This document shows, in pieces, positions 1-64,000 of a stretch of 64,000 nt of DNA. The notes under the pieces were generated by a model that saw only the letters and a list, made by a program, of their open reading frames with translations, made no database searches and was not told the origin of the DNA. The position numbers were made by a program, and so were the translations under genes. The DNA is taken from the NCBI RefSeq assembly GCF_900100945.1, contig NZ_FNCG01000001.1:434001-498000 (forward strand), in the 5' to 3' direction. Position 1 is the first letter of the stretch; each line of letters opens with the position of its first letter. The stretch comes from Mucilaginibacter gossypii. GTDB lineage: Bacteria > Bacteroidota > Bacteroidia > Sphingobacteriales > Sphingobacteriaceae.

Positions 1-797
1 CTAAAGCCCCATTCTTTCCGTAATATGTCGGTAAGCAGCATTTTATTTATAGAGTTTGGTACACCGTTAACGCGGTTGTAGGCGCTCATTACCGATTCAA
101 CGTGGTTTTTGACCAGTTCGTGAAAGGCATACAGGTAGGTTTCGCGAAGGTCTTTTTCATCAACCTTGGCGTCAAATTTATCGCGGGTGGCTTCGGGGCC
201 GCTGTGTACGGCAAAGTGTTTGGCCGTGGCAGATGTTTTCAGGTATTTAGGATCATCGCCCTGCAAACCTTTAACAAAGGCTGAGCCCATACGGCCGGTC
301 AGGAATGGGTCTTCGCCATAAGTTTCCTGTCCACGTCCCCAGCGCGGGTCGCGGAAAATATTGATGTTGGGTGCCCAAAAGGTGAGGCCCATGTATTGCA
401 GGTGCCTGTCTTGTGCAATGGCCAGGTTGTATTTGGCGCGGGCCTCAGTTGATATAGCCGTTGATACCTGCTTTAACAGATCTTCGTTAAATGTAGCCGA
501 CATACCGATAGCCTGCGGAAATATGGTTGCTTCCCCGGCGCGGGCTACGCCATGCAAAGCCTCATTCCACCAGTTATAGGCAGGGATGCCTAAACGGGGC
601 ACTGCCTGGCTGCGGTAGCCTAATAAGGAGATTTTTTCGTCGATGGTTAATTTCGATAAAAGATCTTTTACGCGTGAATCAATCGATTGCGAAGCATCTT
701 TATAAAAAGGAACCTGCGCATTTGCGGTAGAAAACTTTAGTAATGCCGCAAGCATTACCAAACAACATAGGAGTTTGTGTTTTATGGTGGAAGCCAT
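1..797 (-). CDS. GH3 beta-xylosidase/beta-glucosidase-like enzyme, N-terminal part
   Basis: Secreted or periplasmic glycoside hydrolase of family 3; the window edge removes the C-terminal part. I translated 265 codons from the ATG. Residues 1-28 form a signal peptide ending in ANAQ. The (alpha/beta)8 domain follows, with NWWNEALHGVARAG, which is typical of the xylosidase-like branch of GH3, then NINIFRDPRWGRGQETYGED, KHFAVHSGPEATR and SAYNRVNGVPNS. The sequence stops at WGF, just before the expected SDW-type nucleophile aspartate. The start lies 11 nt after the stop of the SusC gene upstream, so the two are almost certainly co-transcribed. Family is clear. The substrate is inferred: beta-xylosides or, given the neighbours, beta-1,2-xylose of plant N-glycans. 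Confidence 0.88.
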   Translation of the reverse strand, partial: MASTIKHKLLCCLVMLAALLKFSTANAQVPFYKDASQSIDSRVKDLLSKLTIDEKISLLGYRSQAVPRLGIPAYNWWNEALHGVARAGEATIFPQAIGMSATFNEDLLKQVSTAISTEARAKYNLAIAQDRHLQYMGLTFWAPNINIFRDPRWGRGQETYGEDPFLTGRMGSAFVKGLQGDDPKYLKTSATAKHFAVHSGPEATRDKFDAKVDEKDLRETYLYAFHELVKNHVESVMSAYNRVNGVPNSINKMLLTDILRKEWGF

Positions 798-808
798 TTT
801 TAGATGAT

Positions 809-3800
809 TTATTTTTTGAGTTTAAAGTTAATATTTATTCCGTAAGTATGGGTTGGCGGCAGGCTTGCTCCTTCAATTCCTGCATATTTTATATCCGGCG
901 AAAATCCAGATTCCGGATCGATATTGGCCGAGCGCTTCATAATTGTCCACAAGTTTCTGCCTACCAGTGAAAAGGTTATGCCTTCAAATAGTGTTTTATT
1001 AAGAAAGCCCTTTGAAAAAGTATAGCCAAAAGTAACCTGCCGTAATTTAATAAACCTGCCGTCAAGCACATTTAATGCAGATACATTTTGGGCCAGCGCC
1101 TGGTAATAGTTCTGCGCAGGTACAGCAATGGTATTCTTTTCACCATTGGCGTTTACTCCATTGCCAACAACGCCGTTTTCCCTGCCTGCAAGGGTAAGCT
1201 GGTTAAAGCCCCTGTAAATACTATTATAATTTGTAGCCGATAATATCTTATTACCAAAACGGTAATCGATCAAAAATGAGAGGCTTAGTTTGCCAAATGC
1301 AAAATTGTTGTTTAATCCACCGTATATATTAGGTACCACGCTACCCATAGGTACACGCGGGCCGGCCATGGGTAAACCATTTTCGTCAAAAATGATCTGT
1401 CCTTTATCATTTTTTAGGTAATCGTTGGCCATAATCTGAGGCCCTGGCAAGCCTTTAACCAGTGCCGTAGCAGCGTTTAGCGGGCGGTAAGTACCGAAGC
1501 TTATGTTAGCCGACTCGGGAGTGCCGTCTGTTTGAAGGATCTTGTTTTGTACATAAGTAAAATTAAACGATGGCGACCAGGTAAAACCGGTTGCTTTAAC
1601 AGGAGTGCCGCTTAGCTCAATTTCAATGCCGTTGTTTTGGGTTGAGCCCGTAGGGATAAACCGCCGTGCAAAACCGGTTGCCAGATCAAGGTCGCCTTTA
1701 ATGATCTCATTTTTTGTTTTACGGTGAAAATAGGCTACATCAATTCCAAGCCTGCCGTTTAAAAATTTAAGCTCGGTACCGGCTTCCATTTCGGTAAGCG
1801 TGTAAGGCTTAAGAAATAAATTGGGCAGGCTGTCGCTGAAACTCCCGATGGCAACACCGTTTATTGAATAATTTGTTGTGTAGTATTGGGTTGTTACATA
1901 TGCATCAGTTGGCTCGCCGCTCGTTTGCGCATACGATAACCTTAATTTTCCGAAGTCAAGGCTGGGGATATGAACGAGATCGGAAAATAAAAGACTTGCC
2001 GATACCGAAGGCGTAAAGATACTCCGGTTATCACTTGGCAACGTGGAGTAGGTATCGTAGCGGCCGGTAGTAGTTATTGTTAAATAGTCTCTTAATGAAA
2101 AATCAACAGCATAATAGCTTGAATGCGTTTCGGTACTATTATAGTTGTAATTGCTGTTTTTGATGTTCAAATTATTATAGCTATAAAAATATGGTATAAT
2201 GAATGGGCCTCCAAAAAGCTTCGTGTACTCGTATGTGTTTTTACGTAGGTTAGTCCCTGCAGATATGTCAAAACTCAGCACTTTAGCAATAATGTCATGT
2301 TTGGCACCTATTAGCAGGTCACTGTTTAGTTCAGATCGTCGCGTGTTTGACTGTTCATCAAGTCCTCCCATTCCGCCGGCGTAATAAGCGGTTCCGGTTG
2401 GGGTAACCGTTTTTCGTTTATCGTAAAGGATGTCGTTACCTAACCTCAACTGTGCATACATCCAATTATTGAAATTGTATTTACCCGATAATGCGGCTAT
2501 TAAGCGGTTACGGTTTACATCATTAATAAACCGATTAACAGTAAAATAAGGGTTTGTAGTAAAGGTGTCGCTATTCCATCTTATTTCACTGCCATCTGGG
2601 GCATAACCCGGCGCAAGGATAGCCTGATCTTCGTTGGCTGCCAGGTATTGAATGTTATTTACATTAAAAGGCCCATCGCTCAGGTTGGGTTTCAAATTAG
2701 AAGTTTCGTTGATAAAATTAGCTACAACATTAATATTCAGTTTTTGGGTAACATTTTGACTTGCCGATAAGTTGAACGTTTTGCGATTGAGATCACTGTT
2801 ACGCACTATTGAGCCGTTGCTAAGGTTTGATAACGACAACCGGAAATTACCATTGTCGTTACCGCCGCTAAATGCAGCAGTGTTGGTAAAAGTATAACCT
2901 TGCCGGTAAAACTTACTGATATTATTTTTTACGGCGGAGTAGGGGTAATATTCGCCATCAAACTGAATTGTGGGTTTACCATCCAGTTTTTCACCCCAGC
3001 CATAGTTGCCTGAGGATATTGCATTGGTTACGGTAGTCGGCCTTATCCCATACAAACCCTGGCCGTATTGTGTTTGATAATCAAAGGTATTAATTGCCTT
3101 ATCAGTTTGGTAATTGGTATTAAACTCAACACCAAATGGAGTGTTTTTTTTTCCTGTTTTGGTAGTTATTAAAATTACGCCATTGGCCGCTCTCGCTCCG
3201 TAAAGTGCCGATGCCGCCTGGCCCTTTAAAACGGTCATATTTTCAACATCGTCGGGATTTATATTGCTGATGCCGTCGCCAAAGTCGGCCCCGCCCCATT
3301 CATTGGCTGATCCCCTTTGGGTATTATCCATGGGTACCCCATTAATGATAAAGAGTGGCGCGCTTGCACCAAAACTTGTAACGCCTCTTAGTAAAATACG
3401 CGCAGAAGATCCTGGTCCGCCGTTTATGCCATTGATACTTAAACCTGCTACGCGCCCCTCCAACGAGTATGCTACATTTGATTCCTTGGCTTTATCAAGC
3501 ACCTCACCACTAATAGTAGTTACTGAATAACCCACCTTTTTTTGTTCCTTGTTAATGCCAAGTGCCGTTACAACCACTTCGTTTAGCACGTTACTTACCG
3601 TAAGCGAAATAGTTACCGGTACAGCGCCAATAAGTTTTACCTCTTTTGTAACGTAGCCTACGAAACTCACTATCAATGTTGACCCGGAGGGTACTTCAAG
3701 CAAAAACGCCCCCTTCGCGTCGGTGAGTGAGCCCATGGTTGAACCTCTTACCCTAACTGTAGCGCCTGCAAGCGGCGCGCCATTCTCATCAACAACAACG

Positions 3801-4129
3801 CCCGTTACTTTAACTACATTAACTATTTCATCAATCGGGGCAATTACTATCAGGTGATTGGCAAGCTCGGTATAAGCGAAGCCCGAATTGGCCAAAATTT
3901 TATCTAAAATACTTTTAACATCTTCATTATCAGAATCTATGTCAACTTTGTTTAAAGCAGGGATTTTTCTTTCACTATAAACAAAATGATAAATGCTTTG
4001 ATGTTCGATGGCTGAGATCACCTTTTTAAAATCGGCCGATTTTAAATTGATAGTGACGCGGGTTTGTGAATATACAGTTAATATAGCCAGTAAATTGAAG
4101 AATAATATTAACGTAAACCGTATTTTCAT
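809..4129 (-). CDS. SusC/RagA-type TonB-dependent outer-membrane receptor with STN domain
   Basis: Outer-membrane importer for oligosaccharides energised by TonB. The 1106 residues show a signal peptide (about 1-21, ending VYSQ), an STN secretin/TonB short N-terminal domain (about 25-100), a carboxypeptidase-regulatory-like beta-sandwich (about 105-190, VTGVVVDENGAPLAGATVRV), a TonB box-like stretch (NEVVVTALGI), a plug (LLRGVTSFGASAPLFIINGV; GQAASALYGARAANGVILIT) and a 22-strand-type barrel ending in an aromatic-rich strand. An STN domain normally signals to a FecR anti-sigma, and fecR lies immediately upstream. There is no susD between this gene and the GH3 gene, which is unusual, because SusC normally needs SusD as its lid. 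SusD could still lie beyond the window edge. Confidence 0.95.
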   Translation of the reverse strand: MKIRFTLILFFNLLAILTVYSQTRVTINLKSADFKKVISAIEHQSIYHFVYSERKIPALNKVDIDSDNEDVKSILDKILANSGFAYTELANHLIVIAPIDEIVNVVKVTGVVVDENGAPLAGATVRVRGSTMGSLTDAKGAFLLEVPSGSTLIVSFVGYVTKEVKLIGAVPVTISLTVSNVLNEVVVTALGINKEQKKVGYSVTTISGEVLDKAKESNVAYSLEGRVAGLSINGINGGPGSSARILLRGVTSFGASAPLFIINGVPMDNTQRGSANEWGGADFGDGISNINPDDVENMTVLKGQAASALYGARAANGVILITTKTGKKNTPFGVEFNTNYQTDKAINTFDYQTQYGQGLYGIRPTTVTNAISSGNYGWGEKLDGKPTIQFDGEYYPYSAVKNNISKFYRQGYTFTNTAAFSGGNDNGNFRLSLSNLSNGSIVRNSDLNRKTFNLSASQNVTQKLNINVVANFINETSNLKPNLSDGPFNVNNIQYLAANEDQAILAPGYAPDGSEIRWNSDTFTTNPYFTVNRFINDVNRNRLIAALSGKYNFNNWMYAQLRLGNDILYDKRKTVTPTGTAYYAGGMGGLDEQSNTRRSELNSDLLIGAKHDIIAKVLSFDISAGTNLRKNTYEYTKLFGGPFIIPYFYSYNNLNIKNSNYNYNSTETHSSYYAVDFSLRDYLTITTTGRYDTYSTLPSDNRSIFTPSVSASLLFSDLVHIPSLDFGKLRLSYAQTSGEPTDAYVTTQYYTTNYSINGVAIGSFSDSLPNLFLKPYTLTEMEAGTELKFLNGRLGIDVAYFHRKTKNEIIKGDLDLATGFARRFIPTGSTQNNGIEIELSGTPVKATGFTWSPSFNFTYVQNKILQTDGTPESANISFGTYRPLNAATALVKGLPGPQIMANDYLKNDKGQIIFDENGLPMAGPRVPMGSVVPNIYGGLNNNFAFGKLSLSFLIDYRFGNKILSATNYNSIYRGFNQLTLAGRENGVVGNGVNANGEKNTIAVPAQNYYQALAQNVSALNVLDGRFIKLRQVTFGYTFSKGFLNKTLFEGITFSLVGRNLWTIMKRSANIDPESGFSPDIKYAGIEGASLPPTHTYGININFKLKK

Positions 4130-4279
4130 TTATACTGATAACCTAAACCTGTCGCCGACATCCATTGGGGATGCCTAAATTTACATAAATTTTATAATTA
4201 GCACAGGTAATAGTGTAAAATGACCGAATTGGTAGGTAACAATTACGAATATTGTAAAGCCACAGCCAATTGGTGGGAA

Positions 4280-4313
4280 CAAATGTACTGATAACTAACT
4301 GTAGAATTATCAG
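4280..4313 (-). promoter_or_regulatory. Hairpin after fecR and possible -7 element before susC
   Basis: Read on the minus strand, arms CTGATAA/TTATCAG (4288-4294 and 4307-4313) sit directly after the fecR stop, followed by TACATTTG (4280-4287), a match to the Bacteroidota -7 consensus TAnnTTTG. No TTTG box is seen at the usual 19 nt spacing, so an independent susC promoter is only a possibility; the ECF sigma factor may use another sequence. Confidence 0.3.
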
Positions 4314-5411
4314 TTAATAGATATAAATGGCGGCATTTTTAATTTTATAATGAAAATCTTCGGTAATGCGTAATGCGTCAAGAGCCTGAGTAATGGATTC
4401 TTTTTCATAAGTGCCGCTGAAACGGTACTTTTTCATTTCATCATTTTTAAATTTGATCTCAACACCATACCAGCGTTCCATGCGCATGGCGAGGTCGGCA
4501 AAGCTTTCATCCCTGAAAATGAGTTTATTCTGTGTCCAGGAGGTTTCTAAAATGGCACTGTCGTCCTGATGAAGACGGGTAAAACTGGTTAAGACATATT
4601 GCGTACCGGCACTGCTGTCGGTAGGTGGTGAAAGCTTAGCCTGGTTTTTACGTACAGTAGTAAACGAGCCCTTTTTAACAATCAGTTTTTCACTTGGTTT
4701 TAAAATGATCCTGTCCGATGGCCGGTCGTCAAGGGTAACTTCAATGGCGCCCCTGATCAGGGTTGTTTCACTTGACGGATCATCGGGGTATGATTTAACG
4801 TTAAAAGCGGTACCCAGCACCTTAATATTCATTTTTTCGGTATGGATAATGAACGGATGTTCATGATCTTTATGTACATCAAAAAAGGCTTCGCCGCTTA
4901 AATAAACTTCGCGGGTTTTGCCTGTGAAGTTTGTTGGATATCTTAACGAACTTAGCGAATTAAGGGTGATACGCGTACCGTCGGTTAATACAATGGTTGA
5001 TTTATCGCGGGCAGAAGTGTTTTTATTTTGCCAGGCGCCGGATGTTGCGCTTGCAATTCCGTGGCCCAAAGTAACTGTTTTTGAATAAAAAAGGTACGCG
5101 CAACCTGCTATTAGAACAACAGCGGCCGCAGCACGCCAAAGATAATGCATCGTGCCCTTTTTAACGGGGTTAATGGCCGTTGCAGGTTCAATAACTTCCT
5201 GTGCTTTAATTTTTGACTTTATTTTTTGAAAGGCGAGGGCATTGTCAGCATATTGGGCATCGCTATGTTTCCAGTAAGCAGAAAGGGCTTCGTATTGTTC
5301 ACGAAGGGAAGCATCATTAGCTAAGCAACGCTGAAATTCATTATTTTCATCAGAGCTGATTTCATTCGACAGTTTTTTGCCCACCAGCTCTATAAATTTA
5401 TCATTGCCCAT
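4314..5411 (-). CDS. FecR-family anti-sigma factor
   Basis: Inner-membrane anti-sigma factor that passes a signal from the SusC STN domain to the ECF sigma factor. The 365 residues contain a short cytoplasmic sigma-binding region (1-90), one membrane segment (AAAVVLIAGCAYLFY, about 94-108), a periplasmic FecR domain with the typical stretches YPTNFTGKTREVYLSGEAFF and HPFIIHTEKMNIKVLGTAF, and a C-terminal DUF4974-type domain (NKLIFRDESFADLAMRMERW) that resembles STN. It lies 94 nt after the sigma gene and 184 nt before susC, giving the standard sigma-fecR-susC order of a trans-envelope regulatory module. Confidence 0.94.
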   Translation of the reverse strand: MGNDKFIELVGKKLSNEISSDENNEFQRCLANDASLREQYEALSAYWKHSDAQYADNALAFQKIKSKIKAQEVIEPATAINPVKKGTMHYLWRAAAAVVLIAGCAYLFYSKTVTLGHGIASATSGAWQNKNTSARDKSTIVLTDGTRITLNSLSSLRYPTNFTGKTREVYLSGEAFFDVHKDHEHPFIIHTEKMNIKVLGTAFNVKSYPDDPSSETTLIRGAIEVTLDDRPSDRIILKPSEKLIVKKGSFTTVRKNQAKLSPPTDSSAGTQYVLTSFTRLHQDDSAILETSWTQNKLIFRDESFADLAMRMERWYGVEIKFKNDEMKKYRFSGTYEKESITQALDALRITEDFHYKIKNAAIYIY

Positions 5412-5505
5412 CGTATAATTGCATCCTTATTTATGATAGGACAACTTATTTAGGTTAATTACTTACAAGGTTAAAAAAAATAATTGAAAATTACAATTGT
5501 GCTTC

Positions 5506-6105
5506 CTAAAATGTTGATTGTATTGGTTTTAATACAGCTTCGTGGTGCTTGTTGTATTGTGTCAAAACAACACTAAGCTTCTTGATCGCTCTGAAAAGTT
5601 GCGTTTGTACCGTGCGGGGCGAAATATTAAGAATTTCGGCCACTTCCTTATACTTCATACCGTCCTCTTTTATCAGTCTGAAAACGATGCGGCATTGTTG
5701 CGGTAAACCGGCTATGGCCTGGTCCATCCTAAAAATAAGCTCTTTGTTTTCAATTTCCTTTTGAGGGTTATAAGTGTTTACAAATTCTACCGAATTGGTT
5801 TCTTCAATTTGTACAACGTGAATAGTTGAGTATTTTTTGATGTGGTTTAGCGATTGGTTTTTTACCGCTACAAATAAATAGGTTTCAGGGTTTTGAATTT
5901 CGGTAAGGTTTTTACGGTTAAGCCAGCATTTTACAAATACATCAGAAACTATTTCTTCGGCAATCTCCCGTTGATGTACATATAGTACACAAAATTTAAT
6001 GAGCGAGTTGTTAAGGACATGGAAAAACAACTCAAAAGCGTTCTCGTCATCATTGTTGCAAATGAGTTTCCATAATTTTAGCGTATCAACTTTTCTGTCT
6101 CTCAA
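5506..6105 (-). CDS. ECF sigma-70 family RNA polymerase sigma factor
   Basis: Extracytoplasmic-function sigma factor expected to drive the neighbouring susC operon. The 199 residues show region 2 (NSLIKFCVLYVHQREIAEEI, SDVFVKCW) and region 4 with a helix-turn-helix (LPQQCRIVFRLI, MKYKEVAEILNISPRTVQTQ). The start is a TTG: the reading frame runs into a TAA five codons upstream and no in-frame ATG exists before region 4, so a rare start codon is required. The gene is divergent from the GH29 gene across a 180 bp AT-rich gap that should hold promoters for both directions. Confidence 0.92.
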   Translation of the reverse strand: MRDRKVDTLKLWKLICNNDDENAFELFFHVLNNSLIKFCVLYVHQREIAEEIVSDVFVKCWLNRKNLTEIQNPETYLFVAVKNQSLNHIKKYSTIHVVQIEETNSVEFVNTYNPQKEIENKELIFRMDQAIAGLPQQCRIVFRLIKEDGMKYKEVAEILNISPRTVQTQLFRAIKKLSVVLTQYNKHHEAVLKPIQSTF

Positions 6106-6286
6106 ACCGAAGGATTTTTAATTAATCAACTAAATTTAAACTTAATAATGGTGTAACAATAATAACATATTAAAATCGAAAAATGAAATTAATTGATGTA
6201 AGTTGCAATGTTTTTTAAAAAATTTTAAAAAGTGTGTAAGCAATACACCATATAAAATTGTCAGTAATTAATAAAATAATAGCTTG

Positions 6287-7726
6287 ATGAAACGATTATT
6301 TACAGTATTTCTTTTGGTTTTCGGCTGCTTTGAGGTGTTTGGACAGCAGCACAATATGTCAAAGCAATATGTCCCTGCAGGCGACCCTGCAGTTGAGCAA
6401 AAAATTGCAAATTGGCAAGATCTTAAGTTTGGTTTGTTTATGCACTGGGGTACCTACAGCCAGTGGGGGGTAGTTGAAAGCTGGAGTATTTGCCCCGAAG
6501 ATGAAGGCTGGACACAACGTCGCGGCCCGTATGGCGCAACTTATAATGGTTATAAAGCAGCTTACGAAAATTTGCAAACCACTTTTAACCCAACCAAATT
6601 CAATCCCGAAAAATGGGCGAAGGCTGCTAAAGATGCCGGTATGAAATACGTAATTTTTACCACCAAACACCACGATGGCTTTTGCATGTTTGATACCAAA
6701 GAAACCGATTATAAGATTACAAGCAGCAAAACACCTTTTTCAAGCAACCCGAGGAGCAATGTAACTAAAGAGATCTTCAACGCTTTCCGCAAGGACAACT
6801 TTATGGTGGGTGCTTATTTTTCAAAACCCGACTGGCACACCGAAAATTACTGGTGGCCATACTTCCCGCCAAAAGATCGTAACGTAAATTACGATCCGAA
6901 AAAATACCCTGATCGCTGGCAGAAATTTAAAGACTTTACCTACAACCAGATCAGCGAACTGATGAGCGATTATGGCAAGGTTGATATTTTATGGCTTGAT
7001 GGAGGATGGGTGCGCCCTAAAAGCAGTGTTGATACTACTATAGACTGGCAACGCGGAATTAAATTTGACCAGGATATCGATATGCCGAAGATAGCCGCAA
7101 TGGGCAGGCAAAAGCAACCAGGATTAATAGTGGTCGACCGTACCGTAGCCGGCAAATATGAAAACTACACTACTCCCGAGCAGGAAGTACCCGAAGTGCC
7201 ACTTGACCATCCATGGGAGAGCTGCATAACCATAGGTAATTCATGGAGCTATGTTCCGGGCGATCATTATAAATCGGTACAGCAAATAGTGCAGCTATTG
7301 GTAAAAATCGTATCGCGCGGTGGCAACCTGCTCATGAACATTGGCCCCGGCCCGGATGGTGACTGGGACCCGGTTGCTTACGAACGCCTGCAAGGTATCA
7401 GCCGATGGATGAAAATCAACGGTGAAGGTATTTATGCCAGCCAGTCGGTTGCACCATATTCAACAGGTAATATATACTATACTAAAGCTAAGAACAGCAA
7501 TACCATTTATGCCTTTGCCTTGAGCGATCAGGAAAAAGTGGTTTTGCCTGCTACTGTATCTGTAAAATTGAAAGACATTAAAAAGGTAAAGAAAGTTACC
7601 CTGCTTGGCAGCGCTCAAAGCCTTAAATGGAAACAGGTGGCCGATGGTATCGATATCAATATCCCGGCAAAATTACAAAAAGCCAGCGGGCTTAATGAAG
7701 CGGCCGGTTTTAAAATAGTTTATTAA
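6287..7726 (+). CDS. GH29 alpha-L-fucosidase, secreted
   Basis: Retaining exo-alpha-L-fucosidase. The ATG at 6287 is preferred over a TTG one codon earlier. Of 479 residues, 1-20 form a signal peptide ending in VFGQ. The GH29 barrel shows FGLFMHWGTYSQWG, FTTKHHDGF (H128/H129, substrate binding) and VDILWLDGGW, where D238 is the expected nucleophile. A C-terminal beta-sandwich of about 90 residues follows. It opens the plus-strand hydrolase row and is divergent from the sigma factor gene. The linkage specificity cannot be read from the sequence; next to GH20, GH2 and GH92, core or antenna fucose of N-glycans is a reasonable guess. Confidence 0.93.
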   Translation: MKRLFTVFLLVFGCFEVFGQQHNMSKQYVPAGDPAVEQKIANWQDLKFGLFMHWGTYSQWGVVESWSICPEDEGWTQRRGPYGATYNGYKAAYENLQTTFNPTKFNPEKWAKAAKDAGMKYVIFTTKHHDGFCMFDTKETDYKITSSKTPFSSNPRSNVTKEIFNAFRKDNFMVGAYFSKPDWHTENYWWPYFPPKDRNVNYDPKKYPDRWQKFKDFTYNQISELMSDYGKVDILWLDGGWVRPKSSVDTTIDWQRGIKFDQDIDMPKIAAMGRQKQPGLIVVDRTVAGKYENYTTPEQEVPEVPLDHPWESCITIGNSWSYVPGDHYKSVQQIVQLLVKIVSRGGNLLMNIGPGPDGDWDPVAYERLQGISRWMKINGEGIYASQSVAPYSTGNIYYTKAKNSNTIYAFALSDQEKVVLPATVSVKLKDIKKVKKVTLLGSAQSLKWKQVADGIDINIPAKLQKASGLNEAAGFKIVY

Positions 7727-7753
7727 TATTTCATAACAACCAAATAACCACAA

Positions 7754-7887
7754 TGTCATTTCGACGATCAGGGTAGGGCTAAAAAAGGTGAGGAGAAATC
7801 TTGTACAAGAGACGGGCAAATTTCCAGGGTGTACAAGATTTCTCCTGATTACTACCAAAAATGCCCTGTATACTCGTCTAAATGACA
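7754..7887 (+). repeat. Palindromic intergenic repeat, family R1, copy 1
   Basis: A 134 bp element with near-perfect ends: TGTCATTTCGACGA at the left and TCGTCTAAATGACA at the right (one mismatch as an inverted repeat). Inside, a perfect 16 bp inverted pair GGAGAAATCTTGTACA / TGTACAAGATTTCTCC (7792-7807 and 7830-7845) frames a short loop. It lies in the 256 bp gap between the first GH29 and the GH2 gene. A second copy starts at 17470. No open frame inside; it resembles a non-autonomous or REP-like element. Confidence 0.85.
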
Positions 7888-7982
7888 ATTATACCGACAA
7901 AATCCCATATTATATAGCCAAGTTTTTACAGCTAAAATGATTTGGCAGTTCTTAATTTTGATCATCCATCCAACCCAAATAA

Positions 7983-10655
7983 ATGACAACAACCCGTTCG
8001 GCAGGCAGATCTGCATTGTTTAAATTTTCATTAGTGTTATCCGTCCTTGCTTCTGGCGTTTATCAAAACGCAGGGGCGCAAACCAGCTACGAGCTTAATA
8101 GCGGCTGGAAATGTACGTCAATAAATAGTGTTAAAGATAATGGCACTATTATATCCCAAGCCAATTATGATCTGGCTGCATGGAATCCTGCAGTTGTGCC
8201 TGGAACGGTGCTTACAACCCAGGTAGCCAACAAACAGGTACCTGATCCATTTTACGGGATGAATAATGAAAAGATCCCTGATATATACAAGGTAGGCCGC
8301 GATTACTATACCTATTGGTTTGCCAATGATTTTAAAGAAGCCGTACCAGCCGGCAGTAATCAAACCTATCTTAACTTTCGTGGTGTAAATTATAGCTGCG
8401 ACGTTTTCCTTAACGGGCATAAGCTTAACAGCAAGCTGCATAAAGGCATGTTTTTACGCCAGAGCTATAACATTACCAAATGGTTGAGCAAAAACGGCAA
8501 TAATCGTTTGGCGGTTATCGTGTATCCTCCGGATGCTGTTGGTAATCCCAACGGCGGTCAGGGCGGTGATGGTACTATAGCGCGTGGCGTAGGCATTCAA
8601 TATACGGCAGGGTGGGACTGGATCCAGCCCATCCGCGACCGCAATACCGGCATTTGGGATAAAGTAACCATTGAGCATACGGGTGCTGTGGTTATTAAAG
8701 ATCCGCATGTGGTTACCCTTGTTCCGGGTGTTCGTCAGCCGGAAGGTGCGCAGCAGCCGGCTATTGTACAGGTGTCTGCCGAGGTTGAAAATGCTACAGG
8801 CGCTGCAGTGAGCGGTACTTTACAATATAATTTAGATGGCAAGTTGGTATCACAGCCGGTTACACTAAAAGCAAATTCAAAACAGGAAGTTAAACTGGCT
8901 GACTACAGCCTTAAAAACCCTAAGCTTTGGTGGCCTAATGGCTACGGTCCGCAAAATTTGTATAAGCTTAATTTGCAGTTTGTGGCAGGTGGCAAAGTAT
9001 CCGACCAAAAAAATATTGAAGTTGGTGTACGCCAGATCACTACCGAATGGAACAGTAAAACCGAAAGCCGCCAGGTTAATGTGAACGGCCAAAAAGTATT
9101 TATTAAAGGCGGTAACTGGATCATATCGGATCAGATGTTGCGTTTCAGCGATGTCCGTTATGATGCGGAAGTTCGTTTTCATCGTGATATGAACCTGAAC
9201 CTGATCAGGGTTTGGGGTGGCGCACTGATTGAGCGCCCTGAGTTTTATGAGGCTTGCGATAAATACGGTATGCTGGTTTTCCAGGATATGTGGGGATCGG
9301 GCGATTGCAATGGTCGCTGGATAGATCCAATGAAAGCTGATGACCAATGGACCCGTCGTAAATATCCGGATGATCATGACCTTTATTTAAAATCAGTTGC
9401 CGATCAGGTTAAACTGGTACGTAACTTCCCCTCGCTGGCAATCTGGTGCGGTGGTAATGAGATCACTCCGCCCGAAGATATTTTTGCGGCCCTGCGTGAT
9501 ACCATTATGCCTAAGCTCGATAATACCCGTTGGTTTATCCCGTATTCAAACTCCGAAGAAATGTCGCGCAATGTACAGGGCGGAAACGGCGATGGGCCTT
9601 ACGGCATCCAAAGCCTTACAACTTTCTGGGATCACCAAACTTATCCGTTCAATTCGGAAGTAGGGTCGGTTGGTGTTAGCGATTATGAGTCATTAAAACG
9701 CTTTATTCCTGCCGAAAATATGGTTGTGCCTGAGTTTGATGCATCTACCGGCAAAACTAAAACAGACCCGGTTTGGGAATATCATAAATATATTGGCTAC
9801 GACGGTTTTGTTGATAAATACGGAAAAGCCAAAAATGTTGAAGACTTCGCAACTAAAGCACAGTTGGTAAATTATGATCAGTATCGTGCCCTCATGGAAG
9901 GTTTTAGCTCTCATATGTGGGATTGGTATACCGGTACTATCATCTGGAAAACCCAAAACCCATGGACAGCCATGCGCGGCCAGATGTATGATTATTACCT
10001 TGATCCTAATGCTTGTCTTTACGGCTTGCATAATGGCAGCGAACCTTTACATATCATGTATAACCAAACAGATGGTATGGTAATGGTAGCCAACAATACT
10101 TTTAAAACGCATAGCAATATGCTGCTGGTAGCTAAAACCTATGATATGGATGGCAAAGAGAAAGTGTTAACAAAGGTTTTTGCTGATGTAACGCCAACTA
10201 CTACCAAACGCTATTTATCACTTAAGCATGAGATTGAAAAAGAGGCAAAAGACAAAGGTGTTTTCCTTTGCCTGCAACTGCTTAAATCGGATAAGGAAGT
10301 GATCAGCGAAAATATTTACTGGTTGCCCGATGCTAACGGTGATTTTTCCGGCTTACAAAAAATGCCGAAAGGTACTTTAGGCGCGTCTGCTAAATATTTA
10401 AAGAATGGTAAAGTAGAAGTAACGCTGACTAACGAGGGTGATGGTGCGCTGGCATTTTTCAACCGCCTGTCTTTAGTTAATGCTGAGACCAAACAACGCA
10501 TTCTACCGGCCTTTTACAGCGATAACTATGTAACGGTGCTACCGGGTCAAACTAAAAAAGTTGTTATCGATCATAACCCAGGTGCAGATAAAAACCTTGC
10601 AGTAACTATTGGAGGCTGGAACATAGCAGAACGTACTATATCTATCGACAAATAA
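7983..10655 (+). CDS. GH2 exo-beta-D-glucosaminidase / endo-beta-mannosidase-like enzyme
   Basis: Secreted retaining glycosidase, 890 residues, with a signal peptide to about residue 32 (ending AGAQ). Layout is the family 2 type: a jelly-roll sugar-binding domain (about 35-235), an immunoglobulin-like domain (240-350), the catalytic barrel (about 355-680) and C-terminal sandwich domains. The acid/base is E493 in IWCGGNE and the nucleophile is probably E559 in PFNSEVGS. The branch that includes plant mannosylglycoprotein endo-beta-mannosidase and exo-chitosanase/glucosaminidase fits best, rather than beta-galactosidase. In this cluster, cutting the Man-beta-1,4-GlcNAc bond of the N-glycan core would make sense, but that is inferred. 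The GH20 gene starts 13 nt after the stop. Confidence 0.88.
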   Translation: MTTTRSAGRSALFKFSLVLSVLASGVYQNAGAQTSYELNSGWKCTSINSVKDNGTIISQANYDLAAWNPAVVPGTVLTTQVANKQVPDPFYGMNNEKIPDIYKVGRDYYTYWFANDFKEAVPAGSNQTYLNFRGVNYSCDVFLNGHKLNSKLHKGMFLRQSYNITKWLSKNGNNRLAVIVYPPDAVGNPNGGQGGDGTIARGVGIQYTAGWDWIQPIRDRNTGIWDKVTIEHTGAVVIKDPHVVTLVPGVRQPEGAQQPAIVQVSAEVENATGAAVSGTLQYNLDGKLVSQPVTLKANSKQEVKLADYSLKNPKLWWPNGYGPQNLYKLNLQFVAGGKVSDQKNIEVGVRQITTEWNSKTESRQVNVNGQKVFIKGGNWIISDQMLRFSDVRYDAEVRFHRDMNLNLIRVWGGALIERPEFYEACDKYGMLVFQDMWGSGDCNGRWIDPMKADDQWTRRKYPDDHDLYLKSVADQVKLVRNFPSLAIWCGGNEITPPEDIFAALRDTIMPKLDNTRWFIPYSNSEEMSRNVQGGNGDGPYGIQSLTTFWDHQTYPFNSEVGSVGVSDYESLKRFIPAENMVVPEFDASTGKTKTDPVWEYHKYIGYDGFVDKYGKAKNVEDFATKAQLVNYDQYRALMEGFSSHMWDWYTGTIIWKTQNPWTAMRGQMYDYYLDPNACLYGLHNGSEPLHIMYNQTDGMVMVANNTFKTHSNMLLVAKTYDMDGKEKVLTKVFADVTPTTTKRYLSLKHEIEKEAKDKGVFLCLQLLKSDKEVISENIYWLPDANGDFSGLQKMPKGTLGASAKYLKNGKVEVTLTNEGDGALAFFNRLSLVNAETKQRILPAFYSDNYVTVLPGQTKKVVIDHNPGADKNLAVTIGGWNIAERTISIDK

Positions 10656-10668
10656 CAAAAAGAAGACA

Positions 10669-12963
10669 ATGAAGACTATTTCAAAATATTTGTCGGCAGC
10701 GGCATTGGCCCTTATCTGTACCGGTGCTGTTAGCGCCCAGGAAACAGCAGCAAAATTTCCGTTGATACCTTATCCTGCTCAATTAACTGCGGGAGAGGGA
10801 TCATTTACTATCACCTCTAAAACGGCCATTGTAAATGCCGGCGCTTTTAATACCGAAGCCTATGCCTTGAAGGATTTGTTACGCAAAGGTTTAGGCACGC
10901 CTGTTGAAGTGAGCAAGATAAAGAAGGCCCGCGCCATAAATCTTGTTTATGATGCAAGCATAACTACTCCCGAAGCTTATCGCATGAGTGTTACTAAAGA
11001 GCAGGTAGTTATCCGCGCAAAAGACCCGGCAGGGGTATTTCACGCTGTAGAAACCATTCGCCAGTTATTGCCTGTTGGTATAGAAGCTGGTGTTGCTCAA
11101 AAGCAACTGACACTGCCGGTTGTAGCTATTGAAGATGCACCTGTTTACGGATGGCGCGGTATGCATTTGGATGTATCGAGGCATTTTTTCTCAGTGAGCT
11201 ACCTGAAAAAGTTTATCGACCGGATGGCTTTGTACAAAATGAATAAGCTGCACCTGCACTTAACCGATGATCAGGGCTGGCGCATCGAAATAAAAAAATA
11301 CCCGCTGCTTACTGAAGCCGGCGCATGGCGTACGTTCAATAACCAGGATTCGGCCTGTATGAAAAAGGCTAAGGATAATCCTGATTTTGTGATCGATAAA
11401 GAGCATATCATCCAAAAAAATGGTAAAACATTATACGGCGGTTTTTATACGCAGGAGGAAATGAAAGGCGTGGTAGCTTACGCAGCAGCAAGGCATATCG
11501 ATATCGTTCCGGAAATAGATATGCCGGGGCACATGATGGCTGCCATTAATTCATATCCTTTTTTAACCTGTGATGGCGAAAATAAATGGGGCGAATTGTT
11601 CACCAAACCTATCTGCCCATGTAACGAAAGTACTTTTGAATTTGCTGAAAATGTATTTACCGAGATCATGCAAATCTTCCCGTCAAAATACATCCACATT
11701 GGTGGTGATGAGGTTGACCGTACCAACTGGGGTAAATCAGATGCCTGTAGAGCTTTAATGGCCAAAGAAGGTATTAAAGACTTGGCCGGATTGCATAGCT
11801 ACTTCATCAACCGCATGGAGAAATTCTTCAACTCCAAAGGCCGCAAATTGATAGGCTGGGACGAGGTAATTGAAGGTGGCATTAGCCCAACAGCTATTAT
11901 TATGTACTGGCGCACATGGGTTCCTGATGCACCGGTTAAAGCTGTGAAGAATGGCAATACCGTGATCATGACGCCAGGCGAACCGCTTTACTTTGATAAC
12001 CAGCCCGATCAGTATTCTGTTAGCAAGGTATATCACTTTAACCCGGTACCAAAGGTATTGAATGCCGAAGAAGCGAAATCAATCATTGGCGCTCAGGCTA
12101 ACCTCTGGTCAGAAATGATCCCGTCAGAAAAACGTGCCGATTATATGTACATGCCGCGCCTAACTGCATTATCTGAAATGCTGTGGACGCATAAGGAAAG
12201 TGAATACGATTCATACCTGCAGCGCTTAACTCAGCAATACAAAAGGATGGACGCGATGAAGATCAACTATCGTTTGCCCGATCTGCCTAACCTGCTTAAC
12301 CAGTATGTTTTCACCGACGAAGGCAAGCTAAGCATAGCGTCTCCATTGCCAAGCCTTACTATCCGCTACACTACCGATGGTACTTTGCCAAATGCTAAAT
12401 CACCTGTATTGCCATCTCCATTAACTATTTCAAAGTCGGAATTGGTAAGGGTTGCCGCGTTTACACCAACCAGGACACGTGGTGATGTTTATAATTTGAA
12501 CTACACACAACAGCAAATGCTTGGTCCGGTAAAAATTGCTCCACCTAAACCCGGGCTTACAGCTACTTATTATAAGGCTTTCTTTAAAAAGACTGCGTTA
12601 ATGCAAAATGCAAAGGTTGACAGCACGTTTAGTACTGATAAAATAGAAGTACCTGCTACGGTTAAAGCTCCGTCATTTGGTATCACTTACAAAGGTTACA
12701 TTGATGTGCCAACTGATGGTATTTACAGCTTTTATTTAACCTGCGATGATGGTGGCGTACTTTACATTGGCGATAAAACCGTCGTGGATAACGATGGCAA
12801 CCACTCAGCGCAGGAACGTAGCGGCCAGGTTGCCCTAAAAATGGGTGCACATCCGTTTAAGCTTGATTTTATTGAAGGCGGTGGCGGCTTTAAGCTGTTG
12901 CTGAAATATAGTGTTAATGGCTCGGCCCCACAGGATGTGCCGTCATCATGGTTCAAAAACTAA
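10669..12963 (+). CDS. GH20 beta-N-acetylhexosaminidase with C-terminal PA14 domain
   Basis: Secreted exo-hexosaminidase acting by substrate-assisted catalysis. The 764 residues show a signal peptide (1-23, VSAQ), a GH20b-type alpha/beta domain (about 30-155), the catalytic barrel with GWRGMHLDVSRHF, KLHLHLTDDQGWRIEIK and HIGGDEVD (D347/E348, the catalytic pair), a small chitobiase-C-like domain (about 550-620, LTIRYTTDGTLP) and a PA14 domain at the C-terminus (TATYYKAFF, DGIYSFYLTCDDGGVLYIGD) that probably binds glycan. It is tightly packed between GH2 and the second GH29 gene (13 and 16 nt gaps), so one transcript is likely. Confidence 0.95.
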   Translation: MKTISKYLSAAALALICTGAVSAQETAAKFPLIPYPAQLTAGEGSFTITSKTAIVNAGAFNTEAYALKDLLRKGLGTPVEVSKIKKARAINLVYDASITTPEAYRMSVTKEQVVIRAKDPAGVFHAVETIRQLLPVGIEAGVAQKQLTLPVVAIEDAPVYGWRGMHLDVSRHFFSVSYLKKFIDRMALYKMNKLHLHLTDDQGWRIEIKKYPLLTEAGAWRTFNNQDSACMKKAKDNPDFVIDKEHIIQKNGKTLYGGFYTQEEMKGVVAYAAARHIDIVPEIDMPGHMMAAINSYPFLTCDGENKWGELFTKPICPCNESTFEFAENVFTEIMQIFPSKYIHIGGDEVDRTNWGKSDACRALMAKEGIKDLAGLHSYFINRMEKFFNSKGRKLIGWDEVIEGGISPTAIIMYWRTWVPDAPVKAVKNGNTVIMTPGEPLYFDNQPDQYSVSKVYHFNPVPKVLNAEEAKSIIGAQANLWSEMIPSEKRADYMYMPRLTALSEMLWTHKESEYDSYLQRLTQQYKRMDAMKINYRLPDLPNLLNQYVFTDEGKLSIASPLPSLTIRYTTDGTLPNAKSPVLPSPLTISKSELVRVAAFTPTRTRGDVYNLNYTQQQMLGPVKIAPPKPGLTATYYKAFFKKTALMQNAKVDSTFSTDKIEVPATVKAPSFGITYKGYIDVPTDGIYSFYLTCDDGGVLYIGDKTVVDNDGNHSAQERSGQVALKMGAHPFKLDFIEGGGGFKLLLKYSVNGSAPQDVPSSWFKN

Positions 12964-12979
12964 TTATCTGATACCAATT

Positions 12980-15097
12980 ATGAAGAAGTTTACAGGCATT
13001 GCCTTATTATTACTTACGGCCGGTTTAAACGGTTTCGGCCAAACTGCTCCTAAACCTTATGGCGTATTGCCTACACAAGGGCAGCTTAACTGGCAGGAAA
13101 CCGGGATGTATTGCATTATCCATTACGGCGTTGATACTTATACCAACAAGGAGTGGGGCTTTGGCGATGAAGACCCAAAGATTTTTAACCCATCGCAGTT
13201 TAGTGCACTGCAGATTGTGGCAGCTGCAAAAGCCGGCGGTTTTAAGGGTGTAGTTGTGGTTGCCAAACACCACGATGGTTTTTGTATTTGGCCAACTAAA
13301 ACTACGGAGCACAATATCACCAAAAGCCCATATAAAAATGGCAAGGGCGATATGCTGAAAGAATATCGCGAAGCTTGCGATAAACTCGGCATGAAACTGG
13401 GTGTATACTGCTCGCCATGGGACAGGAACAACCCCAACTATGGCACTGCCGAATATGTTAAGACTTATCGTGCGCAATTGAAAGAGTTGTATACCAATTA
13501 CGGTCCGTTGTTTATTTCATGGCATGACGGTGCTAATGGCGGTGATGGTTATTACGGTGGCAAACGCGAAGTAAGAAAAATTGACCGTTCAACTTATTAT
13601 GGCTGGGATACTACCTGGGCTATAACCCGCAAATTGCAACCAAATGCTGTTTTATTTGGCGATGTTGGTCCGGATGTGCGTTGGGTAGGTAATGAGGAAG
13701 GTCATGCGGGCGAAACCTGCTGGGCAACTTATACACCACATGCTCCTGATGAAGGCAAGATTCCTGCTAATGGTTATGTAAAAGATTATGAAGGCACCGA
13801 AGGTACCCGTAACGGCGAATACTGGATGCCGGCCGAATGTGATGTATCGTTGCGTCCCGGATGGTTTTATCACAAAGCACAGGATGAGGGGGTGAAATCA
13901 CCTTACACCTTGCTTGATCTTTATTACAAAAGTGTAGGCCGTGGTGCAGCGCTTGATTTAGGTTTATCTCCTGATCCGCGTGGTATTATTAACGAGATCG
14001 ATGTTAAATCATTAACCGAGTTTGGTAACCTGGTTAAACAAACTTTCGCAGTTAATTTGGCAAAAGGCGCAACACTAACAGCCAGTAATGTGCGTGGTGG
14101 TAACAAAGCCAAATTCGGTCCGCAGTTTTTAGTAGATGACAACCGTTACAGCTATTGGGCAACTGACGATAAAGTAACTACGCCAACTTTAACTATTGAT
14201 CTGCATTCGCCAAAAACATTTAACGTGATCCGCCTGCGCGAAAATATTAAGCTTGGGCAGCGTATTGAGGCCGTTGCCGTAGATGCTTACGTAGATGGCA
14301 AATGGGAGCAAATAGGTGAGGCTACCAGCATTGGCGGTAATAGGTTGATCCGTTTAACGCAAAATATCACAGCAAGCAAATTGAGACTGAGGGTTACCGC
14401 TTCGCCGGTGGCTATTGCATTGAGTGATTTCGGGATTTATAAAGAGCCTGTACATTTAACTGCGCCAAAAGTGTCACGCAATAAAAAAGGTGAAGTAAGC
14501 ATTATTACCGAAGCACCGGTAAGCGCAATCCGCTATACGCTTGACGGGCACGAGCCAACATCGAGCTCGCCGGTTTATACTAAGCCGTTTGTGCTTAATG
14601 AGGGCGGAGTAGTAAAAGCCCGGAGCTTTGAAGGTAAAGGTCAACAAAGTGAATGCGCTTATGCATCATTCGGCTATGCTAAAACCGATTGGAAAGTATT
14701 GGATGCCACAGCGCCTAATGAGGATTGGGGACGTGCAGAGAATGCCTTTGATGAAAATACCGGGAGTCTTTACAGCACGCTAAAAAAAGAAAGCGCGCAA
14801 TTCCCGCAGCAGATCAGCGTTGATTTAGGAAAAGAGCAAAAGATAAAAGCATTTGGCTATTTGCCAAGGCAGGATAAACAAGCTGATGGTATAGTTGATA
14901 GCTATGTGTTTTATATCAGTAACGACGGTAAAACCTGGGAAAAAGTAGCTTCGGGCGAGTTCTCAAATATCAAATCGAATCCTATTGAACAACCTGTAGC
15001 ATTAAAGCAGGAAGTAAAAGCCAGATATTTTAAATTTGAAGCCGCGCATGTAATTGCAGGCAATGGTATTACTGTTGCCGAATTAAGCGTTTATTAA
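12980..15097 (+). CDS. GH29 alpha-L-fucosidase with discoidin/CBM32-type domains
   Basis: Second fucosidase of the cluster. The ATG at 12980 gives 705 residues with a signal peptide ending in GFGQ; a longer frame upstream would run into the GH20 gene. Catalytic domain: YCIIHYGVDTYTNKEWG, VAKHHDGFCIWPTK and FISWHDGANGGDG, with D183 the expected nucleophile. This motif resembles the GH29 branch active on alpha-1,3/1,4-linked fucose, a tentative assignment. C-terminal modules: an F5/8 type C sandwich (about 365-490), a chitobiase-like Fn3 element (IRYTLDGHEPTSSSPVYT) and a second F5/8 type C domain (about 570-705). Only 16 nt separate it from GH20. It differs strongly from the GH29 at 6287, so the two are not a recent duplication. 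Confidence 0.93.
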   Translation: MKKFTGIALLLLTAGLNGFGQTAPKPYGVLPTQGQLNWQETGMYCIIHYGVDTYTNKEWGFGDEDPKIFNPSQFSALQIVAAAKAGGFKGVVVVAKHHDGFCIWPTKTTEHNITKSPYKNGKGDMLKEYREACDKLGMKLGVYCSPWDRNNPNYGTAEYVKTYRAQLKELYTNYGPLFISWHDGANGGDGYYGGKREVRKIDRSTYYGWDTTWAITRKLQPNAVLFGDVGPDVRWVGNEEGHAGETCWATYTPHAPDEGKIPANGYVKDYEGTEGTRNGEYWMPAECDVSLRPGWFYHKAQDEGVKSPYTLLDLYYKSVGRGAALDLGLSPDPRGIINEIDVKSLTEFGNLVKQTFAVNLAKGATLTASNVRGGNKAKFGPQFLVDDNRYSYWATDDKVTTPTLTIDLHSPKTFNVIRLRENIKLGQRIEAVAVDAYVDGKWEQIGEATSIGGNRLIRLTQNITASKLRLRVTASPVAIALSDFGIYKEPVHLTAPKVSRNKKGEVSIITEAPVSAIRYTLDGHEPTSSSPVYTKPFVLNEGGVVKARSFEGKGQQSECAYASFGYAKTDWKVLDATAPNEDWGRAENAFDENTGSLYSTLKKESAQFPQQISVDLGKEQKIKAFGYLPRQDKQADGIVDSYVFYISNDGKTWEKVASGEFSNIKSNPIEQPVALKQEVKARYFKFEAAHVIAGNGITVAELSVY

Positions 15098-15107
15098 TAA
15101 TCTATTA

Positions 15108-15148
15108 AGTATTGGGGTTTAATTGGCAGCAATATAAACCTCAATACT
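15108..15148 (+). promoter_or_regulatory. Intercistronic hairpin between GH29 and GH92 genes
   Basis: AGTATTGGGGTTTA (15108-15121) pairs with TAAACCTCAATACT (15135-15148) over 14 positions with one G-U, and the loop can add ATTG/CAAT. No T-run follows, so it is not a standard terminator. It could mark an mRNA processing site or attenuate transcription ahead of the GH92 gene. Confidence 0.5.
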
Positions 15149-15164
15149 ACCATTTAAGTAAAGA

Positions 15165-17441
15165 ATGAAAAAGCAACTCGTTTTGGCCGGTTTACTGGCA
15201 CTTGTTAATTTAAGCTCGCAGGCACAAAGGCACCAATCGCAGCCCATGAAAAAGGCCGGCGGTTTAACGCAATATGTCGATCCGTACATCGGTACCGGTT
15301 TCCACGGTCACGTTTTTGTGGGCGCAAACGTTCCCTTTGGTGCCGTGCAGTTAGGCCCAACCAACATTTCTGAAGGCTGGGACTGGTGCTCCGGCTATCA
15401 CATTTCTGATTCTACCATCATCGGCTTCCAGCACACGCATTTGAGCGGCACCGGTATCGGTGATCTGGGTGATATTTCTTTTATGCCTACAACCGGGCCA
15501 ATTAACGTATATAAAGGCAGCAACAAAAATCTTAAAGCTGGTTATGTGTCGTTGTTCAGCCATAAGGACGAGGTTGTAAAACCAGGCTATTATAAGGTGA
15601 AACTTAAAAAATACGATATAGGCGTTGAGCTTACCGCCAGTACCCGTGTTGGTATGCATAAGTACACTTTCCCGGCAACAAAAGATGCTCACATCCTTAT
15701 TGATTTGCAGGAAGGCATAGGCTGGGACAGGCCAATGGAAACCTATATCAAACAGGTAGATAAAAACACGATCTGCGGCTATCGTTTTTCAAAAGGCTGG
15801 GCAGAGGATCAGCGTATTTACTTTACAGCTGTGTTTTCAAAGCCCATTAAAACTTTCGCGGTTTATGACAGTACGGCCAACGTTAAAGGTACTGAGTTAA
15901 AAGGGGAAAAGGTAAAAGGTGTTATCAGTTTCACCACTACCAAAGGCGAAGTAGTTTATGCTAAAGTGGGCGTCTCGCCGGTGAGCGCCGAAAATGCCAT
16001 GTTGAACATTAAGGCCGAAATACCGGGCTGGGATTTTAATAAGGTAGTTACCGATGCTGATGCAGCCTGGAATAAACAGTTTCAGAAAATTGTGATCAAG
16101 GCCGATTCATTATCTCAGATGAAGAAGTTTTATACCGCTTTTTATCATACTATGATAGCGCCATCTATCTTTAACGATGTGAACGGCGAATACTGGGGAA
16201 CTGATAAAAAAGTGCACAAAAACGAAGGTTTCAATAATGTAACCACCTTTTCTTTATGGGATACTTATCGCTCCAACAACCCGTTGTCAACCATTATCCA
16301 CCCAGAGCATGTGAACGATATGATCAACTCTATGCTGGCTATTTATCAGCAGCAGGGAAGCTTGCCGGTTTGGCATTTAATGGCTAATGAAACCAATTGT
16401 ATGGTGGGCTACAGCGCAGTGCCTGTTGTTGCCGATGCTTTGTTAAAAGGTTACAAAGGCTTTGATGCCAATTTAGCTTACGAGGCCATGAAAACCACCG
16501 CCATGGGCGACGACCGTGGTATCAAATATGTGAAAAAATATGGCTATATCCCGGCAGATAGCAGCCGGGAATCAGTTTCAATGGGTCTTGAATATGCCAT
16601 TGACGATTGGAGCCTGGCGCAGGTAGCAAAAAAGCTGGGTAAAACTGAAGATTATGCTTACTTCAGCAAACGTGGTGCTTATTACAAAAACTACTATGAC
16701 GCCAAAGCAGGCTTCATGCGCGGCCGTTTGTCGCAGGATGCATGGCGTACACCTTATAGTCCGTTCATTTCTATCCATGAAACCGGCGACTTTACCGAAG
16801 GCAACGGTTGGCAATACACTTTCCTTGTTCCGCAGGATGTGGAAGGCTTAATTGATATGCTCGGCGGCGTTGATAAATTCAATACCAAGCTCGATTCATT
16901 GTTTATTGCGCAAGGCGATATGGGCAAATTTAAATCGCCGGATGTTTCGGGTTTGATTGGTCAGTATGCGCATGGCAACGAGCCAAGCCACCCTATGAGC
17001 TACTATTACGCTTATTCTGGCAAACCATGGAAAACAGCCGAAAAGGTAAGGTTCATCCTTGACGATTTTTATACTGATAAACCAGATGGCATTATTGGTA
17101 ACGAAGATGTTGGCCAGATGTCGGCCTGGTACGTGTTATCCGCAGTTGGTTTTTACCCGGTTAACCCGGCTAACGGTCTGTATGTATTCGGTAGCCCGGT
17201 GGTAAATGAAGCTACGCTACAATTGCAAGGCAATAAGAAATTCCATGTAGTGGTTAAGAATAACGGCCCTAAAAACAAATACATCCAGGCCATGACGCTT
17301 AACGGTGCCAACTATACCAAAACTTATATCAAACACACAGATGTTATGCAGGGTGGAGAATTGGTGATTACTATGGGCGATAAGCCCGGTACAGTTTGGG
17401 GCGTTGGTGAAGCTAATAAAGCGGTTTCGGTGTTGAAGTAA
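15165..17441 (+). CDS. GH92 exo-alpha-mannosidase
   Basis: Calcium-dependent, inverting alpha-mannosidase acting on N-glycan or high-mannose structures. The 758 residues carry a signal peptide (1-20, SSQAQ), the N-terminal sandwich starting YVDPYIGTGFHGHVFVGAN, and the (alpha/alpha)6 barrel. Family hallmarks are FQHTHLSGTGIGDLGD, FSLWDTYR, GNEPSHPMSYYYAYSGKPW and GNEDVGQMSAWYVLSAVGFY, which hold the calcium ligands and catalytic acids. Last gene of the plus-strand hydrolase row; an R1 palindromic repeat follows 28 nt after the stop. GH92 enzymes are commonly found with GH20, GH29 and GH2 members in N-glycan loci, supporting the substrate proposed for the cluster. Confidence 0.95.
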   Translation: MKKQLVLAGLLALVNLSSQAQRHQSQPMKKAGGLTQYVDPYIGTGFHGHVFVGANVPFGAVQLGPTNISEGWDWCSGYHISDSTIIGFQHTHLSGTGIGDLGDISFMPTTGPINVYKGSNKNLKAGYVSLFSHKDEVVKPGYYKVKLKKYDIGVELTASTRVGMHKYTFPATKDAHILIDLQEGIGWDRPMETYIKQVDKNTICGYRFSKGWAEDQRIYFTAVFSKPIKTFAVYDSTANVKGTELKGEKVKGVISFTTTKGEVVYAKVGVSPVSAENAMLNIKAEIPGWDFNKVVTDADAAWNKQFQKIVIKADSLSQMKKFYTAFYHTMIAPSIFNDVNGEYWGTDKKVHKNEGFNNVTTFSLWDTYRSNNPLSTIIHPEHVNDMINSMLAIYQQQGSLPVWHLMANETNCMVGYSAVPVVADALLKGYKGFDANLAYEAMKTTAMGDDRGIKYVKKYGYIPADSSRESVSMGLEYAIDDWSLAQVAKKLGKTEDYAYFSKRGAYYKNYYDAKAGFMRGRLSQDAWRTPYSPFISIHETGDFTEGNGWQYTFLVPQDVEGLIDMLGGVDKFNTKLDSLFIAQGDMGKFKSPDVSGLIGQYAHGNEPSHPMSYYYAYSGKPWKTAEKVRFILDDFYTDKPDGIIGNEDVGQMSAWYVLSAVGFYPVNPANGLYVFGSPVVNEATLQLQGNKKFHVVVKNNGPKNKYIQAMTLNGANYTKTYIKHTDVMQGGELVITMGDKPGTVWGVGEANKAVSVLK

Positions 17442-17469
17442 ATACAAACAATATTATTATTCCCCCCCC

Positions 17470-17612
17470 TGTCATTTCGACGAGCAACGGGCAGGGGAGA
17501 GCATTAGGGCGAGGAGAAATCCTATACGTGCAACTAAGCAAATTTGCATATCGAACGTATAGGATTTCTCCTCGCCCTTTCTTTTTGCCGGGCTTCACTC
17601 GTCGCAATGACA
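17470..17612 (+). repeat. Palindromic intergenic repeat, family R1, copy 2
   Basis: A 143 bp element with ends TGTCATTTCGACGAG / CTCGTCGCAATGACA (one mismatch as an inverted repeat) and an internal perfect 24 bp inverted pair (17506-17529 with 17555-17578) around GGAGAAATCCTATACG. Copy 1 has TTGTAC where this has CTATACG, yet both are fully self-complementary. It may also terminate the hydrolase transcript. No coding potential. Confidence 0.87.
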
Positions 17613-17931
17613 GTGGGAATGTTTTAGGTGCGGTCGGTGTTATTATCGCACGCCTGGCCGCTTATCTTTTTCAATCAAACAGCATTTATCAAATTATGCG
17701 ATAACATGATAACATAGACAGCAGGAGGGGGTTAAAAGGGTTAACATAATTTTGACTGATATTGTTTATATAATTGATAATCATATGATTAAAAGACAGA
17801 AGGGGTTGCACGAAAGATTTCCAAAATATTCAGCTTACGGTCGGTGTTGTTACACTTGAGCCTTTAGGAAATATCTCCATAAGATAAATCCCTAATTAAA
17901 ACTTAATCTTGCCTTGACATGTTATCTCAAC
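17613..17931. other. Intergenic region before topoisomerase IB
   Basis: No gene seen. It holds an imperfect 14 bp direct repeat, GGTCGGTGTTATTA at 17632 and GGTCGGTGTTGTTA at 17839, 207 bp apart, and a low-GC middle part. The promoter for the topoisomerase gene is expected here but no convincing -33/-7 pair was found. Confidence 0.5.
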
Positions 17932-19017
17932 ATGAACCGTCTCCTCAAAAAGCTCGAAAAAATTGGCCGCGATCCTAAGATTACTGCAAAGGCAGTCGGC
18001 CTGCGTTATGTTTCTGATTCATCATCAGGTTATACCCGCAAAAAATCGGGCAAGGGTTGGAGCTATTATGATGCGGATGGTAACCTTATAAAGGACAAGG
18101 AGCTGATAGCAAGGTTTAACAAGCTGGTGATCCCCCCGGCTTATACCAACGTTTGGATCTCGCCTTATGAAAACGGTCACTTGCAATTTACAGGTACAGA
18201 TGCCGCAGGGCGCAAACAATACCGTTATCACACCTATTGGAACCAGATCCGCAACCAATCCAAATATTACCGGATGCAAACTTTTGCCGCGCATTTACCG
18301 GAAATTCGGGAGCAGGTAGATAAAGATTTGGCAAGGCGCAACTTTGATCATGAAAAGGTGGTAGCACTGGTGGTAAGGTTAATGGAATTGACAAGTATCA
18401 GGGTAGGGAATGAGTCGTACAAAAAGTTGTATGGATCATTTGGTTTAACAACCTTACAAAACAGGCATGTAAAGGTTGAAGGTTCTAATTTACGATTTGA
18501 GTTTAAAGGCAAAAAAGGTGTGTTTCATAAGGTATCGCTCCAGAGCCGTAAGCTGGCCCGTTTAGTAAAGCAATGCCGGGATATTCCGGGAAAAGAACTC
18601 TTTCAATATTATAATGAGGATGGAACAAAGTGCAGTGTTGGTTCAGGCGATGTCAATAACTATCTGCGCGAAATAACCGGCGAGGATTTTACAGCCAAGG
18701 ATTTCCGTACCTGGGCCGGCAGTGTGAGTGCGCTATACGCCTTTAAAGAAGCCGGGGAGTTCAATAGCGTAACAGAATGTAAAAAGAAGATTGTGAGTGT
18801 TTTGGATGAAGTAGCGATAAACCTTGGGAACACGCGTACTGTTTGTAAAAAGTACTACGTGCACCCATCGGTTATTAAAAGTTATGAAGAAGGCACCATT
18901 TTTAAGTATATCAGCCAGCTTGATGAACGCGAAGATGTAAAAGCCGCCGAACTTAATATTGCTGAGAAAGCATTACTCAACCTGCTTGAAACGGAAAAAC
19001 TGGCCGAGGCCAGTTGA
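17932..19017 (+). CDS. DNA topoisomerase IB (poxvirus-type)
   Basis: Relaxes supercoiled DNA through a transient 3'-phosphotyrosyl bond. The ATG at 17932 gives 361 residues; a TTG six codons upstream is possible but less likely. An N-terminal beta domain (VIPPAYTNVWISPYENGHLQ; TGTDAAGRKQYRYH) is followed by the tyrosine-recombinase-like catalytic domain with arginines in LTSIRVGNESY and FRTWAGSVSA and the active-site tyrosine near residue 307 in CKKYYVHPSV. Length and motifs match bacterial topoisomerase IB, which is sporadic in Bacteroidota and sits alone here between unrelated genes. Confidence 0.93.
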   Translation: MNRLLKKLEKIGRDPKITAKAVGLRYVSDSSSGYTRKKSGKGWSYYDADGNLIKDKELIARFNKLVIPPAYTNVWISPYENGHLQFTGTDAAGRKQYRYHTYWNQIRNQSKYYRMQTFAAHLPEIREQVDKDLARRNFDHEKVVALVVRLMELTSIRVGNESYKKLYGSFGLTTLQNRHVKVEGSNLRFEFKGKKGVFHKVSLQSRKLARLVKQCRDIPGKELFQYYNEDGTKCSVGSGDVNNYLREITGEDFTAKDFRTWAGSVSALYAFKEAGEFNSVTECKKKIVSVLDEVAINLGNTRTVCKKYYVHPSVIKSYEEGTIFKYISQLDEREDVKAAELNIAEKALLNLLETEKLAEAS

Positions 19018-19112
19018 AGGTTGAGTATGTTTACCGGGTTGATTTTAGAGCGGTATAAAGAACGGTTTAACTATTAACTGATCTCTGTAAAACCCAGGCT
19101 CAAATCAACCAA

Positions 19113-20990
19113 TTATTTTTTGCGTGTACTGATCATTACTACACCGTTTTTAGCTTTATCGCCATATTTTTTTGTGCCCTCGTCGCTTTTCATTACTGCT
19201 ATACTATCTATCGTATTTATATCCATTTTTTTAAAAGCATCCAATGTACTGGTTTTTCCATCGATAATTACCAACGGATCTTTCTTACCGTCGATCATGA
19301 TGTTCATTCCGTTAACCTTTAGTGCCTTAACGTTTGCTTTTTTACCATAACCGGTAACAACTACATCACCACCTCCTGCTACTGCGACATTATCATCTGA
19401 AGTTATACTATAGGAGAGCGCAACCGGTTTGGCTTTTACGCCGTTTACAGTTACTGTACTGCTACTGCTTGCACTTGTTGATCTGCTTAACCCTTTAACT
19501 ACAACAACGTTTTTAAGTCTTTTTACATCTACGTTTTTGTTATCAGGTACGATAGTTAAGGTGTTGACATTTACATTGTTGTTGTCATCGTCTAAAAGTA
19601 CATCGCCACTCGCATTGGTAGTGACAACTTTACTGATCCCCCTTGTTTTGGCTACTTCCTTTTCAAGCTCTTCTTTATTTGGTGCATCTTTGGTAATTAC
19701 GTAGACTACCTTAACAGGTTTGTCATCTTCAATTTTCGCAAATTTCCGAACTCTATCACCAGCAAGAATATACACATTGTCAATTTTCGTTGCATCGAGG
19801 TTTTTACCAGTTGATATCGCGCCATTCACCATAAGTATGAGCGAATCTTTTTTCTGATCTCCTGTTATTCTGTACTTTTTGTTGGTGTCGAGCTGGATTG
19901 CCAAAGGAGCTACGGCCACAAGCGGACTTAATGCAACTTTAGGCAGTACCACCGGAGAGGCAGGAATTGCAGCTTTAGAAGTTCTTGCTTTCGATACAGG
20001 TTTTGAAGCTTTCGCAGGTTTGGCATCCTGTTTAACAACCTCTTCGGGGTTGATGTTAATGATCCTGGCCAGGGGTTGTACCGCGGCGGCAAGGGTGATC
20101 CTCACCGGTTTGGCAAAGTCAGCTTTTGAAATGCTGAATACCAGCAACAGGGCCATAACGGCCGGCACTACAAAAACGTAGCGGGTGAGGTTAAGTTTCG
20201 ACGATCTTTTCGCGTTCATCATGATTATCCGTTTTTTTATAGTTGAAATATTGAAATGGTTTACAATGCTGGGTTGGGTATTATTAAAGCTCACATTAAC
20301 CAAACTATATTGGTAGGTTTTACTATCGATACCATTTTTAAGGATCTTGCGGTCGGTAATAAACTCGATGTTTTCCCTTACCGCCCGCTTAATAAGCCAG
20401 ATGCCGGGGTTAAACCAATAAAAGATGCTGCTTAGCTCAGCCAACAAAATATCGGCAGTATGCCACTGGTTTACGTGTACCTGCTCATGCAGCAGGATTG
20501 ATTTCAGATCGGCGGGTTCATGTTTGGCTGGGTTAACATAAATGCTTCGCCAAAAGGAAAACGGGGCGGCGTCTTTGTCCATCACCCTAACTAAATGGTC
20601 GCCTATGTATTGAGGTTTGGAGTTTTTATACAATCGTAAAAGGGAAAAAAGCTGCAAGGCCAGGCGGATGAGCAGCAAGCCGGCACCCGTCCAGAAAATA
20701 ACACTCAGCCAGTACCAATAATCAAATGTTTGAACCGGCTGGCTTACCAGTTGAGCCGGCGACTGCCAGTTAATGGCTATTTGCTCCATAGGTTTAGCCA
20801 GTTCTTCGTGCCGCTGCACAAAGGCCGAAAAATTGATTTGCGGGTAAATACTGGCAAACAGGATGGCTGCAAGTAAATAGATGCGGTTAAGCGTATAAAA
20901 GGTTAAGGGTCTTAACACCAGGTAATAGCCCGCGCAAAATAGTAACAAGGCTATGTTCACTTTCAGTAAAAAAACAAATGTTGCCGGCAT
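19113..20990 (-). CDS. BlaR1/MecR1-like M56 peptidase with TonB-plug-like C-terminus
   Basis: Membrane-embedded zinc peptidase of family M56, paired with a BlaI repressor as in beta-lactam sensors. Three N-terminal membrane segments precede LLHEQVHVNQWHTADI (the HExxH zinc site) and REN-EFITDRKIL, which supplies the third ligand. A fourth membrane segment (VVPAVMALLLVFSIS) leads to an Ala/Pro/Lys-rich linker and a roughly 300-residue outer tail with repeated beta-rich units. The last 65 residues (GKKDPLVIIDGKTSTLDAFK; KYGDKAKNGVVMISTRKK) look like the plug of a TonB receptor without a barrel. 625 residues in all. The start is 11 nt after the blaI stop, so they form one operon. What it senses is unknown; no penicillin-binding domain is present. 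Confidence 0.88.
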   Translation of the reverse strand: MPATFVFLLKVNIALLLFCAGYYLVLRPLTFYTLNRIYLLAAILFASIYPQINFSAFVQRHEELAKPMEQIAINWQSPAQLVSQPVQTFDYWYWLSVIFWTGAGLLLIRLALQLFSLLRLYKNSKPQYIGDHLVRVMDKDAAPFSFWRSIYVNPAKHEPADLKSILLHEQVHVNQWHTADILLAELSSIFYWFNPGIWLIKRAVRENIEFITDRKILKNGIDSKTYQYSLVNVSFNNTQPSIVNHFNISTIKKRIIMMNAKRSSKLNLTRYVFVVPAVMALLLVFSISKADFAKPVRITLAAAVQPLARIININPEEVVKQDAKPAKASKPVSKARTSKAAIPASPVVLPKVALSPLVAVAPLAIQLDTNKKYRITGDQKKDSLILMVNGAISTGKNLDATKIDNVYILAGDRVRKFAKIEDDKPVKVVYVITKDAPNKEELEKEVAKTRGISKVVTTNASGDVLLDDDNNNVNVNTLTIVPDNKNVDVKRLKNVVVVKGLSRSTSASSSSTVTVNGVKAKPVALSYSITSDDNVAVAGGGDVVVTGYGKKANVKALKVNGMNIMIDGKKDPLVIIDGKTSTLDAFKKMDINTIDSIAVMKSDEGTKKYGDKAKNGVVMISTRKK

Positions 20991-21001
20991 GGTTGTAAGG
21001 T

Positions 21002-21358
21002 TTATTGTTTTTCAATGAGTTTAATGATCTCTTTCAGGTCGGTAGCGCTGATCTTCTTTTCGTTGGCGAAAAACGTTACCAGGTCTTTATAGGAGTTTTG
21101 AAAATAGTCGCTCACAAAACCACTCATAAAGCGCTTTTTATATTCTTCTTCCTGTATCACGGGCAGGTAACGGAACGAGTTGCCCATTTTTTCGCTTTTT
21201 AAAAATCCTTTGCGCTCCAGGTTCTTTATGGTAGAGGCAAGGGTAGTGTAAGGGGGCTTTGGTTCGGCCAGTTGATCTAAAAAATCTTTGATAAATCCCG
21301 GGCCCGATTGCCACACAGCCTGCATTGCTTCTTCCTCTTGTTGCGATAGTTTTTCCAT
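21002..21358 (-). CDS. BlaI/MecI/CopY-family transcriptional repressor
   Basis: Dimeric winged-helix repressor of 118 residues. The DNA-binding domain is at 1-75 (EEEAMQAVWQSGPGFIKDFL; TTLASTIKNLERKGFL with the recognition helix) and the dimerisation helices follow; the YLPVIQEEEYKKRFMSGFV stretch is the usual cleavage-prone junction. It is the first gene of a two-gene operon with the M56 peptidase, which probably cleaves or triggers cleavage of the repressor. Two inverted repeats directly upstream of its start fit autoregulation. Confidence 0.93.
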   Translation of the reverse strand: MEKLSQQEEEAMQAVWQSGPGFIKDFLDQLAEPKPPYTTLASTIKNLERKGFLKSEKMGNSFRYLPVIQEEEYKKRFMSGFVSDYFQNSYKDLVTFFANEKKISATDLKEIIKLIEKQ

Positions 21359-21362
21359 TGTA

Positions 21363-21399
21363 TTTACGATTGTTTCGTAAATCTACGAACTATTCGTAG
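21363..21399 (-). promoter_or_regulatory. Two tandem BlaI-like operators
   Basis: TTTACGA-5 nt-TCGTAAA (21363-21381) and CTACGAA-3 nt-TTCGTAG (21383-21399) are perfect 7 bp inverted pairs sharing a TACGA/TCGTA core, placed 5 and 25 bp upstream of the repressor start. Position and symmetry fit autoregulatory BlaI sites. Confidence 0.65.
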
Positions 21400-22037
21400 T
21401 AAAGCAAATTTATTTTCAGTTTTTAACAGAATTTAACGTTTGGTTTAAAAGGTTAGTGGTTGGAGATCAGAGGTTAGGGGGATATAGGATTGAAGAGAGG
21501 TAACTATTTTCCTTTACCTATTCACTACTCACCCTCAAATCTGCGTTAGTGATAGGAGCGGATACCGGCCTGTGACTAAGGCCTGTGCAGTATGAGCGGA
21601 TAGCCCGGGCCTGAGGCAACGCCCGTAATTTGAACCATGATTTTAGGATTAATAGATTGGCAGGATGCTGCTGAGTCAGGATTAAACAAATTTCAGACGA
21701 CTTATTGAGCTTTCTTGTCATTCTATAAATTCTTTAATTCTAAGTAATTTCCGTTCAGATAAATAACCAATCAATATTTGATATTACTGCGACGATAACT
21801 AAAGCCCACCAACCCATCAGTAAAACTAATGCAAGCTTGCTAACAGCCTAACCTCTAATCTCCAGCCTCTGATCTCTAATTTCCGCCAACCATATCTTAA
21901 CATAAATCTATCAATCACCAAATCAACCCTGTTAATTTCATAAAAACCACAACAAAAGTTGATCTTAACTTAATATAAAAACAAACAAAAAACTATATTT
22001 AAGCCTGAGTTGATTGTAAAACATAAATACGCGCTTA
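21400..22037. repeat. Intergenic region with inverted GATTAGAGGTT-type repeats
   Basis: No credible gene. A cluster of AGAGGTTAG/GGAGATCAG units lies at 21449-21480 and the inverse complement (CCTAACCTCTAATCTCC and following units) at 21846-21885, so the two ends could pair over a 370 bp loop. The same unit family occurs at 24825-24936 and 61859-61890. The right part, from 21900, is AT-rich and should hold the promoter of the amine oxidase gene. Confidence 0.6.
21541..21625. repeat. GC-rich repeat-like block with GAGCGGATA direct repeats
   Basis: Inside an otherwise AT-rich gap lies a GC-rich block with two copies of GAGCGGATA (near 21557 and 21595) and short hairpins such as GGCCT-7 nt-AGGCC. 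It breaks the local base composition sharply. It resembles scattered intergenic blocks I know from other Bacteroidota genomes, but only this copy is in the window. Confidence 0.45.
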
Positions 22038-23621
22038 TTGAAAACTATTACCCGCAGAGACTTTTTAAGTAAAGGTGCTATGCTGGCTGGCGGAGCTTAT
22101 CCCGCTATGCTTGCCCTTGGCTTACTTAAATCCGCACCCGCGCATGCTTTTAACCTGGAAGGCAGCGGCAAAGGCAAACACATTATTATTTTAGGAGCCG
22201 GTTTGGCCGGTATGACCTGTGCCTATGAGCTTGGCAAGCTTGGATATCAATGTACCATTTTGGAGGCGCGGCAACGTACAGGCGGTCGCTGTTTTAGTAT
22301 TCGTAATGGAAGTACCAATACCGAAATTGATAAACCTACGGCTACAGCCCGTTTTGATGAAGGTCAATATTTTAATGCAGGCCCATCGCGCATTCCCCAC
22401 AATCATGAGCTCACGTTGCATTACTGCAAAGAGTTGGGTGTACCCATCCAGGTTTATAACAATGTAAACGAGGGCGCCTATTATTTTGCCGAAGGTAAGG
22501 GGCCTTTATCTAATAAAAAAATAAAGGTACGGGAGGTGCATAACGACATTCGCGGTTATATGACCGAAATGCTTGCCAAAAGCATTGACCACGGCGGTCT
22601 CGATAGCAGCTTTACCAAAGAGGATGGCGAAAAGATCATCGAATACCTGCAAGCCGAAGGTGGACTGGATATTGATAAATTGTACAAAGCGTCTGCTCGC
22701 CGCGGCTATACGGAATCACCTGGTGCAGGCGATAAGCCTGGCAAAATCGCTGATCCGCATAAACTGGCCGATCTGCTGCATTCGGGTTTGATGGATCCAG
22801 ATTTCTATAATGTGGCCGAATATACCTATGAACTGCAGATGACCATGTTTCAGGCCGTGGGCGGTATGGATCAGATAGCTAAAGCGATGGAGAAGAAAGT
22901 AGCGCCATCCATAAAAATGGGAGCGGAGGTTACTGCCATTAATAATGTGCCTGATGGCGTTAAGATAACTTATAAAGACGCTACAGGGGAGCATATCTTA
23001 AATGGCGACCTGTGTATCTGTACCATTCCGTTACCCGTGCTAAGCAATATCAGCAATAATTTTAGCGGCGATGTTAGCCGGGCTATTGACTATATCAGCT
23101 ATAACCAGACCGGAAAGATAGGCCTGCAGTTTAAGCGCCGCTTTTGGGAGGAGGATGAGCATATTTACGGTGGTATAACGCACACTAACAATGATTTAAC
23201 GCAAATATTTTACCCGAGTTATGATTATTTGGGAAAAAAGGGTATCTTGATTGGATATTATAACTTTAACGAAAAAGCGCAAAAGATCGGCGCTTTAGGC
23301 TACGCCGAAAGGGAGAAGTTCGCGCTTGAAAAAGGCAAGCTGATCCACCCGCAGTATGACAAGGAGTTTGAAAACTCGTTTTCGGTAAGCTGGCATAAAA
23401 CCAAATATAATTTAGGCGGATGGGCGGTGTATACTACCGAAACCCGCAAAACACAATACCCGGTACTGTTAAAGCCCGATAAGCAGGTATATTTTGCAGG
23501 CGAGCATTTGACATACCTGAATGCCTGGATGGCCGGTGCCTTTGAATCGGCCAGGAGCACGGTTGCCGCCGTACATGCAAGGGTTACAGGCCAGCGTACC
23601 CAATATCCGGCTCAAAAATAA
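22038..23621 (+). CDS. Tat-exported flavin amine oxidase
   Basis: FAD-dependent oxidase of the monoamine/L-amino acid oxidase family, 527 residues. The start is TTG; no in-frame ATG lies nearby and the twin-arginine signal TRRDFLSKGAMLAGG begins at residue 4, which fixes the start. FAD-binding Rossmann motif: IIILGAGLAGMTCAYELGKL, then EARQRTGGRC. The C-terminal FAD contact is VYFAGEHLTYLNAWMAGAFE. Tat export fits a cofactor-loaded enzyme folded in the cytoplasm. It lies 32 nt before an aminotransferase that also carries a twin-arginine-like leader, so the pair likely works on the same amino compound in the periplasm. Substrate unknown. Confidence 0.9.
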   Translation: MKTITRRDFLSKGAMLAGGAYPAMLALGLLKSAPAHAFNLEGSGKGKHIIILGAGLAGMTCAYELGKLGYQCTILEARQRTGGRCFSIRNGSTNTEIDKPTATARFDEGQYFNAGPSRIPHNHELTLHYCKELGVPIQVYNNVNEGAYYFAEGKGPLSNKKIKVREVHNDIRGYMTEMLAKSIDHGGLDSSFTKEDGEKIIEYLQAEGGLDIDKLYKASARRGYTESPGAGDKPGKIADPHKLADLLHSGLMDPDFYNVAEYTYELQMTMFQAVGGMDQIAKAMEKKVAPSIKMGAEVTAINNVPDGVKITYKDATGEHILNGDLCICTIPLPVLSNISNNFSGDVSRAIDYISYNQTGKIGLQFKRRFWEEDEHIYGGITHTNNDLTQIFYPSYDYLGKKGILIGYYNFNEKAQKIGALGYAEREKFALEKGKLIHPQYDKEFENSFSVSWHKTKYNLGGWAVYTTETRKTQYPVLLKPDKQVYFAGEHLTYLNAWMAGAFESARSTVAAVHARVTGQRTQYPAQK

Positions 23622-23653
23622 AACGACGTTACAAAACATTAAATACCACCACC

Positions 23654-24820
23654 ATGTCAAGTACAATTAACCGCAGAAACTGGATTAAATCCAGCGCATT
23701 TATGGCCGGAGGACTGGCCTTTTTTTCAGGAACAATTGGTAAGCTGGCAGCCATGCCGGCCCGCGTATTTAAATTACAAAGCCGGGTATTAACCGATCAG
23801 GAAGCCGTTACCAATGCCGGCTTTGAATTGAAAGCAAGATTATTAGCCAATGAGAACCCTTTTGGCCCGTCGGCAGCAGCAAAAAAAGCTATCCAGGATG
23901 CTATTGATAAAAGTTATCAGTATCCTTTCATGACCCAGGGCACCCTGTACAATAAAATAGCCCAGTATGAGGGTATAAACTACAACAACATTTTAATGGA
24001 GTCTGGCTCATCGCCATTGTTGTTGGCAGCGGCGATCCATTACAGTAAAGGCGGTAAAAGCATCATTACCGGTGATCCATCGTATGATGATCTGCCTTCA
24101 CATGCGCAACAATTGGAAGGCAAATGGATCAAGGTGCCCCTAACTGCAGACTATAAACTTGATCTTGACGCGATGGAGGCAAAGGTTGATGATAATACCG
24201 GTCTGGTATATGTCTGCAATCCCAACAACCCAACTGCAACTATATTGGATACTGCTAAATTGAAAGCCTTTTGTGAACGCGTATCTAAAAAAACAACAGT
24301 ATTTGTTGACGAGGCTTATATCGATTACCTGCCCGATCCACAAGCCAGCACCATGATCAGCACCGTGAAAGCCGGAAGCAATGTTATTGTTGCCCGTACC
24401 TTTTCAAAATTGTATGGTTTTGCCGGTTTGCGTTGCGGTTATGTGATTGCCCAGCCCGATACTATTAAAACTTTATCGATGTATACTACAGGCTTTTCGC
24501 TTGCAGCAACTACTATTGCAGGCGCAATTGCGGCGTATCGCGAAGAGGAATTTTTAAAGGATGCACTCCAAAAAACGCTGGCCTCAAAAGAATACCTGTA
24601 TTCGGTACTTAAAAAAGAGGGTTATGAATATATCCCTTCATCGGCAAACTTTGTGATGTTCCCGCTTAAAATGGACGGTAAAAAGTTTGTAAGCGAAATG
24701 ATGAAACGCGGCGTAGGTGTCCGCAACTGGCAATTTAACGGCAAAGACTGGTGCCGAGTAAGCATTGGCCGTATGGACGAAATGGAAGCCTTTGCCGATG
24801 CGTTTAAACAGTTATCTTAA
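23654..24820 (+). CDS. Exported class I/II aminotransferase (HisC-like)
   Basis: PLP-dependent fold-type I aminotransferase, 388 residues, nearest to histidinol-phosphate aminotransferases. Motifs: LANENPFGPS (substrate arm), YVCNPNNPTA, FVDEAYIDYLPD and ARTFSKLYGFAGLRCGY, where the lysine of SKLYG forms the Schiff base. Unlike normal HisC it carries an N-terminal leader with paired arginines, NRRNWIKSSAFMAGGLAFFS, that looks like a Tat signal. It is not in a his operon; it follows a Tat-dependent amine oxidase and precedes a secreted Hint protein. A periplasmic PLP enzyme is unusual, and the true substrate is not known. Confidence 0.88.
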   Translation: MSSTINRRNWIKSSAFMAGGLAFFSGTIGKLAAMPARVFKLQSRVLTDQEAVTNAGFELKARLLANENPFGPSAAAKKAIQDAIDKSYQYPFMTQGTLYNKIAQYEGINYNNILMESGSSPLLLAAAIHYSKGGKSIITGDPSYDDLPSHAQQLEGKWIKVPLTADYKLDLDAMEAKVDDNTGLVYVCNPNNPTATILDTAKLKAFCERVSKKTTVFVDEAYIDYLPDPQASTMISTVKAGSNVIVARTFSKLYGFAGLRCGYVIAQPDTIKTLSMYTTGFSLAATTIAGAIAAYREEEFLKDALQKTLASKEYLYSVLKKEGYEYIPSSANFVMFPLKMDGKKFVSEMMKRGVGVRNWQFNGKDWCRVSIGRMDEMEAFADAFKQLS

Positions 24821-24824
24821 GTGG

Positions 24825-24936
24825 TGATTAGAGGTTGGAGATTAGAGGTTAGGAGTCGTTTTTATCCATTAGCCTATAATCTCTGATCTCCAATCTTTAA
24901 CACAACCAACCTCTAATCTCTAACCTCCAATCTCTA
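24825..24936. repeat. Inverted GATTAGAGGTT / AACCTCTAATC repeat
   Basis: Tandem units GATTAGAGGTTGGAGATTAG at the left and CCAACCTCTAATCTCTAACC at the right form an imperfect inverted pair over the whole 118 bp gap between the aminotransferase and Hint genes. Same unit family as at 21449, 21846 and 61859. It can form a long hairpin and may cap the upstream transcript. Confidence 0.7.
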
Positions 24937-24938
24937 AA

Positions 24939-25931
24939 ATGAGAAACCTCACATTAACACTACTACTAAGTTCATCACTTTATTTTGCCCAGGCGCAAAC
25001 TGTAAACCCTCGTCCGCTTACTATGGATGAGTATAAAAAGGCACAATCATTCACCATTGTTAATTTGGATAATGATACCTACATTAAATTTGAAAATACC
25101 TATGTGCTTGACCGGTACGAAAGCCGTAAACCCTATTTTATAACCGGGGCCGACGGGTTAAAAAAACGTATCGACCTGTATAAACTGGTTGCCAAAGAAG
25201 GTATGCAAGAAATAGGCCTCATGGTATTTTATACCAACGAAAAAGGCAAGCTTTACAAAGCCCTTGTGCCCGATTTTACTGCCGATGCCAAGGTTTGGGA
25301 GCAGTATTTCCAGGATATTGATAATATCAATAAAGTGGAGCAAAACTTTATCCTGAAGTTGTCGTACGTGCTGTCAAAGGAAGTCAGCTTTCAACAATAT
25401 AAGGTGCTTAACGCCGGCAAGGATTTGAAGGAAGAGGCCGCTACCTATGGCAATGACATCTGTTTCCCGGGCGAAGAACTGGTTACCATGGCCAATGGCG
25501 ATAAAAAGATGCTTAAAGCTGTGAAAAGTGGCGATGAGGTAATAACGGTTGATCCGTTGACTAAAAAAAGTACCGCTGTAAAGGTAAAAGAACTTACCAT
25601 ACATGAGGCCAAAAACTACGCTTTAACGCAACTGGTACTGGTATCGGCCCAAACAAAAAACACAGCCGAAGGCAGGCAGGTAAAACTGAATAGCAAAGTG
25701 TTACAGGCAACTCCTAATCACCCTATGTTAACCAAACAGGGTAACATTAAAATTGGAGCGGTAGCAACCGGCCAGGAAGTACTTTGCCTGAACGAGCAAA
25801 CCGGCAAATATGAAACTTTCACCGTATTGCAAAAAACAGAACACGCGGGCGGTGTACAAAGAGTATATAACATTGTAGCCGATGGCGGCAGTACCCTGCT
25901 CATGAACGGTGTAATGGTGATGCAGAAGTAA
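24939..25931 (+). CDS. Secreted protein with C-terminal Hint (Hedgehog/intein) domain
   Basis: 330 residues. Signal peptide 1-19 (YFAQAQ), an unrecognised 155-residue N-terminal domain, then a Hint domain starting at C175 (CFPGEELVTMANGDKKML). Hint blocks: C175 nucleophile, TPNHPM at 258-263 with H261 (block B), and VYNIVADGGSTLLMNGVMVM at 310-329 (blocks F/G). The final block has NGVMVMQ where inteins have NG-x-x-V-HN, so the terminal His-Asn is missing and there is no C-extein. That is the Hedgehog-type arrangement: acyl shift at the cysteine, then release or transfer of the N-terminal domain. Upstream are the exported oxidase and aminotransferase genes in the same direction. Hint call firm; autoprocessing inferred. 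Confidence 0.85.
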   Translation: MRNLTLTLLLSSSLYFAQAQTVNPRPLTMDEYKKAQSFTIVNLDNDTYIKFENTYVLDRYESRKPYFITGADGLKKRIDLYKLVAKEGMQEIGLMVFYTNEKGKLYKALVPDFTADAKVWEQYFQDIDNINKVEQNFILKLSYVLSKEVSFQQYKVLNAGKDLKEEAATYGNDICFPGEELVTMANGDKKMLKAVKSGDEVITVDPLTKKSTAVKVKELTIHEAKNYALTQLVLVSAQTKNTAEGRQVKLNSKVLQATPNHPMLTKQGNIKIGAVATGQEVLCLNEQTGKYETFTVLQKTEHAGGVQRVYNIVADGGSTLLMNGVMVMQK

Positions 25932-25969
25932 TTTCGTGTTCCCTTTTTCTGCTTTAATCAAACTTAGTG

Positions 25970-26006
25970 TCTCCCTCGGGGTCTCTGTTGGGGACCCCTG
26001 AGATAT
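25970..26006 (+). terminator. Possible terminator hairpin after the Hint gene
   Basis: GGGGTC (25978-25983) pairs with GACCCC (25993-25998), and flanking TCTC/GAGA can extend the stem with a bulge. No T-run follows, so factor-independent termination is uncertain. Confidence 0.35.
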
Positions 26007-26175
26007 TCATAAAATACCAGCTTCTTAACAATGTCGGCAACAATGCGTAGTCCTGCGAAGCATAAACTGTAGGGAAACATGCTTTTGTAATAATGAAGTT
26101 ACCATGAATAATTCAATCATTTGCATCAAAATGTTGCAACATTAAAATCTATAAGTTAATTTAGATGACTTAAAT

Positions 26176-26670
26176 ATGACAATTATGCTTGTTAACAAAA
26201 AATTATTAGTTACGCTAGGTCTGCTATCCATAGTAGTGTTTGGCGCTATGACTACAAGTAAACCGCAGGACGAAGGTTTTAAAAACCTTAAAGTTTTGCC
26301 TAAAAACATTTCGGGCGAGAACCTGCACAAGGTTATGGAAGAGTGGGAGCATTCATTAGGTGTACATTGCAACTTTTGCCATGCCCGTAATGAAGAAACT
26401 AAAAAGATGGATTGGGCAAGCGATGCCAAGCCTGAAAAAGCAATGGCGCGCGATATGTATAAAATGATGAACAAAATTAACCAGAAGTATTTTCATGCAA
26501 AAAAGGATTCTTTAGGCATGATCATGCAAAGTGGTGTTAACTGCAATACCTGTCACCGTGGTACAGCTCATCCAGAGGTTATGGTACCTGACGGAAAAGG
26601 TCCGGGTGGTCAGCCTGGTCCGCCGTCTGCTGGTCCTGCTCCGGGCAGCCCTGCGCCAACTAAGCCATAA
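26176..26670 (+). CDS. Diheme c-type cytochrome (reaction-centre cytochrome-like)
   Basis: Exported electron carrier, 164 residues. An N-terminal hydrophobic leader (LLVTLGLLSIVVFGAM) is followed by two CxxCH haem sites, HCNFCHARN near residue 64 and NCNTCHRGTAHPE near residue 130, in the spacing of the CytoC_RC-like family found in non-phototrophic bacteria. Methionines between the sites (KAMARDMYKMMNKIN) can be axial ligands. The tail is a Gly/Pro-rich linker (GGQPGPPSAGPAPGSPAP), likely a flexible tether. An alternative ATG lies three codons downstream. A strong terminator follows, so it is probably monocistronic. Redox partner unknown. Confidence 0.88.
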   Translation: MTIMLVNKKLLVTLGLLSIVVFGAMTTSKPQDEGFKNLKVLPKNISGENLHKVMEEWEHSLGVHCNFCHARNEETKKMDWASDAKPEKAMARDMYKMMNKINQKYFHAKKDSLGMIMQSGVNCNTCHRGTAHPEVMVPDGKGPGGQPGPPSAGPAPGSPAPTKP

Positions 26671-26693
26671 TTAACAAGTGTATTAGTATAATT

Positions 26694-26729
26694 AAATGCC
26701 TTTGGTAACCCCAGGGGCATTTTTGTTTT
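26694..26729 (+). terminator. Rho-independent terminator after cytochrome c
   Basis: AAATGCCTTTGG pairs with CCAGGGGCATTT over 12 positions (two G-U pairs), loop TAACC, followed by a T-rich run. Standard layout 24 nt after the stop codon. Confidence 0.85.
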
Positions 26730-26997
26730 ATAGTGGTTATTATCAGCTGTGTTTACCTGCAAAGTAAAAATTAGGTTAAGGATTTTGTTATTTAACTGTT
26801 GAATATTTATAATTTTTGACAGATAGCTTCAAACTGTATTCATGAAAAATTCATGCTTGGTAACGATCTTTATACACCATAGAGGTTCGTTGGTTTTATT
26901 TAGAGAATTGCTAGTTGATTTATGATCAAATTTGCAATGTTGATTTATGAAACCGGGGACTAATTATTGTAACCTTTAATATTATCATAATTAATAA
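26730..26997. other. AT-rich intergenic region
   Basis: No gene or clear regulatory motif found. A short near-direct repeat ATTCATG is present around 26840-26855. Confidence 0.4.
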
Positions 26998-27201
26998 ATG
27001 ACTGCTGAGTTTCAGATTAAGCCACAGGAGCAAGCTAATATCTCAACAAATTCCAGCGATTTATTTTGCCGGAATTGCAAAAACCGGTTGAGCCGTATCA
27101 AACGGAGCAGCCTGGCAAAATTTTTATTGTTGGGTTTACCCTTTAAAAAATACATCTGTTATAAGTGCTCCCGTAAAACCTACAGGTGGGCCCCCAAATA
27201 A
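26998..27201 (+). CDS. Small zinc-ribbon-like protein, function unknown
   Basis: 67 residues with two CxxC pairs, FCRNCKNRL at about 23-31 and ICYKCSRK at about 53-60, spaced 26 residues apart as in a small zinc ribbon. The segment between them is basic and partly hydrophobic (RIKRSSLAKFLLLGLPFKKY). The start is an ATG with no better alternative. It stands alone 67 nt upstream of the biotin carboxylase gene. The cysteine pattern supports a real gene; a role in nucleic-acid or protein binding is only a guess. Confidence 0.65.
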   Translation: MTAEFQIKPQEQANISTNSSDLFCRNCKNRLSRIKRSSLAKFLLLGLPFKKYICYKCSRKTYRWAPK

Positions 27202-27268
27202 TACTTCAATCGTTTTTATAGCATTGGGCATATAGTATCTTTTTGTGTAAATCAATTACATTTGTTTT

Positions 27269-28753
27269 ATGCAGAAAATACTGATTGCCAACCGTGGTGA
27301 AATAGCTTTACGAATTATGCGCTCGGCGCGCGAAATGGGTATTAAAACCGTTGCGGTTTATTCACATGCTGATCGGGACGCCCTGCACGTGCGCTATGCT
27401 GATGAGGCTGTAAATATCGGGGAAGCTCCATCCAGTCAATCCTATCTTATTGGAGAAAAGATCATAGCTGCATGTAAGCAAACCGGGGCTGAAGGCATTC
27501 ACCCTGGATATGGATTTTTAAGCGAAAATGCCGGTTTTGCCAGGCTGGTTAAGGATTCGGGACTTATTCTTATTGGCCCATCTCCCGAGGCCATGGAAGT
27601 AATGGGTAACAAGTTATCGGCCAAAGCTGCGGCACTCAGGTATAATATTCCGATGGTACCCGGAACGGAAGAAGCCATTACTGATGTTAACGAGGCTAAG
27701 AAACGGGCTATTGAGGTAGGTTTTCCAATATTGATCAAAGCAGCCGCGGGCGGCGGGGGTAAGGGGATGCGCATTGTTGAAGGCCCGGCAGACTTTGAAG
27801 AGCAAATGCAATTGGCTGTATCCGAAGCTACCTCAGCTTTTGGCGACGGCTCTGTTTTCATTGAGCGCTATGTATCATCTCCCAAACACATCGAGATCCA
27901 GGTACTTAGCGATACGCATGGTAATATTGTGCACCTGTTTGAGCGGGATTGTTCGGTACAGCGCCGCCATCAAAAAGTAGTTGAGGAGGCGCCATCGGCA
28001 ATATTAACACCCGAGATCAGGGAAAAGATGGGGCGTTGTGCGGTTGATGTAGCCCGGTCTGTAAATTATACGGGTGCAGGTACGGTTGAATTTATCATGG
28101 ATGAAGGGTTGAATTTTTACTTTCTGGAAATGAATACCCGTTTACAGGTTGAGCACCCTGTTACAGAACTGATAACCGGTATTGACCTGGTAAAGGAGCA
28201 AATTAAAATTGCAAGGGGCGAGGCTATCAGTTTTAAACGGGAAGATTTGAAGATTCATGGTCATGCCATTGAACTGCGTGTTTATGCCGAAGATCCGGCC
28301 AATAATTTTTTACCGGATATCGGCACGCTGCAAACCTATATAACCCCAAAAGGGCCTGGCGTACGGGTTGACGATGGGTTTGAGCAAGGCATGGAGATTC
28401 CCATTTATTACGACCCGATGATAGCCAAGCTGATAACCTTTGCGGATACCCGCGCTGAAGCAATTGAGCGGATGATAAGGGCTATAGATGAATATCAAAT
28501 CACCGGTATTACTACCACCCTCGGTTTCGGCCGTTTTGTAATGCAGCACGAAGCTTTTACCTCTGGCAATTTTGATACCCATTTTGTAAAAAAATATTTT
28601 TCGCCCGAGGTGCTGCTGGAAAGTCGCGAGGATGAAGCTATTGTAGCAGCAATAGTAATGGAACAGCTCTTGAGCAAAAAAAGGGTTTCAATTGCTGCCC
28701 CGGTAGAGGTAGCTAACTCAAGCAACTGGATCAAGAACAGGAAGCAGATTTAA
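27269..28753 (+). CDS. accC: Biotin carboxylase subunit of acyl-CoA carboxylase
   Basis: ATP-dependent carboxylation of biotin, the first half-reaction of acetyl- or propionyl-CoA carboxylase. N-terminal domain KILIANRGEIALRIMRSARE, ATP-grasp with the glycine-rich loop KAAAGGGGKGMRIV, HIEIQVLSDTHGNIVHLFER, catalytic EMNTRLQVEHPVTE, and C-terminal RVYAEDP. At 494 residues it is about 45 longer than E. coli AccC; the extra tail is usual for the Bacteroidota acyl-CoA carboxylase subunit. No biotin carrier or carboxyltransferase gene is adjacent, so whether acetyl-CoA or propionyl-CoA is the substrate stays open. Its stop codon overlaps that of the convergent Nudix gene. TACATTTG, a -7-like box, ends 4 nt before the ATG. 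Confidence 0.9.
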   Translation: MQKILIANRGEIALRIMRSAREMGIKTVAVYSHADRDALHVRYADEAVNIGEAPSSQSYLIGEKIIAACKQTGAEGIHPGYGFLSENAGFARLVKDSGLILIGPSPEAMEVMGNKLSAKAAALRYNIPMVPGTEEAITDVNEAKKRAIEVGFPILIKAAAGGGGKGMRIVEGPADFEEQMQLAVSEATSAFGDGSVFIERYVSSPKHIEIQVLSDTHGNIVHLFERDCSVQRRHQKVVEEAPSAILTPEIREKMGRCAVDVARSVNYTGAGTVEFIMDEGLNFYFLEMNTRLQVEHPVTELITGIDLVKEQIKIARGEAISFKREDLKIHGHAIELRVYAEDPANNFLPDIGTLQTYITPKGPGVRVDDGFEQGMEIPIYYDPMIAKLITFADTRAEAIERMIRAIDEYQITGITTTLGFGRFVMQHEAFTSGNFDTHFVKKYFSPEVLLESREDEAIVAAIVMEQLLSKKRVSIAAPVEVANSSNWIKNRKQI

Positions 28754-29211
28754 TAATTGTTGATCGCGGCCAGTTCATCTATCAAAGCTGCCTGAGCAGG
28801 GTTGATCTTTATTTTTGCTGTCGCCATATCAAACCATTCGGCACGATCAATTTCATCAAAAGTTTGTTTTTTTCCTGAGCGAGGCGGCCATTCTATTTCA
28901 AAGGTATTGCTTTTGATATTTCCCGGATCAATATTGCCTTCAACAGCCCAGGCCAGTACTGTTTTACCCCCCTTTTGTTTTATAAAGTTCAACGCTATAA
29001 AATCCCCGGTTATTTCATGCCCGGTTTCTTCCCGAAATTCACGCTTTGCTGCCTTGAGGGGATCTTCGTCGGGAAGATATTCACCTTTGGGTACCGACCA
29101 CGAGCCTTCATCCTTGTTTTTAAAGAACGGCCCGCCCGGATGTACAAGAAACACCTGCAAACCATGAGCTGCTTTACGGTATAATAAGATCCCTGCGCTT
29201 TGCTTTGGCAT
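28750..29211 (-). CDS. Nudix hydrolase
   Basis: Hydrolyses a nucleoside diphosphate linked to another group. 153 residues with a full Nudix box beginning GEYLPDEDPLKAAKREFREE and ending TGHEI, plus KNKDEGSWSVPKG before it. The GILLYRK start and SVPKGE motif resemble the Ap4A-hydrolase/NTP-pyrophosphohydrolase-like branch, but the substrate cannot be set. It is convergent with accC, sharing TTAA at both stop codons, and divergent from the SRPBCC gene. Confidence 0.92.
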   Translation of the reverse strand: MPKQSAGILLYRKAAHGLQVFLVHPGGPFFKNKDEGSWSVPKGEYLPDEDPLKAAKREFREETGHEITGDFIALNFIKQKGGKTVLAWAVEGNIDPGNIKSNTFEIEWPPRSGKKQTFDEIDRAEWFDMATAKIKINPAQAALIDELAAINNY

Positions 29212-29297
29212 GTTTAAGATTTAAAGGCAAGTTAATGAAAGGCTTAATTATAATTGTTATTTTTGATACAAACGCCCCAAACCGATATACAATTATT

Positions 29298-29795
29298 ATG
29301 GCAGACAACAGATGGAGCAAATTTAAAGTAACTGCTGATGTTGATACGGACGTACGCAGTATGTATGAAGCCTGGGCTACTCCCGAAGGCCTGGAAACCT
29401 GGTTTTTGCGTAAGGCTGATTTTTTTGCCATAGCAGGCCGTCAACGCGAACCGCAGGAGTTTATAAAAAAAGAGGATACTTATACCTGGCATTGGCATGG
29501 GTTTGATGATACCATTTCCGAAAACGGACAGGTGCTGGAAGCCAACGGCGCCGATTTTATAAAATTTACTTTTACAGGCGGCAGTATAGTGAGTGTATCT
29601 ATCACTGCTAAACTGGGCGTTGTTATTGTTGAACTGGTGCAGGAAAACATCCCCGAAGAAGCCGACCCCGAAAAAAATCTTTATGTGCAATGCCAACTTG
29701 GCTGGACATTTTATCTGGCCAACCTGAAATCGGTGCTGGAGGGCGGCAAAGATCTTCGCAATAAGCGTAAGGATTTGTTCTCGAGTTTCAAATAA
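29298..29795 (+). CDS. SRPBCC/AHSA1-like domain protein
   Basis: 165 residues with a START-like lipid/ligand-binding fold. The ATG at 29298 (MADNRWSKFKVTADVDTDV) is the natural start; a longer frame exists upstream but would overlap the Nudix gene. Typical sites are RSMYEAWATPEGLETWFL at the N-terminus, the strand-rich middle and the C-terminal helix QCQLGWTFYLANLKSVLEGG. Proteins of this group bind hydrophobic ligands or act as Hsp90 co-chaperone-like factors. The gene stands between Nudix and riboflavin synthase genes without an obvious link. Confidence 0.85.
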   Translation: MADNRWSKFKVTADVDTDVRSMYEAWATPEGLETWFLRKADFFAIAGRQREPQEFIKKEDTYTWHWHGFDDTISENGQVLEANGADFIKFTFTGGSIVSVSITAKLGVVIVELVQENIPEEADPEKNLYVQCQLGWTFYLANLKSVLEGGKDLRNKRKDLFSSFK

Positions 29796-29833
29796 TTTCA
29801 TTTACTGCTGACAAACCATAGTGCAAAATATTT

Positions 29834-29841
29834 TAGCTTTG
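29834..29841 (+). promoter_or_regulatory. Possible -7 element before ribE
   Basis: TAGCTTTG matches TAnnTTTG 41 bp upstream of the riboflavin synthase start. A -33 TTG at the right distance is not seen. The 86 bp gap is too short for an FMN riboswitch. Confidence 0.35.
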
Positions 29842-29881
29842 GGTCAATCAAAATAGCCCCTTTCAACGGGCCGGGAAGCAT

Positions 29882-30466
29882 ATGTTTACAGGAATTATAG
29901 AAACTTTAGGGAAGATCACCGATCTGCAGCAGGAAAAAGGCAACCTTAATATTACAGTAGAATCGGCTATATCGCACGAGCTCAAGATCGATCAATCGGT
30001 AGCGCACAATGGTGTATGCCTTACTGTGGTAGCTTTAGCCGATGGCTTGCACGTGGTAACCGCGATTGAAGAAACATTAAATAAAACCAATCTTTCGCAG
30101 CTCAAAGTTGGCGACCCGGTAAACCTGGAACGCTGCATGCAAATGAATGCCAGGCTCGATGGCCACATTGTTCAGGGCCATGTTGACCAGGTGGCTGTTT
30201 GCACCGCGTTTAAAGAACTTGACGGCAGTTGGGAATATACCTTTGAATATGATGCAGCAAGCGGCAATGTAACCGTAGAAAAAGGATCTATCTGTGTAAA
30301 TGGTATCAGCCTAACCGTGGTTAATTCGCATGCCAATAGTTTTTCTGTAGCTATTATTCCGTATACATTTGAGCATACCAACCTGCACAATGTGCGGGTT
30401 GGCAGCCAGGTTAACCTCGAGTTTGATATCATAGGCAAATACGTTGCCCGCTTAATGCAACGCTAA
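29882..30466 (+). CDS. ribE: Riboflavin synthase alpha subunit
   Basis: Converts two 6,7-dimethyl-8-ribityllumazines to riboflavin and a pyrimidinedione, the last step of riboflavin synthesis. 194 residues with the internal duplication of two lumazine-binding beta barrels: first MFTGIIETLGKI, VAHNGVCLTVV and GHIVQGHVDQVA; second GSICVNGISLTVV and IPYTFEHTNLHNVRVGSQVN. The start MFTGIIE is invariant in the family. No other rib genes are adjacent. The stop overlaps that of the convergent TPR gene by four bases (CTAA). Confidence 0.96.
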   Translation: MFTGIIETLGKITDLQQEKGNLNITVESAISHELKIDQSVAHNGVCLTVVALADGLHVVTAIEETLNKTNLSQLKVGDPVNLERCMQMNARLDGHIVQGHVDQVAVCTAFKELDGSWEYTFEYDAASGNVTVEKGSICVNGISLTVVNSHANSFSVAIIPYTFEHTNLHNVRVGSQVNLEFDIIGKYVARLMQR

Positions 30467-31605
30467 ATTCCCAAAGATTTAATGCGCTCCCTGGAGTACG
30501 CTATATAAGTTTTTTGTGTCTCCTTTGGTTTACTTGCCAGGTACTTTTTATAGTACTTAATAGCTGTTGCCTTATTCTTCAGTTCGGTATCATACAGGGT
30601 TGCAAGTGCATAATAGGTAATAGGGTCGGGTTTATAAAGCAAGCTTTTCTGGTAAGCTTGAACTGCATTTTTAAGCTGGTGCAGCCTGTCGTACGAATCA
30701 CCTTTTTCATTGTAATAGGAGCTCACCCCTGTAGATATTGCTTCTTCAATGGCCTTATCCAGGTAAGTTATCGCTTTTGAGTCGTTGTGCAGGGCTTTGT
30801 AGCTCATGGCTGTATAATAATATGAAGCTTCTGTGCCGGTATTACCGTCCTCCAATGTTTTGAAAGTTTTAATACAATCCGGATAGTTGCCGGTCATGTA
30901 ATAAGAAGTGGCCAGCATGGATACAATGCTGCCGGCCTGCTCGCCCGCGTCTATTAGTTTTTTGGTAATGGCGATAGTTACTGGATACCTTTTTAATGCG
31001 TACGAGGCCTGGGCCTTGCCTTTCAGGAGCAGCAAATTGGCAGTATCGGCAACAAGTGCTTTGTCGATAATATTTTCAGCATTGCCATATAGTTTAAGGT
31101 TGATGAAGAAGGACGACAGGTCATAGGCTACATCAGGGTTAAGCGGATTGATCTTATTAGCTTTTTGCAGATATACAATGCTCCCCTCTATATCGCCTAA
31201 ATTTTGCGACAGGTCTGCCAGTTGCTTATACACATCAAAGTTGGTGGTATCTTTCAACAGGATCTTCTTTACATATACGATCGCTTTTTTATTATTACCG
31301 CGCCTTTTAATGATCTCGCTCATGTTATATAGATTAATGAGGCTGGTGGTATCCGTAGCGTAAATGCGCTGGTAATAATTTTCGGCATCGGGCAGGCGGG
31401 ATGCCATTTTTGAGGTGTAGGCGAGTTTAGCTAACACTTTAACATCGATAACGGGCTCGTGATATATTTTTTTGAGGTAATCTGCCGCGTCGGCAAAACG
31501 CTGGTTTTGATAATAATCAAGCAGGAGCGAATCATTAACGGTTTGCTGAGCGTGTAGTTGCAATACTGATAAGATAAGGAATAGGGTTATAAATAGGTTT
31601 TTCAT
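30463..31605 (-). CDS. Secreted TPR-repeat protein
   Basis: 380 residues with a signal peptide (1-20, LQLHAQ) and about eight tetratricopeptide repeats through the rest of the protein, for example FADAADYLKKIY, PDAENYYQRIYATD, DVYKQLADLSQNLGDIEGSI and AITYLDKAIEEA. Such periplasmic TPR proteins are protein-binding scaffolds; no partner can be named. Convergent with ribE. A perfect 16 bp palindrome lies against its start codon and may be an operator. Confidence 0.87.
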   Translation of the reverse strand: MKNLFITLFLILSVLQLHAQQTVNDSLLLDYYQNQRFADAADYLKKIYHEPVIDVKVLAKLAYTSKMASRLPDAENYYQRIYATDTTSLINLYNMSEIIKRRGNNKKAIVYVKKILLKDTTNFDVYKQLADLSQNLGDIEGSIVYLQKANKINPLNPDVAYDLSSFFINLKLYGNAENIIDKALVADTANLLLLKGKAQASYALKRYPVTIAITKKLIDAGEQAGSIVSMLATSYYMTGNYPDCIKTFKTLEDGNTGTEASYYYTAMSYKALHNDSKAITYLDKAIEEAISTGVSSYYNEKGDSYDRLHQLKNAVQAYQKSLLYKPDPITYYALATLYDTELKNKATAIKYYKKYLASKPKETQKTYIAYSRERIKSLGI

Positions 31606-31621
31606 AACTAAATATTTAGTT
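31606..31621 (-). promoter_or_regulatory. Perfect palindrome at the start of the TPR gene
   Basis: AACTAAATATTTAGTT is a perfect 16 bp palindrome abutting the ATG. A partial second copy (AACTAAG / AATAACTTAGTT) follows within 15 bp. Placement fits a repressor site or a start-proximal mRNA structure. Confidence 0.4.
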
Positions 31622-31676
31622 GAACTAAGTTATTAGTTATAAGTGTTAATTCCAAATCTGAAACAATTTTTTATTG

Positions 31677-31713
31677 GTGTGGTTAAAATATAAAGTGATA
31701 CTTAAAACCACAC
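31677..31713 (+). promoter_or_regulatory. Inverted repeat in the 5' leader of the coiled-coil protein gene
   Basis: GTGTGGTT (31677-31684) and AACCACAC (31706-31713) form an 8 bp stem ending 3 nt before the ATG, so folding would hide the translation start region. Confidence 0.4.
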
Positions 31714-31716
31714 ATT

Positions 31717-32004
31717 ATGGATAAGTTAAAGAAATTTGGACTGATGGAAAAAATTGTCCATGAACTGGAAGACCTGAAAAACAGCCAGCAGGCTATTATT
31801 GCTAAGTTAACTAAAATAGAAGTTGATAATATCGAACTTGGTGATAAACGCCTTGAAAAAGATCTGCCCGATATGCACCAGCGTGTATCAGAAAACCTGG
31901 ATACTATTGCAGCCATCCTTGAGGATTTTGCTAATCAAACCGCAAGCTATAGCGACAGCAACAATATAGCCGCCCTGAAAGAGCAGGAAGCATTAGGAAA
32001 ATAA
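31717..32004 (+). CDS. Small coiled-coil protein, function unknown
   Basis: 95 residues, highly charged and helical throughout. Heptad-like spacing of hydrophobic residues in LMEKIVHELEDLKNSQQAII and VSENLDTIAAILEDF suggests a coiled coil. No signal peptide or membrane segment. It is monocistronic, with its own leader hairpin and a perfect terminator six bases after the stop. No family recognised. Confidence 0.75.
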   Translation: MDKLKKFGLMEKIVHELEDLKNSQQAIIAKLTKIEVDNIELGDKRLEKDLPDMHQRVSENLDTIAAILEDFANQTASYSDSNNIAALKEQEALGK

Positions 32005-32010
32005 GTTAAA

Positions 32011-32045
32011 AATAAAATCCCCGTTCTCGGGGATTTTATTTTTAT
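32011..32045 (+). terminator. Strong rho-independent terminator
   Basis: AATAAAATCCCCG and CGGGGATTTTATT form a perfect 13 bp stem with a TTCT loop, followed by TTTTA. It ends the small coiled-coil gene and could act in both directions. Confidence 0.9.
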
Positions 32046-32069
32046 AGTCGTGGTAATACTAAAGCACCA

Positions 32070-32771
32070 TTATTTCTTGTTGATTTTTCCACTATTCCGG
32101 TTATATCTTTTTATGGCCTGGAGATAATTTTTCCATTGGATGCTTTCAATAGCGTCAAGATCGTCACCAACCATAACCCGTAGATTTTCTTCGTTATATT
32201 GGATAATAGGCCCGTTGTTGAGCTGTATAGCAACGATGGATTTTGGATTGAACATTTTCCCTTCGGGGTCACTTAAAAGCGAGTATGCATTAATGGGGCC
32301 GCTTATAAATTTAAACATCCAGCAGCTATCATTAGCGATGCCTGCATAATAATGGGGGGCCAAAGTATTGGCATTTTTTTCAGCTGATGGAGGTGTAAGG
32401 TTTCGGGCTATTTCAATAGTTTGTTCAGGATATATCACTTGTTCCCTGTTTGTATCCGCTTTAGATAGTGACTGATCAACAAACAGCAGGTAACTTTTGT
32501 GTACATAGGCATCTACGTAAATTCTGGACTTAACTTCTTTTTTAGATCCGTTGCGCATCGTTACCAGGAAAGTATACTCTGGGTTGTTGGTACTCTTGTT
32601 GTGATCACTCCAAAAGTCCCACATAGCGAGAGGCGTCTGTCGATCCATTTGTGAGTCCATGTTTTGCGTGTTAAATGTATTGTTAACAGCGGGCAATCCG
32701 TTTTGAGCAGAGGCACATTTTCCTAAAATAACAAAGGAAAAAAGAGAAACATACTTTAATAAAAGTTTCAT
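32070..32771 (-). CDS. Secreted hypothetical protein
   Basis: 233 residues with a signal peptide (about 1-22, GKCASAQ). The mature part is mixed beta and alternating charged segments (EYTFLVTMRNGSKKEVKSRI; FNPKSIVAIQLNNGPIIQYN) and ends in a basic tail. I recognise no family. The gene lies between two hairpins and is probably expressed alone or with the lipoprotein gene upstream at low level. Confidence 0.75.
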   Translation of the reverse strand: MKLLLKYVSLFSFVILGKCASAQNGLPAVNNTFNTQNMDSQMDRQTPLAMWDFWSDHNKSTNNPEYTFLVTMRNGSKKEVKSRIYVDAYVHKSYLLFVDQSLSKADTNREQVIYPEQTIEIARNLTPPSAEKNANTLAPHYYAGIANDSCWMFKFISGPINAYSLLSDPEGKMFNPKSIVAIQLNNGPIIQYNEENLRVMVGDDLDAIESIQWKNYLQAIKRYNRNSGKINKK

Positions 32772-32850
32772 ATATAAAGCTTAGATGGGTTAAATATATG
32801 AAACCAGTTTAACCGAAATGTTAACTTTTACCAATACTAAATAACTTATA

Positions 32851-32879
32851 ACTTACGAAGCTTTTAAAGCTTCGTAAGT
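32851..32879. terminator. Perfect hairpin between two exported-protein genes
   Basis: ACTTACGAAGCTTT and AAAGCTTCGTAAGT are perfect 14 bp inverted arms around one T. Placed 15 bp after the lipoprotein stop on the minus strand. There is no strong T-run on that strand, so it may be a terminator helper or a protein-binding palindrome. Confidence 0.5.
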
Positions 32880-32893
32880 CTTATAGTTCATCA

Positions 32894-33886
32894 CTACTGG
32901 TACTGAATATAAATAGGGGCAGGCTTCAGACTTAACACTTCCTTAGGCGTAAGCATCCTGTGTGGTTCGTTTTTTAAGTCGTTTTTATAAAAAAGTTTAA
33001 AGCCGGTGAACTGTACAGGCTCTTCTGAAATAAAATATTTGTAAGTGCCTTTTTTAAGTTCCGGACCACCCCAGCCATCCATATCCATCACTACCTGTAC
33101 TTCGGGACGTAATTTAATATCCTTGTAGTTGGTTACCATGCGTTTGGTAAAGCGGTGTACAACAAATATTTTAGGTGGGAGGTCATTCTTTTTTGCCAGT
33201 TTGGCCAGGTAGCCGGTTACGTAGTTAATATCATCGGCATCAAAGGTACCTATGCGTTTGCCGGGCACACTGCCTTCCTTCATAGAAAATTCCGGGTCGA
33301 TGCCTAAATGAACGTTTGGCATCTTCATGTATTTCTCTAATAAAGGCAATTCGGTTTGTACTGTGCTGAAGCCAACCTGGATATCTAAAAACACAAGTGC
33401 ATTGATGCTTTTTGCCCAGCTAATCACGGTATCAATCTGGCTAAAGGGCATCCGTAAGTTATGCAGACCATTACGGCCGGCATCAGCCTGGGCCGTTACG
33501 CAGATATAATGTAAGGCCGGTACCACGTTAGTAGCTGTATCAGCCTTTTCCCAGTTCTTTACCTCTTCCTTTAATTTATTGAGCATGGTTTTGCGTGGGT
33601 ATTGGCCCAGCACGCCCATGTTTTTTGAATAGAGGTTACCATAAAACGCTACAATGCGGTTAAATGGTAAAATAGCTCCGGGAAGCGGATATTCTTTGGT
33701 TTTTACCGGCCAGCGACCACTTTTATCGCCATTGGCCAGTTTTTTCATCAGCGAATCGTACTTTAAAGTATCCAGCATGGATGACCTTGCCGACGTATCG
33801 CGGAAATGTTTGCGGGTTGTAGAACAGGCCGTATTAGCAACGGCAATAAAAATAAACAGGGCTAAAGCAGAAATTGTCCTTTTCAA
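32894..33886 (-). CDS. Lipoprotein of unknown function, possible TIM-barrel
   Basis: 330 residues; a lipoprotein signal with lipobox ANTAC (Cys 21) predicts membrane anchoring. The body has a barrel-like order of strands: RIVAFYGNLY, ALHYICVTAQADAG, INALVFLDIQVGF, NVHLGIDPEFSM, KIFVVHRF and VQVVMDMDGWGGP, reminiscent of glycosyl-hydrolase-like or polysaccharide-related TIM barrels with acidic residues at strand ends (DPEF, DMDG). No known catalytic motif could be assigned. It lies between hscA and a secreted hypothetical gene, all on the minus strand. Confidence 0.8.
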   Translation of the reverse strand: MKRTISALALFIFIAVANTACSTTRKHFRDTSARSSMLDTLKYDSLMKKLANGDKSGRWPVKTKEYPLPGAILPFNRIVAFYGNLYSKNMGVLGQYPRKTMLNKLKEEVKNWEKADTATNVVPALHYICVTAQADAGRNGLHNLRMPFSQIDTVISWAKSINALVFLDIQVGFSTVQTELPLLEKYMKMPNVHLGIDPEFSMKEGSVPGKRIGTFDADDINYVTGYLAKLAKKNDLPPKIFVVHRFTKRMVTNYKDIKLRPEVQVVMDMDGWGGPELKKGTYKYFISEEPVQFTGFKLFYKNDLKNEPHRMLTPKEVLSLKPAPIYIQYQ

Positions 33887-33923
33887 ATTTTAAGATTTTT
33901 GACTTAATGAGCAATATCTGTGC

Positions 33924-35780
33924 CTATTCTATACTTTTGCCCTTCATAGCTGTACTTATTGCCTGATCCATTAAGCGTTCGGCAAACGGACGAGTGAACT
34001 CGTTAACCTCATCAATCGTTTTTAAAATCAGGTCTTTATCGTCGCTGGTGAGGGCCTCTTTCAGTTTCTGAACAAGTTTGGTAGTATCGGCAATTTCTGT
34101 AACCGAAACATAATCAGCATTTTTTTGCAGGAAGCGTTCAACGGTATAAACCATTTGTTCGCCTTCAGTGCGCGCCTCAATAAGCATCCGCTGATTTACA
34201 TCATCTTTGGCGTGGGTAATGCTGTCCATCAGCATTTGTTCCACCTGTTCGTCGGTAATGCCATAGGTTGGTTTTACTTCAACCTCCTGCTTTACGCCCG
34301 AACGTAGTTCGATGGCCTGTATGGTTAGGATACCGTCGGCATTTAATAAAAAGTTAATATCAACTTTAGGGAAACCTGCAGGCATGGAAGGGATGCCTTT
34401 TAAATCAAACTCGGCGAGTTTACGGTTTTCTTTGATCAGATCGCGCTCGCCCTGGTAAACGGCAATTTTCATGTTTACCTGTCCGTCTATTGATGTCGTA
34501 TATTGCCTGCCTCCCTTGGTTGGCACCTTGGAATTACGGGGAATAATAACATCCATCAGGCCGCCCATGGTTTCAATACCTAAGGACAGGGGGGTAACAT
34601 CTAATAGTAAAATATCTTTACGGTTGCCTGCTAAAATATCGGCCTGTATGGCGGCGCCTAAAGCAACTACTTCATCAGGGTTCACATCATCATGCACCGG
34701 GCGACCAAAAAACTCAGCAACCATACGTTTAACCAATGCCGTACGGGTTGAGCCGCCAACCATAACCACTTCATCAATTTGATCGATAGTTAGTTTTGCA
34801 TCCTTAAGCGCGTTTTGGCAACTGGTGATGGTTTGCTGTACTTTTGGTAATATCAGTTCTTCAAAAGTAGTGCGGTCAAGTGTACACCAGATCTCGCCGA
34901 TTTTATCATTAACCAAGCTTTGGTGTGCGAAGGCTTTTTTGGCTTCTTCGGCCTTTAGGCGCAGTTGCTGGGCCAGTTCGGTATTGGCAAGCACTTCGGC
35001 TTTATTAAGCTGGTTTTTCTCAATCCAGTAATCAACAATAATACGGTCGAAATCGTCGCCGCCTAAAAATGTATCGCCATTGGTAGATAGTACTTCAAAA
35101 ATGCCGTTTTGTATTTGCAATATGGACACATCAAAGGTGCCGCCGCCAAGGTCATAAACTGCTATAGTTTTAGTTTCTTCGGGGTTTAGGCCTATCCCAT
35201 AAGCCAAACTTGCCGCGGTAGGTTCGTTAACTATCCGCAACACATCAAGCCCTGCAAGTTTACCAGCATCACGGGTGGCCTGGCGCTGCGAATCATTAAA
35301 ATATGCCGGAACAGTGATCACAGCACGGTTAACCGGGGTTTTAAGGGCATGCTCGGCACGGGCCTTAAGCTCTTTCAATATCTGGGCCGATAGCTCGATA
35401 GGGGTGTAAAATTTATCGCCTACTTTGATCTTTACCAGGCTTTCGGTATCGTCGTCAATTACTTTATAGCTAAAAAAGTCTTTGTAGTTTTCAATATCGT
35501 GGTAACTGCGGCCAAGCAAGCGTTTAACCGAAAATATTGTATTTTGTGGATCGGTTATCAGGAACTCTTTTGCCTCATTACCAACCAGCACATCGCCTGC
35601 ATCACCAAAATGAACTACAGAGGGCACCAATACACCTTTGCCTGCATCATTAATTACCTGCGGGTTTTTACCAGGGTTGATGAATGCTACCAGCGAGTTA
35701 GTGGTACCCAGATCGATGCCTACAATGATCTCTTCTTTTTGCAATGAGCCTGTTGCCAGGTTGATAGAAACTTTAGCCAT
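33924..35780 (-). CDS. hscA: Hsp70-family chaperone, HscA-like
   Basis: ATP-dependent chaperone; 618 residues. Nucleotide-binding domain motifs: [15 protein letters not shown] (phosphate 1), [14 protein letters not shown] (phosphate 2) and [14 protein letters not shown] (adenosine). Substrate-binding domain: [20 protein letters not shown] and [18 protein letters not shown]. The N-terminal extension [15 protein letters not shown] and the shorter C-terminal lid without a DnaK-type EEVD/KK tail point to HscA, which delivers Fe-S clusters from IscU, rather than DnaK. No hscB or iscU is nearby; a cysteine desulfurase gene lies about 26 kb away. A TACATTTG -7 box lies 21 bp upstream. Confidence 0.82.
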
Positions 35781-35800
35781 TATATTAAGTTAACAAAGCG

Positions 35801-35808
35801 CAAATGTA
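35801..35808 (-). promoter_or_regulatory. -7 element before hscA
   Basis: On the minus strand TACATTTGCGC matches TAnnTTTG and is identical over 11 bases to the -7 region of the rpmH promoter. The -33 box is not clear. Confidence 0.5.
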
Positions 35809-35963
35809 CTTAGTTTTGGTTGAGGATATGTCTTCTCAATCTCTAATTTGTTAAGTTTTGTGCGTTTTGTAACATCATCGCAGGTTGAGCCTTTATTTCA
35901 TTATACTGTCAAACAAATACGCTTAACACCGCTTTATCCCTGTAATACCCTAAATAAATTATT

Positions 35964-36914
35964 ATGAAAAATCGTGAATTAGGAGCATCCGGCATATCAA
36001 CAGCGCCATTGGTTTTTGGCGGCAATGTGTTTGGGTGGACTGTTAAAGGTAAAGATACGGGCCTTTTACTGGATGCATTTGTGGATGCCGGGTTTAATAC
36101 TATCGATACTGCTGATGTTTACTCGCGCTGGGTTGAGGGCAATAAAGGCGGCGAGTCGGAAACCGAAATTGGTAACTGGCTTAGGCAAAGCGGCAAACGC
36201 GATAAAGTAGTTATAGCCACTAAAGTAGGCGCCGAAATGGATTCGGGCAGCAAAGGGCTTAAAAAGGATTACATTATTAAATCGGCCGAGGCTTCATTAA
36301 AGCGCTTGCAAACCGATTACATTGATTTGTATCAAACCCATTACGACGATCCCTCAACCCCGGTTGAAGAAACCCTGCGTGCTTATGATCAACTGGTGCA
36401 GGATGGTAAGGTGAGGGCTATAGGTACTTCCAATATGTCTGTCGAACGTTTGCATGAGTCGCTCAAAACGAGTATTGAAGAAGGCCTGATAGCTTATCAA
36501 ACGCTTCAGCCCGAATATAACCTGTTCGACAGGGAAAAATATGAAACCACTTACGAGCCCTTTATTAAAGAGCAAAACCTTGGGGTGATCAGTTATTTTT
36601 CGTTGGCCAGCGGTTTTTTAAGCGGCAAATACCGTTCGGAAGCCGACCTGAAGGGAAGCAGCCGCGCGGGGATGGTTAAGAAATATCTTAACCAAAGAGG
36701 CTACAGGATATTAAAAGCCCTGGACGACCTTGCCGGGCAGTATCAAACCAGTCAGTCGGCAATTGCACTGGCGTGGTTAATTGCGAGGCCCGGTATTACA
36801 GCACCCATTGTTAGTGCCACCAGTTTGGAGCAGCTTAATGATCTTGTTGTATCAGCCGCTTTGAAATTAAATAATGAAGCTATTGAAATGCTGAATATCG
36901 CCAGTGTTTATTAA
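35964..36914 (+). CDS. Aldo/keto reductase
   Basis: NADPH-dependent carbonyl reductase, 316 residues, with a TIM-barrel AKR fold: GFNTIDTADVYSRW holds the catalytic Asp and Tyr, VVIATKVG the lysine, and YIDLYQTHYDDP the histidine, giving the complete D-Y-K-H tetrad. Near the end, ARPGITAPIVSATSLEQLND is the cofactor-binding loop. Closest in layout to the YajO/general stress group. Substrate unknown. A good terminator follows. Confidence 0.93.
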   Translation: MKNRELGASGISTAPLVFGGNVFGWTVKGKDTGLLLDAFVDAGFNTIDTADVYSRWVEGNKGGESETEIGNWLRQSGKRDKVVIATKVGAEMDSGSKGLKKDYIIKSAEASLKRLQTDYIDLYQTHYDDPSTPVEETLRAYDQLVQDGKVRAIGTSNMSVERLHESLKTSIEEGLIAYQTLQPEYNLFDREKYETTYEPFIKEQNLGVISYFSLASGFLSGKYRSEADLKGSSRAGMVKKYLNQRGYRILKALDDLAGQYQTSQSAIALAWLIARPGITAPIVSATSLEQLNDLVVSAALKLNNEAIEMLNIASVY

Positions 36915-36940
36915 ATATTAATTTATATTTCACTATATAT

Positions 36941-36980
36941 AACAGCGCGCTTTTTAAATGAAAGCTGCGCTGTTTGCTTT
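36941..36980 (+). terminator. Terminator after the aldo/keto reductase
   Basis: AACAGCGCGCTTT pairs with AAAGCTGCGCTGTT over 13 bp with a single bulged T, followed by TGCTTTT. Confidence 0.75.
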
Positions 36981-37189
36981 TAGTTACCTGATTAGCATTC
37001 CAATCACTTACTTTGGATTACTTAATAATTACATTGATTTTTTAAATTAATTATTAAACAATAATATCCTGTTTTTTACTTTTTTAAACACTAAAGTTTT
37101 AAATATTTCCTAAAAAATAGTTTATTTACTAAACCGAACTCCCTGTTTTTGAGTATAAAGAGTTCTCTCTAATTAATTTTTTATTTTAA

Positions 37190-38947
37190 ATGGAAAAGCT
37201 GAAGCGGATTATTGGCTACGGGATGCCTGATTTGTCGCTGGAGAATAAGCTGTTTAATGCGCTCTCATTATTCATTTGTGCCAGCAGCGTTTTTTCGCTA
37301 ATCTGCAATTTGTTTTTAGGCTTAAGTTATAAGCTTGAGCTTGTTGAGCTTTTTGTGATACTGATGTCGGGCTGGGCTTTTTACAGGAGCAGGTTCGTAA
37401 AGTATAAAGAGGATGCAACCCTCATTTACATTTGCTTAGGGCTGTTTGCAATTATTCCGGGCTGGTTTTACAATGGCGGTATCTCCGGATCAACAACGCT
37501 TTCGGGAGTCTTTTTTATTGTACTTATAACCCTGCTTGTAAAAAAACGATATCATTATATTTTTATCGGCGCGCTAATAGCTATATTTTTAGGATGCTAC
37601 TTTATCGAAAAACATTTTCCTGGTTTAGTACAGCCTTATGATAGTACCGCGTCAAAAGAATCTGACCTCATCACTTCGGCTGTGGTAAACATATTGACTG
37701 TTGGGCTGCTGGTAGGTTTTATTAAAAAAAGCCACGAAACCGATAAGCGCGACCTGATTCGTAAGGGTGAAGAGCTGCAAGCTTCTCAAATTGAACTTTC
37801 GGCCTCACGTGACCAGGCTGAGGCGGCCACGTTTGCCAAATCGAACTTTCTGGCCAATATGAGCCACGAAATTCGCACGCCACTTAACGGTATCATCGGT
37901 ACCGCCCAATTGCTATCACGTACTAATTTACAGCCCGAGCAGCAGGAACTGCTTCAAACTTTACAATCGAGCAGTAATTTATTGATTAACATCATCAGTG
38001 ATATTCTTGATATTTCAAAAATCGAAGCAGATAAACTGGTCCTTCACCCGGTTTCAACGCATTTGCGTAACTGCATAAAAACAGTTATTGAAATTACTGA
38101 ACCGGCCATTACATCCCTTCACAAACCCCTAAGCTTAACCTATGATGTTGATGCTAATGTGGCAAACTATGTAATAGCAGATGAGGGCAGGCTTCAGCAA
38201 ATCCTGGTTAATTTGATCGGAAATGCCATTAAGTTTACCGACGAAGGTTCGGTAAGTTTACGCGTCACAGCATCTGAGATCAGGAACAACGTCCAGGACA
38301 TAACCTTTAGCATCAAAGATGACGGGATTGGCATAAGTGAAGAGGCATTAGCACAGTTATTTAAACCATTTACACAGGTAAATACTACCGCCTTGCGCAA
38401 ATATGGCGGTACGGGGCTGGGCTTATCCATTTGCAAAAAACTTGTGGAGATGATGCACGGCAGAATCTGGGTAGAAAGTAAGGAAGCCCAGGGCTCATTG
38501 TTTAGCTTTACCTTGCCTTTACATGTTACCTATGGCATTATTGAACCGGAGATGCAACCGGATGAAAAGGAAGCTTTTCAGTACCGGCCGTTACGCATTT
38601 TATTAGCCGAGGATAATAAAATGAACCAGTTAATAGCCAGTAAGATTTTTAAAAAGGTTGGTTATAATATTGATATTGCCGAAAATGGATTGGCCGCGGT
38701 AAATATGGTTGAGCAGTGTAACTACGATCTGATATTCATGGACATTCAAATGCCCGAAATGGATGGTTTACAGGCTACCCGCCATATATTAACAAAGCAT
38801 GGTAAAGGCGCTCCGCCTATTATTGCCATGACAGCCAACGTGCTTAGCGAAAATGAGCGTGAATGCACCCAGGCCGGTATGAAAGATTTTGTAAGTAAAC
38901 CTTTTACTTTTGAACGGCTGGAAGATATCATCCAAAAATGGACGTGA
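37190..38947 (+). CDS. Hybrid sensor histidine kinase / response regulator
   Basis: 585 residues. An N-terminal membrane region with about six helices (20-180) is followed by a short coiled-coil linker, a HisKA dimerisation domain with H226 in [12 protein letters not shown], an HATPase domain ([16 protein letters not shown]-box, [32 protein letters not shown]) and a receiver domain with the acidic pair in [10 protein letters not shown] and the phosphoacceptor aspartate in [12 protein letters not shown]. There is no separate DNA-binding output, so it signals onward by phosphotransfer or through its receiver. An AraC-type regulator gene lies 90 nt downstream in the same direction; a functional link is possible but unproven. 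Confidence 0.95.
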
Positions 38948-38974
38948 TTTATTAAAAAATTGTCAATCGTTGAT

Positions 38975-39033
38975 TAGTACCATACAAAATAAAAATAGTA
39001 CCATTAAGGGCAAAGCTATTGTGTGTAGTTTTG
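38975..39033 (+). promoter_or_regulatory. AraC-type tandem boxes and -7 element
   Basis: TAGTACCAT occurs at 38975-38983 and 38996-39004, exactly 21 bp apart (two DNA turns), as expected for direct AraC-family half-sites. TAGTTTTG (39026-39033) matches the -7 consensus, and no -33 box exists, so an activator could take its place. The AraC gene starts 5 nt further on. Confidence 0.6.
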
Positions 39034-39037
39034 TGTC

Positions 39038-39922
39038 ATGTTACAAAGCATTCCCACAATTGATATTTGCACACTTGCCGATGATATTAAACAGGACGAC
39101 ATCCTGATCAGCAGGTTTGCGTCTTATCTGGATGCTCATAAAAACCTTTTCTTCCCGCACCGCCACTCGTTTTACCACCTGGTATTGTTTACTGATGGCG
39201 GAGGATCACATACCATTGACTTTGAAAGCTTTGAGGTAAGGCCGGGGCAGATTTACTTTATGATTCCCGGGCAGGTGCATTCATGGGCTTTTGAAGGTTT
39301 TACTGACGGTTATATTATCAATTTCTCAAGCTCGTTTATCCAGTCGTTTTTATTACGCTCAGGCTACTTTGACAATTTTAACTTTTTGAACGGCAATCCA
39401 AAGGATGAGGTGGTTGACTTACCTGCCAACCAGTTACCCGAAATCATTACCCTTTTTGAAAGGATTGTATCTGAAGTTGAAAAGCCTGCAGTTTTGGGTA
39501 GCGATATGGTAAGGGTGCTTATGCTTCAGCTTTTCATTCTAATAAATCGTTGCCAGGGCAAAGGCGATAGCTTTGGCAAACAGGGCTATAATCAAACGCT
39601 GATCCGTAACTTTCAGAAGCTGATTGAACAGCATTATATCGATGTAAAGCTCCCTAAAGATTATGCAGAACTGCTTTATATTACCCCCAATCATTTAAAC
39701 GCGGTATGTAAAGATGTGCTTGGCCTGTCGGCAGGAGAGGTGATCCGTAACAGAACTTTGCTTGAAGCAAAAAGGCTATTGACCAATCCGCGACTTAATA
39801 TAAGTGAGATAGCTTTTAACCTAAATTTTAGTGATAACTCCTATTTTACCAAGTTCTTTAAAAAAATTGAGGGCATTACCCCCGAAGAATTCAGAAAAAA
39901 AACCTTAAACAATAAATCATAA
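39038..39922 (+). CDS. AraC-family transcriptional regulator
   Basis: 294 residues. An N-terminal cupin-like sensor domain (FFPHRHSFYHLVLFTDGGGS; VRPGQIYFMIPGQVHSWAFE) is followed by a double helix-turn-helix at the C-terminus (LPKDYAELLYITPNHLNAVC; NISEIAFNLNFSDNSYFTKF, FKKIEGITPEEFRKK). The cupin type usually binds a small sugar or similar effector. Two direct boxes just upstream suggest that it controls its own promoter. The DUF983 gene begins 4 nt after its stop, so the two are co-transcribed. Confidence 0.94.
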   Translation: MLQSIPTIDICTLADDIKQDDILISRFASYLDAHKNLFFPHRHSFYHLVLFTDGGGSHTIDFESFEVRPGQIYFMIPGQVHSWAFEGFTDGYIINFSSSFIQSFLLRSGYFDNFNFLNGNPKDEVVDLPANQLPEIITLFERIVSEVEKPAVLGSDMVRVLMLQLFILINRCQGKGDSFGKQGYNQTLIRNFQKLIEQHYIDVKLPKDYAELLYITPNHLNAVCKDVLGLSAGEVIRNRTLLEAKRLLTNPRLNISEIAFNLNFSDNSYFTKFFKKIEGITPEEFRKKTLNNKS

Positions 39923-39926
39923 CGTT

Positions 39927-40334
39927 ATGGAAACCCCTAAATATAAATTATCCGCCTGGTCTGCCTTTGTAAACGCCAAATGTCCGCGTTGCAGGCGCGG
40001 CGACCTGTTTGCTACCGGTATGTATGAATTTAAAGGACAGGAGATGCATAAAACATGTTCACACTGCGGCCTGGTGTATGAGCGTGAACCCGGTTATTTT
40101 TATGTAGCCATGTTTGCCAGTTATGCGCTTAACGTTGCTGAGATGGTTACACTAGCAGTTGCTATCAGCGTTTTAACAGGCAGCAGTAACCCCTGGTTGT
40201 ATGTAACTATTATTTTAGGAGTAGCGGTAGTTTTAGCGCCATTTAATTTCAGGTATTCAAGGGTGATGCTTTTGCACTGGCTTACACCGGGCTTACATTA
40301 TCATCCGGAGATGAGCGAGGATAAAACGAAATAA
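39927..40334 (+). CDS. DUF983 membrane protein
   Basis: 135 residues. An N-terminal zinc-ribbon-like part with KCPRCRRGDLF and CSHCGLVYEREPGYFY is the DUF983 signature, followed by two membrane helices (about 57-80 and 88-108) and a cytoplasmic end. The family is common in Bacteroidota and proteobacteria and its role is not established. Translationally linked to the AraC gene upstream. Confidence 0.9.
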   Translation: METPKYKLSAWSAFVNAKCPRCRRGDLFATGMYEFKGQEMHKTCSHCGLVYEREPGYFYVAMFASYALNVAEMVTLAVAISVLTGSSNPWLYVTIILGVAVVLAPFNFRYSRVMLLHWLTPGLHYHPEMSEDKTK

Positions 40335-40358
40335 TTTAATTGACTGAAATACATACAG

Positions 40359-40390
40359 ATGCCCTTGATTAAAAAATTAAGGGCATTTTC
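40359..40390 (+). terminator. Terminator after DUF983
   Basis: ATGCCCTTGATT pairs with AATTAAGGGCAT (12 bp, one G-U) around an AAAA loop, followed by TTTC. Confidence 0.8.
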
Positions 40391-40499
40391 ATTTAAACCA
40401 AAATCCGCCGCTACAGTCATAATAATAACAAGCTTGATTTATATAAATTAAATAAGTATTTGAAATTAAGCTGTTTATAATTGCTTAAAATCTATTATC

Positions 40500-40652
40500 A
40501 TGAAAGCGAAACTTAAATCACTGAAAGCCGATCTATATAATGTATTTGTAGTTGGGAATGCCGATGACAGACAATTGGCAAAAGCATACTTTTTGTTGGC
40601 TATCCCTTTATTCGCGATATTTTTTGGCCTGGGTTCATTTCCCAAATTCTGA
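40500..40652 (+). CDS. Small single-helix membrane protein, 50 residues
   Basis: Translated by hand: a basic N-terminus (MKAKLKSLKADLYN), a polar middle and one membrane helix (AYFLLAIPLFAIFFGLG) before the stop. A clear terminator follows 8 nt after the stop, and the gene stands alone between two terminators, which supports a real transcription unit. No family recognised. Confidence 0.6.
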   Translation: MKAKLKSLKADLYNVFVVGNADDRQLAKAYFLLAIPLFAIFFGLGSFPKF

Positions 40653-40660
40653 TCATAAAA

Positions 40661-40691
40661 AAACAGTCGGAGCGTTCTGCTGCGACTGTTT
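40661..40691 (+). terminator. Terminator after the 50-residue membrane protein
   Basis: AAACAGTCG pairs with CGACTGTTT; a G-G mismatch and then AGC/GCT extend the stem towards the GTTCT loop. It could also serve the convergent lipoprotein gene, whose strand has a T-run beyond the stem. Confidence 0.75.
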
Positions 40692-40726
40692 ACAACTGTT
40701 CCTAACTAACTAACTATTAAACTAAA

Positions 40727-41029
40727 TTATTTTTCTATTGGGTTAAGGCCCAGGTAATTTGCGGCAATAAATAAATTGTTATTGATTTTGTGCCAGGCCT
40801 GGTGGTTGCCGCTTGTATACCGGTTTAAAACATCACGGTAATAAGAATCCGAGAATGTGAGCCGGGTGTTTGTTTCTGAATTATACAATGAATCTTTGCC
40901 TAAGTAGATGCCGCTGCGTTGCGCAGGTTTATCGATTTTTTTTTCGGGTGTTGAGGAAAACATATTGGCACAAGCTACCAAAATGAGAGATGTCCCAACC
41001 AAAACAAGAAAATGGTAAAATAATTTCAT
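40727..41029 (-). CDS. Small lipoprotein, function unknown
   Basis: The ATG at 41029 (MKLFYHFLVLVGTSLILVAC) gives 100 residues with a clean lipoprotein signal (lipobox LVAC, Cys 20); a frame opening 20 codons earlier lacks this logic. The mature part is short and polar with no recognised domain (SGIYLGKDSLYNSETNTRLT). Convergent with the small membrane protein gene. Confidence 0.7.
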   Translation of the reverse strand: MKLFYHFLVLVGTSLILVACANMFSSTPEKKIDKPAQRSGIYLGKDSLYNSETNTRLTFSDSYYRDVLNRYTSGNHQAWHKINNNLFIAANYLGLNPIEK

Positions 41030-41133
41030 AAGCAAGGTATAAGTCTTTAAAAGATGCCTCCGGATGTTCAGAAACATATTATGCTCCAAAAATAACCAAC
41101 GCTATATAAAAAGTAATCAGGGATTTCACCGTT

Positions 41134-41160
41134 TTGCGTACGTAGTTTTACGCAATTTTT
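41134..41160. promoter_or_regulatory. TTGCGTA / TACGCAA inverted repeat
   Basis: Seven-base perfect arms around an 8 nt centre, followed by TTTTT on the plus strand. It lies about 105 bp upstream of the minus-strand lipoprotein gene, so an operator is as likely as a terminator. Confidence 0.4.
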
Positions 41161-41283
41161 AATAGATGACGGCGAATATTTAAATGTACAAATAAAAAAT
41201 CCATTATGTTACAAATTCTTTAAAAAAATTATGCCAGGCTGTTGGTAAGAGTTGGCCTGGGCACTATTTTTGATATGAACATA

Positions 41284-41784
41284 TTACAAACTTTCTTCCT
41301 CAATATACCGGTGTTTTAACAGCCGATATTTTGATATAGCCTTTTTAACTTTTAAAGCAGAAAGTTTATACTCCAGTAAAGTACCCAAAGCAAACATAAA
41401 AAGAAAACCAGGCGGGTAAATCAAAGCCTCAATCGTACCCTCGCCGATGGATGCGGAAATAATACCGGCTGCAATCCCAATTACCAGCAATACTAACACT
41501 GCAGTACTCATGTTACTCAGCCTTAACCTGTAAAATAAATCAGTTGTGTTACGGGGTAGGTTGATAATCAGCTTTGGGAGATAGCGATCTATAAACGTGC
41601 GTGGGCGGGTAAAATGTATGTTGCGATTGCCTTCATAACCTAAAAAGATTTTATCTGCTCCCATAGATACTTCTGATGATATAAAATCGAAATTAGTTTC
41701 ACGCTTCGCTGCGAATTTGCGTAAAGCCTTTTCCAATTCAGCCTTTTCATCAGGGCTTAAAGAAACCGTTTTAATTGTGATCAT
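41284..41784 (-). CDS. Hypothetical membrane protein
   Basis: 166 residues. A charged, soluble N-terminal half (LSPDEKAELEKALRKFAAKR) is followed by two membrane helices (AVLVLLVIGIAAGIISASIG and ALIYPPGFLFMFALGTLLEY) and a basic C-terminus. No family recognised. Divergent from the HAD hydrolase gene 79 bp away. Confidence 0.75.
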   Translation of the reverse strand: MITIKTVSLSPDEKAELEKALRKFAAKRETNFDFISSEVSMGADKIFLGYEGNRNIHFTRPRTFIDRYLPKLIINLPRNTTDLFYRLRLSNMSTAVLVLLVIGIAAGIISASIGEGTIEALIYPPGFLFMFALGTLLEYKLSALKVKKAISKYRLLKHRYIEEESL

Positions 41785-41847
41785 GGTTTTATTCAGTTAA
41801 AGTAGCAAATAAATTAACATCATTATGCAAGGCGGCTAATAAACTTT

Positions 41848-41855
41848 TACTTTTG
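41848..41855 (+). promoter_or_regulatory. Possible -7 element before the HAD hydrolase gene
   Basis: TACTTTTG matches TAnnTTTG eight bases before the ATG, which would give a nearly leaderless mRNA. No -33 box found. Confidence 0.3.
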
Positions 41856-41863
41856 CCGGCGAT

Positions 41864-42508
41864 ATGAATGATTCGCTTAAAAATAAATACGACAGCATAA
41901 TTTTTGACCTTGATGGTACCCTTTGGGATAGTACCGCTAATGTTGCCCTTGCATGGCAGGCGGCAATCAGTAAGGTAGAATATATTAACGAGGAAATGAC
42001 GCAGGAACGCGTGCGTTCTATTACCGGCATGACCTACGATGCAATTTTTGATAAGTTATTCCCTGATCTTAATGCAGAGCAACGCAAAGAAGTGCAGGCT
42101 CTTTGTGCCGTAAGTGAATTGGAGATCCTGTTCACCAAAGGGGGCGAACTTTACCCTCAACTGGAAGATACCCTTAAATACCTTGCTGCAAATTACAAAC
42201 TTTATATAGTGAGCAATTGTCAAAACGGTTATATCGAACTGTTTTTGGATCTGAACCAATTGCATGGCCATTTTCTTGGACACCAGTGTTTCGGCACAAA
42301 AGGGAACCCTAAGGCCGATAATATCAAAGATGTGGTTAATGATCACCAATTGAAAGCCCCGGTTTACGTAGGTGATACCATGGGCGATTATAATGCCGCC
42401 AAACAAGCCGGTGTACCTTTTATTTTTGCAAATTATGGTTTTGGCGTTGTGCCTGATGGCATGGTAGCAACCATCAGTAATTTTGCCGGGCTTAAAGAGC
42501 TGCTTTAA
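41864..42508 (+). CDS. HAD-superfamily hydrolase
   Basis: 214 residues with the four HAD motifs: I FDLDGTLWDS (nucleophile Asp), II LYIVSNCQNG, III the lysine in KGNPKADNI, IV VYVGDTMGDYNAAKQAG. The helical cap between motifs I and II is of the phosphoglycolate-phosphatase type. Likely a phosphatase for a small sugar phosphate or nucleotide; the substrate is not determinable. Confidence 0.92.
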   Translation: MNDSLKNKYDSIIFDLDGTLWDSTANVALAWQAAISKVEYINEEMTQERVRSITGMTYDAIFDKLFPDLNAEQRKEVQALCAVSELEILFTKGGELYPQLEDTLKYLAANYKLYIVSNCQNGYIELFLDLNQLHGHFLGHQCFGTKGNPKADNIKDVVNDHQLKAPVYVGDTMGDYNAAKQAGVPFIFANYGFGVVPDGMVATISNFAGLKELL

Positions 42509-42737
42509 ACTAATTGTGTTTTAATCATATTAGGGTTGAATAGTTGTTAAGCTCGTTGCCTGGAAAGGTAATGCAGTAAATTATTATACATAATTAAACG
42601 ACTTTGTAATTGGCTTGCCGGTTTGGCTTTGTGTGTTCTGCTTTAAGCTTTCGTATAATGATAATCTTATTGTAAAACAATTTTCGGGTTTTGCCATTGT
42701 ACTTTCAGCTTTACGGCTAAAAAGTTAATTTAGTAAA

Positions 42738-43712
42738 ATGAAGTTTATCAAATATCTGCCGGTAGCTATAGTACTTGTTTTTTTCGTATCCTGTAAACCC
42801 AAAACCAAATCAATGCAGGTGCCTGTAGTTGGTTTTGTTGATGCTTTTGAAGATGCCACCATATCACAGGCCCGCAAAGGTTTTACTGATGCCTTGAACA
42901 AAAATGGTTTCAGCGAAGAAAAAAAGACGGTGCAAATTGAATACAGCAATGCCCAGGGCGATATCCCAACGCTTACGCAAATCGTTAACCACTTTGTTAC
43001 TGATAGTGTAAACCTGCTGGCAACTTGTACAACATTATCAACAGTAACAGCGCTTCAAAAAACAAAATATATCCCCGTTTTTGCCATGGTATCCCCAACT
43101 GCCGAACGCATGAAGGTAACTGATGCCAACGGGAAAGCGCCCGCCAACCTTTTCGGCGCAGTAGAAGAGTTAAACTATATTGATACTTCGTTCAGCATTA
43201 TTCCCAAACTGCTTAAGCCTAAGGGCGCAAAACTGGTTATCGGGATGATCTATAATCAGTCGGAGCCGCAATCGGCCGATGCCTTAAACCGTATTAAATC
43301 ATTGGCCGCAGGGCTAAACGTTGATATTGTAGCACTTCCGTTAAATACCTCGGCCGATGCGCAGCTGGTTACGCAGTCGCTGCTAAATAAAAACATCGAC
43401 GCCTTTTTTGCTAATCCGGACAATACCGTTTTTGCATCTTTTGAAACCATCCTAAAAAACTGTAATCAAAAAAACATCCCGATTTTTACAAGCGAAGCAG
43501 GTTTGGTACAGCGTGGAGCCGTCGCTGCTTTTGGGGCTGATATTTATCAATGGGGGTACCAGGCCGGCGAGCAGGCAGCCCAATTTCTTAAAACTCATAA
43601 AACCGATGGCCTGCAACCCGAAATGGTAAAGATAAGGAAGAGGGTATATAACCCTGCTGCTGCAAAAAAATATAATATTACCATTCCGCCAAATTTTGAG
43701 CCTGTAAAATAA
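42738..43712 (+). CDS. ABC importer substrate-binding lipoprotein (TrpX-like)
   Basis: 324 residues. Lipoprotein signal with lipobox FFVSC (Cys 18). The body is the ABC_sub_bind (TrpX/DUF534) fold: VPVVGFVDAFEDATISQARK, IVNHFVTDSVNLLATCTTLS, IGMIYNQSEPQSADALNRIK and DAFFANPDNTVFASFETILK. Family members bind tryptophan, tyrosine or other small ligands. First gene of a three-gene importer; the permease starts at the base after its stop codon. Confidence 0.92.
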   Translation: MKFIKYLPVAIVLVFFVSCKPKTKSMQVPVVGFVDAFEDATISQARKGFTDALNKNGFSEEKKTVQIEYSNAQGDIPTLTQIVNHFVTDSVNLLATCTTLSTVTALQKTKYIPVFAMVSPTAERMKVTDANGKAPANLFGAVEELNYIDTSFSIIPKLLKPKGAKLVIGMIYNQSEPQSADALNRIKSLAAGLNVDIVALPLNTSADAQLVTQSLLNKNIDAFFANPDNTVFASFETILKNCNQKNIPIFTSEAGLVQRGAVAAFGADIYQWGYQAGEQAAQFLKTHKTDGLQPEMVKIRKRVYNPAAAKKYNITIPPNFEPVK

Positions 43713-44582
43713 ATGGATTTTTACCTTACCGCTTTACTACAGGGCCTATGCTTTTCGGCCATAGCGCTGGGGATTTATATATCCATGAAAATCTTCAATA
43801 TTCCGGATATCACAACCGATGGCAGTTATACACTGGGCGGCGTGGTTACGGCAGTATTGCTGACCAATCATCAGCCCACCTATGTTATTTTACCTGCTGT
43901 GATTTTGGCAGGCGCAGCAGCGGGGGCGCTTACCGGTATTATTCATACCAAATTAAAGATCAATGCACTGCTGGCCGGCATCCTGGTCATGACGGCGCTT
44001 TACTCGGTTAACCTTACTATTTTAGGCCGCTCAAATTTACCGCTTATCAATTTGCCTTCGTTATTTACTATAGTAAGTGTTGTGAGCGACCTTAATCAAA
44101 ATACATTCTGGATCCTTGCCATTTTTGTTATCGTGATCACTTTTCTGATCGGCCATCTGCTCAAAACCGATTTTGGCATAGCCATGCGGGCTACTGGTAA
44201 CAGTGAATCCATGATCCGTTCATTAGGCGTAAATACTGACAGGATGAAAATTACCGGGCTGGCACTGGCCAATGCGCTCACGGCTTTGAGCGGTTACCTG
44301 GTAGCCCAGTTCCAGGGTTTTGCAGATATCAGCATGGGCATTGGGATTGTGATAGTAGGGTTAGGATCGGTGATCATTGCAGAAACATTAATTAACTGGT
44401 TTAAGCTTACCTCGGTATGGTTAAGTCTGGTATTGGTATTAGCAGGGGCAGTGATATTTCAGCTGGTTTTGGCGTTTACACTCTCAGTTGGTGTCGACCC
44501 TAAATTACTTAAAATAGTTACCGCCGGTTTTGTGCTGGTAATTGTAAGCCTGCCGCGTTTATCCTTATTAAGATCATCATGA
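43713..44582 (+). CDS. ABC importer permease (TrpY-like)
   Basis: 289 residues, eight to nine membrane helices, BPD_transp_2 family. Typical stretches are IPDITTDGSYTLGGVVTAVL at the N-terminus and the coupling region FGIAMRATGNSESMIRSLGV, followed by LANALTALSGYLVAQFQGFA. It abuts the binding-protein gene and overlaps the ATPase gene by four bases (ATGA), indicating translational coupling. Confidence 0.93.
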   Translation: MDFYLTALLQGLCFSAIALGIYISMKIFNIPDITTDGSYTLGGVVTAVLLTNHQPTYVILPAVILAGAAAGALTGIIHTKLKINALLAGILVMTALYSVNLTILGRSNLPLINLPSLFTIVSVVSDLNQNTFWILAIFVIVITFLIGHLLKTDFGIAMRATGNSESMIRSLGVNTDRMKITGLALANALTALSGYLVAQFQGFADISMGIGIVIVGLGSVIIAETLINWFKLTSVWLSLVLVLAGAVIFQLVLAFTLSVGVDPKLLKIVTAGFVLVIVSLPRLSLLRSS

Positions 44583-45328
44583 TAACGATAACCGACGTGC
44601 ATAAAACATTTAATAAAGGTAAAGCCAACCAGGTAAACGCGGTTAATGGCATTACACTGGAGATCAAAGACGGTGAGTTTTTGGTGATAGTTGGTTCGAA
44701 TGGCTCAGGCAAGACCACCTTGCTTAATTTAATTGCCGGCAGCGTATCGCCCGATAATGGCACTATAAGTATCGACGGAAACGATGTAACCAACATGCCT
44801 GATTACAAACGCAGCCGGTGGATTGCAAGGGTATTTCAAAACCCATTGAGTGGCACTGCGCCCGATTTGAGCATATTAGATAATTTCCGGCTGGCATCTA
44901 TCCGCACAAAAAGAAAAGGTTTATCCGTTGGGGTAAATGATGCTTTTAAAAAACAGGTTCAGGAAAAAGTAGCCGGCCTTGGCATGGGTTTGCAGGATAA
45001 GATAGACCAGCCGATGGGTACTTTGTCGGGCGGGCAGCGGCAGGCGCTTACCCTGCTGATGAGTGTGATGGATAGTTGTAAAGTTTTATTGCTGGACGAA
45101 CCTACCGCGGCCCTCGACCCACGCTCGGCCGACGTGGTAATGCGGACAGCTGATACACTGATCCGCGAATTTAATTTAACGGCGGTATTCATTACGCATA
45201 ATTTGAAGGATGCTTTTAATTATGGCACAAGAATAATACAAATGGGCGAGGGGTTGATTATTAACGACTTATCGGGTACTGACAAAGCTTCTTTAAAACA
45301 AAATGACTTGTTCGACTGGTTTGCATAA
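44579..45328 (+). CDS. ABC importer ATP-binding protein (TrpZ-like)
   Basis: 249 residues with Walker A VGSNGSGKTTLL, Q-loop RVFQNPLSGTAP, signature LSGGQRQALTLL, Walker B VLLLDEPTAALDP and the switch histidine in VFITHNLKDA. Completes the amino-acid-type importer. A gene for an 81-residue protein starts 34 nt downstream and may be carried on the same transcript. Confidence 0.95.
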   Translation: MITITDVHKTFNKGKANQVNAVNGITLEIKDGEFLVIVGSNGSGKTTLLNLIAGSVSPDNGTISIDGNDVTNMPDYKRSRWIARVFQNPLSGTAPDLSILDNFRLASIRTKRKGLSVGVNDAFKKQVQEKVAGLGMGLQDKIDQPMGTLSGGQRQALTLLMSVMDSCKVLLLDEPTAALDPRSADVVMRTADTLIREFNLTAVFITHNLKDAFNYGTRIIQMGEGLIINDLSGTDKASLKQNDLFDWFA

Positions 45329-45362
45329 AAATTGGCAAAGTAATTGTATAGTTACCTGCACT

Positions 45363-45608
45363 ATGAAAAACAATAATTTTGAAACCATATCCGACGCTTA
45401 CCAGTTAGTAAGCGGTGCGAAAATAAAAGGCAAAAAGCACGACGAAATATTTGAACTTGGCGCATATGATGCGCTAAAGCGTGGTTACGTACTTTATCCG
45501 CTTGAACACGGCGTTAAGTTTGATGATTTCAGCGTAATGATATCTGAAAAGGAATTAAAAAATAACTTCCTTATTGAGGCAGTTAAACAAAACGCAATAG
45601 CAGCTTAA
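45363..45608 (+). CDS. Small conserved-looking protein, function unknown
   Basis: 81 residues from the ATG at 45363; an upstream extension is out of character. Soluble, mixed charge, with DAYQLVSGAKIKGKKHDEIF, ELGAYDALKRGYVLYPLEHG and FDDFSVMISEKELKNNFLIE. No family recognised. The gene ends inside its own terminator stem, and it may be the last member of the ABC operon. Confidence 0.7.
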   Translation: MKNNNFETISDAYQLVSGAKIKGKKHDEIFELGAYDALKRGYVLYPLEHGVKFDDFSVMISEKELKNNFLIEAVKQNAIAA

Positions 45609-45630
45609 TTTCAAGCTGCTATTTTTATTT
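45596..45630 (+). terminator. Terminator overlapping the stop codon
   Basis: AATAGCAGCTT and AAGCTGCTATT form a perfect 11 bp stem followed by TTTTATTT; the left arm contains the last codons of the small gene. A separate GCCGTTAC-5 nt-GTAACGGC hairpin follows at 45634-45654. Confidence 0.85.
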
Positions 45631-45696
45631 GGCGCCGTTACGTCATGTAACGGCAATAAACCTCATACACAGTGCTGTTTACGTTGTGCAGCAATT

Positions 45697-45891
45697 TCAT
45701 TTCTTGCTTTTCTCATCCAATAATTGTAGGTTTGCACATATAAAGTACAAACCGATGTTGTTTAATAAATCATTCTGCTCAATAGTAATGTGGCCCATGG
45801 TGCCGCAGCAGAAGGGTTTTGCATCGATAATTCTCTTCTCAACTCCGGTATAGCGGTTTCGAAGCACCCAAACCGATCCTACATTTACCAC
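45697..45891 (-). CDS. Possible small protein, 64 residues
   Basis: A GTG-initiated frame with protein-like composition: GSVWVLRNRYTGVEKRIIDA then KPFCCGTMGHITIEQNDLL, ending in a Lys-rich tail. No family recognised and no clear promoter. The opposite-strand frame over the same bases looks less like a protein. Could be non-coding. Confidence 0.4.
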   Translation of the reverse strand: MVNVGSVWVLRNRYTGVEKRIIDAKPFCCGTMGHITIEQNDLLNNIGLYFICANLQLLDEKSKK

Positions 45892-45948
45892 ATTAGTTTA
45901 ACATTAAGCATTACTTAAACGTAAGCTTAATTGAATTTGAAATTTTAT

Positions 45949-46470
45949 ATGGACAATTATTATTCAATAGAAGAAAAGTACCTCCGGGCTGTTGATGAAC
46001 TATCGTTCGGAGAAACACCTAAGGGCTTAAACATATTAAACCAGATCATTACGGATGAGCCCTTTTTTGCAAGGGCGCATTACCAGTTGGGGATGATCTA
46101 CTATTACAAGATCCAGGATTACCAAACCGCAGGTTATCATTTTAAAACCTGTATGGAGCTGGAGCCATCGTTTCCGGATAATTACACCCATTATCTTGAC
46201 CTGGTAGTATTCCTGGGAATGGATAAGCTGGTTTCAACCATTTCGGCCCAGGCTTTAACCACACCGGGGGTGAACAAGGCCCGCACCTTTGAGCTGCTTG
46301 GCTTGTTTTATGAAAAACAAAAGGACTGGAATAAATCCTTAGGTTATTACCAGGAAGCCTTTATGGAAGTGACTGAAAAAGACGAGCGTAAAGATATTGA
46401 AGATAGTTTTAAACGCGTACGCTCAAAAATGAAGCAAAAACAGGCTTACCTCTATTTCATTACCGAATAA
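45949..46470 (+). CDS. TPR-like protein
   Basis: The ATG at 45949 gives 173 residues without a signal peptide. Helical hairpins of tetratricopeptide type: YLRAVDELSFGETPKGLNIL, ARAHYQLGMIYYYKIQDYQT, AGYHFKTCMELEPSFPDNYT and FELLGLFYEKQKDWNKSLGY. A cytosolic protein-binding scaffold is likely; partner unknown. A strong terminator follows the stop. Confidence 0.82.
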   Translation: MDNYYSIEEKYLRAVDELSFGETPKGLNILNQIITDEPFFARAHYQLGMIYYYKIQDYQTAGYHFKTCMELEPSFPDNYTHYLDLVVFLGMDKLVSTISAQALTTPGVNKARTFELLGLFYEKQKDWNKSLGYYQEAFMEVTEKDERKDIEDSFKRVRSKMKQKQAYLYFITE

Positions 46471-46497
46471 ACTTGAATAGCTGTTCAAGTGGATACT

Positions 46498-46540
46498 TAA
46501 CGAACAAGCCCCTAATAAAGGGGCTTATTCGTTAGTAAAA
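46498..46540 (+). terminator. Terminator after the TPR-like gene
   Basis: TAACGAACAAGCCCC pairs with GGGGCTTATTCGTTA over 15 positions with one internal mismatch; the loop is TAATAAA. The usual T-run is weak, with an A-rich stretch after the stem instead, so it may serve the opposite strand too. Confidence 0.7.
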
Positions 46541-46694
46541 AAATCATAATTAATAACGTATGTTTAAAGATAAGCTATTGTCGTAAGTTGCTGTTATACA
46601 ATAAAGACACAATTTTTGTGAAAAATGTGCAGAGGCTATAAATTGCATTGTAATAATTAAATTGTCCTCTTTATATCTTAATCATGATTTAGCC

Positions 46695-46796
46695 ATGCCT
46701 AAATATTTAGTTAAGCAATTGTTATTACTCGCAGTTATAGCTGTAATTGTTTTCCTCTTCAAGTATCTGATAGCGTTGTACGCTGTTAACAGATGA
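46695..46796 (+). CDS. Very small membrane protein, 33 residues
   Basis: Translated by hand: MPKYLVKQLLLLAVIAVIVF then LFKYLIALYAVNR. One membrane helix with basic ends. It stops 2 nt before the stop codon of the convergent CtlX gene. Small size limits certainty. Confidence 0.4.
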   Translation: MPKYLVKQLLLLAVIAVIVFLFKYLIALYAVNR

Positions 46797-46798
46797 AT

Positions 46799-47728
46799 TT
46801 AAATAGCCGGTAAATGCACCTCAGCCATCATACACCTTGCACTGCCGCCGCCATTAGTTTCAATGGTATTGATATCGGCATAAACCAGCTTTCCATACTG
46901 TTGTAAAGCGGAACGCTGTGCTTCACTCAAAGCGCTGAAAGCGTTTTGCGACATCACGATCAACGTTTCGCCCGCTTTGTTTTTCACTTCAAGCATATTA
47001 CCGGCAAACTGGTTCATCTGCTCAAAAGTGATTTCAATAATTTCTTTGTGCGAAGATTTCAATGAATCTATAACAGTTATCCTTTCATGTGGGTTGGGGA
47101 TGCTATCCAAACAGATTACTGCAAATTCAGTTCCAATGCACATCAGTACATTGGTATGGTAAATGGCTTTCCCTTTTTCATCAACGGCCTCAAAACTGAT
47201 CGGTTGATAACCAGCTTGTTCACAGAAATAGTTAAGCACCTCTTTATCTGTACGGGGCGAGAGGCAGGCGTAAGCTATTTTATTATCCCTGTCAAGCACC
47301 ATACTGCCGGTGCCTTCTAAAAAGCGATGGTCATGTTCAAAGCGGCTCAGGTCAATTACATGGGCAACTTTAAATTTATCCTCCAAATCGGTTATGATAT
47401 CTTCCCTGCGCTCAAGCCTGCGGTTTTCGGCCTGCATAGGGTAAAGGAAAACGCCACCGTCATTATGAAACGATATCCAGTTATTCGGAAATATCGAATC
47501 GGGCGTATAAGGCTGTAGGGTGTCATCTATAACAGTAACATCTACACTATTATGGCGCAAAATGTTAACCATACTATTAAACTCACTCAAGGCCCTTTCC
47601 TGTACACCATTTTTTTCGGCATTAGCGTTTTGAAAAGCGTTACTTGTAGCAGTTTCTTCATTAAACCCGAAATTAACCGGGCGGATCATTAATATATGTG
47701 ATGTTGATTGACTCATGATTTTTGTCAT
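46799..47728 (-). CDS. ctlX: CtlX-like amidinotransferase-superfamily enzyme
   Basis: 309 residues of the guanidine-modifying (GME) superfamily, in the branch named citrulline utilisation hydrolase. Sites: LMIRPVNFGFNEETATSN, FPNNWISFHNDGGVFLYPM, FLEGTGSMVLDR (Glu/Asp pair), IYHTNVLMCIGTEFAVIC (His) and TNGGGSARCMMAEVHLP with the nucleophilic cysteine. A second in-frame ATG four codons in is equally possible. It lies 80 nt after an arginine deiminase-like gene in the same direction, so the pair probably converts arginine to citrulline and onward. Exact reaction unproven. Confidence 0.88.
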   Translation of the reverse strand: MTKIMSQSTSHILMIRPVNFGFNEETATSNAFQNANAEKNGVQERALSEFNSMVNILRHNSVDVTVIDDTLQPYTPDSIFPNNWISFHNDGGVFLYPMQAENRRLERREDIITDLEDKFKVAHVIDLSRFEHDHRFLEGTGSMVLDRDNKIAYACLSPRTDKEVLNYFCEQAGYQPISFEAVDEKGKAIYHTNVLMCIGTEFAVICLDSIPNPHERITVIDSLKSSHKEIIEITFEQMNQFAGNMLEVKNKAGETLIVMSQNAFSALSEAQRSALQQYGKLVYADINTIETNGGGSARCMMAEVHLPAI

Positions 47729-47730
47729 TA

Positions 47731-47808
47731 TTTCATTGAGTCATTGAGTCATTTTTTTAATAAATCATGCAAAGCAATGACTTAATGACCAGACGACTCA
47801 ATGACAAA
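47731..47808. repeat. Inverted TCATTGAG repeat
   Basis: Tandem 8 bp units TCATTGAG (47733-47753) face their complement (AATGACTTAATGACC, ACTCAATGACA) at 47776-47806, filling the gap between the two arginine-pathway genes. It may form a hairpin in the shared mRNA. Confidence 0.65.
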
Positions 47809-49254
47809 TTAAATTACAGTGTCCCTGAATACCGGCATGCTCATGCAATGGAAACCACCGCGGGCACGGGAAAGTTCGGCCGACGGCATTAATATCAGCG
47901 TATCAGTTAAACTTTGTGGATCAAGTTCATTATTTTCAAATTTTTGAAGCAGTTCGGCTACCCGGATCACATTATAACCACCTTCTTTAAAAGCCTCTAC
48001 AGTTTTATCATTCCGATCGTATCCAACAACAACGCCTTCTTTTAGGGCCAGCAGGTTGCAGGAGTCTGTCCACTGTTCACGGGCATCAAAGGGGAAGGTG
48101 TTGTTGCCCGAGTAAATAAACTTGGTTTTTACACCGCTTTTGAGGTCGTTCTCGCTGATGTCGGAAAGCAGGTCCTCAATACAACCAAATAGCCTTGGTT
48201 TTTCATCTTTTTCAAACTGAACAATTTCCGCCCGTTCTTTTTGTTTTTTATCAGCAAACCATGATATCGGCTCCCGCTCCTCAATAGGGGCTTCGGCCAC
48301 CGCAAGCGAGCGGAGTAGTACCCAGGTATCGCGCTTTACCTGCGTAAAAACAGTATCGATATGCATATAATCACGCTTGTTTGGAATTTTTACGATGGTT
48401 ACCTTCTTCACAACATCGTATTCAAACAACAGCCTGATAGCTTCATTAGCACCGCTGACAGATGTCCGCTCGCTGCAGCCAATCACTAAATGATCAGGAC
48501 TTACCATCATCACATCGCCGCCTTCTAAAGTTGTGCGGCCTTCAGCGTCTTCGCCCGGACGTAAAAAATGCTGCGCGGTTTCAGGGATCTCCAAAATATT
48601 ATCGCGATAAGCTTCAAACAGCGGATGATTGAAAAATATGTAACGCATCAGCAAAGTTTCGCGGAAACGGGCTTTCTTTGCCGGCTTATTGAGCAGCATA
48701 TGATTATTAACCGCTATACCCAAATCCCTCGAAAAAATAAGATTGGGGATAGGGGCAAAGATCATTTCTTCGGTTGTTAACGAGCCCGAAATAAAGATTT
48801 TAGCCAGCTCAACCGGATCCGTGTCTGTAAGTTGCTGCTGCAAGCGATAGTTGCAGCTTTCAACGGCACAAACTGCAGCTACCAGTTTTTTGCGGATATC
48901 CGGCTGCTGTAAAATATCAGCCAGCAGGGTTTGGATCTCGATAACTTTATCTGACGAATGGAAGCCTGGATTATCAGGTTTAAAAAATGAACGGCGGGTT
49001 GCTTCATCATCAATTTGATTAAGCTTGCCTTTTATTTTGTCGGGGTCAAGAAAATAGAGCAGGAGCTTTACATAATAATCGTATTCATTCCGGCGCACGG
49101 TATCCAGGTGAATTATATCTTCAAAAAGCCAGTCCTGCGCCTTTGAAGGCACAACTTTGCCTAAACCGCTATCCGGACTATGAATAAGCAATGTGCGGAG
49201 TGTGCCAATTTCGGAGGTTACATCTATTTTAAAATCGGAGTTGGTTATTGTCAT
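47809..49254 (-). CDS. Arginine deiminase-family protein
   Basis: 481 residues, about 70 longer than a standard arginine deiminase. Active-site pieces: LLIHSPDSGLGKVVPS, RTTLEGGDVMMVSPDHLVIG (Asp), DYMHIDTVFTQV (His/Asp) and RGGFHCMSMP with the nucleophilic cysteine at about residue 470. Residues 80-150 contain an inserted helical segment that explains the extra length. It probably hydrolyses arginine to citrulline and ammonia. No ornithine transcarbamylase or carbamate kinase gene is nearby, unlike in the classic ADI operon; a CtlX-like gene follows instead. Confidence 0.87.
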   Translation of the reverse strand: MTITNSDFKIDVTSEIGTLRTLLIHSPDSGLGKVVPSKAQDWLFEDIIHLDTVRRNEYDYYVKLLLYFLDPDKIKGKLNQIDDEATRRSFFKPDNPGFHSSDKVIEIQTLLADILQQPDIRKKLVAAVCAVESCNYRLQQQLTDTDPVELAKIFISGSLTTEEMIFAPIPNLIFSRDLGIAVNNHMLLNKPAKKARFRETLLMRYIFFNHPLFEAYRDNILEIPETAQHFLRPGEDAEGRTTLEGGDVMMVSPDHLVIGCSERTSVSGANEAIRLLFEYDVVKKVTIVKIPNKRDYMHIDTVFTQVKRDTWVLLRSLAVAEAPIEEREPISWFADKKQKERAEIVQFEKDEKPRLFGCIEDLLSDISENDLKSGVKTKFIYSGNNTFPFDAREQWTDSCNLLALKEGVVVGYDRNDKTVEAFKEGGYNVIRVAELLQKFENNELDPQSLTDTLILMPSAELSRARGGFHCMSMPVFRDTVI

Positions 49255-49396
49255 AAAACACTATAATCGTAACACAAATCTATCAGAAATTAAATTACAA
49301 AACGGGCTTACCCGGCAAAATTAGGCCGGGTAATATTTGCCTGTTCTTTTAATTCAATATAAAACGTTTTATGTGTCGATTATATGTTGCTGCTTT

Positions 49397-49711
49397 CTAA
49401 TCGGCAATCTCCCGGTAAGTGTTCCTTTCCATGCTTACGTTTAGCCTTTGCAACATAGCCTTCATATCAAAGCCCTGTTGCTGATATAGCTGCTGCACTG
49501 CCTCTTTAGCTTTTTGTAAAACATCTTCGTTTTGCCAAATGGCGGTTGTAATGCAAATGAGGTTGCCTTGGTCATCATCGCGCTCAAAGGCACGGTCTTC
49601 AATAAATCCGTCGAGCTTTTTTATAAAGTCGCGGTTGACTTTCATACGTCCTTTAAATTCATGTTGAGCTGTTGCGGGAACAATGAATTGATCTATAAAT
49701 ATCTGTTTCAT
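49397..49711 (-). CDS. Antibiotic biosynthesis monooxygenase-like (ABM fold) protein
   Basis: 104 residues with the ferredoxin-like alpha/beta pattern of the ABM family: IDQFIVPATAQHEFKGRM, FIKKLDGFIEDRAFERD, LICITTAIWQNEDVLQKAKE. Such proteins include quinol monooxygenases, but no catalytic residue can be fixed. It lies 66 nt downstream of an AraC regulator gene in the same direction, which probably controls it. Confidence 0.75.
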   Translation of the reverse strand: MKQIFIDQFIVPATAQHEFKGRMKVNRDFIKKLDGFIEDRAFERDDDQGNLICITTAIWQNEDVLQKAKEAVQQLYQQQGFDMKAMLQRLNVSMERNTYREIAD

Positions 49712-49777
49712 GATTATCCTTGTTTTTTTTCAAAAATCGGGATAATGGAAGCTCAATACTTGTAAAAAATCATTGAT

Positions 49778-50551
49778 TTACCAGGCTTGCGGTATTTTAA
49801 AGAAATCGGTAGGATTTAACCCGGTAAACAGTTTAAATTCCTTATTGAAATGCGGCTGGTCAAAGTACCCGGCTTCTAAAGCTACCTGGCTGAGCGAACC
49901 GTTTTTAGGTTTACTATCAACTATCGACCTGATCTTAATAATATTGGAAAACTGCTTTGGCGAAGTACCAACCACTCGCCTGAAGCGTTTTTCAAATGCA
50001 TCCTGGCTTATATAATGAGTATCGGCAAGGTCCTTAATTTTGATCATGCCTTTTGATAAGCGGATCTTTTGCAGGGCAGATATGATCAGCTGGTCCCGTT
50101 TGTGGCTTTCAATATGTTTAAGCAGAAATTGTTCGGTGATGATTACCCGTTGCTGATTATTGGGTGCTTCTGCCAGTTGTTCTTCAGTTAAGGATAATTC
50201 ACGCAGGTCAATAAAGTTATCAAGCGGCAGAGTTGCCTCAAATAATTCATGAAGCGGATTTTTGAACAACGCTGCCGCGCCGGCTGCTTTAAATAAAACC
50301 AACATATTGTCCGTGCCCGGTGCATAATTAATTAGCCTGGGCGATTTTTTTAAGCCGGTGATTAAAGAGGAGGGGAGCTTACCGCTATGTGCCTCGGTAA
50401 TATCGCTAATCTTGCCACCGTATCTGAACGCCATTACCAGCGATGTATCAGGCAAAATACGATTAACCAGATCATTTGCAGTCTCGATAAAAACGTATTG
50501 CCGTATAAAAGGCTTTAGTATTTCGCCGGGCGTAAAGCGTTCAATATGCAT
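49778..50551 (-). CDS. AraC-family transcriptional regulator
   Basis: 257 residues. The N-terminal domain (PGEILKPFIRQYVFIETAND; NYAPGTDNMLVLFKAAGAAA) is of the DUF6597 type often found in Bacteroidota AraC proteins. The C-terminal double helix-turn-helix includes IKDLADTHYISQDAFEKRF and LSQVALEAGYFDQPHFNKEF. Upstream of and co-directional with the ABM-fold gene. No clear operator was found. Confidence 0.93.
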   Translation of the reverse strand: MHIERFTPGEILKPFIRQYVFIETANDLVNRILPDTSLVMAFRYGGKISDITEAHSGKLPSSLITGLKKSPRLINYAPGTDNMLVLFKAAGAAALFKNPLHELFEATLPLDNFIDLRELSLTEEQLAEAPNNQQRVIITEQFLLKHIESHKRDQLIISALQKIRLSKGMIKIKDLADTHYISQDAFEKRFRRVVGTSPKQFSNIIKIRSIVDSKPKNGSLSQVALEAGYFDQPHFNKEFKLFTGLNPTDFFKIPQAW

Positions 50552-50612
50552 TTAACTAAGATACAGAATTTGTTAATCAGAAAATTCCCGTCCGACGCGA
50601 CTCAAGATCGTA

Positions 50613-53102
50613 TTAATACGGATCAACGTCGGGCTGTACAATACTGCCCGTGCTAAGTTTGGTTGTATAATATTGAGTGATCACATCCCTTAAAACAGTT
50701 TTTGCTTTTATGATAGAGATCCCATCCTTCTCAAATTTGAGCATAATGCTTTTAATGTAATAATTGCGGATCCTGCTGATGAGCGGTTGCTCCGGGCCAA
50801 TCACCCGCTCGCCAAAATGCTCCCGGAGCCGCGCGCCGAGGTACTCTGCCTGATTATGGAGCACATCGGGATTTTTATGCTTGATATCGAGGTTAATGAT
50901 CCGGTAGAAGGGAGGGTATTTAAAGCTTTTCCGCTCTTCCATCTCGGTAAAATAAAGATCGGCGTAGTTGTTATCAATCACCTGCTTTAACACCCTGTGA
51001 TAAATATCATAGGTTTGCACAACTACTTTGCCCTGCTTACCCCGGCGGCCGGCCCTGCCGCTTACCTGTGCAAGTAGTTGATAACCACGCTCGTTTGCCC
51101 TATAGTCAGGGAATTTCAGCAGGCTATCAGCATTAATAATACCAATCAGTGTCACATCTGAAAAATCAAGCCCTTTGGCCACCATCTGGGTGCCAACCAA
51201 TATATCTATCCTTTTCTCTTCCAGATCGTTGAGGATAGTTTGCAGGGAATTCCGTGATCGTGTAGTATCAAGGTCCATCCGGGCAATCCGGGCTTCGGGC
51301 AATAAAACGCTCAGTTCATCTTCAATTTTTTCGGTACCGAAGCCTTTATATTCCAGGTGGGTAGATCCGCAGGCGGGGCAAATGGATGGCGTATCTTCCT
51401 TGTAACCGCAGTAGTGGCAATGCAGCTTGCCGCTGCTTTTATGATAAGTAAGGCTTACATCGCAGTTGATACATTTGGGAGTATAAGCACATACTTTGCA
51501 CATCAGGATGGGGGCATATCCGCGGCGGTTTTGGAATAAAATTACCTGCTCTTTATTTTCAAGTGCCTGCTTGATGCCCTCCATCAGCACACTGGTAAAG
51601 TGCGACTGGATAGTTTTTTGTTTGGTTTCATGAGCGATGCTTACTACCTGCACATCGGGCAGCTCAACGCCGCCAAAGCGTTCAGTGAGCTCTGCAAAAC
51701 CGTATTTGTGAGTACGGGCATTATAGTAGCTTTCAAAGGATGGCGTGGCCGAACCCAAAAGCACTTTACCCTGGTGCATGTTAGCCAAAAAAATCGAGGT
51801 GTCGCGTGCGTTGTAGCGCGGCGCCGGATCAAATTGCTTGTATGATGTTTCGTGCTCTTCATCAACAATGATCAATCCCAGATCGGCAAAAGGTAAAAAC
51901 ACGGATGACCGCGCGCCGAGCACAATCTTATACTCTCCGCTTAAAACTTTCTGCCAAACCTCAACCCGCTCATTGTCATTAAAACGCGAATGATAAACAC
52001 CGATATCCGCACCAAAATACGTCCGTAACCTTTCAATAATATGTGTTGTTAGGGCTATTTCAGGCAAAAGGTAAAGTACCTGTTTCCCGCTGCGTACAAT
52101 CTCTTCTATCAGCCTTACATATAATTGTGTTTTGCCTGATGAGGTTACGCCATGCAACAACGTTACTTCTTTTTCTTTAAACTGCCCGCGGATGCTTTGA
52201 AGTACCTCCGTTTGCTGTTCGCTCAATTCAAAGTTGTTGCCTTCTTCTCCTTCTTCCTCAAAATGCAGGCGGCTAACGTTTCTGTCCTCCGAAAAGAAGA
52301 TCTCTTTTTCAATGAGCGATTTAATGCTTGATTCACCTGCACCGCTCTCTTCAATAAGTTCGTTTTTGGTGATGTTTTTTTGATGACGGGAAAGCTTGAT
52401 GTAAGCTAATAGGGCATCGGCCTGTTTAGGCGCGCGCTTTTCTAATATCGGGAATAGCTCCCGCAGATTATCCTGGTTGTTATAAACCGGGTTAAGTGTA
52501 ATAAAAGTGCGTTTGCGGGGCTTATAACGTTCGTTTACTTCTTCGGATATGTTGATGATGTTTTTTTCAAACATCAGCTTCAATATCGGCATTACAGTTT
52601 TCTGTCCCAAAAGCTTGGTAATATCGCTTATGGTAAGCTCCAGCTGAATTTCGAGGGCTTCAACAATTAAAAACTCTTTATCGTGAAGCGTGGCTTTATC
52701 TATCTCATATTCCCGGTTAAGCATGATGCGGGTTTCGCTGGCCAGCTTCAGTGCCGATGGCAGCGCGGCGTTCATAACTTCGCCTATGTTGCACATATAG
52801 TAATCTGCCAGCCACTGCCAAAATTCGAGCTGCTTAGGAGTTACAACCGGGCGGTCATCCAGGATCTCGATGATATATTTTGCTTCGTACTTTTCGGGCG
52901 CCAGTTTCCCTATCTCTTTAACAATGGCTGTATAAAGCTTGCTTTTGCCGAACTGCACCACCACTCTTTTGCCAATGGCAACAGCATCATTTTGCTCATA
53001 AGGAACCCGGTAGGTGTAGTTTTTTGAAATAGCCAATGGCAAAATCACTTCGGCAAAAAGTGTTTCACGGTCGGTATGTTCAATTTCGGCAAACTCTAAC
53101 AT
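50613..53102 (-). CDS. priA: Primosomal protein N' (PriA helicase)
   Basis: Restart helicase that reloads the replisome on stalled forks; 829 residues. N-terminal DNA-binding domain (1-200), then helicase motifs: Walker A LLHGVTSSGKTQLYV, DEEH box LIIVDEEHETSYKQF, GSATPS and QVSGRAGRRGKQG. Eight zinc-binding cysteines lie in CKVCAYTPKCINC and CHYCGYKEDTPSICPACG. All expected parts are present. The DUF423 gene starts upstream and ends 6 nt before this start, suggesting a shared transcript. Confidence 0.97.
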   Translation of the reverse strand: MLEFAEIEHTDRETLFAEVILPLAISKNYTYRVPYEQNDAVAIGKRVVVQFGKSKLYTAIVKEIGKLAPEKYEAKYIIEILDDRPVVTPKQLEFWQWLADYYMCNIGEVMNAALPSALKLASETRIMLNREYEIDKATLHDKEFLIVEALEIQLELTISDITKLLGQKTVMPILKLMFEKNIINISEEVNERYKPRKRTFITLNPVYNNQDNLRELFPILEKRAPKQADALLAYIKLSRHQKNITKNELIEESGAGESSIKSLIEKEIFFSEDRNVSRLHFEEEGEEGNNFELSEQQTEVLQSIRGQFKEKEVTLLHGVTSSGKTQLYVRLIEEIVRSGKQVLYLLPEIALTTHIIERLRTYFGADIGVYHSRFNDNERVEVWQKVLSGEYKIVLGARSSVFLPFADLGLIIVDEEHETSYKQFDPAPRYNARDTSIFLANMHQGKVLLGSATPSFESYYNARTHKYGFAELTERFGGVELPDVQVVSIAHETKQKTIQSHFTSVLMEGIKQALENKEQVILFQNRRGYAPILMCKVCAYTPKCINCDVSLTYHKSSGKLHCHYCGYKEDTPSICPACGSTHLEYKGFGTEKIEDELSVLLPEARIARMDLDTTRSRNSLQTILNDLEEKRIDILVGTQMVAKGLDFSDVTLIGIINADSLLKFPDYRANERGYQLLAQVSGRAGRRGKQGKVVVQTYDIYHRVLKQVIDNNYADLYFTEMEERKSFKYPPFYRIINLDIKHKNPDVLHNQAEYLGARLREHFGERVIGPEQPLISRIRNYYIKSIMLKFEKDGISIIKAKTVLRDVITQYYTTKLSTGSIVQPDVDPY

Positions 53103-53108
53103 CGTTTA

Positions 53109-53498
53109 TTATTTGTTGCGGATAGCAGCTAATGCCAGCATCAGCCAGCCCAAAATGAACAACAAACCACCAATGGGTGTAATTGGCCCCATGGCTATAA
53201 GCCAGTTCCAGCCAAGCAGATCGCGGCATGATAACAGGTACAGCGAACCTGAAAAGAATATAATGCCGAAAGTGAACAGGTAGTAAGCTGCCGATATTAA
53301 GCCCCCGCTCTTTTCGCGCGCAAAAACTGCTAAAAAAAGCAGGGCAAATACATGATAGAAGTTGTATTGTACAGCAGTATGCCAAACCTCAAGCTGGGCG
53401 GGGGCAAGCAACGCTTTTAAACCGTGGGCTCCAAAAGCGCCGGTGATAACGGCCAGCATACCTAAAAACGAAGCGGTAATAATTATTTGTTTGTTCAT
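53109..53498 (-). CDS. DUF423 membrane protein
   Basis: 129 residues with four membrane helices. The family signature is GAFGAHGLKALLAP followed by WHTAVQYNFYHVFALLFLAV and SGSLYLLSCRDLLG, ITPIGGLLFILGWLMLAL. Function is not established for the family. It is the gene directly upstream of priA on the minus strand. Confidence 0.92.
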   Translation of the reverse strand: MNKQIIITASFLGMLAVITGAFGAHGLKALLAPAQLEVWHTAVQYNFYHVFALLFLAVFAREKSGGLISAAYYLFTFGIIFFSGSLYLLSCRDLLGWNWLIAMGPITPIGGLLFILGWLMLALAAIRNK

Positions 53499-53560
53499 GC
53501 GATATAAAAAGCTAAGTTAACCAATTGAAAGTATTACTTTAACGCCGTGGGGTAAAATTC

Positions 53561-53568
53561 TATATTTG
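53561..53568 (+). promoter_or_regulatory. -7 element before the hypothetical protein at 53584
   Basis: TATATTTG matches TAnnTTTG 16 bp ahead of the ATG; a correctly spaced -33 box is lacking. Confidence 0.4.
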
Positions 53569-53583
53569 CTGCACGCCCCTGCT

Positions 53584-55173
53584 ATGAAACGACTGATAGT
53601 AACCACTATATTTTTGATTATAGCTACCGTGTTGGTAACGGTGTTATATTTTAAAAATTTAAGTCCGCCGGGAGTGCGTACCGGGCAGGTTATGCGCGCT
53701 ATTCCTGATAATGCGGTGGCAGTATTTGAGTTTGGTAATGAAAAGGGATTTTATGATATTTTTGCCGGCAACCAGCTCTTGAGCACTTTTGTTGGCCCCG
53801 GCAAATTACATGAACTTGACACCTTACGCAAGTTGCTTATTGCCTCTCCACAGCTTGATCAATTTTTTACAGGCCAAAACATTTTCGTTTCCCTTCATCC
53901 TACAAATAATGATAATATAGATTTGCTCGTAACCACCTCGGCATCAAAAGCTTTTTCGGCAACTATGTTTAATCATTTAACAGGCAATGCCAAAAGCGCT
54001 TTACAAATAGCGCCTATGCAAATAGCGGCAAGCCAGGGTTATAATATATATGTTAAGCCGCTCAATAAACATTTTTACCTCATTAAAACCGGCGACAATA
54101 TATTTTCGGGCAGTTTTTCAAAAGATTTGGTTGATCATAGCGCCATCTACCAGCAGGATAAAGGCCATAATGGCTTTGTACCGTTGCCTGAGCAGCAAAA
54201 CGCCAATTCACTTGCCAATCTTTATATTAATTACAACCAGCTTAATCAGTTTTTTGATCAGCTCTTCCTTAATAAAACTACCGATCTTTTTAAGAGCTTT
54301 AGAATGCTGCCGGCCTATGCGGCATTAAACTTAAATTACAAAAGCGATGCTTTGATGTTTAACGGGTTCACCACTAAACGAAATAATGCAACCAGTTATT
54401 TAAACATTTTTTCGGCCCAGCAACCTGTCGAGAATCATTTAAAAGATATTTTCCCGGCCACAACTGCCTACAGCACAAGCTTCGCCGTTTCAGATCCTAA
54501 AAAGTTTGAAACCGACCTTTCACAGTGGCATGATAAAGCGGGAGTGGGCAAGGAAAAGAATGAACTTTTGAATAAGGTAAAATCAGAAGCAGGGCTGTTT
54601 GTAAAACCCGAGTTTGAAAAGCTGCTCGGTAACGAGTTCGCGATAGTTACCACGCGGTACTTTGAAAAATTTGCCATCATTTCTGTTAAGGATGGCTCAA
54701 AGCTTTTTCCGGTGATGATGAACATCAGTAATATGGTTACCGATAAAGTTGGCCAGTTTAATTATGAAAAATTGCCTTTCTTTTTATTGGGCGATGCATT
54801 CAGCATTTTCCGGAAACCTTACTTTATGATCATTGATAATTATCTCATACTTGCCACTTCGGTATCCGAGTTAGAAAGTTATAACGACACCTACTTCAAC
54901 CGCAAATTCATAGGAAAAACCGATCAGTATACCCAGTTTGATAATTTGCTGGCCGAAAGGAGCAATGTGGCCTTCTTTATTAACTTTAAAAACATGCAGC
55001 CTTTATTAAAACGCGATTTAAAAAGGCCTTTTTACGATGCTTTTGAAAACAGCGACCCCGGTTGGAAAAATTATTATGGTGCTGCCTTCCAACTCACTGC
55101 ATCCGACAGAAACTTTTATACCAATTTTTGTATGCGCCTAAATGTTCCGGATACAAGTGCAGTTAAAAAATAA
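53584..55173 (+). CDS. Hypothetical protein with N-terminal membrane anchor
   Basis: The ATG at 53584 (MKRLIVTTIFLIIATVLVTV) gives 529 residues; a TTG six codons upstream is less likely because it overlaps the -7 box. One membrane helix, then a large exported domain of alternating strands and helices, for example PDNAVAVFEFGNEKGFYDIF, ANLYINYNQLNQFF and GNEFAIVTTRYFEKFAIISV. The layout recalls proteins annotated as DUF3352, but I cannot assert the family. No active site seen. Next gene downstream encodes an outer-membrane barrel protein. Confidence 0.75.
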   Translation: MKRLIVTTIFLIIATVLVTVLYFKNLSPPGVRTGQVMRAIPDNAVAVFEFGNEKGFYDIFAGNQLLSTFVGPGKLHELDTLRKLLIASPQLDQFFTGQNIFVSLHPTNNDNIDLLVTTSASKAFSATMFNHLTGNAKSALQIAPMQIAASQGYNIYVKPLNKHFYLIKTGDNIFSGSFSKDLVDHSAIYQQDKGHNGFVPLPEQQNANSLANLYINYNQLNQFFDQLFLNKTTDLFKSFRMLPAYAALNLNYKSDALMFNGFTTKRNNATSYLNIFSAQQPVENHLKDIFPATTAYSTSFAVSDPKKFETDLSQWHDKAGVGKEKNELLNKVKSEAGLFVKPEFEKLLGNEFAIVTTRYFEKFAIISVKDGSKLFPVMMNISNMVTDKVGQFNYEKLPFFLLGDAFSIFRKPYFMIIDNYLILATSVSELESYNDTYFNRKFIGKTDQYTQFDNLLAERSNVAFFINFKNMQPLLKRDLKRPFYDAFENSDPGWKNYYGAAFQLTASDRNFYTNFCMRLNVPDTSAVKK

Positions 55174-55309
55174 ATTTATTTACGTTTACACAACAATACC
55201 CGCCAAATTTCGTAAAACATTACAAATAGCAATTTGTAAAAAATTTACAGACAATCAGCTTTGAGTTCTTTTCTTTAAGTAGATTCGGGGCAAGATATGT
55301 GAGCCAATT

Positions 55310-56764
55310 ATGAATAAAATCTTCTTTACTATTCTTTTCTTTATTTTTTGTTCTTTATCCGTATCGGCTCAACAGTTTTCGCAATATAATACCGGCACGC
55401 TTTACGATTCATTTGAAAATCCTTCACAAAGAGCCTTTATCCCCGATTCGAGCCGGGGGGTAGCATTCAATTTTTTCATCCCGAATTTCGATGCTAATTT
55501 TTATGTAACCGGCAATATACAACGGCCGCTGAAAAGCCGCGCATTTGCAAGCCCTTCTTATTATAATACCTCATCATTGCGCATCGGCCGAAATGCTTTA
55601 AATCATTTCAATGTAAACGCCAATTCATATGCGGTAATGGTTAAACTTTTCACCAGCTTAAACGGCAATGTTGAAATGGGCTTTTCGGCCCAAACCAAAG
55701 TGGAAGGTAAAGGCCTGGTTACCGATGAGTCTATAGCTTTTCTTGATGGACCGTCAAATTTTGCGCGTGATAATTATGATAATATATTCAACAACCATTA
55801 TAGGATGCAGATGTATGACCAGTTAAGTTATATCTACCGGGAGCAGGTTAATAAACAACTCTCCTTAGGTTTTAAGCTGAGCTACCTGTCTGGTGTTCAA
55901 TATAACAAAATAGATGTGGAGGAGTCGAGCCTGCAGATTAACCGGGTCCCGGCAAATCCTGACAATGACAATGCCGACGTTTATATGAGGGGACGGTATT
56001 ACAGGAGCTATGTGCCCGGCAGACTGGATGGGCGTGACTTTTTACCAACGTTTCGCAACCCAGGTGCGGCGATATCAATGGGTGCAACTTACCGAACAGA
56101 GGATGGGATCCTGATACAAGGTAATATAAAAGACCTTGGCTTTATTCACTGGAACAAGCGCTCAACCATTACTGATTTTAATAACACAACAAATATAACA
56201 GATATTACATCCAAGCATCGTGATGAGAATATATATAATGCTGTATATGAATTGGTCAGGGGTAACGGAATGGTTACCTCATTTAACACAAAAACAAATG
56301 CCAAAGCCGAATTGAGCGTATCCAAAAGCTACTGGCTTGATGATGAAAAAACATACAGATATTTCCCAACGGTTGTAGCCCAAAAAGAAATGTTCTTTTC
56401 CGGTTTTACCGGAGCAATGGTTAACTCGGTACAGAAAAACAACCTGATAGCTACCTTAACGGCCACTTATGACGATTATAAATTATTTAATCTCGGCGCA
56501 CAAATTATGGTAAAATCCCCTAATGTCGAATTTTTTATAGGTTCCGAACGCTTACTAAATACGGGCCACCTTACTCTGGCCGCTTTAAATAATACCAATC
56601 AAATAAATAGGGTAGGCAACTATAGCGGGGCGGATATCTTCCTGGGCTTTTCATTGAAATTTGGACGGGTAATTGAACATCCCATGAACTCCAGCTATAT
56701 CCCTATGGGCGAAAAAGGATTTTTGGGCCGTTTGTTTGGCCGTATTTTTAAAACCAATAATTAA
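55310..56764 (+). CDS. DUF5723-like outer-membrane beta-barrel protein
   Basis: 484 residues with a signal peptide (1-21, SLSVSAQQ). The mature part consists of amphipathic strands with frequent aromatic residues (YAVMVKLFTSLNGNVEMGFS, QLSLGFKLSYLSGVQY) as in a beta barrel. The opening FSQYNTGTLYDSFENPSQRA matches what I know as DUF5723 proteins of Bacteroidota. Function unknown; a link to gliding/type IX secretion has been suspected for similar barrels but is not visible here. Its stop codon overlaps that of tsaB. Confidence 0.75.
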   Translation: MNKIFFTILFFIFCSLSVSAQQFSQYNTGTLYDSFENPSQRAFIPDSSRGVAFNFFIPNFDANFYVTGNIQRPLKSRAFASPSYYNTSSLRIGRNALNHFNVNANSYAVMVKLFTSLNGNVEMGFSAQTKVEGKGLVTDESIAFLDGPSNFARDNYDNIFNNHYRMQMYDQLSYIYREQVNKQLSLGFKLSYLSGVQYNKIDVEESSLQINRVPANPDNDNADVYMRGRYYRSYVPGRLDGRDFLPTFRNPGAAISMGATYRTEDGILIQGNIKDLGFIHWNKRSTITDFNNTTNITDITSKHRDENIYNAVYELVRGNGMVTSFNTKTNAKAELSVSKSYWLDDEKTYRYFPTVVAQKEMFFSGFTGAMVNSVQKNNLIATLTATYDDYKLFNLGAQIMVKSPNVEFFIGSERLLNTGHLTLAALNNTNQINRVGNYSGADIFLGFSLKFGRVIEHPMNSSYIPMGEKGFLGRLFGRIFKTNN

Positions 56765-57453
56765 AGCGCTTTTTTCCCGGCTATAAAATCCTTAAGGTAG
56801 TAAGGCTCGTAATAAGCTACATCTTCAAATGCGCCATCAGTAAATTTTTGAGCTGCTTTTTGGGTAAGATATGTTGCCGAGTTTACAAAATCATCCAAAA
56901 ACAAGGCATTTGGGCTTTCACTTAAAACACCTTTGCACTTTTCGGCACCATCACCCAAAAACAGGATCTGATGGTCTTTCAAATAGTTGGCAAAACTGTT
57001 TCCTTCTATAATATCAGCAGCTGTTTCACGCACTCTGTTGCCGGCAGCATCAAATAATGCTGTGTAAACCTCCATTCGGCGGGCATCTATCATCGGGCAT
57101 AACAGCATATTTCCATCAGCAGCATCCCCCAGGCTGTTAATAACGCCATAAGCCATAGCCTCAAGTGTTTCAACCGCTATCAAAGGTTTATCAAGGGCGA
57201 AGCACAATCCTTTGGCGGTAGATACACCTATTCGTAAACCGGTGTATGACCCCGGACCGCTGCTCACAGCAATAGCATCAAGCTCGTTATAAGTTACTCC
57301 CGATTTATTCAGCAATTCATCGATATATAAAGTAATAACTTCAGCATGGATATTACGGACATTTATTTGTTTAAAGTCCAAAACCTTGCCATCGCGGGCA
57401 AGTGCTACCGAGCAGGATGTTGTTGCTGTTTCTATTTGAAGTATAAGGCTCAT
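56761..57453 (-). CDS. tsaB: tRNA threonylcarbamoyladenosine biosynthesis protein TsaB
   Basis: Partner of TsaD in making t6A37 on ANN-decoding tRNAs. 230 residues, ASKHA fold: ILQIETATTSCSVALARDGK, DAIAVSSGPGSYTGLRIGVS and LIAVETLEAMAYG are diagnostic. It lacks the zinc-binding histidines of TsaD, as expected. It is the last gene of the rpmH-rnpA-yidD group, 9 nt after yidD. Confidence 0.95.
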   Translation of the reverse strand: MSLILQIETATTSCSVALARDGKVLDFKQINVRNIHAEVITLYIDELLNKSGVTYNELDAIAVSSGPGSYTGLRIGVSTAKGLCFALDKPLIAVETLEAMAYGVINSLGDAADGNMLLCPMIDARRMEVYTALFDAAGNRVRETAADIIEGNSFANYLKDHQILFLGDGAEKCKGVLSESPNALFLDDFVNSATYLTQKAAQKFTDGAFEDVAYYEPYYLKDFIAGKKAL

Positions 57454-57462
57454 ATTATAAAT

Positions 57463-57717
57463 TTATGGTACCGGATCATGCCCATGACCACCCCAGGGAT
57501 TACAACTGGCAATGCGCTTTATGGTTAACCAACCACCTTTAAAAGCGCCATACTTCCTGATGGCTTCAACACCGTACTGCGAGCAGGTGGGTGTATACCG
57601 GCATGATGCAGCTGAAAGCGGCGATATAAAATATTGGTAAAATTTGATAAGGATGATGAAAACTCCCCCAACTATTGCTTTTAAAAACCTGGTGATTGTA
57701 TCCATAAGCCCATTCAT
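57463..57717 (-). CDS. yidD: Membrane protein insertion efficiency factor YidD
   Basis: 84 residues with the YidD signature: [20 protein letters not shown], then [12 protein letters not shown] and [13 protein letters not shown]. It supports YidC-dependent membrane insertion through an amphipathic N-terminal helix. One base separates it from the rnpA stop, the usual order rpmH-rnpA-yidD. Confidence 0.95.
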
Positions 57718-57718
57718 G

Positions 57719-58132
57719 TTAATTAGCCGTGACTGGTATTGCAGCAGTTAACTCACCTGAAAGCTGGGCAAGCATCCTCAGCATTTTTTTTTCGATGAAA
57801 AGGTATGGTTCAATTTGTTTGCCTACATAGCCTACCGAAATAATTATCTTTTTATCCGCTTGCTGCAGAATATCATAAAGATGCTGCTGTTTGTGGAGCC
57901 TGTACGCTTCGCGCATCAGTCGTTTTACCAAATTACGGTCAACGGCGTGTTTATAACGCTTTTTAGGAACGGAAAAAAGAATTTGCGCAGGATAGGGCTG
58001 TGGCTCGGGATTGACAAGCCAGGATACCCGGAAGGGATAACATAAAAAAGAAGAACCGTTATGAAAAAGCTTGTCAATAAGCCTTTTGTTACATAACCGT
58101 TCTTCTTTTTTAAAAGTATACATAGTTGCCAT
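57719..58132 (-). CDS. rnpA: Ribonuclease P protein component
   Basis: 137 residues. It binds RNase P RNA and aids 5' maturation of tRNAs. The RNA-binding motif is [20 protein letters not shown], preceded by [20 protein letters not shown]. It follows rpmH with a 67 nt gap and precedes yidD with one base between. Confidence 0.95.
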
Positions 58133-58199
58133 TTTTGAACCGAAGGATAAAGCAGATAAGCGGTTCCAAACCCTTATAAATAGGGTAGGGCAACCTCAA

Positions 58200-58358
58200 T
58201 TATGCTTTGTGCCTGCCTTCGTCAGAAACAGTTAACCTTTTTCTGCCTTTAGCTCTTCTGGCTGCTAATACTCTTCTACCGTTAGCAGTTGACATGCGTT
58301 CACGGAAACCGTGTTTATTTCTTCTTTTTCTTTGAGAAGGCTGAAACGTTCTTTTCAT
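58200..58358 (-). CDS. rpmH: 50S ribosomal protein L34
   Basis: 52 residues, [20 protein letters not shown] followed by [20 protein letters not shown] and a short basic tail, which is the full L34 signature. First gene of the rnpA-yidD-tsaB group, with a textbook Bacteroidota promoter upstream. No dnaA or origin-like DnaA boxes were noticed on the other side, unlike in many bacteria. Confidence 0.97.
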
Positions 58359-58398
58359 GGCTATATTTTATTCTATTCGTCTTTTTAAAACAAGAGCG

Positions 58399-58429
58399 CA
58401 AATGTAGTTATTTTATTTAATAATTCAAA
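58399..58429 (-). promoter_or_regulatory. Housekeeping promoter of rpmH
   Basis: Read on the minus strand: TTTG, exactly 19 nt, then TACATTTG. This matches the Bacteroidota -33/-7 consensus (TTTG-N19-TAnnTTTG) in sequence and spacing, 41 bp ahead of the rpmH start. Confidence 0.8.
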
Positions 58430-58742
58430 CACTATTTTTCTTATTTATAATAACATGTGTGCTGCCGCCCGGTGGCTGCAAATCAGTGGCACTTTTTCCG
58501 GAAAACTAATTGTATACGCAATAATTAAATTCGAAATCCTGTTCATTGTCTGAACTAAATAACAGCGCTAAGCTATCATTACAAATCATATTAAATAAAA
58601 AGTTAAATTTAACATTAATTATTTGTTACAGATTCAATTTTGCAACAATGTGCAATCGCGAACTACGGCATTTGCTAAAAAAAGCTGAATAAATAGTTCC
58701 GAATCATTAACAAAGTGTAAATTCAACAGGTTGTCCTAACAA
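58430..58742. other. AT-rich intergenic region between rpmH and the ChaN-like gene
   Basis: No gene seen in either direction. A short GC-rich piece around 58460-58510 contains GTGGCTGCAAATCAGTGGC. The promoter of the ChaN-like gene should lie near 58600-58720 but no clear boxes were found. Confidence 0.4.
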
Positions 58743-59621
58743 ATGAAATTAATCCTCTCCATACTTTTTATTTCCTTATCGGCTGTTACCATAGCGCAGG
58801 AACTACCTGCAACACATTATAAAATTTACAGCACATCGGCACAAAAGATCATCACGCCCGATGATATTGTTAATGACATGGCCAATGCTGATGCGCTTTT
58901 TTTTGGCGAAGAGCATAATGATTCAACGGCGCACTATCTGGAGTTTAGCTTGTTCAAAAAGCTTTCGGAAAAATATCCGCAGAAAACGGCGCTTTCCATG
59001 GAGATGTTTCAAACTGACTGTCAGCTGGTGCTGAATGAATATCTCGCGGGGCTTATTCGCGAAAAAAATCTGGTAACAGATGCACGTACCTGGCCTAACT
59101 ATAAGGATTACAAACCGCTTGTTGAACTTGCCAAATCCAATCATCTGCCGGTAATAGCAGCCAACGCTCCAACCCGCTATACCAACATGGTTACACGCGG
59201 GGGCCTTGATGCTTTAAAGCAGCTTGATGCGCAGGCTAAAAGCTATCTTGCGCCGCTGCCTATCGATACTGCTACCGGGGCCTATTATGATAAATTTGCT
59301 AAAATAATGGGAGGTCATGCCTCAATGCCGGGCATGCAGATTTACCAATCGCAAAACCTTTGGGATGCTACCATGGGCTGGTCGATAGCGAAATTCCTGA
59401 AAAACCACTCCGGCTTTAAAGTATTGCAGCTTAACGGCGGCTTTCACAGTGAAGAAAAACTGGGCGCGGTAGCCCAACTTAAAAAATACGCACCCAAATT
59501 ACGCGTGCTTAACATATCAACCTACATGGATGATAGTTTTGACAAGCCCGACTGGAGCAAATTAGCCGGCATGGCCGACTATATCATTTTAACTGATCCT
59601 AAGCTGCCGAAAACTTTTTGA
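58743..59621 (+). CDS. ChaN-like haem-binding/iron-regulated protein
   Basis: 292 residues with a signal peptide (1-19, VTIAQ). The family motif FFGEEHNDSTAHYLEFSLF is followed by ALSMEMFQTDCQLVLNEYL and FKVLQLNGGFHSEEKLG. ChaN-type proteins bind haem in pairs at the outer membrane or periplasm and are linked to iron uptake; no lipobox is seen here, so it is probably soluble. No neighbouring haem-uptake gene. Confidence 0.87.
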   Translation: MKLILSILFISLSAVTIAQELPATHYKIYSTSAQKIITPDDIVNDMANADALFFGEEHNDSTAHYLEFSLFKKLSEKYPQKTALSMEMFQTDCQLVLNEYLAGLIREKNLVTDARTWPNYKDYKPLVELAKSNHLPVIAANAPTRYTNMVTRGGLDALKQLDAQAKSYLAPLPIDTATGAYYDKFAKIMGGHASMPGMQIYQSQNLWDATMGWSIAKFLKNHSGFKVLQLNGGFHSEEKLGAVAQLKKYAPKLRVLNISTYMDDSFDKPDWSKLAGMADYIILTDPKLPKTF

Positions 59622-59790
59622 TAGTTCATGGTTGATAGTTCATAGTCGATGGACCATAGTTCATGGTTTTTGTGCTATATGGCTATATATGAACCATTAA
59701 CTATTTCCTAACTATCAATCATGGTTACCAAATTTTATGGTTCGCGGTTTTTCTTATAGCTATGAACTATGAACCATCAACTATGAACTA
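59620..59790. repeat. Inverted ATAGTTCATGGTTG repeat
   Basis: Units GATAGTTCATGGTT / GATAGTTCATAG at 59620-59667 face CTATGAACTATGAACCATCA at 59760-59790; weaker copies (GAACCATTAACTATT, ACTATCAATCATGGTT) lie in between. The entire gap between the ChaN-like and mscL genes is built of this unit and can fold on itself. It may stop both convergent transcripts. Confidence 0.75.
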
Positions 59791-59797
59791 AATTCCA

Positions 59798-60202
59798 TTA
59801 AGCTTTCTTAGCCAGTAAATCGCGGATTTCGGTAAGTAAAACTTCTTCTTTAGTTGGTTCAGGTGGCGCTGCCGGGGCTGCTTCTTCTTTTTTCTTCAAA
59901 GAGTTGATACCCTTAACAATTAAAAAGATACAAAAAGCAACGATTAAAAAATCAATTACATTATTGATAAATAAACCGTAATTAATCGCGGTTTCGGGTG
60001 TTTTATCAACAGCCGGTTTAAGTACGTACTTTAAATCTTTAAAATCAATACCCCCGGTTGCCATGCCAATAGGTGGCATAATAATATCTGCAACCAGCGA
60101 GGTAACAATTTTACCAAAAGCAGCGCCAATGATAACACCCACAGCAAGGTCAACCACGTTGCCCCGCATTGCAAATTCTTTAAACTCTTTTACTATTGCC
60201 AT
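59798..60202 (-). CDS. mscL: Large-conductance mechanosensitive channel MscL
   Basis: Homopentameric channel that opens under membrane tension to release solutes. 134 residues: [20 protein letters not shown] and [20 protein letters not shown] (TM1 and the conserved gate), periplasmic loop, TM2 [20 protein letters not shown], then a cytoplasmic helix with [11 protein letters not shown]. All typical parts present. Confidence 0.96.
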
Positions 60203-60356
60203 AAATTAAAGTTTGGTTACTTAAAGTTAATAATATTACATAAACTATCAATTCATATAGTTTTTTTGATAGCGCTAAAACAATTGGTATGCCTAAAACA
60301 TTTAACAACTTTAAAGCAGATACCTCAAGTAATTTTTAGTTGATATTAATTTGATG

Positions 60357-60364
60357 TATTTTTG
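60357..60364 (+). promoter_or_regulatory. Possible -7 element before rpoN
   Basis: TATTTTTG fits TAnnTTTG 14 bp ahead of the ATG. A TTG 14 nt upstream is too close for a standard -33 box. Confidence 0.35.
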
Positions 60365-60378
60365 GCTACATCTTAATT

Positions 60379-61854
60379 ATGCTTAAACAGAACCTTCAAC
60401 AAAAACTTTTACAAAAACTTTCGCCCCAGCAAATACAATTTATAAAATTGCTGCAGGTGCCTACTGTTTCGCTTGATACCCGGATAAAAGAAGAACTGGA
60501 AGAAAACCCCGCGCTTGAAGATCTGAGCCTTACCAACCTAAACGAACCCGAAGAACAATATCCCGACCGCGACCCCGACGAAGATAATTATAACAACGAT
60601 GAGGAAAAGGGCGAGATGGATGAATTTAATATTGACGACTACCTGCAGGAAGATAACGTAAACGATTACGGATCTCGCTATGATCAAAATGGTGACGATG
60701 AGGATGAGCGTAAAGAGATCCCTATTGCTGTGCAAAGCTCATTTTTTGAAAGTCTGCAAGCCCAGTTAGACCTGCTTCCCCTAAGTGATAAAGATTTCAT
60801 GATCGGCAAGCAAATCATAGGCAGCCTTGATGACGACGGCTATCTGCGCCGCCCCATCATGTCGCTAACCGACGACCTTGCATTTTCACAAAATGTATTG
60901 GCTGAGGATGACGAAGTAGAAGAGATGCTCAAGGTAATCCAGGGCTTTGACCCCCCTGGGGTAGGCGCGCGCAGCTTACAGGAATGCCTGCTGATCCAGC
61001 TTCGCAAAAAAGATGCAAGCGACCCGATCGTAAAAAAAGCCATACAGGTTGTTGAACATTATTTGGATGAGTTTACCCGTAAACATTACGATAAGCTTGA
61101 AAAATCATTGAATATGAACTCCGTTGAGTTGCGTGCGGTGGTCAATGAGATCTTAAAACTCAATCCCAAACCCGGCGATTCAAACGAGATCAACACCAAG
61201 CAAATGCAGGTGATCCCTGATTTTCATATCACTAACAATGATGGCGTGCTCATCCTTACCCTCAATTCAAAAAACGCCCCCGAACTTAGGGTAAGCCGCT
61301 CATACCAGGAAATGTTTCAGCATTATGACAAGGCTTCCCAAAAGGATAAAAAGCTGAAGGAAGCAGTGCAGTTTGTAAAGCAAAAGCTTGATTCGGCCAA
61401 GTGGTTTATTGATGCTATTAAACAGCGCCAGCAAACGCTGCTTAAAACCATGAATGCCATTATGCAGTACCAGTATGAGTTTTTTCTTACCGGTGATGAT
61501 AAAAACCTGAAGCCGATGATCCTGAAAGACATTGCCGACAGGATTGGAATGGATATTTCAACGGTATCCCGGGTAGCCAACTCCAAGTATGTACAAACCG
61601 AGTTTGGTACCTTTCTGCTGAAATCTTTCTTCTCCGAAGCCATCCAAACCGAAAGCGGTGAGGAAGTATCCAATAAAGAGGTTAAAAAGATTTTGGAAGA
61701 GCATATCGGCAAAGAAGATAAACGTCACCCGCTTGCTGATGAAAAATTGACCGAAATACTCAAAGACGCCGGCTACAACATAGCCCGCCGTACCGTAGCC
61801 AAATACCGCGAACAAATGAACATCCCGGTGGCAAGGTTGAGGAAGGAGTTGTAG
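60379..61854 (+). CDS. rpoN: RNA polymerase sigma-54 factor
   Basis: 491 residues. Region I with Gln-rich LKQNLQQKLLQKLSPQQIQF binds enhancer activators; region II is a long acidic linker (DRDPDEDNYNNDEEKGEMDE); region III holds the core-binding part and the helix-turn-helix (LKDIADRIGMDISTVSRVAN); the RpoN box near the end, ARRTVAKYRE, reads the -24 element. All parts intact. No sigma-54 activator gene is adjacent. Confidence 0.97.
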   Translation: MLKQNLQQKLLQKLSPQQIQFIKLLQVPTVSLDTRIKEELEENPALEDLSLTNLNEPEEQYPDRDPDEDNYNNDEEKGEMDEFNIDDYLQEDNVNDYGSRYDQNGDDEDERKEIPIAVQSSFFESLQAQLDLLPLSDKDFMIGKQIIGSLDDDGYLRRPIMSLTDDLAFSQNVLAEDDEVEEMLKVIQGFDPPGVGARSLQECLLIQLRKKDASDPIVKKAIQVVEHYLDEFTRKHYDKLEKSLNMNSVELRAVVNEILKLNPKPGDSNEINTKQMQVIPDFHITNNDGVLILTLNSKNAPELRVSRSYQEMFQHYDKASQKDKKLKEAVQFVKQKLDSAKWFIDAIKQRQQTLLKTMNAIMQYQYEFFLTGDDKNLKPMILKDIADRIGMDISTVSRVANSKYVQTEFGTFLLKSFFSEAIQTESGEEVSNKEVKKILEEHIGKEDKRHPLADEKLTEILKDAGYNIARRTVAKYREQMNIPVARLRKEL

Positions 61855-61858
61855 CTTT

Positions 61859-61890
61859 TTAGAGATTAGAGGTCGGAGATTAGAGATTAG
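61859..61890 (+). repeat. GAGATTAGAGGTC repeat units after rpoN
   Basis: AGAGATTAGAGGTCGGAGAT and a further GAGATTAG unit, the same family as at 21449, 21846 and 24825; here without its inverted partner. Confidence 0.6.
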
Positions 61891-61970
61891 TTGCAAATCA
61901 GATTTGCTTGGCAGTGTGCTTAGCGTATGAGGCGCTGAAACAAATTACCCATGACAACTTAAAAAAGGGG

Positions 61971-62042
61971 TGTCATACTGAGCCCGTCGAAGTATGGCGG
62001 GCGGGCCTCTGCGCACGAGTCTTCGACAGGCTCAGACTGACA
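61971..62042. repeat. Palindromic repeat, family R2
   Basis: TGTCATACTGAGCCCGTCGA (left, from 61971) faces TCGACAGGCTCAGACTGACA (right, to 62042). The 22-base arms pair with three mismatches around a GC-rich centre. Its TGTCA ends match those of family R1. It belongs to a repeat type I know to be scattered in Bacteroidota genomes. Confidence 0.75.
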
Positions 62043-62110
62043 GGCCCTCTTTGTTATTTCACCTTCAGAGGCCCCGGATTTAAGTTACTTAGCATGCCCC
62101 TGCCAAAGTA

Positions 62111-62143
62111 AAACGCCTTAAGAACCAAGTTCTTAAGGCGTTT
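62111..62143. terminator. Perfect bidirectional terminator
   Basis: AAACGCCTTAAGAAC and GTTCTTAAGGCGTTT form a perfect 15 bp stem with a CAA loop between the convergent rpoN and cysteine desulfurase genes. The A/T ends of the stem supply T-rich tails on both strands. Confidence 0.85.
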
Positions 62144-62163
62144 ATATTAGCGTATTTTCAAGC

Positions 62164-63300
62164 TTATACATTCACAGCACAAAGCTCACGAACTTTGGCT
62201 ACTACAAAATCAACTTCTTCTTTTGTATTATACTTTGAGAACGAGAAACGTACCGATGGCCGTGAAGAGCTGGCTCCGATAGCAGTTAACACGTGCGAAC
62301 CAATATCGCTACCCGAACTGCAGGCGCTGCCACCCGAAGCGGAGATCCCGGCAATATCAAGGTTAAACAGCAACATATCGCTCATTTCCATCTCAGGGAA
62401 GGCCACGTTCAATACTGTATATAAACTTTTGTCAGGGGCGGTTTCTCCGTTAAAATTTACGCCCGGTACGTTGGCTATCAGTTGCTCCATCATGTATGAT
62501 TTTAAGCCCTGAATGTGGTTTTGGTGCTGTTCCATTTCGCCGTAAGCAAGTTCAAGCGCTTTGGCCAAACCAACTATGCCGTAAATATTTTCGGTACCGC
62601 CACGCATATTGCGTTCCTGGGCACCACCGTAAATAAAAGGTTTTATTTTGATTTTATGATTGATATGCAGGAAACCCACTCCCTTAGGCCCATGCAATTT
62701 ATGGCCGGCACATACCACAAAATGAGCTTTAAGCTTGCTCAGGTCATGCTGGTAATGGCCCATGGTTTGCACAGTATCACAATGATAAATGGCATTGTAT
62801 GCTTCGCACAGGTCACCAATACGTTCCATGTCCGATAGGGTGCCTATTTCGTTATTGGCATGCATTAATGAAACAAAACTGCGTTCATTTTCTTTCAATA
62901 ATGTTTCCAGATGATCATAATCAATAACACCCTTGCTGTCTATATTTACCAGGCTCAATTTAATAATGCCCGATTTTTCCATTGCTTCCAGCGTGTGGAG
63001 CACTGCGTGATGCTCGGTGGGGCTGGTGATAGCATGGGTAATTTTGTGATCAATGATCCCACACCTGATAGCCGTGTTATCGGCCTCCGTACCGCTTGAT
63101 GTAAAAAAGATTTCGGCGGGCGAGGTGTGCAGTAAACCGGCAATCGTTTTCCGCGAACGCTCAATTAAAGTACGGGCTTCCCGGCCGTGGGCATGTATTG
63201 ACGACGGATTACCAAACTGGCTTTCCATCACCTTATACATCTCCTTCATCACATCCGGATCAAGCGGCGTAGTGGCGGCATTATCAAAATAAACGCGCAT
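62164..63300 (-). CDS. Cysteine desulfurase (IscS/NifS-type)
   Basis: PLP enzyme that takes sulfur from cysteine for Fe-S clusters and thio-modified tRNA. 378 residues: VYFDNAATTPLDPDV at the start, TSPTEHHAVLHTLE, CDTVQTMGH, VVCAGHKLHGPKGVGFLHI with the Schiff-base lysine, and ASGGSACSSGSDIGSHVL with the persulfide cysteine in a long mobile loop. The loop marks group I (NifS/IscS), not SufS. No iscU or iscA lies beside it; an HscA-type chaperone gene is at 33924. Confidence 0.93.
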   Translation of the reverse strand: MRVYFDNAATTPLDPDVMKEMYKVMESQFGNPSSIHAHGREARTLIERSRKTIAGLLHTSPAEIFFTSSGTEADNTAIRCGIIDHKITHAITSPTEHHAVLHTLEAMEKSGIIKLSLVNIDSKGVIDYDHLETLLKENERSFVSLMHANNEIGTLSDMERIGDLCEAYNAIYHCDTVQTMGHYQHDLSKLKAHFVVCAGHKLHGPKGVGFLHINHKIKIKPFIYGGAQERNMRGGTENIYGIVGLAKALELAYGEMEQHQNHIQGLKSYMMEQLIANVPGVNFNGETAPDKSLYTVLNVAFPEMEMSDMLLFNLDIAGISASGGSACSSGSDIGSHVLTAIGASSSRPSVRFSFSKYNTKEEVDFVVAKVRELCAVNV

Positions 63301-63422
63301 TTTTTTTAAATTTATAAATTAATGGATCAGTAACTTCAAAAACACATGCCCGGTAATTATATATAAGCAAGCAACCAACGGTATTTACCGCCGGTTGCCT
63401 GCTATTTTTAATACCAGTAAAA

Positions 63423-64000
63423 TTAACCTTTCAGTTGTAAGATCTCCTTAATATCGATGATGATCTTATTGGCCAAACCGTTTGCCACGGTTTCAGAATT
63501 ACCTTCAGAGTAGATCCTGATAATGGGTTCGGTGTTTGACCTCCGCAAATGTACCCATTCTTTATCAAATTCTATTTTCAGGCCATCAATTGTTGAGTGG
63601 GGCTGCTTGATGTATTTTTCTTCAACTTTCGCCAAAAGGGCGTCTATGTCCATTTCGGGTGTTAACGTTATCTTATTTTTTGAAATAAAATAACCCGGAT
63701 ATGACGCACGCAAACTCGAAACCGATTTACCATATTTAGCCAGATGAGTTAAAAACAACGCGATACCGACTAAAGCGTCACGGCCATAATGTAACTCAGG
63801 GTAAATAACCCCGCCATTACCTTCGCCGCCAATAACAGCGTTAACTTCTTTCATTTTGTTAACCACGTTAACCTCCCCAACCGCAGCCGCATGGTATTCG
63901 CCGCCTGCTTTTTCAGTTACGTCGCGCAGCGCACGGGTTGATGACAGGTTAGATACTGTATTGCCCACATTGTTTTTCAAAACATAATCGGCTACGGCAA
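63423..64000 (-). CDS. glmM: Phosphoglucosamine mutase-like phosphohexomutase, C-terminal part
   Basis: The last 192 codons; the frame stays open to the window edge, so the beginning is outside. Present are the sugar-binding loop VIGGEGNGGVIYPELHYGRD and the phosphate-binding loop HLRRSNTEPIIRIYSEGNS of domain 4. GEGNGG with a following GRDAL fits the GlmM/ManB-like alpha-D-phosphohexomutase family; Bacteroidota phosphoglucosamine mutase is the best match. It makes glucosamine-1-phosphate for peptidoglycan. The phosphoserine loop cannot be checked here. Confidence 0.85.
   Translation of the reverse strand, partial: AVADYVLKNNVGNTVSNLSSTRALRDVTEKAGGEYHAAAVGEVNVVNKMKEVNAVIGGEGNGGVIYPELHYGRDALVGIALFLTHLAKYGKSVSSLRASYPGYFISKNKITLTPEMDIDALLAKVEEKYIKQPHSTIDGLKIEFDKEWVHLRRSNTEPIIRIYSEGNSETVANGLANKIIIDIKEILQLKG

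Follow-up and report, generated by a model that had tools for sequence, protein, structure and literature searches.

Hint domains are known to finish their reactions by asparagine cyclisation, by acyl transfer to cholesterol or by plain cleavage. A gene of Mucilaginibacter gossypii, located in the 64,000-nucleotide stretch of contig NZ_FNCG01000001.1 that was analysed here (the window), raises the question of how an exported Hint protein may finish when it carries no terminal His-Asn and ends in a lysine. We propose, with roughly an even chance of being right, that it is a self-processing Hint protein belonging to a three-gene exported cassette of Bacteroidota, in which the last residue, Lys330, resolves the thioester made by Cys175. 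A literature search over open-licence texts returned no description of this Hint protein family or of the three-gene set.

Layout and predicted fold of the Hint protein

The gene is present as a single copy in the M. gossypii genome. Its features are as follows.

24939-25931, plus strand: gene of the secreted Hint protein; ATG start, 330 amino acids plus stop
24939-24995, plus strand: signal peptide, residues 1-19; boundary presumed from the conserved Gln20
24996-25460, plus strand: N-terminal domain (N-domain), residues 20-174 (155 amino acids), without clear family or fold match
25461-25928, plus strand: Hint domain, residues 175-330, from Pfam PF01079 and fold alignment
25461-25463, plus strand: Cys175, presumed thioester nucleophile of block A; invariant, aligned with Hedgehog residue 258 and intein residue 1
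25710-25721, plus strand: Thr258 to His261, the block-B TxxH; both residues in 148/148 homologues
25923-25925, plus strand: Gln329, variable, at the place of the intein terminal Asn
25926-25928, plus strand: Lys330, last residue, invariant, at the +1 place of the extein nucleophile

An earlier note on this DNA had described a signal peptide, a new 155-residue domain and a Hint domain that starts at Cys175 and contains TPNHPM (residues 258-263). This observation stands, the leader, the lack of a Pfam match for the middle part and the Hint match all being confirmed. A hydrophobic leader precedes residue 20 in 146/146 of the homologues that bear the N-domain, as judged by a simple hydrophobicity test rather than a signal-peptide predictor, and residue 20, the presumed mature N-terminus, is Gln in 141 of them. 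A loose lipobox pattern is also matched by 5 of the 146.

The Hint profile PF01079 is the best Pfam match of the window protein (E 9.2e-7; 29.1 bits, slightly below the cut-off of 29.7 bits), and it is matched at E<=0.01 by all 24 family members that were scanned, with a best value of 1.8e-11. The NCBIfam profile intein_Nterm reaches 21.6 bits on the same protein, against a cut-off of 24.5. An AlphaFold model of the whole protein, built with 24 homologues as alignment, has a pLDDT of 77 and a pTM of 0.46. Its Hint part was compared with the PDB by Foldseek and VIA-align, Z differences below 1 being treated as ties. The VIA-align scores are Z 20.2 for Hedgehog 6tyy (rmsd 1.6 over 137 residues), 20.0 for both Hedgehog 1at0 and the Npu DnaB intein, 19.9 for a Clostridium bacterial intein-like (BIL) domain (2lwy) and 18-19 for BIL2 of Tetrahymena (6y75, 6tmm). 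The predicted fold thus matches Hedgehog, several inteins and BIL domains about equally well, and the likeness to Hedgehog foreseen in the earlier note is shared with the other two groups.

The register of these alignments bears on the end of the protein. VIA-align places residues 175 to 330 of the model on Hedgehog residues 258 to 401. Residue 329 falls on the final residue (440) of the Mtu RecA intein chains, while residue 330 falls on 441 in 5i0a and on 155 in Ssp DnaB. In the model, Lys330 would then occupy the position of the first C-extein residue, and the protein would run one residue past the intein end. The earlier note had reported neither a terminal His-Asn nor an extein in the C-terminal sequence NGVMVMQK; the first half of that statement is upheld, and the second gives way to a single residue, Lys330, at the first C-extein place. 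The invariance of this lysine and the two exported amino-acid enzymes encoded next to the gene had both been missed.

The N-domain was modelled separately from 58 sequences, with a pLDDT of 88 and a pTM of 0.84. Residues 20-174 of the window protein have no Pfam match at E<=0.1, and the 58 N-domains gave a few scattered Pfam matches, the best at E 0.0013, the Hedge signalling domain not being among them. Against the PDB, the best match of the sequence profile has an E of 0.55 and that of the model in Foldseek an E of 0.25 (3shp, probability 0.77), with none at <=0.001. In VIA-align, the highest Z is 4.8 (sialidase BT_1020 and a polo box), followed by the Ivy lysozyme inhibitor at 4.1. All these Z values are in a range common for the tool; a fold assignment was dropped, and the fold is not claimed to be new. 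Among 345 genomes of the phylum, no N-domain was found apart from a Hint partner: the 7 matches all sit in open frames of 325-364 amino acids that the Hint profile also finds.

Invariant residues and their loss without the N-domain

Homologues were collected from several sources. The window's own family supplied 301 genomes, 37 of which have a match, comprising 35 full-length proteins, one broken copy (G177) and one weak match of 28% (G143). Genome contigs supplied 52 loci, in which the nearest named relatives of the window protein are Mucilaginibacter and the genera include Mucilaginibacter, Pedobacter, Hymenobacter, Rufibacter, Chitinophaga, Niastella, Flavitalea, Terrimonas and Puia, among others. 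A search of the phylum yielded matches in 13 of 395 genomes, and a second family (f10) matches in 132 of 222, of which 81 are full length. A qualifying open reading frame was present at 173 loci, and merging of identical frames left 148 homologues. Several loci were set aside, namely L026 (end out of frame), L030 (in-frame TAA; sequence identical to L070), L185 (split), L081 (fragment) and two other Hint proteins, L091 and L092; L082 is likewise a fragment. The 148 do not include five of the full-length matches from the window's own family (G001, G044, G054, G065 and G091). Two proteins, L131 and L188, are counted in the 148 although they have no N-domain, and the remaining 146 have it. Identity to the window protein reaches down to 21% among the N-domain-bearing homologues, and the 148 form 41 clusters at 70% identity. 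The in-frame TAA of the L030/L070 sequence, a Mucilaginibacter copy from a metagenome-assembled genome, lies inside the Hint domain.

Only five columns of the 148 homologues have zero entropy: C175, T258, H261, P262 and K330. Since Cys175 and His261 are both found in 148/148, the Hint assignment is far above chance. F176 and G268 (147/148 each) and His222 (143/148) are near-invariant; we take His222, by counting residues rather than from a printed alignment, to be the probable equivalent of Hedgehog Asp46/303. Lys330 is present in all 148 proteins and all 41 clusters, with gap-free spacing from residue 327 to 330 throughout, and around it residues 318-326 and 328-329 are free to vary. The protein stops exactly at Lys330 in 128 cases and carries 1-6 extra residues in the other 20. 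Residue 329 is Q in 66, D in 62, E in 8, N in 3, T, K and V in 2 each, and A, R and G in 1 each. A C-terminal His-Asn occurs in 0/148, and none has His at 328. The residue before Cys175 is I or F in 65 homologues each, Y in 15, V in 2 and H in 1, and it is Gly in 0/148. A fixed role for Cys283 was rejected, cysteine being found there in only 64/148.

The second family also contains short Hint-like proteins of about 200 amino acids that have lost the N-domain. Of 49 such members, 28 were fetched (the L030 fragment not being counted). Homologues without the cysteine, which the earlier note had named as speaking against self-processing, are absent among N-domain-bearing proteins and are found in this short group: the aligned Cys is absent in 26 of the 28, 8 of which have a Cys two columns later. 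These 26 keep Lys330 in 4 cases and the block-B His in 24. L131 and L188, which have about 25 residues ahead of the Cys, retain all three of these residues. The trio of Cys, His and Lys is found with every N-domain (146/146) and has mostly decayed in the proteins that have lost this domain.

Most of the short loci shown also lie near a Tat-type aminotransferase. At L128 and L131, both of the second family, a membrane transporter-like protein is encoded between the Tat-type aminotransferase and the short secreted Hint gene; L131 still has the aligned Cys, which L128 has lost. Among six control Hint proteins of the phylum, four keep a VHN ending (L215, L217, L218 and L092) and two do not (L091 and L216). 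PT-HINT (PF07591), sought as a control family, was found in 0 of 61 genomes.

Exported amino-acid enzymes encoded upstream

In the window, the Hint gene is preceded on the same strand by two genes for enzymes with Tat-type motifs.

22038-23621, plus strand: Tat-type flavin enzyme of the L-amino-acid-oxidase kind (LAAO); TTG start, TRRDFL near the N-terminus
23654-24820, plus strand: Tat-type PLP aminotransferase of the HisC/phenylalanine aminotransferase kind (AT); NRRNWIKS near the N-terminus

LAAO matches the Pfam Amino_oxidase profile at 3.9e-53, and its best solved relative is the L-amino acid oxidase of Rhodococcus, 2jae (348.6 bits over residues 39-517). Aligned stretches of the two proteins are RIPHNH/RIPQSH, YYNFNE/YYSSGK and AWMAGA/AWQHGA, whose Arg, Tyr and Trp we presume to be substrate-binding residues. 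With full-length similarity to L-amino acid oxidase, LAAO is predicted to have that activity; it differs from the Rhodococcus enzyme by its Tat-type leader and its tie to the Hint protein. AT matches Aminotran_1_2 at 1.9e-49, with 4r2n as its best solved relative (154.1 bits).

The order LAAO, AT, Hint seen in the window recurs in nearly every locus of L031-L080 (L074 being cut before LAAO), while the usual order in the second family is AT, LAAO, Hint. LAAO and/or AT lies upstream on the same strand in 106/106 N-domain loci whose flank measures 1.2 kb or more. Where the flank is at least 4 kb, AT is present in 41/41 loci, one of which (L062, where AT overlaps an extended open reading frame) was counted from the locus reading, and LAAO in 39/41. 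By a loose pattern, the Tat-type RRx motif is found in 40/42 LAAO and 65/67 AT proteins, the misses being two split open reading frames together with L085 and L087.

The association also holds across whole genomes. In the window's family, LAAO orthologues (E<=1e-100) are present in 35 of 301 genomes, which are exactly the 35 with a full-length Hint protein. In the second family, they are present (E<=1e-100) in 70 of 222 genomes, 69 of which have the N-domain protein. Across both families, 104 of the 35 + 70 LAAO genomes also hold the Hint protein; in the other, G843, the Hint protein was not found and the genome is incomplete (71%). Conversely, 12 of the 81 second-family genomes with the N-domain protein have no LAAO, so LAAO is not essential. 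They comprise 11 genomes of genus g53 and the incomplete G887, whose Hint gene is close to a contig end; the two loci with at least 4 kb of flank and no LAAO, L132 and L138, belong to g53. In all 11 g53 proteins, Lys330 is followed by a single additional residue (N or H), and a tail is found in 9 of the 135 other N-domain proteins, a set of which only part was checked for LAAO. The correlation between LAAO absence and the tail is weak, as g53 is one genus and may reflect a single event. No LAAO orthologue was found in the G177 genome, which holds the broken Hint copy, nor in the locus of the Pedobacter hartonius Hint fragment (L081), as if the cassette were decaying together.

The surroundings show several features of their own. 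The gap between AT and the Hint gene (24826-24932) holds a 25-nt inverted repeat with arms at 24826-24850 and 24908-24932 that are 92% complementary. It is of a dispersed type: GAGGTTRGAGATTAGAGGTT has 39 matches in the genome at <=2 mismatches, against 13 for a reversed control. Further copies lie before the cassette (21458-21475 and 21850-21867) and at 61871-61888. Downstream, 26176-26670 encodes a small c-type cytochrome (NF033196, 129 bits), which is found behind the cassette in part of the Mucilaginibacter loci only; upstream, on the minus strand, 19113-21358 encodes a BlaR1/BlaI-type regulator pair that recurs in a few Mucilaginibacter loci. Scans for promoters and terminators did not score above shuffled sequence, and Rfam gave no match in the 64-kb window.

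How the thioester may be resolved

Altogether, these findings lead to a model in which the Hint protein would first be exported by Sec. Cys175 would then attack the peptide bond after residue 174 in an N-S acyl shift aided by Thr258 and His261, a step suggested by the fold together with the invariant Cys and the TxxH. The N-domain would thereby be held on the Hint domain as a thioester, with no Asn step. We regard thioester formation and separation of the N-domain as probable, and we infer the cutting itself from the invariance of these residues. A role of Lys330 in resolving the thioester is suggested by its being an invariant C-terminal residue among variable neighbours, at the place of the second nucleophile of inteins. 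Most simply, Lys330 would take the acyl group, giving an isopeptide between residue 174 and the lysine side chain; alternatively, it would activate water or an amine from outside. We suggest only tentatively that Lys330 itself is the acceptor. LAAO and AT, which would work in the same compartment, might supply the amine, use it up or have the processed product as their substrate.

A precedent for lysine attack comes from BIL2 of Tetrahymena, for which an isopeptide bond with a lysine side-chain amine is reported in PMC8616854. Several points weigh against the model. The invariant Cys and His could instead serve the fold or a metal site, and a lysine at +1 might act as a general base, interact with a carboxylate or fix the C-terminus in place. 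The bulky residue before Cys175 would slow the attack of any nucleophile, and the 26 short proteins without the aligned Cys retain Lys in 4 cases and the block-B His in 24.

Plain hydrolysis, in which water would free the N-domain and Lys330 would lower the pKa of the water or steady the active site, is possible but somewhat unlikely. It accounts for the invariant Cys, His and Lys, and according to PMC4031507 and PMC7664689 cleavage is the main known activity of Hint domains that lack the Asn step; however, it gives the adjoining amino-acid enzymes no role and makes no obvious demand for Lys alone at +1 in 148/148. We would give a similar, rather low likelihood to a Hedgehog-like transfer to an outside amine, for example one made or spared by LAAO and AT, with Lys330 as the base and a C-terminal tag as the product. 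The place of Hedgehog among the best structural matches agrees with such a transfer, as do the Tat-type motifs of two enzymes that by family act on amino acids, yet an adduct-recognition region is absent, only 0-6 residues following the Hint domain, the residue before Cys175 is bulky, and genus g53 does without LAAO. If the acceptor were instead a lipid alcohol, a tag that the earlier note had allowed for, the fold and the active-site Cys would fit. This reading is highly improbable, as the family lacks a region for sterol or adduct recognition, Gly never stands at -1, and the conserved gene set holds no lipid gene; Hedgehog-type lipid tagging was set aside on these grounds. Two observations together favour an amine over a lipid: Lys330 never varies, and two exported amino-acid enzymes are encoded alongside.

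Two further explanations were weighed. Cyclisation of Gln or Asp at 329 might cut off Lys330, as in inteins with C-terminal Gln and Asp, on which papers are cited in PMC4031507. Q, D, E or N stands at 329 in 139/148 homologues, but T, K, V, A, R or G stands there in 9, the penultimate His is found in none, and with Lys as the sole C-extein residue there would be little to release; such an event is very unlikely, and Gln/Asn cyclisation as an essential step was rejected on account of the nine. A non-cleaving Hint fold acting as a scaffold or binding domain is also unlikely, if less so. The persistence of the short group suggests that the fold can serve without the Cys, and the Tat-type aminotransferase near most of the short loci shown would suit a scaffold as well; yet it is precisely this group that has lost the N-domain, and the proteins that kept the N-domain kept the trio without exception.

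Resolution by Lys330 itself, if it occurs, may represent a third finishing mode, based on Cys, His and Lys where inteins use Cys, His and Asn and Hedgehog a Cys with an external lipid. The thioester between the N-domain and Cys175 would undergo aminolysis by the +1 Lys, forming an isopeptide; we consider this possible, though more doubtful than not. Were the bond between residues 329 and 330 then to open, next to the Q or D found at 329 in 128/148 homologues, the N-domain would end in a side-chain-joined lysine with a free amino-acid head. This reading taken as a whole is likewise rather doubtful. L-amino acid oxidases and aminotransferases recognise groups of this kind, and the adjoining enzymes would modify the one borne by the N-domain. 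Action of the oxidase on the processed product, considered alone, is quite improbable and much less likely than aminolysis by Lys; genus g53, with no oxidase and a one-residue tail after Lys330, is in line with the reading, though this one genus may stand for a single event.

Comparison with known Hint systems helps to place the family. Hedgehog proteins are likewise secreted, have a separate N-terminal domain, start their Hint (Hog; PF01079; 1at0, 6tyy) domain with CF and combine an N-terminal Cys with a TxxH, and the modelled folds agree closely (Z 20, rmsd 1.6-1.7, 137 residues). The Hedgehog end sequence has no His-Asn, as in the present protein, and Hedgehog has a Gly before the Cys. The Hint protein differs in having no Gly at -1, a Lys after the place of Hedgehog residue 400, an unrelated N-domain and amino-acid enzymes as neighbours. 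It also has no counterpart of the sterol or adduct recognition region that follows the Hint domain in Hedgehog, according to PMC2362128.

BIL2 of the Tetrahymena BUBL1 locus (6y75, 6tmm) shares the Hint fold, with Z 18-19 to the model; unlike the present family, it is eukaryotic, its acceptor lysine sits in the following ubiquitin-like domain, and it naturally ends in Asn, 6y75 and 6tmm being C1A-N143A variants. We know of no oxidase or aminotransferase partner of BIL2. The suitably placed invariant Lys resembles the BUBL-type arrangement, and the reaction can be suggested by analogy only. BIL domains of types A and B are, like the Hint protein, bacterial Hint domains without the usual +1 Cys, Ser or Thr (2lwy, Z 19.9). 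Type A ends in His-Asn, as stated in PMC4031507, whereas this ending is found in 0/148 here. Type B only cleaves and has no block G similarity; in the Hint protein, block G is partly recognisable as NGVMV-like, followed by x-(Q/D)-K. Class 1 inteins (Mtu RecA, Ssp and Npu DnaB) share the fold, Cys1 and the block-B TxxH, and they differ in that the Hint protein has no His-Asn, no +1 Cys, Ser or Thr and practically no C-extein.

In our judgement, the family is real and conserved and falls outside what defines Hog proteins, inteins and type A BILs. We regard it as a further form of Hint autoprocessing, marked by a Lys that never varies at +1 and by its tie to an exported amino-acid enzyme cassette. 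If the proposed mechanism is right, it would add a further chemical solution on the Hint fold, one in which a +1 Lys is as invariant as the catalytic Cys. It would also mean that a protein can be joined to an amine outside the cytoplasm without ATP, a possible ligation tool. For the organisms that carry the cassette, the tie between the Hint protein and the exported enzymes offers a handle on the purpose of a periplasmic oxidase and aminotransferase.
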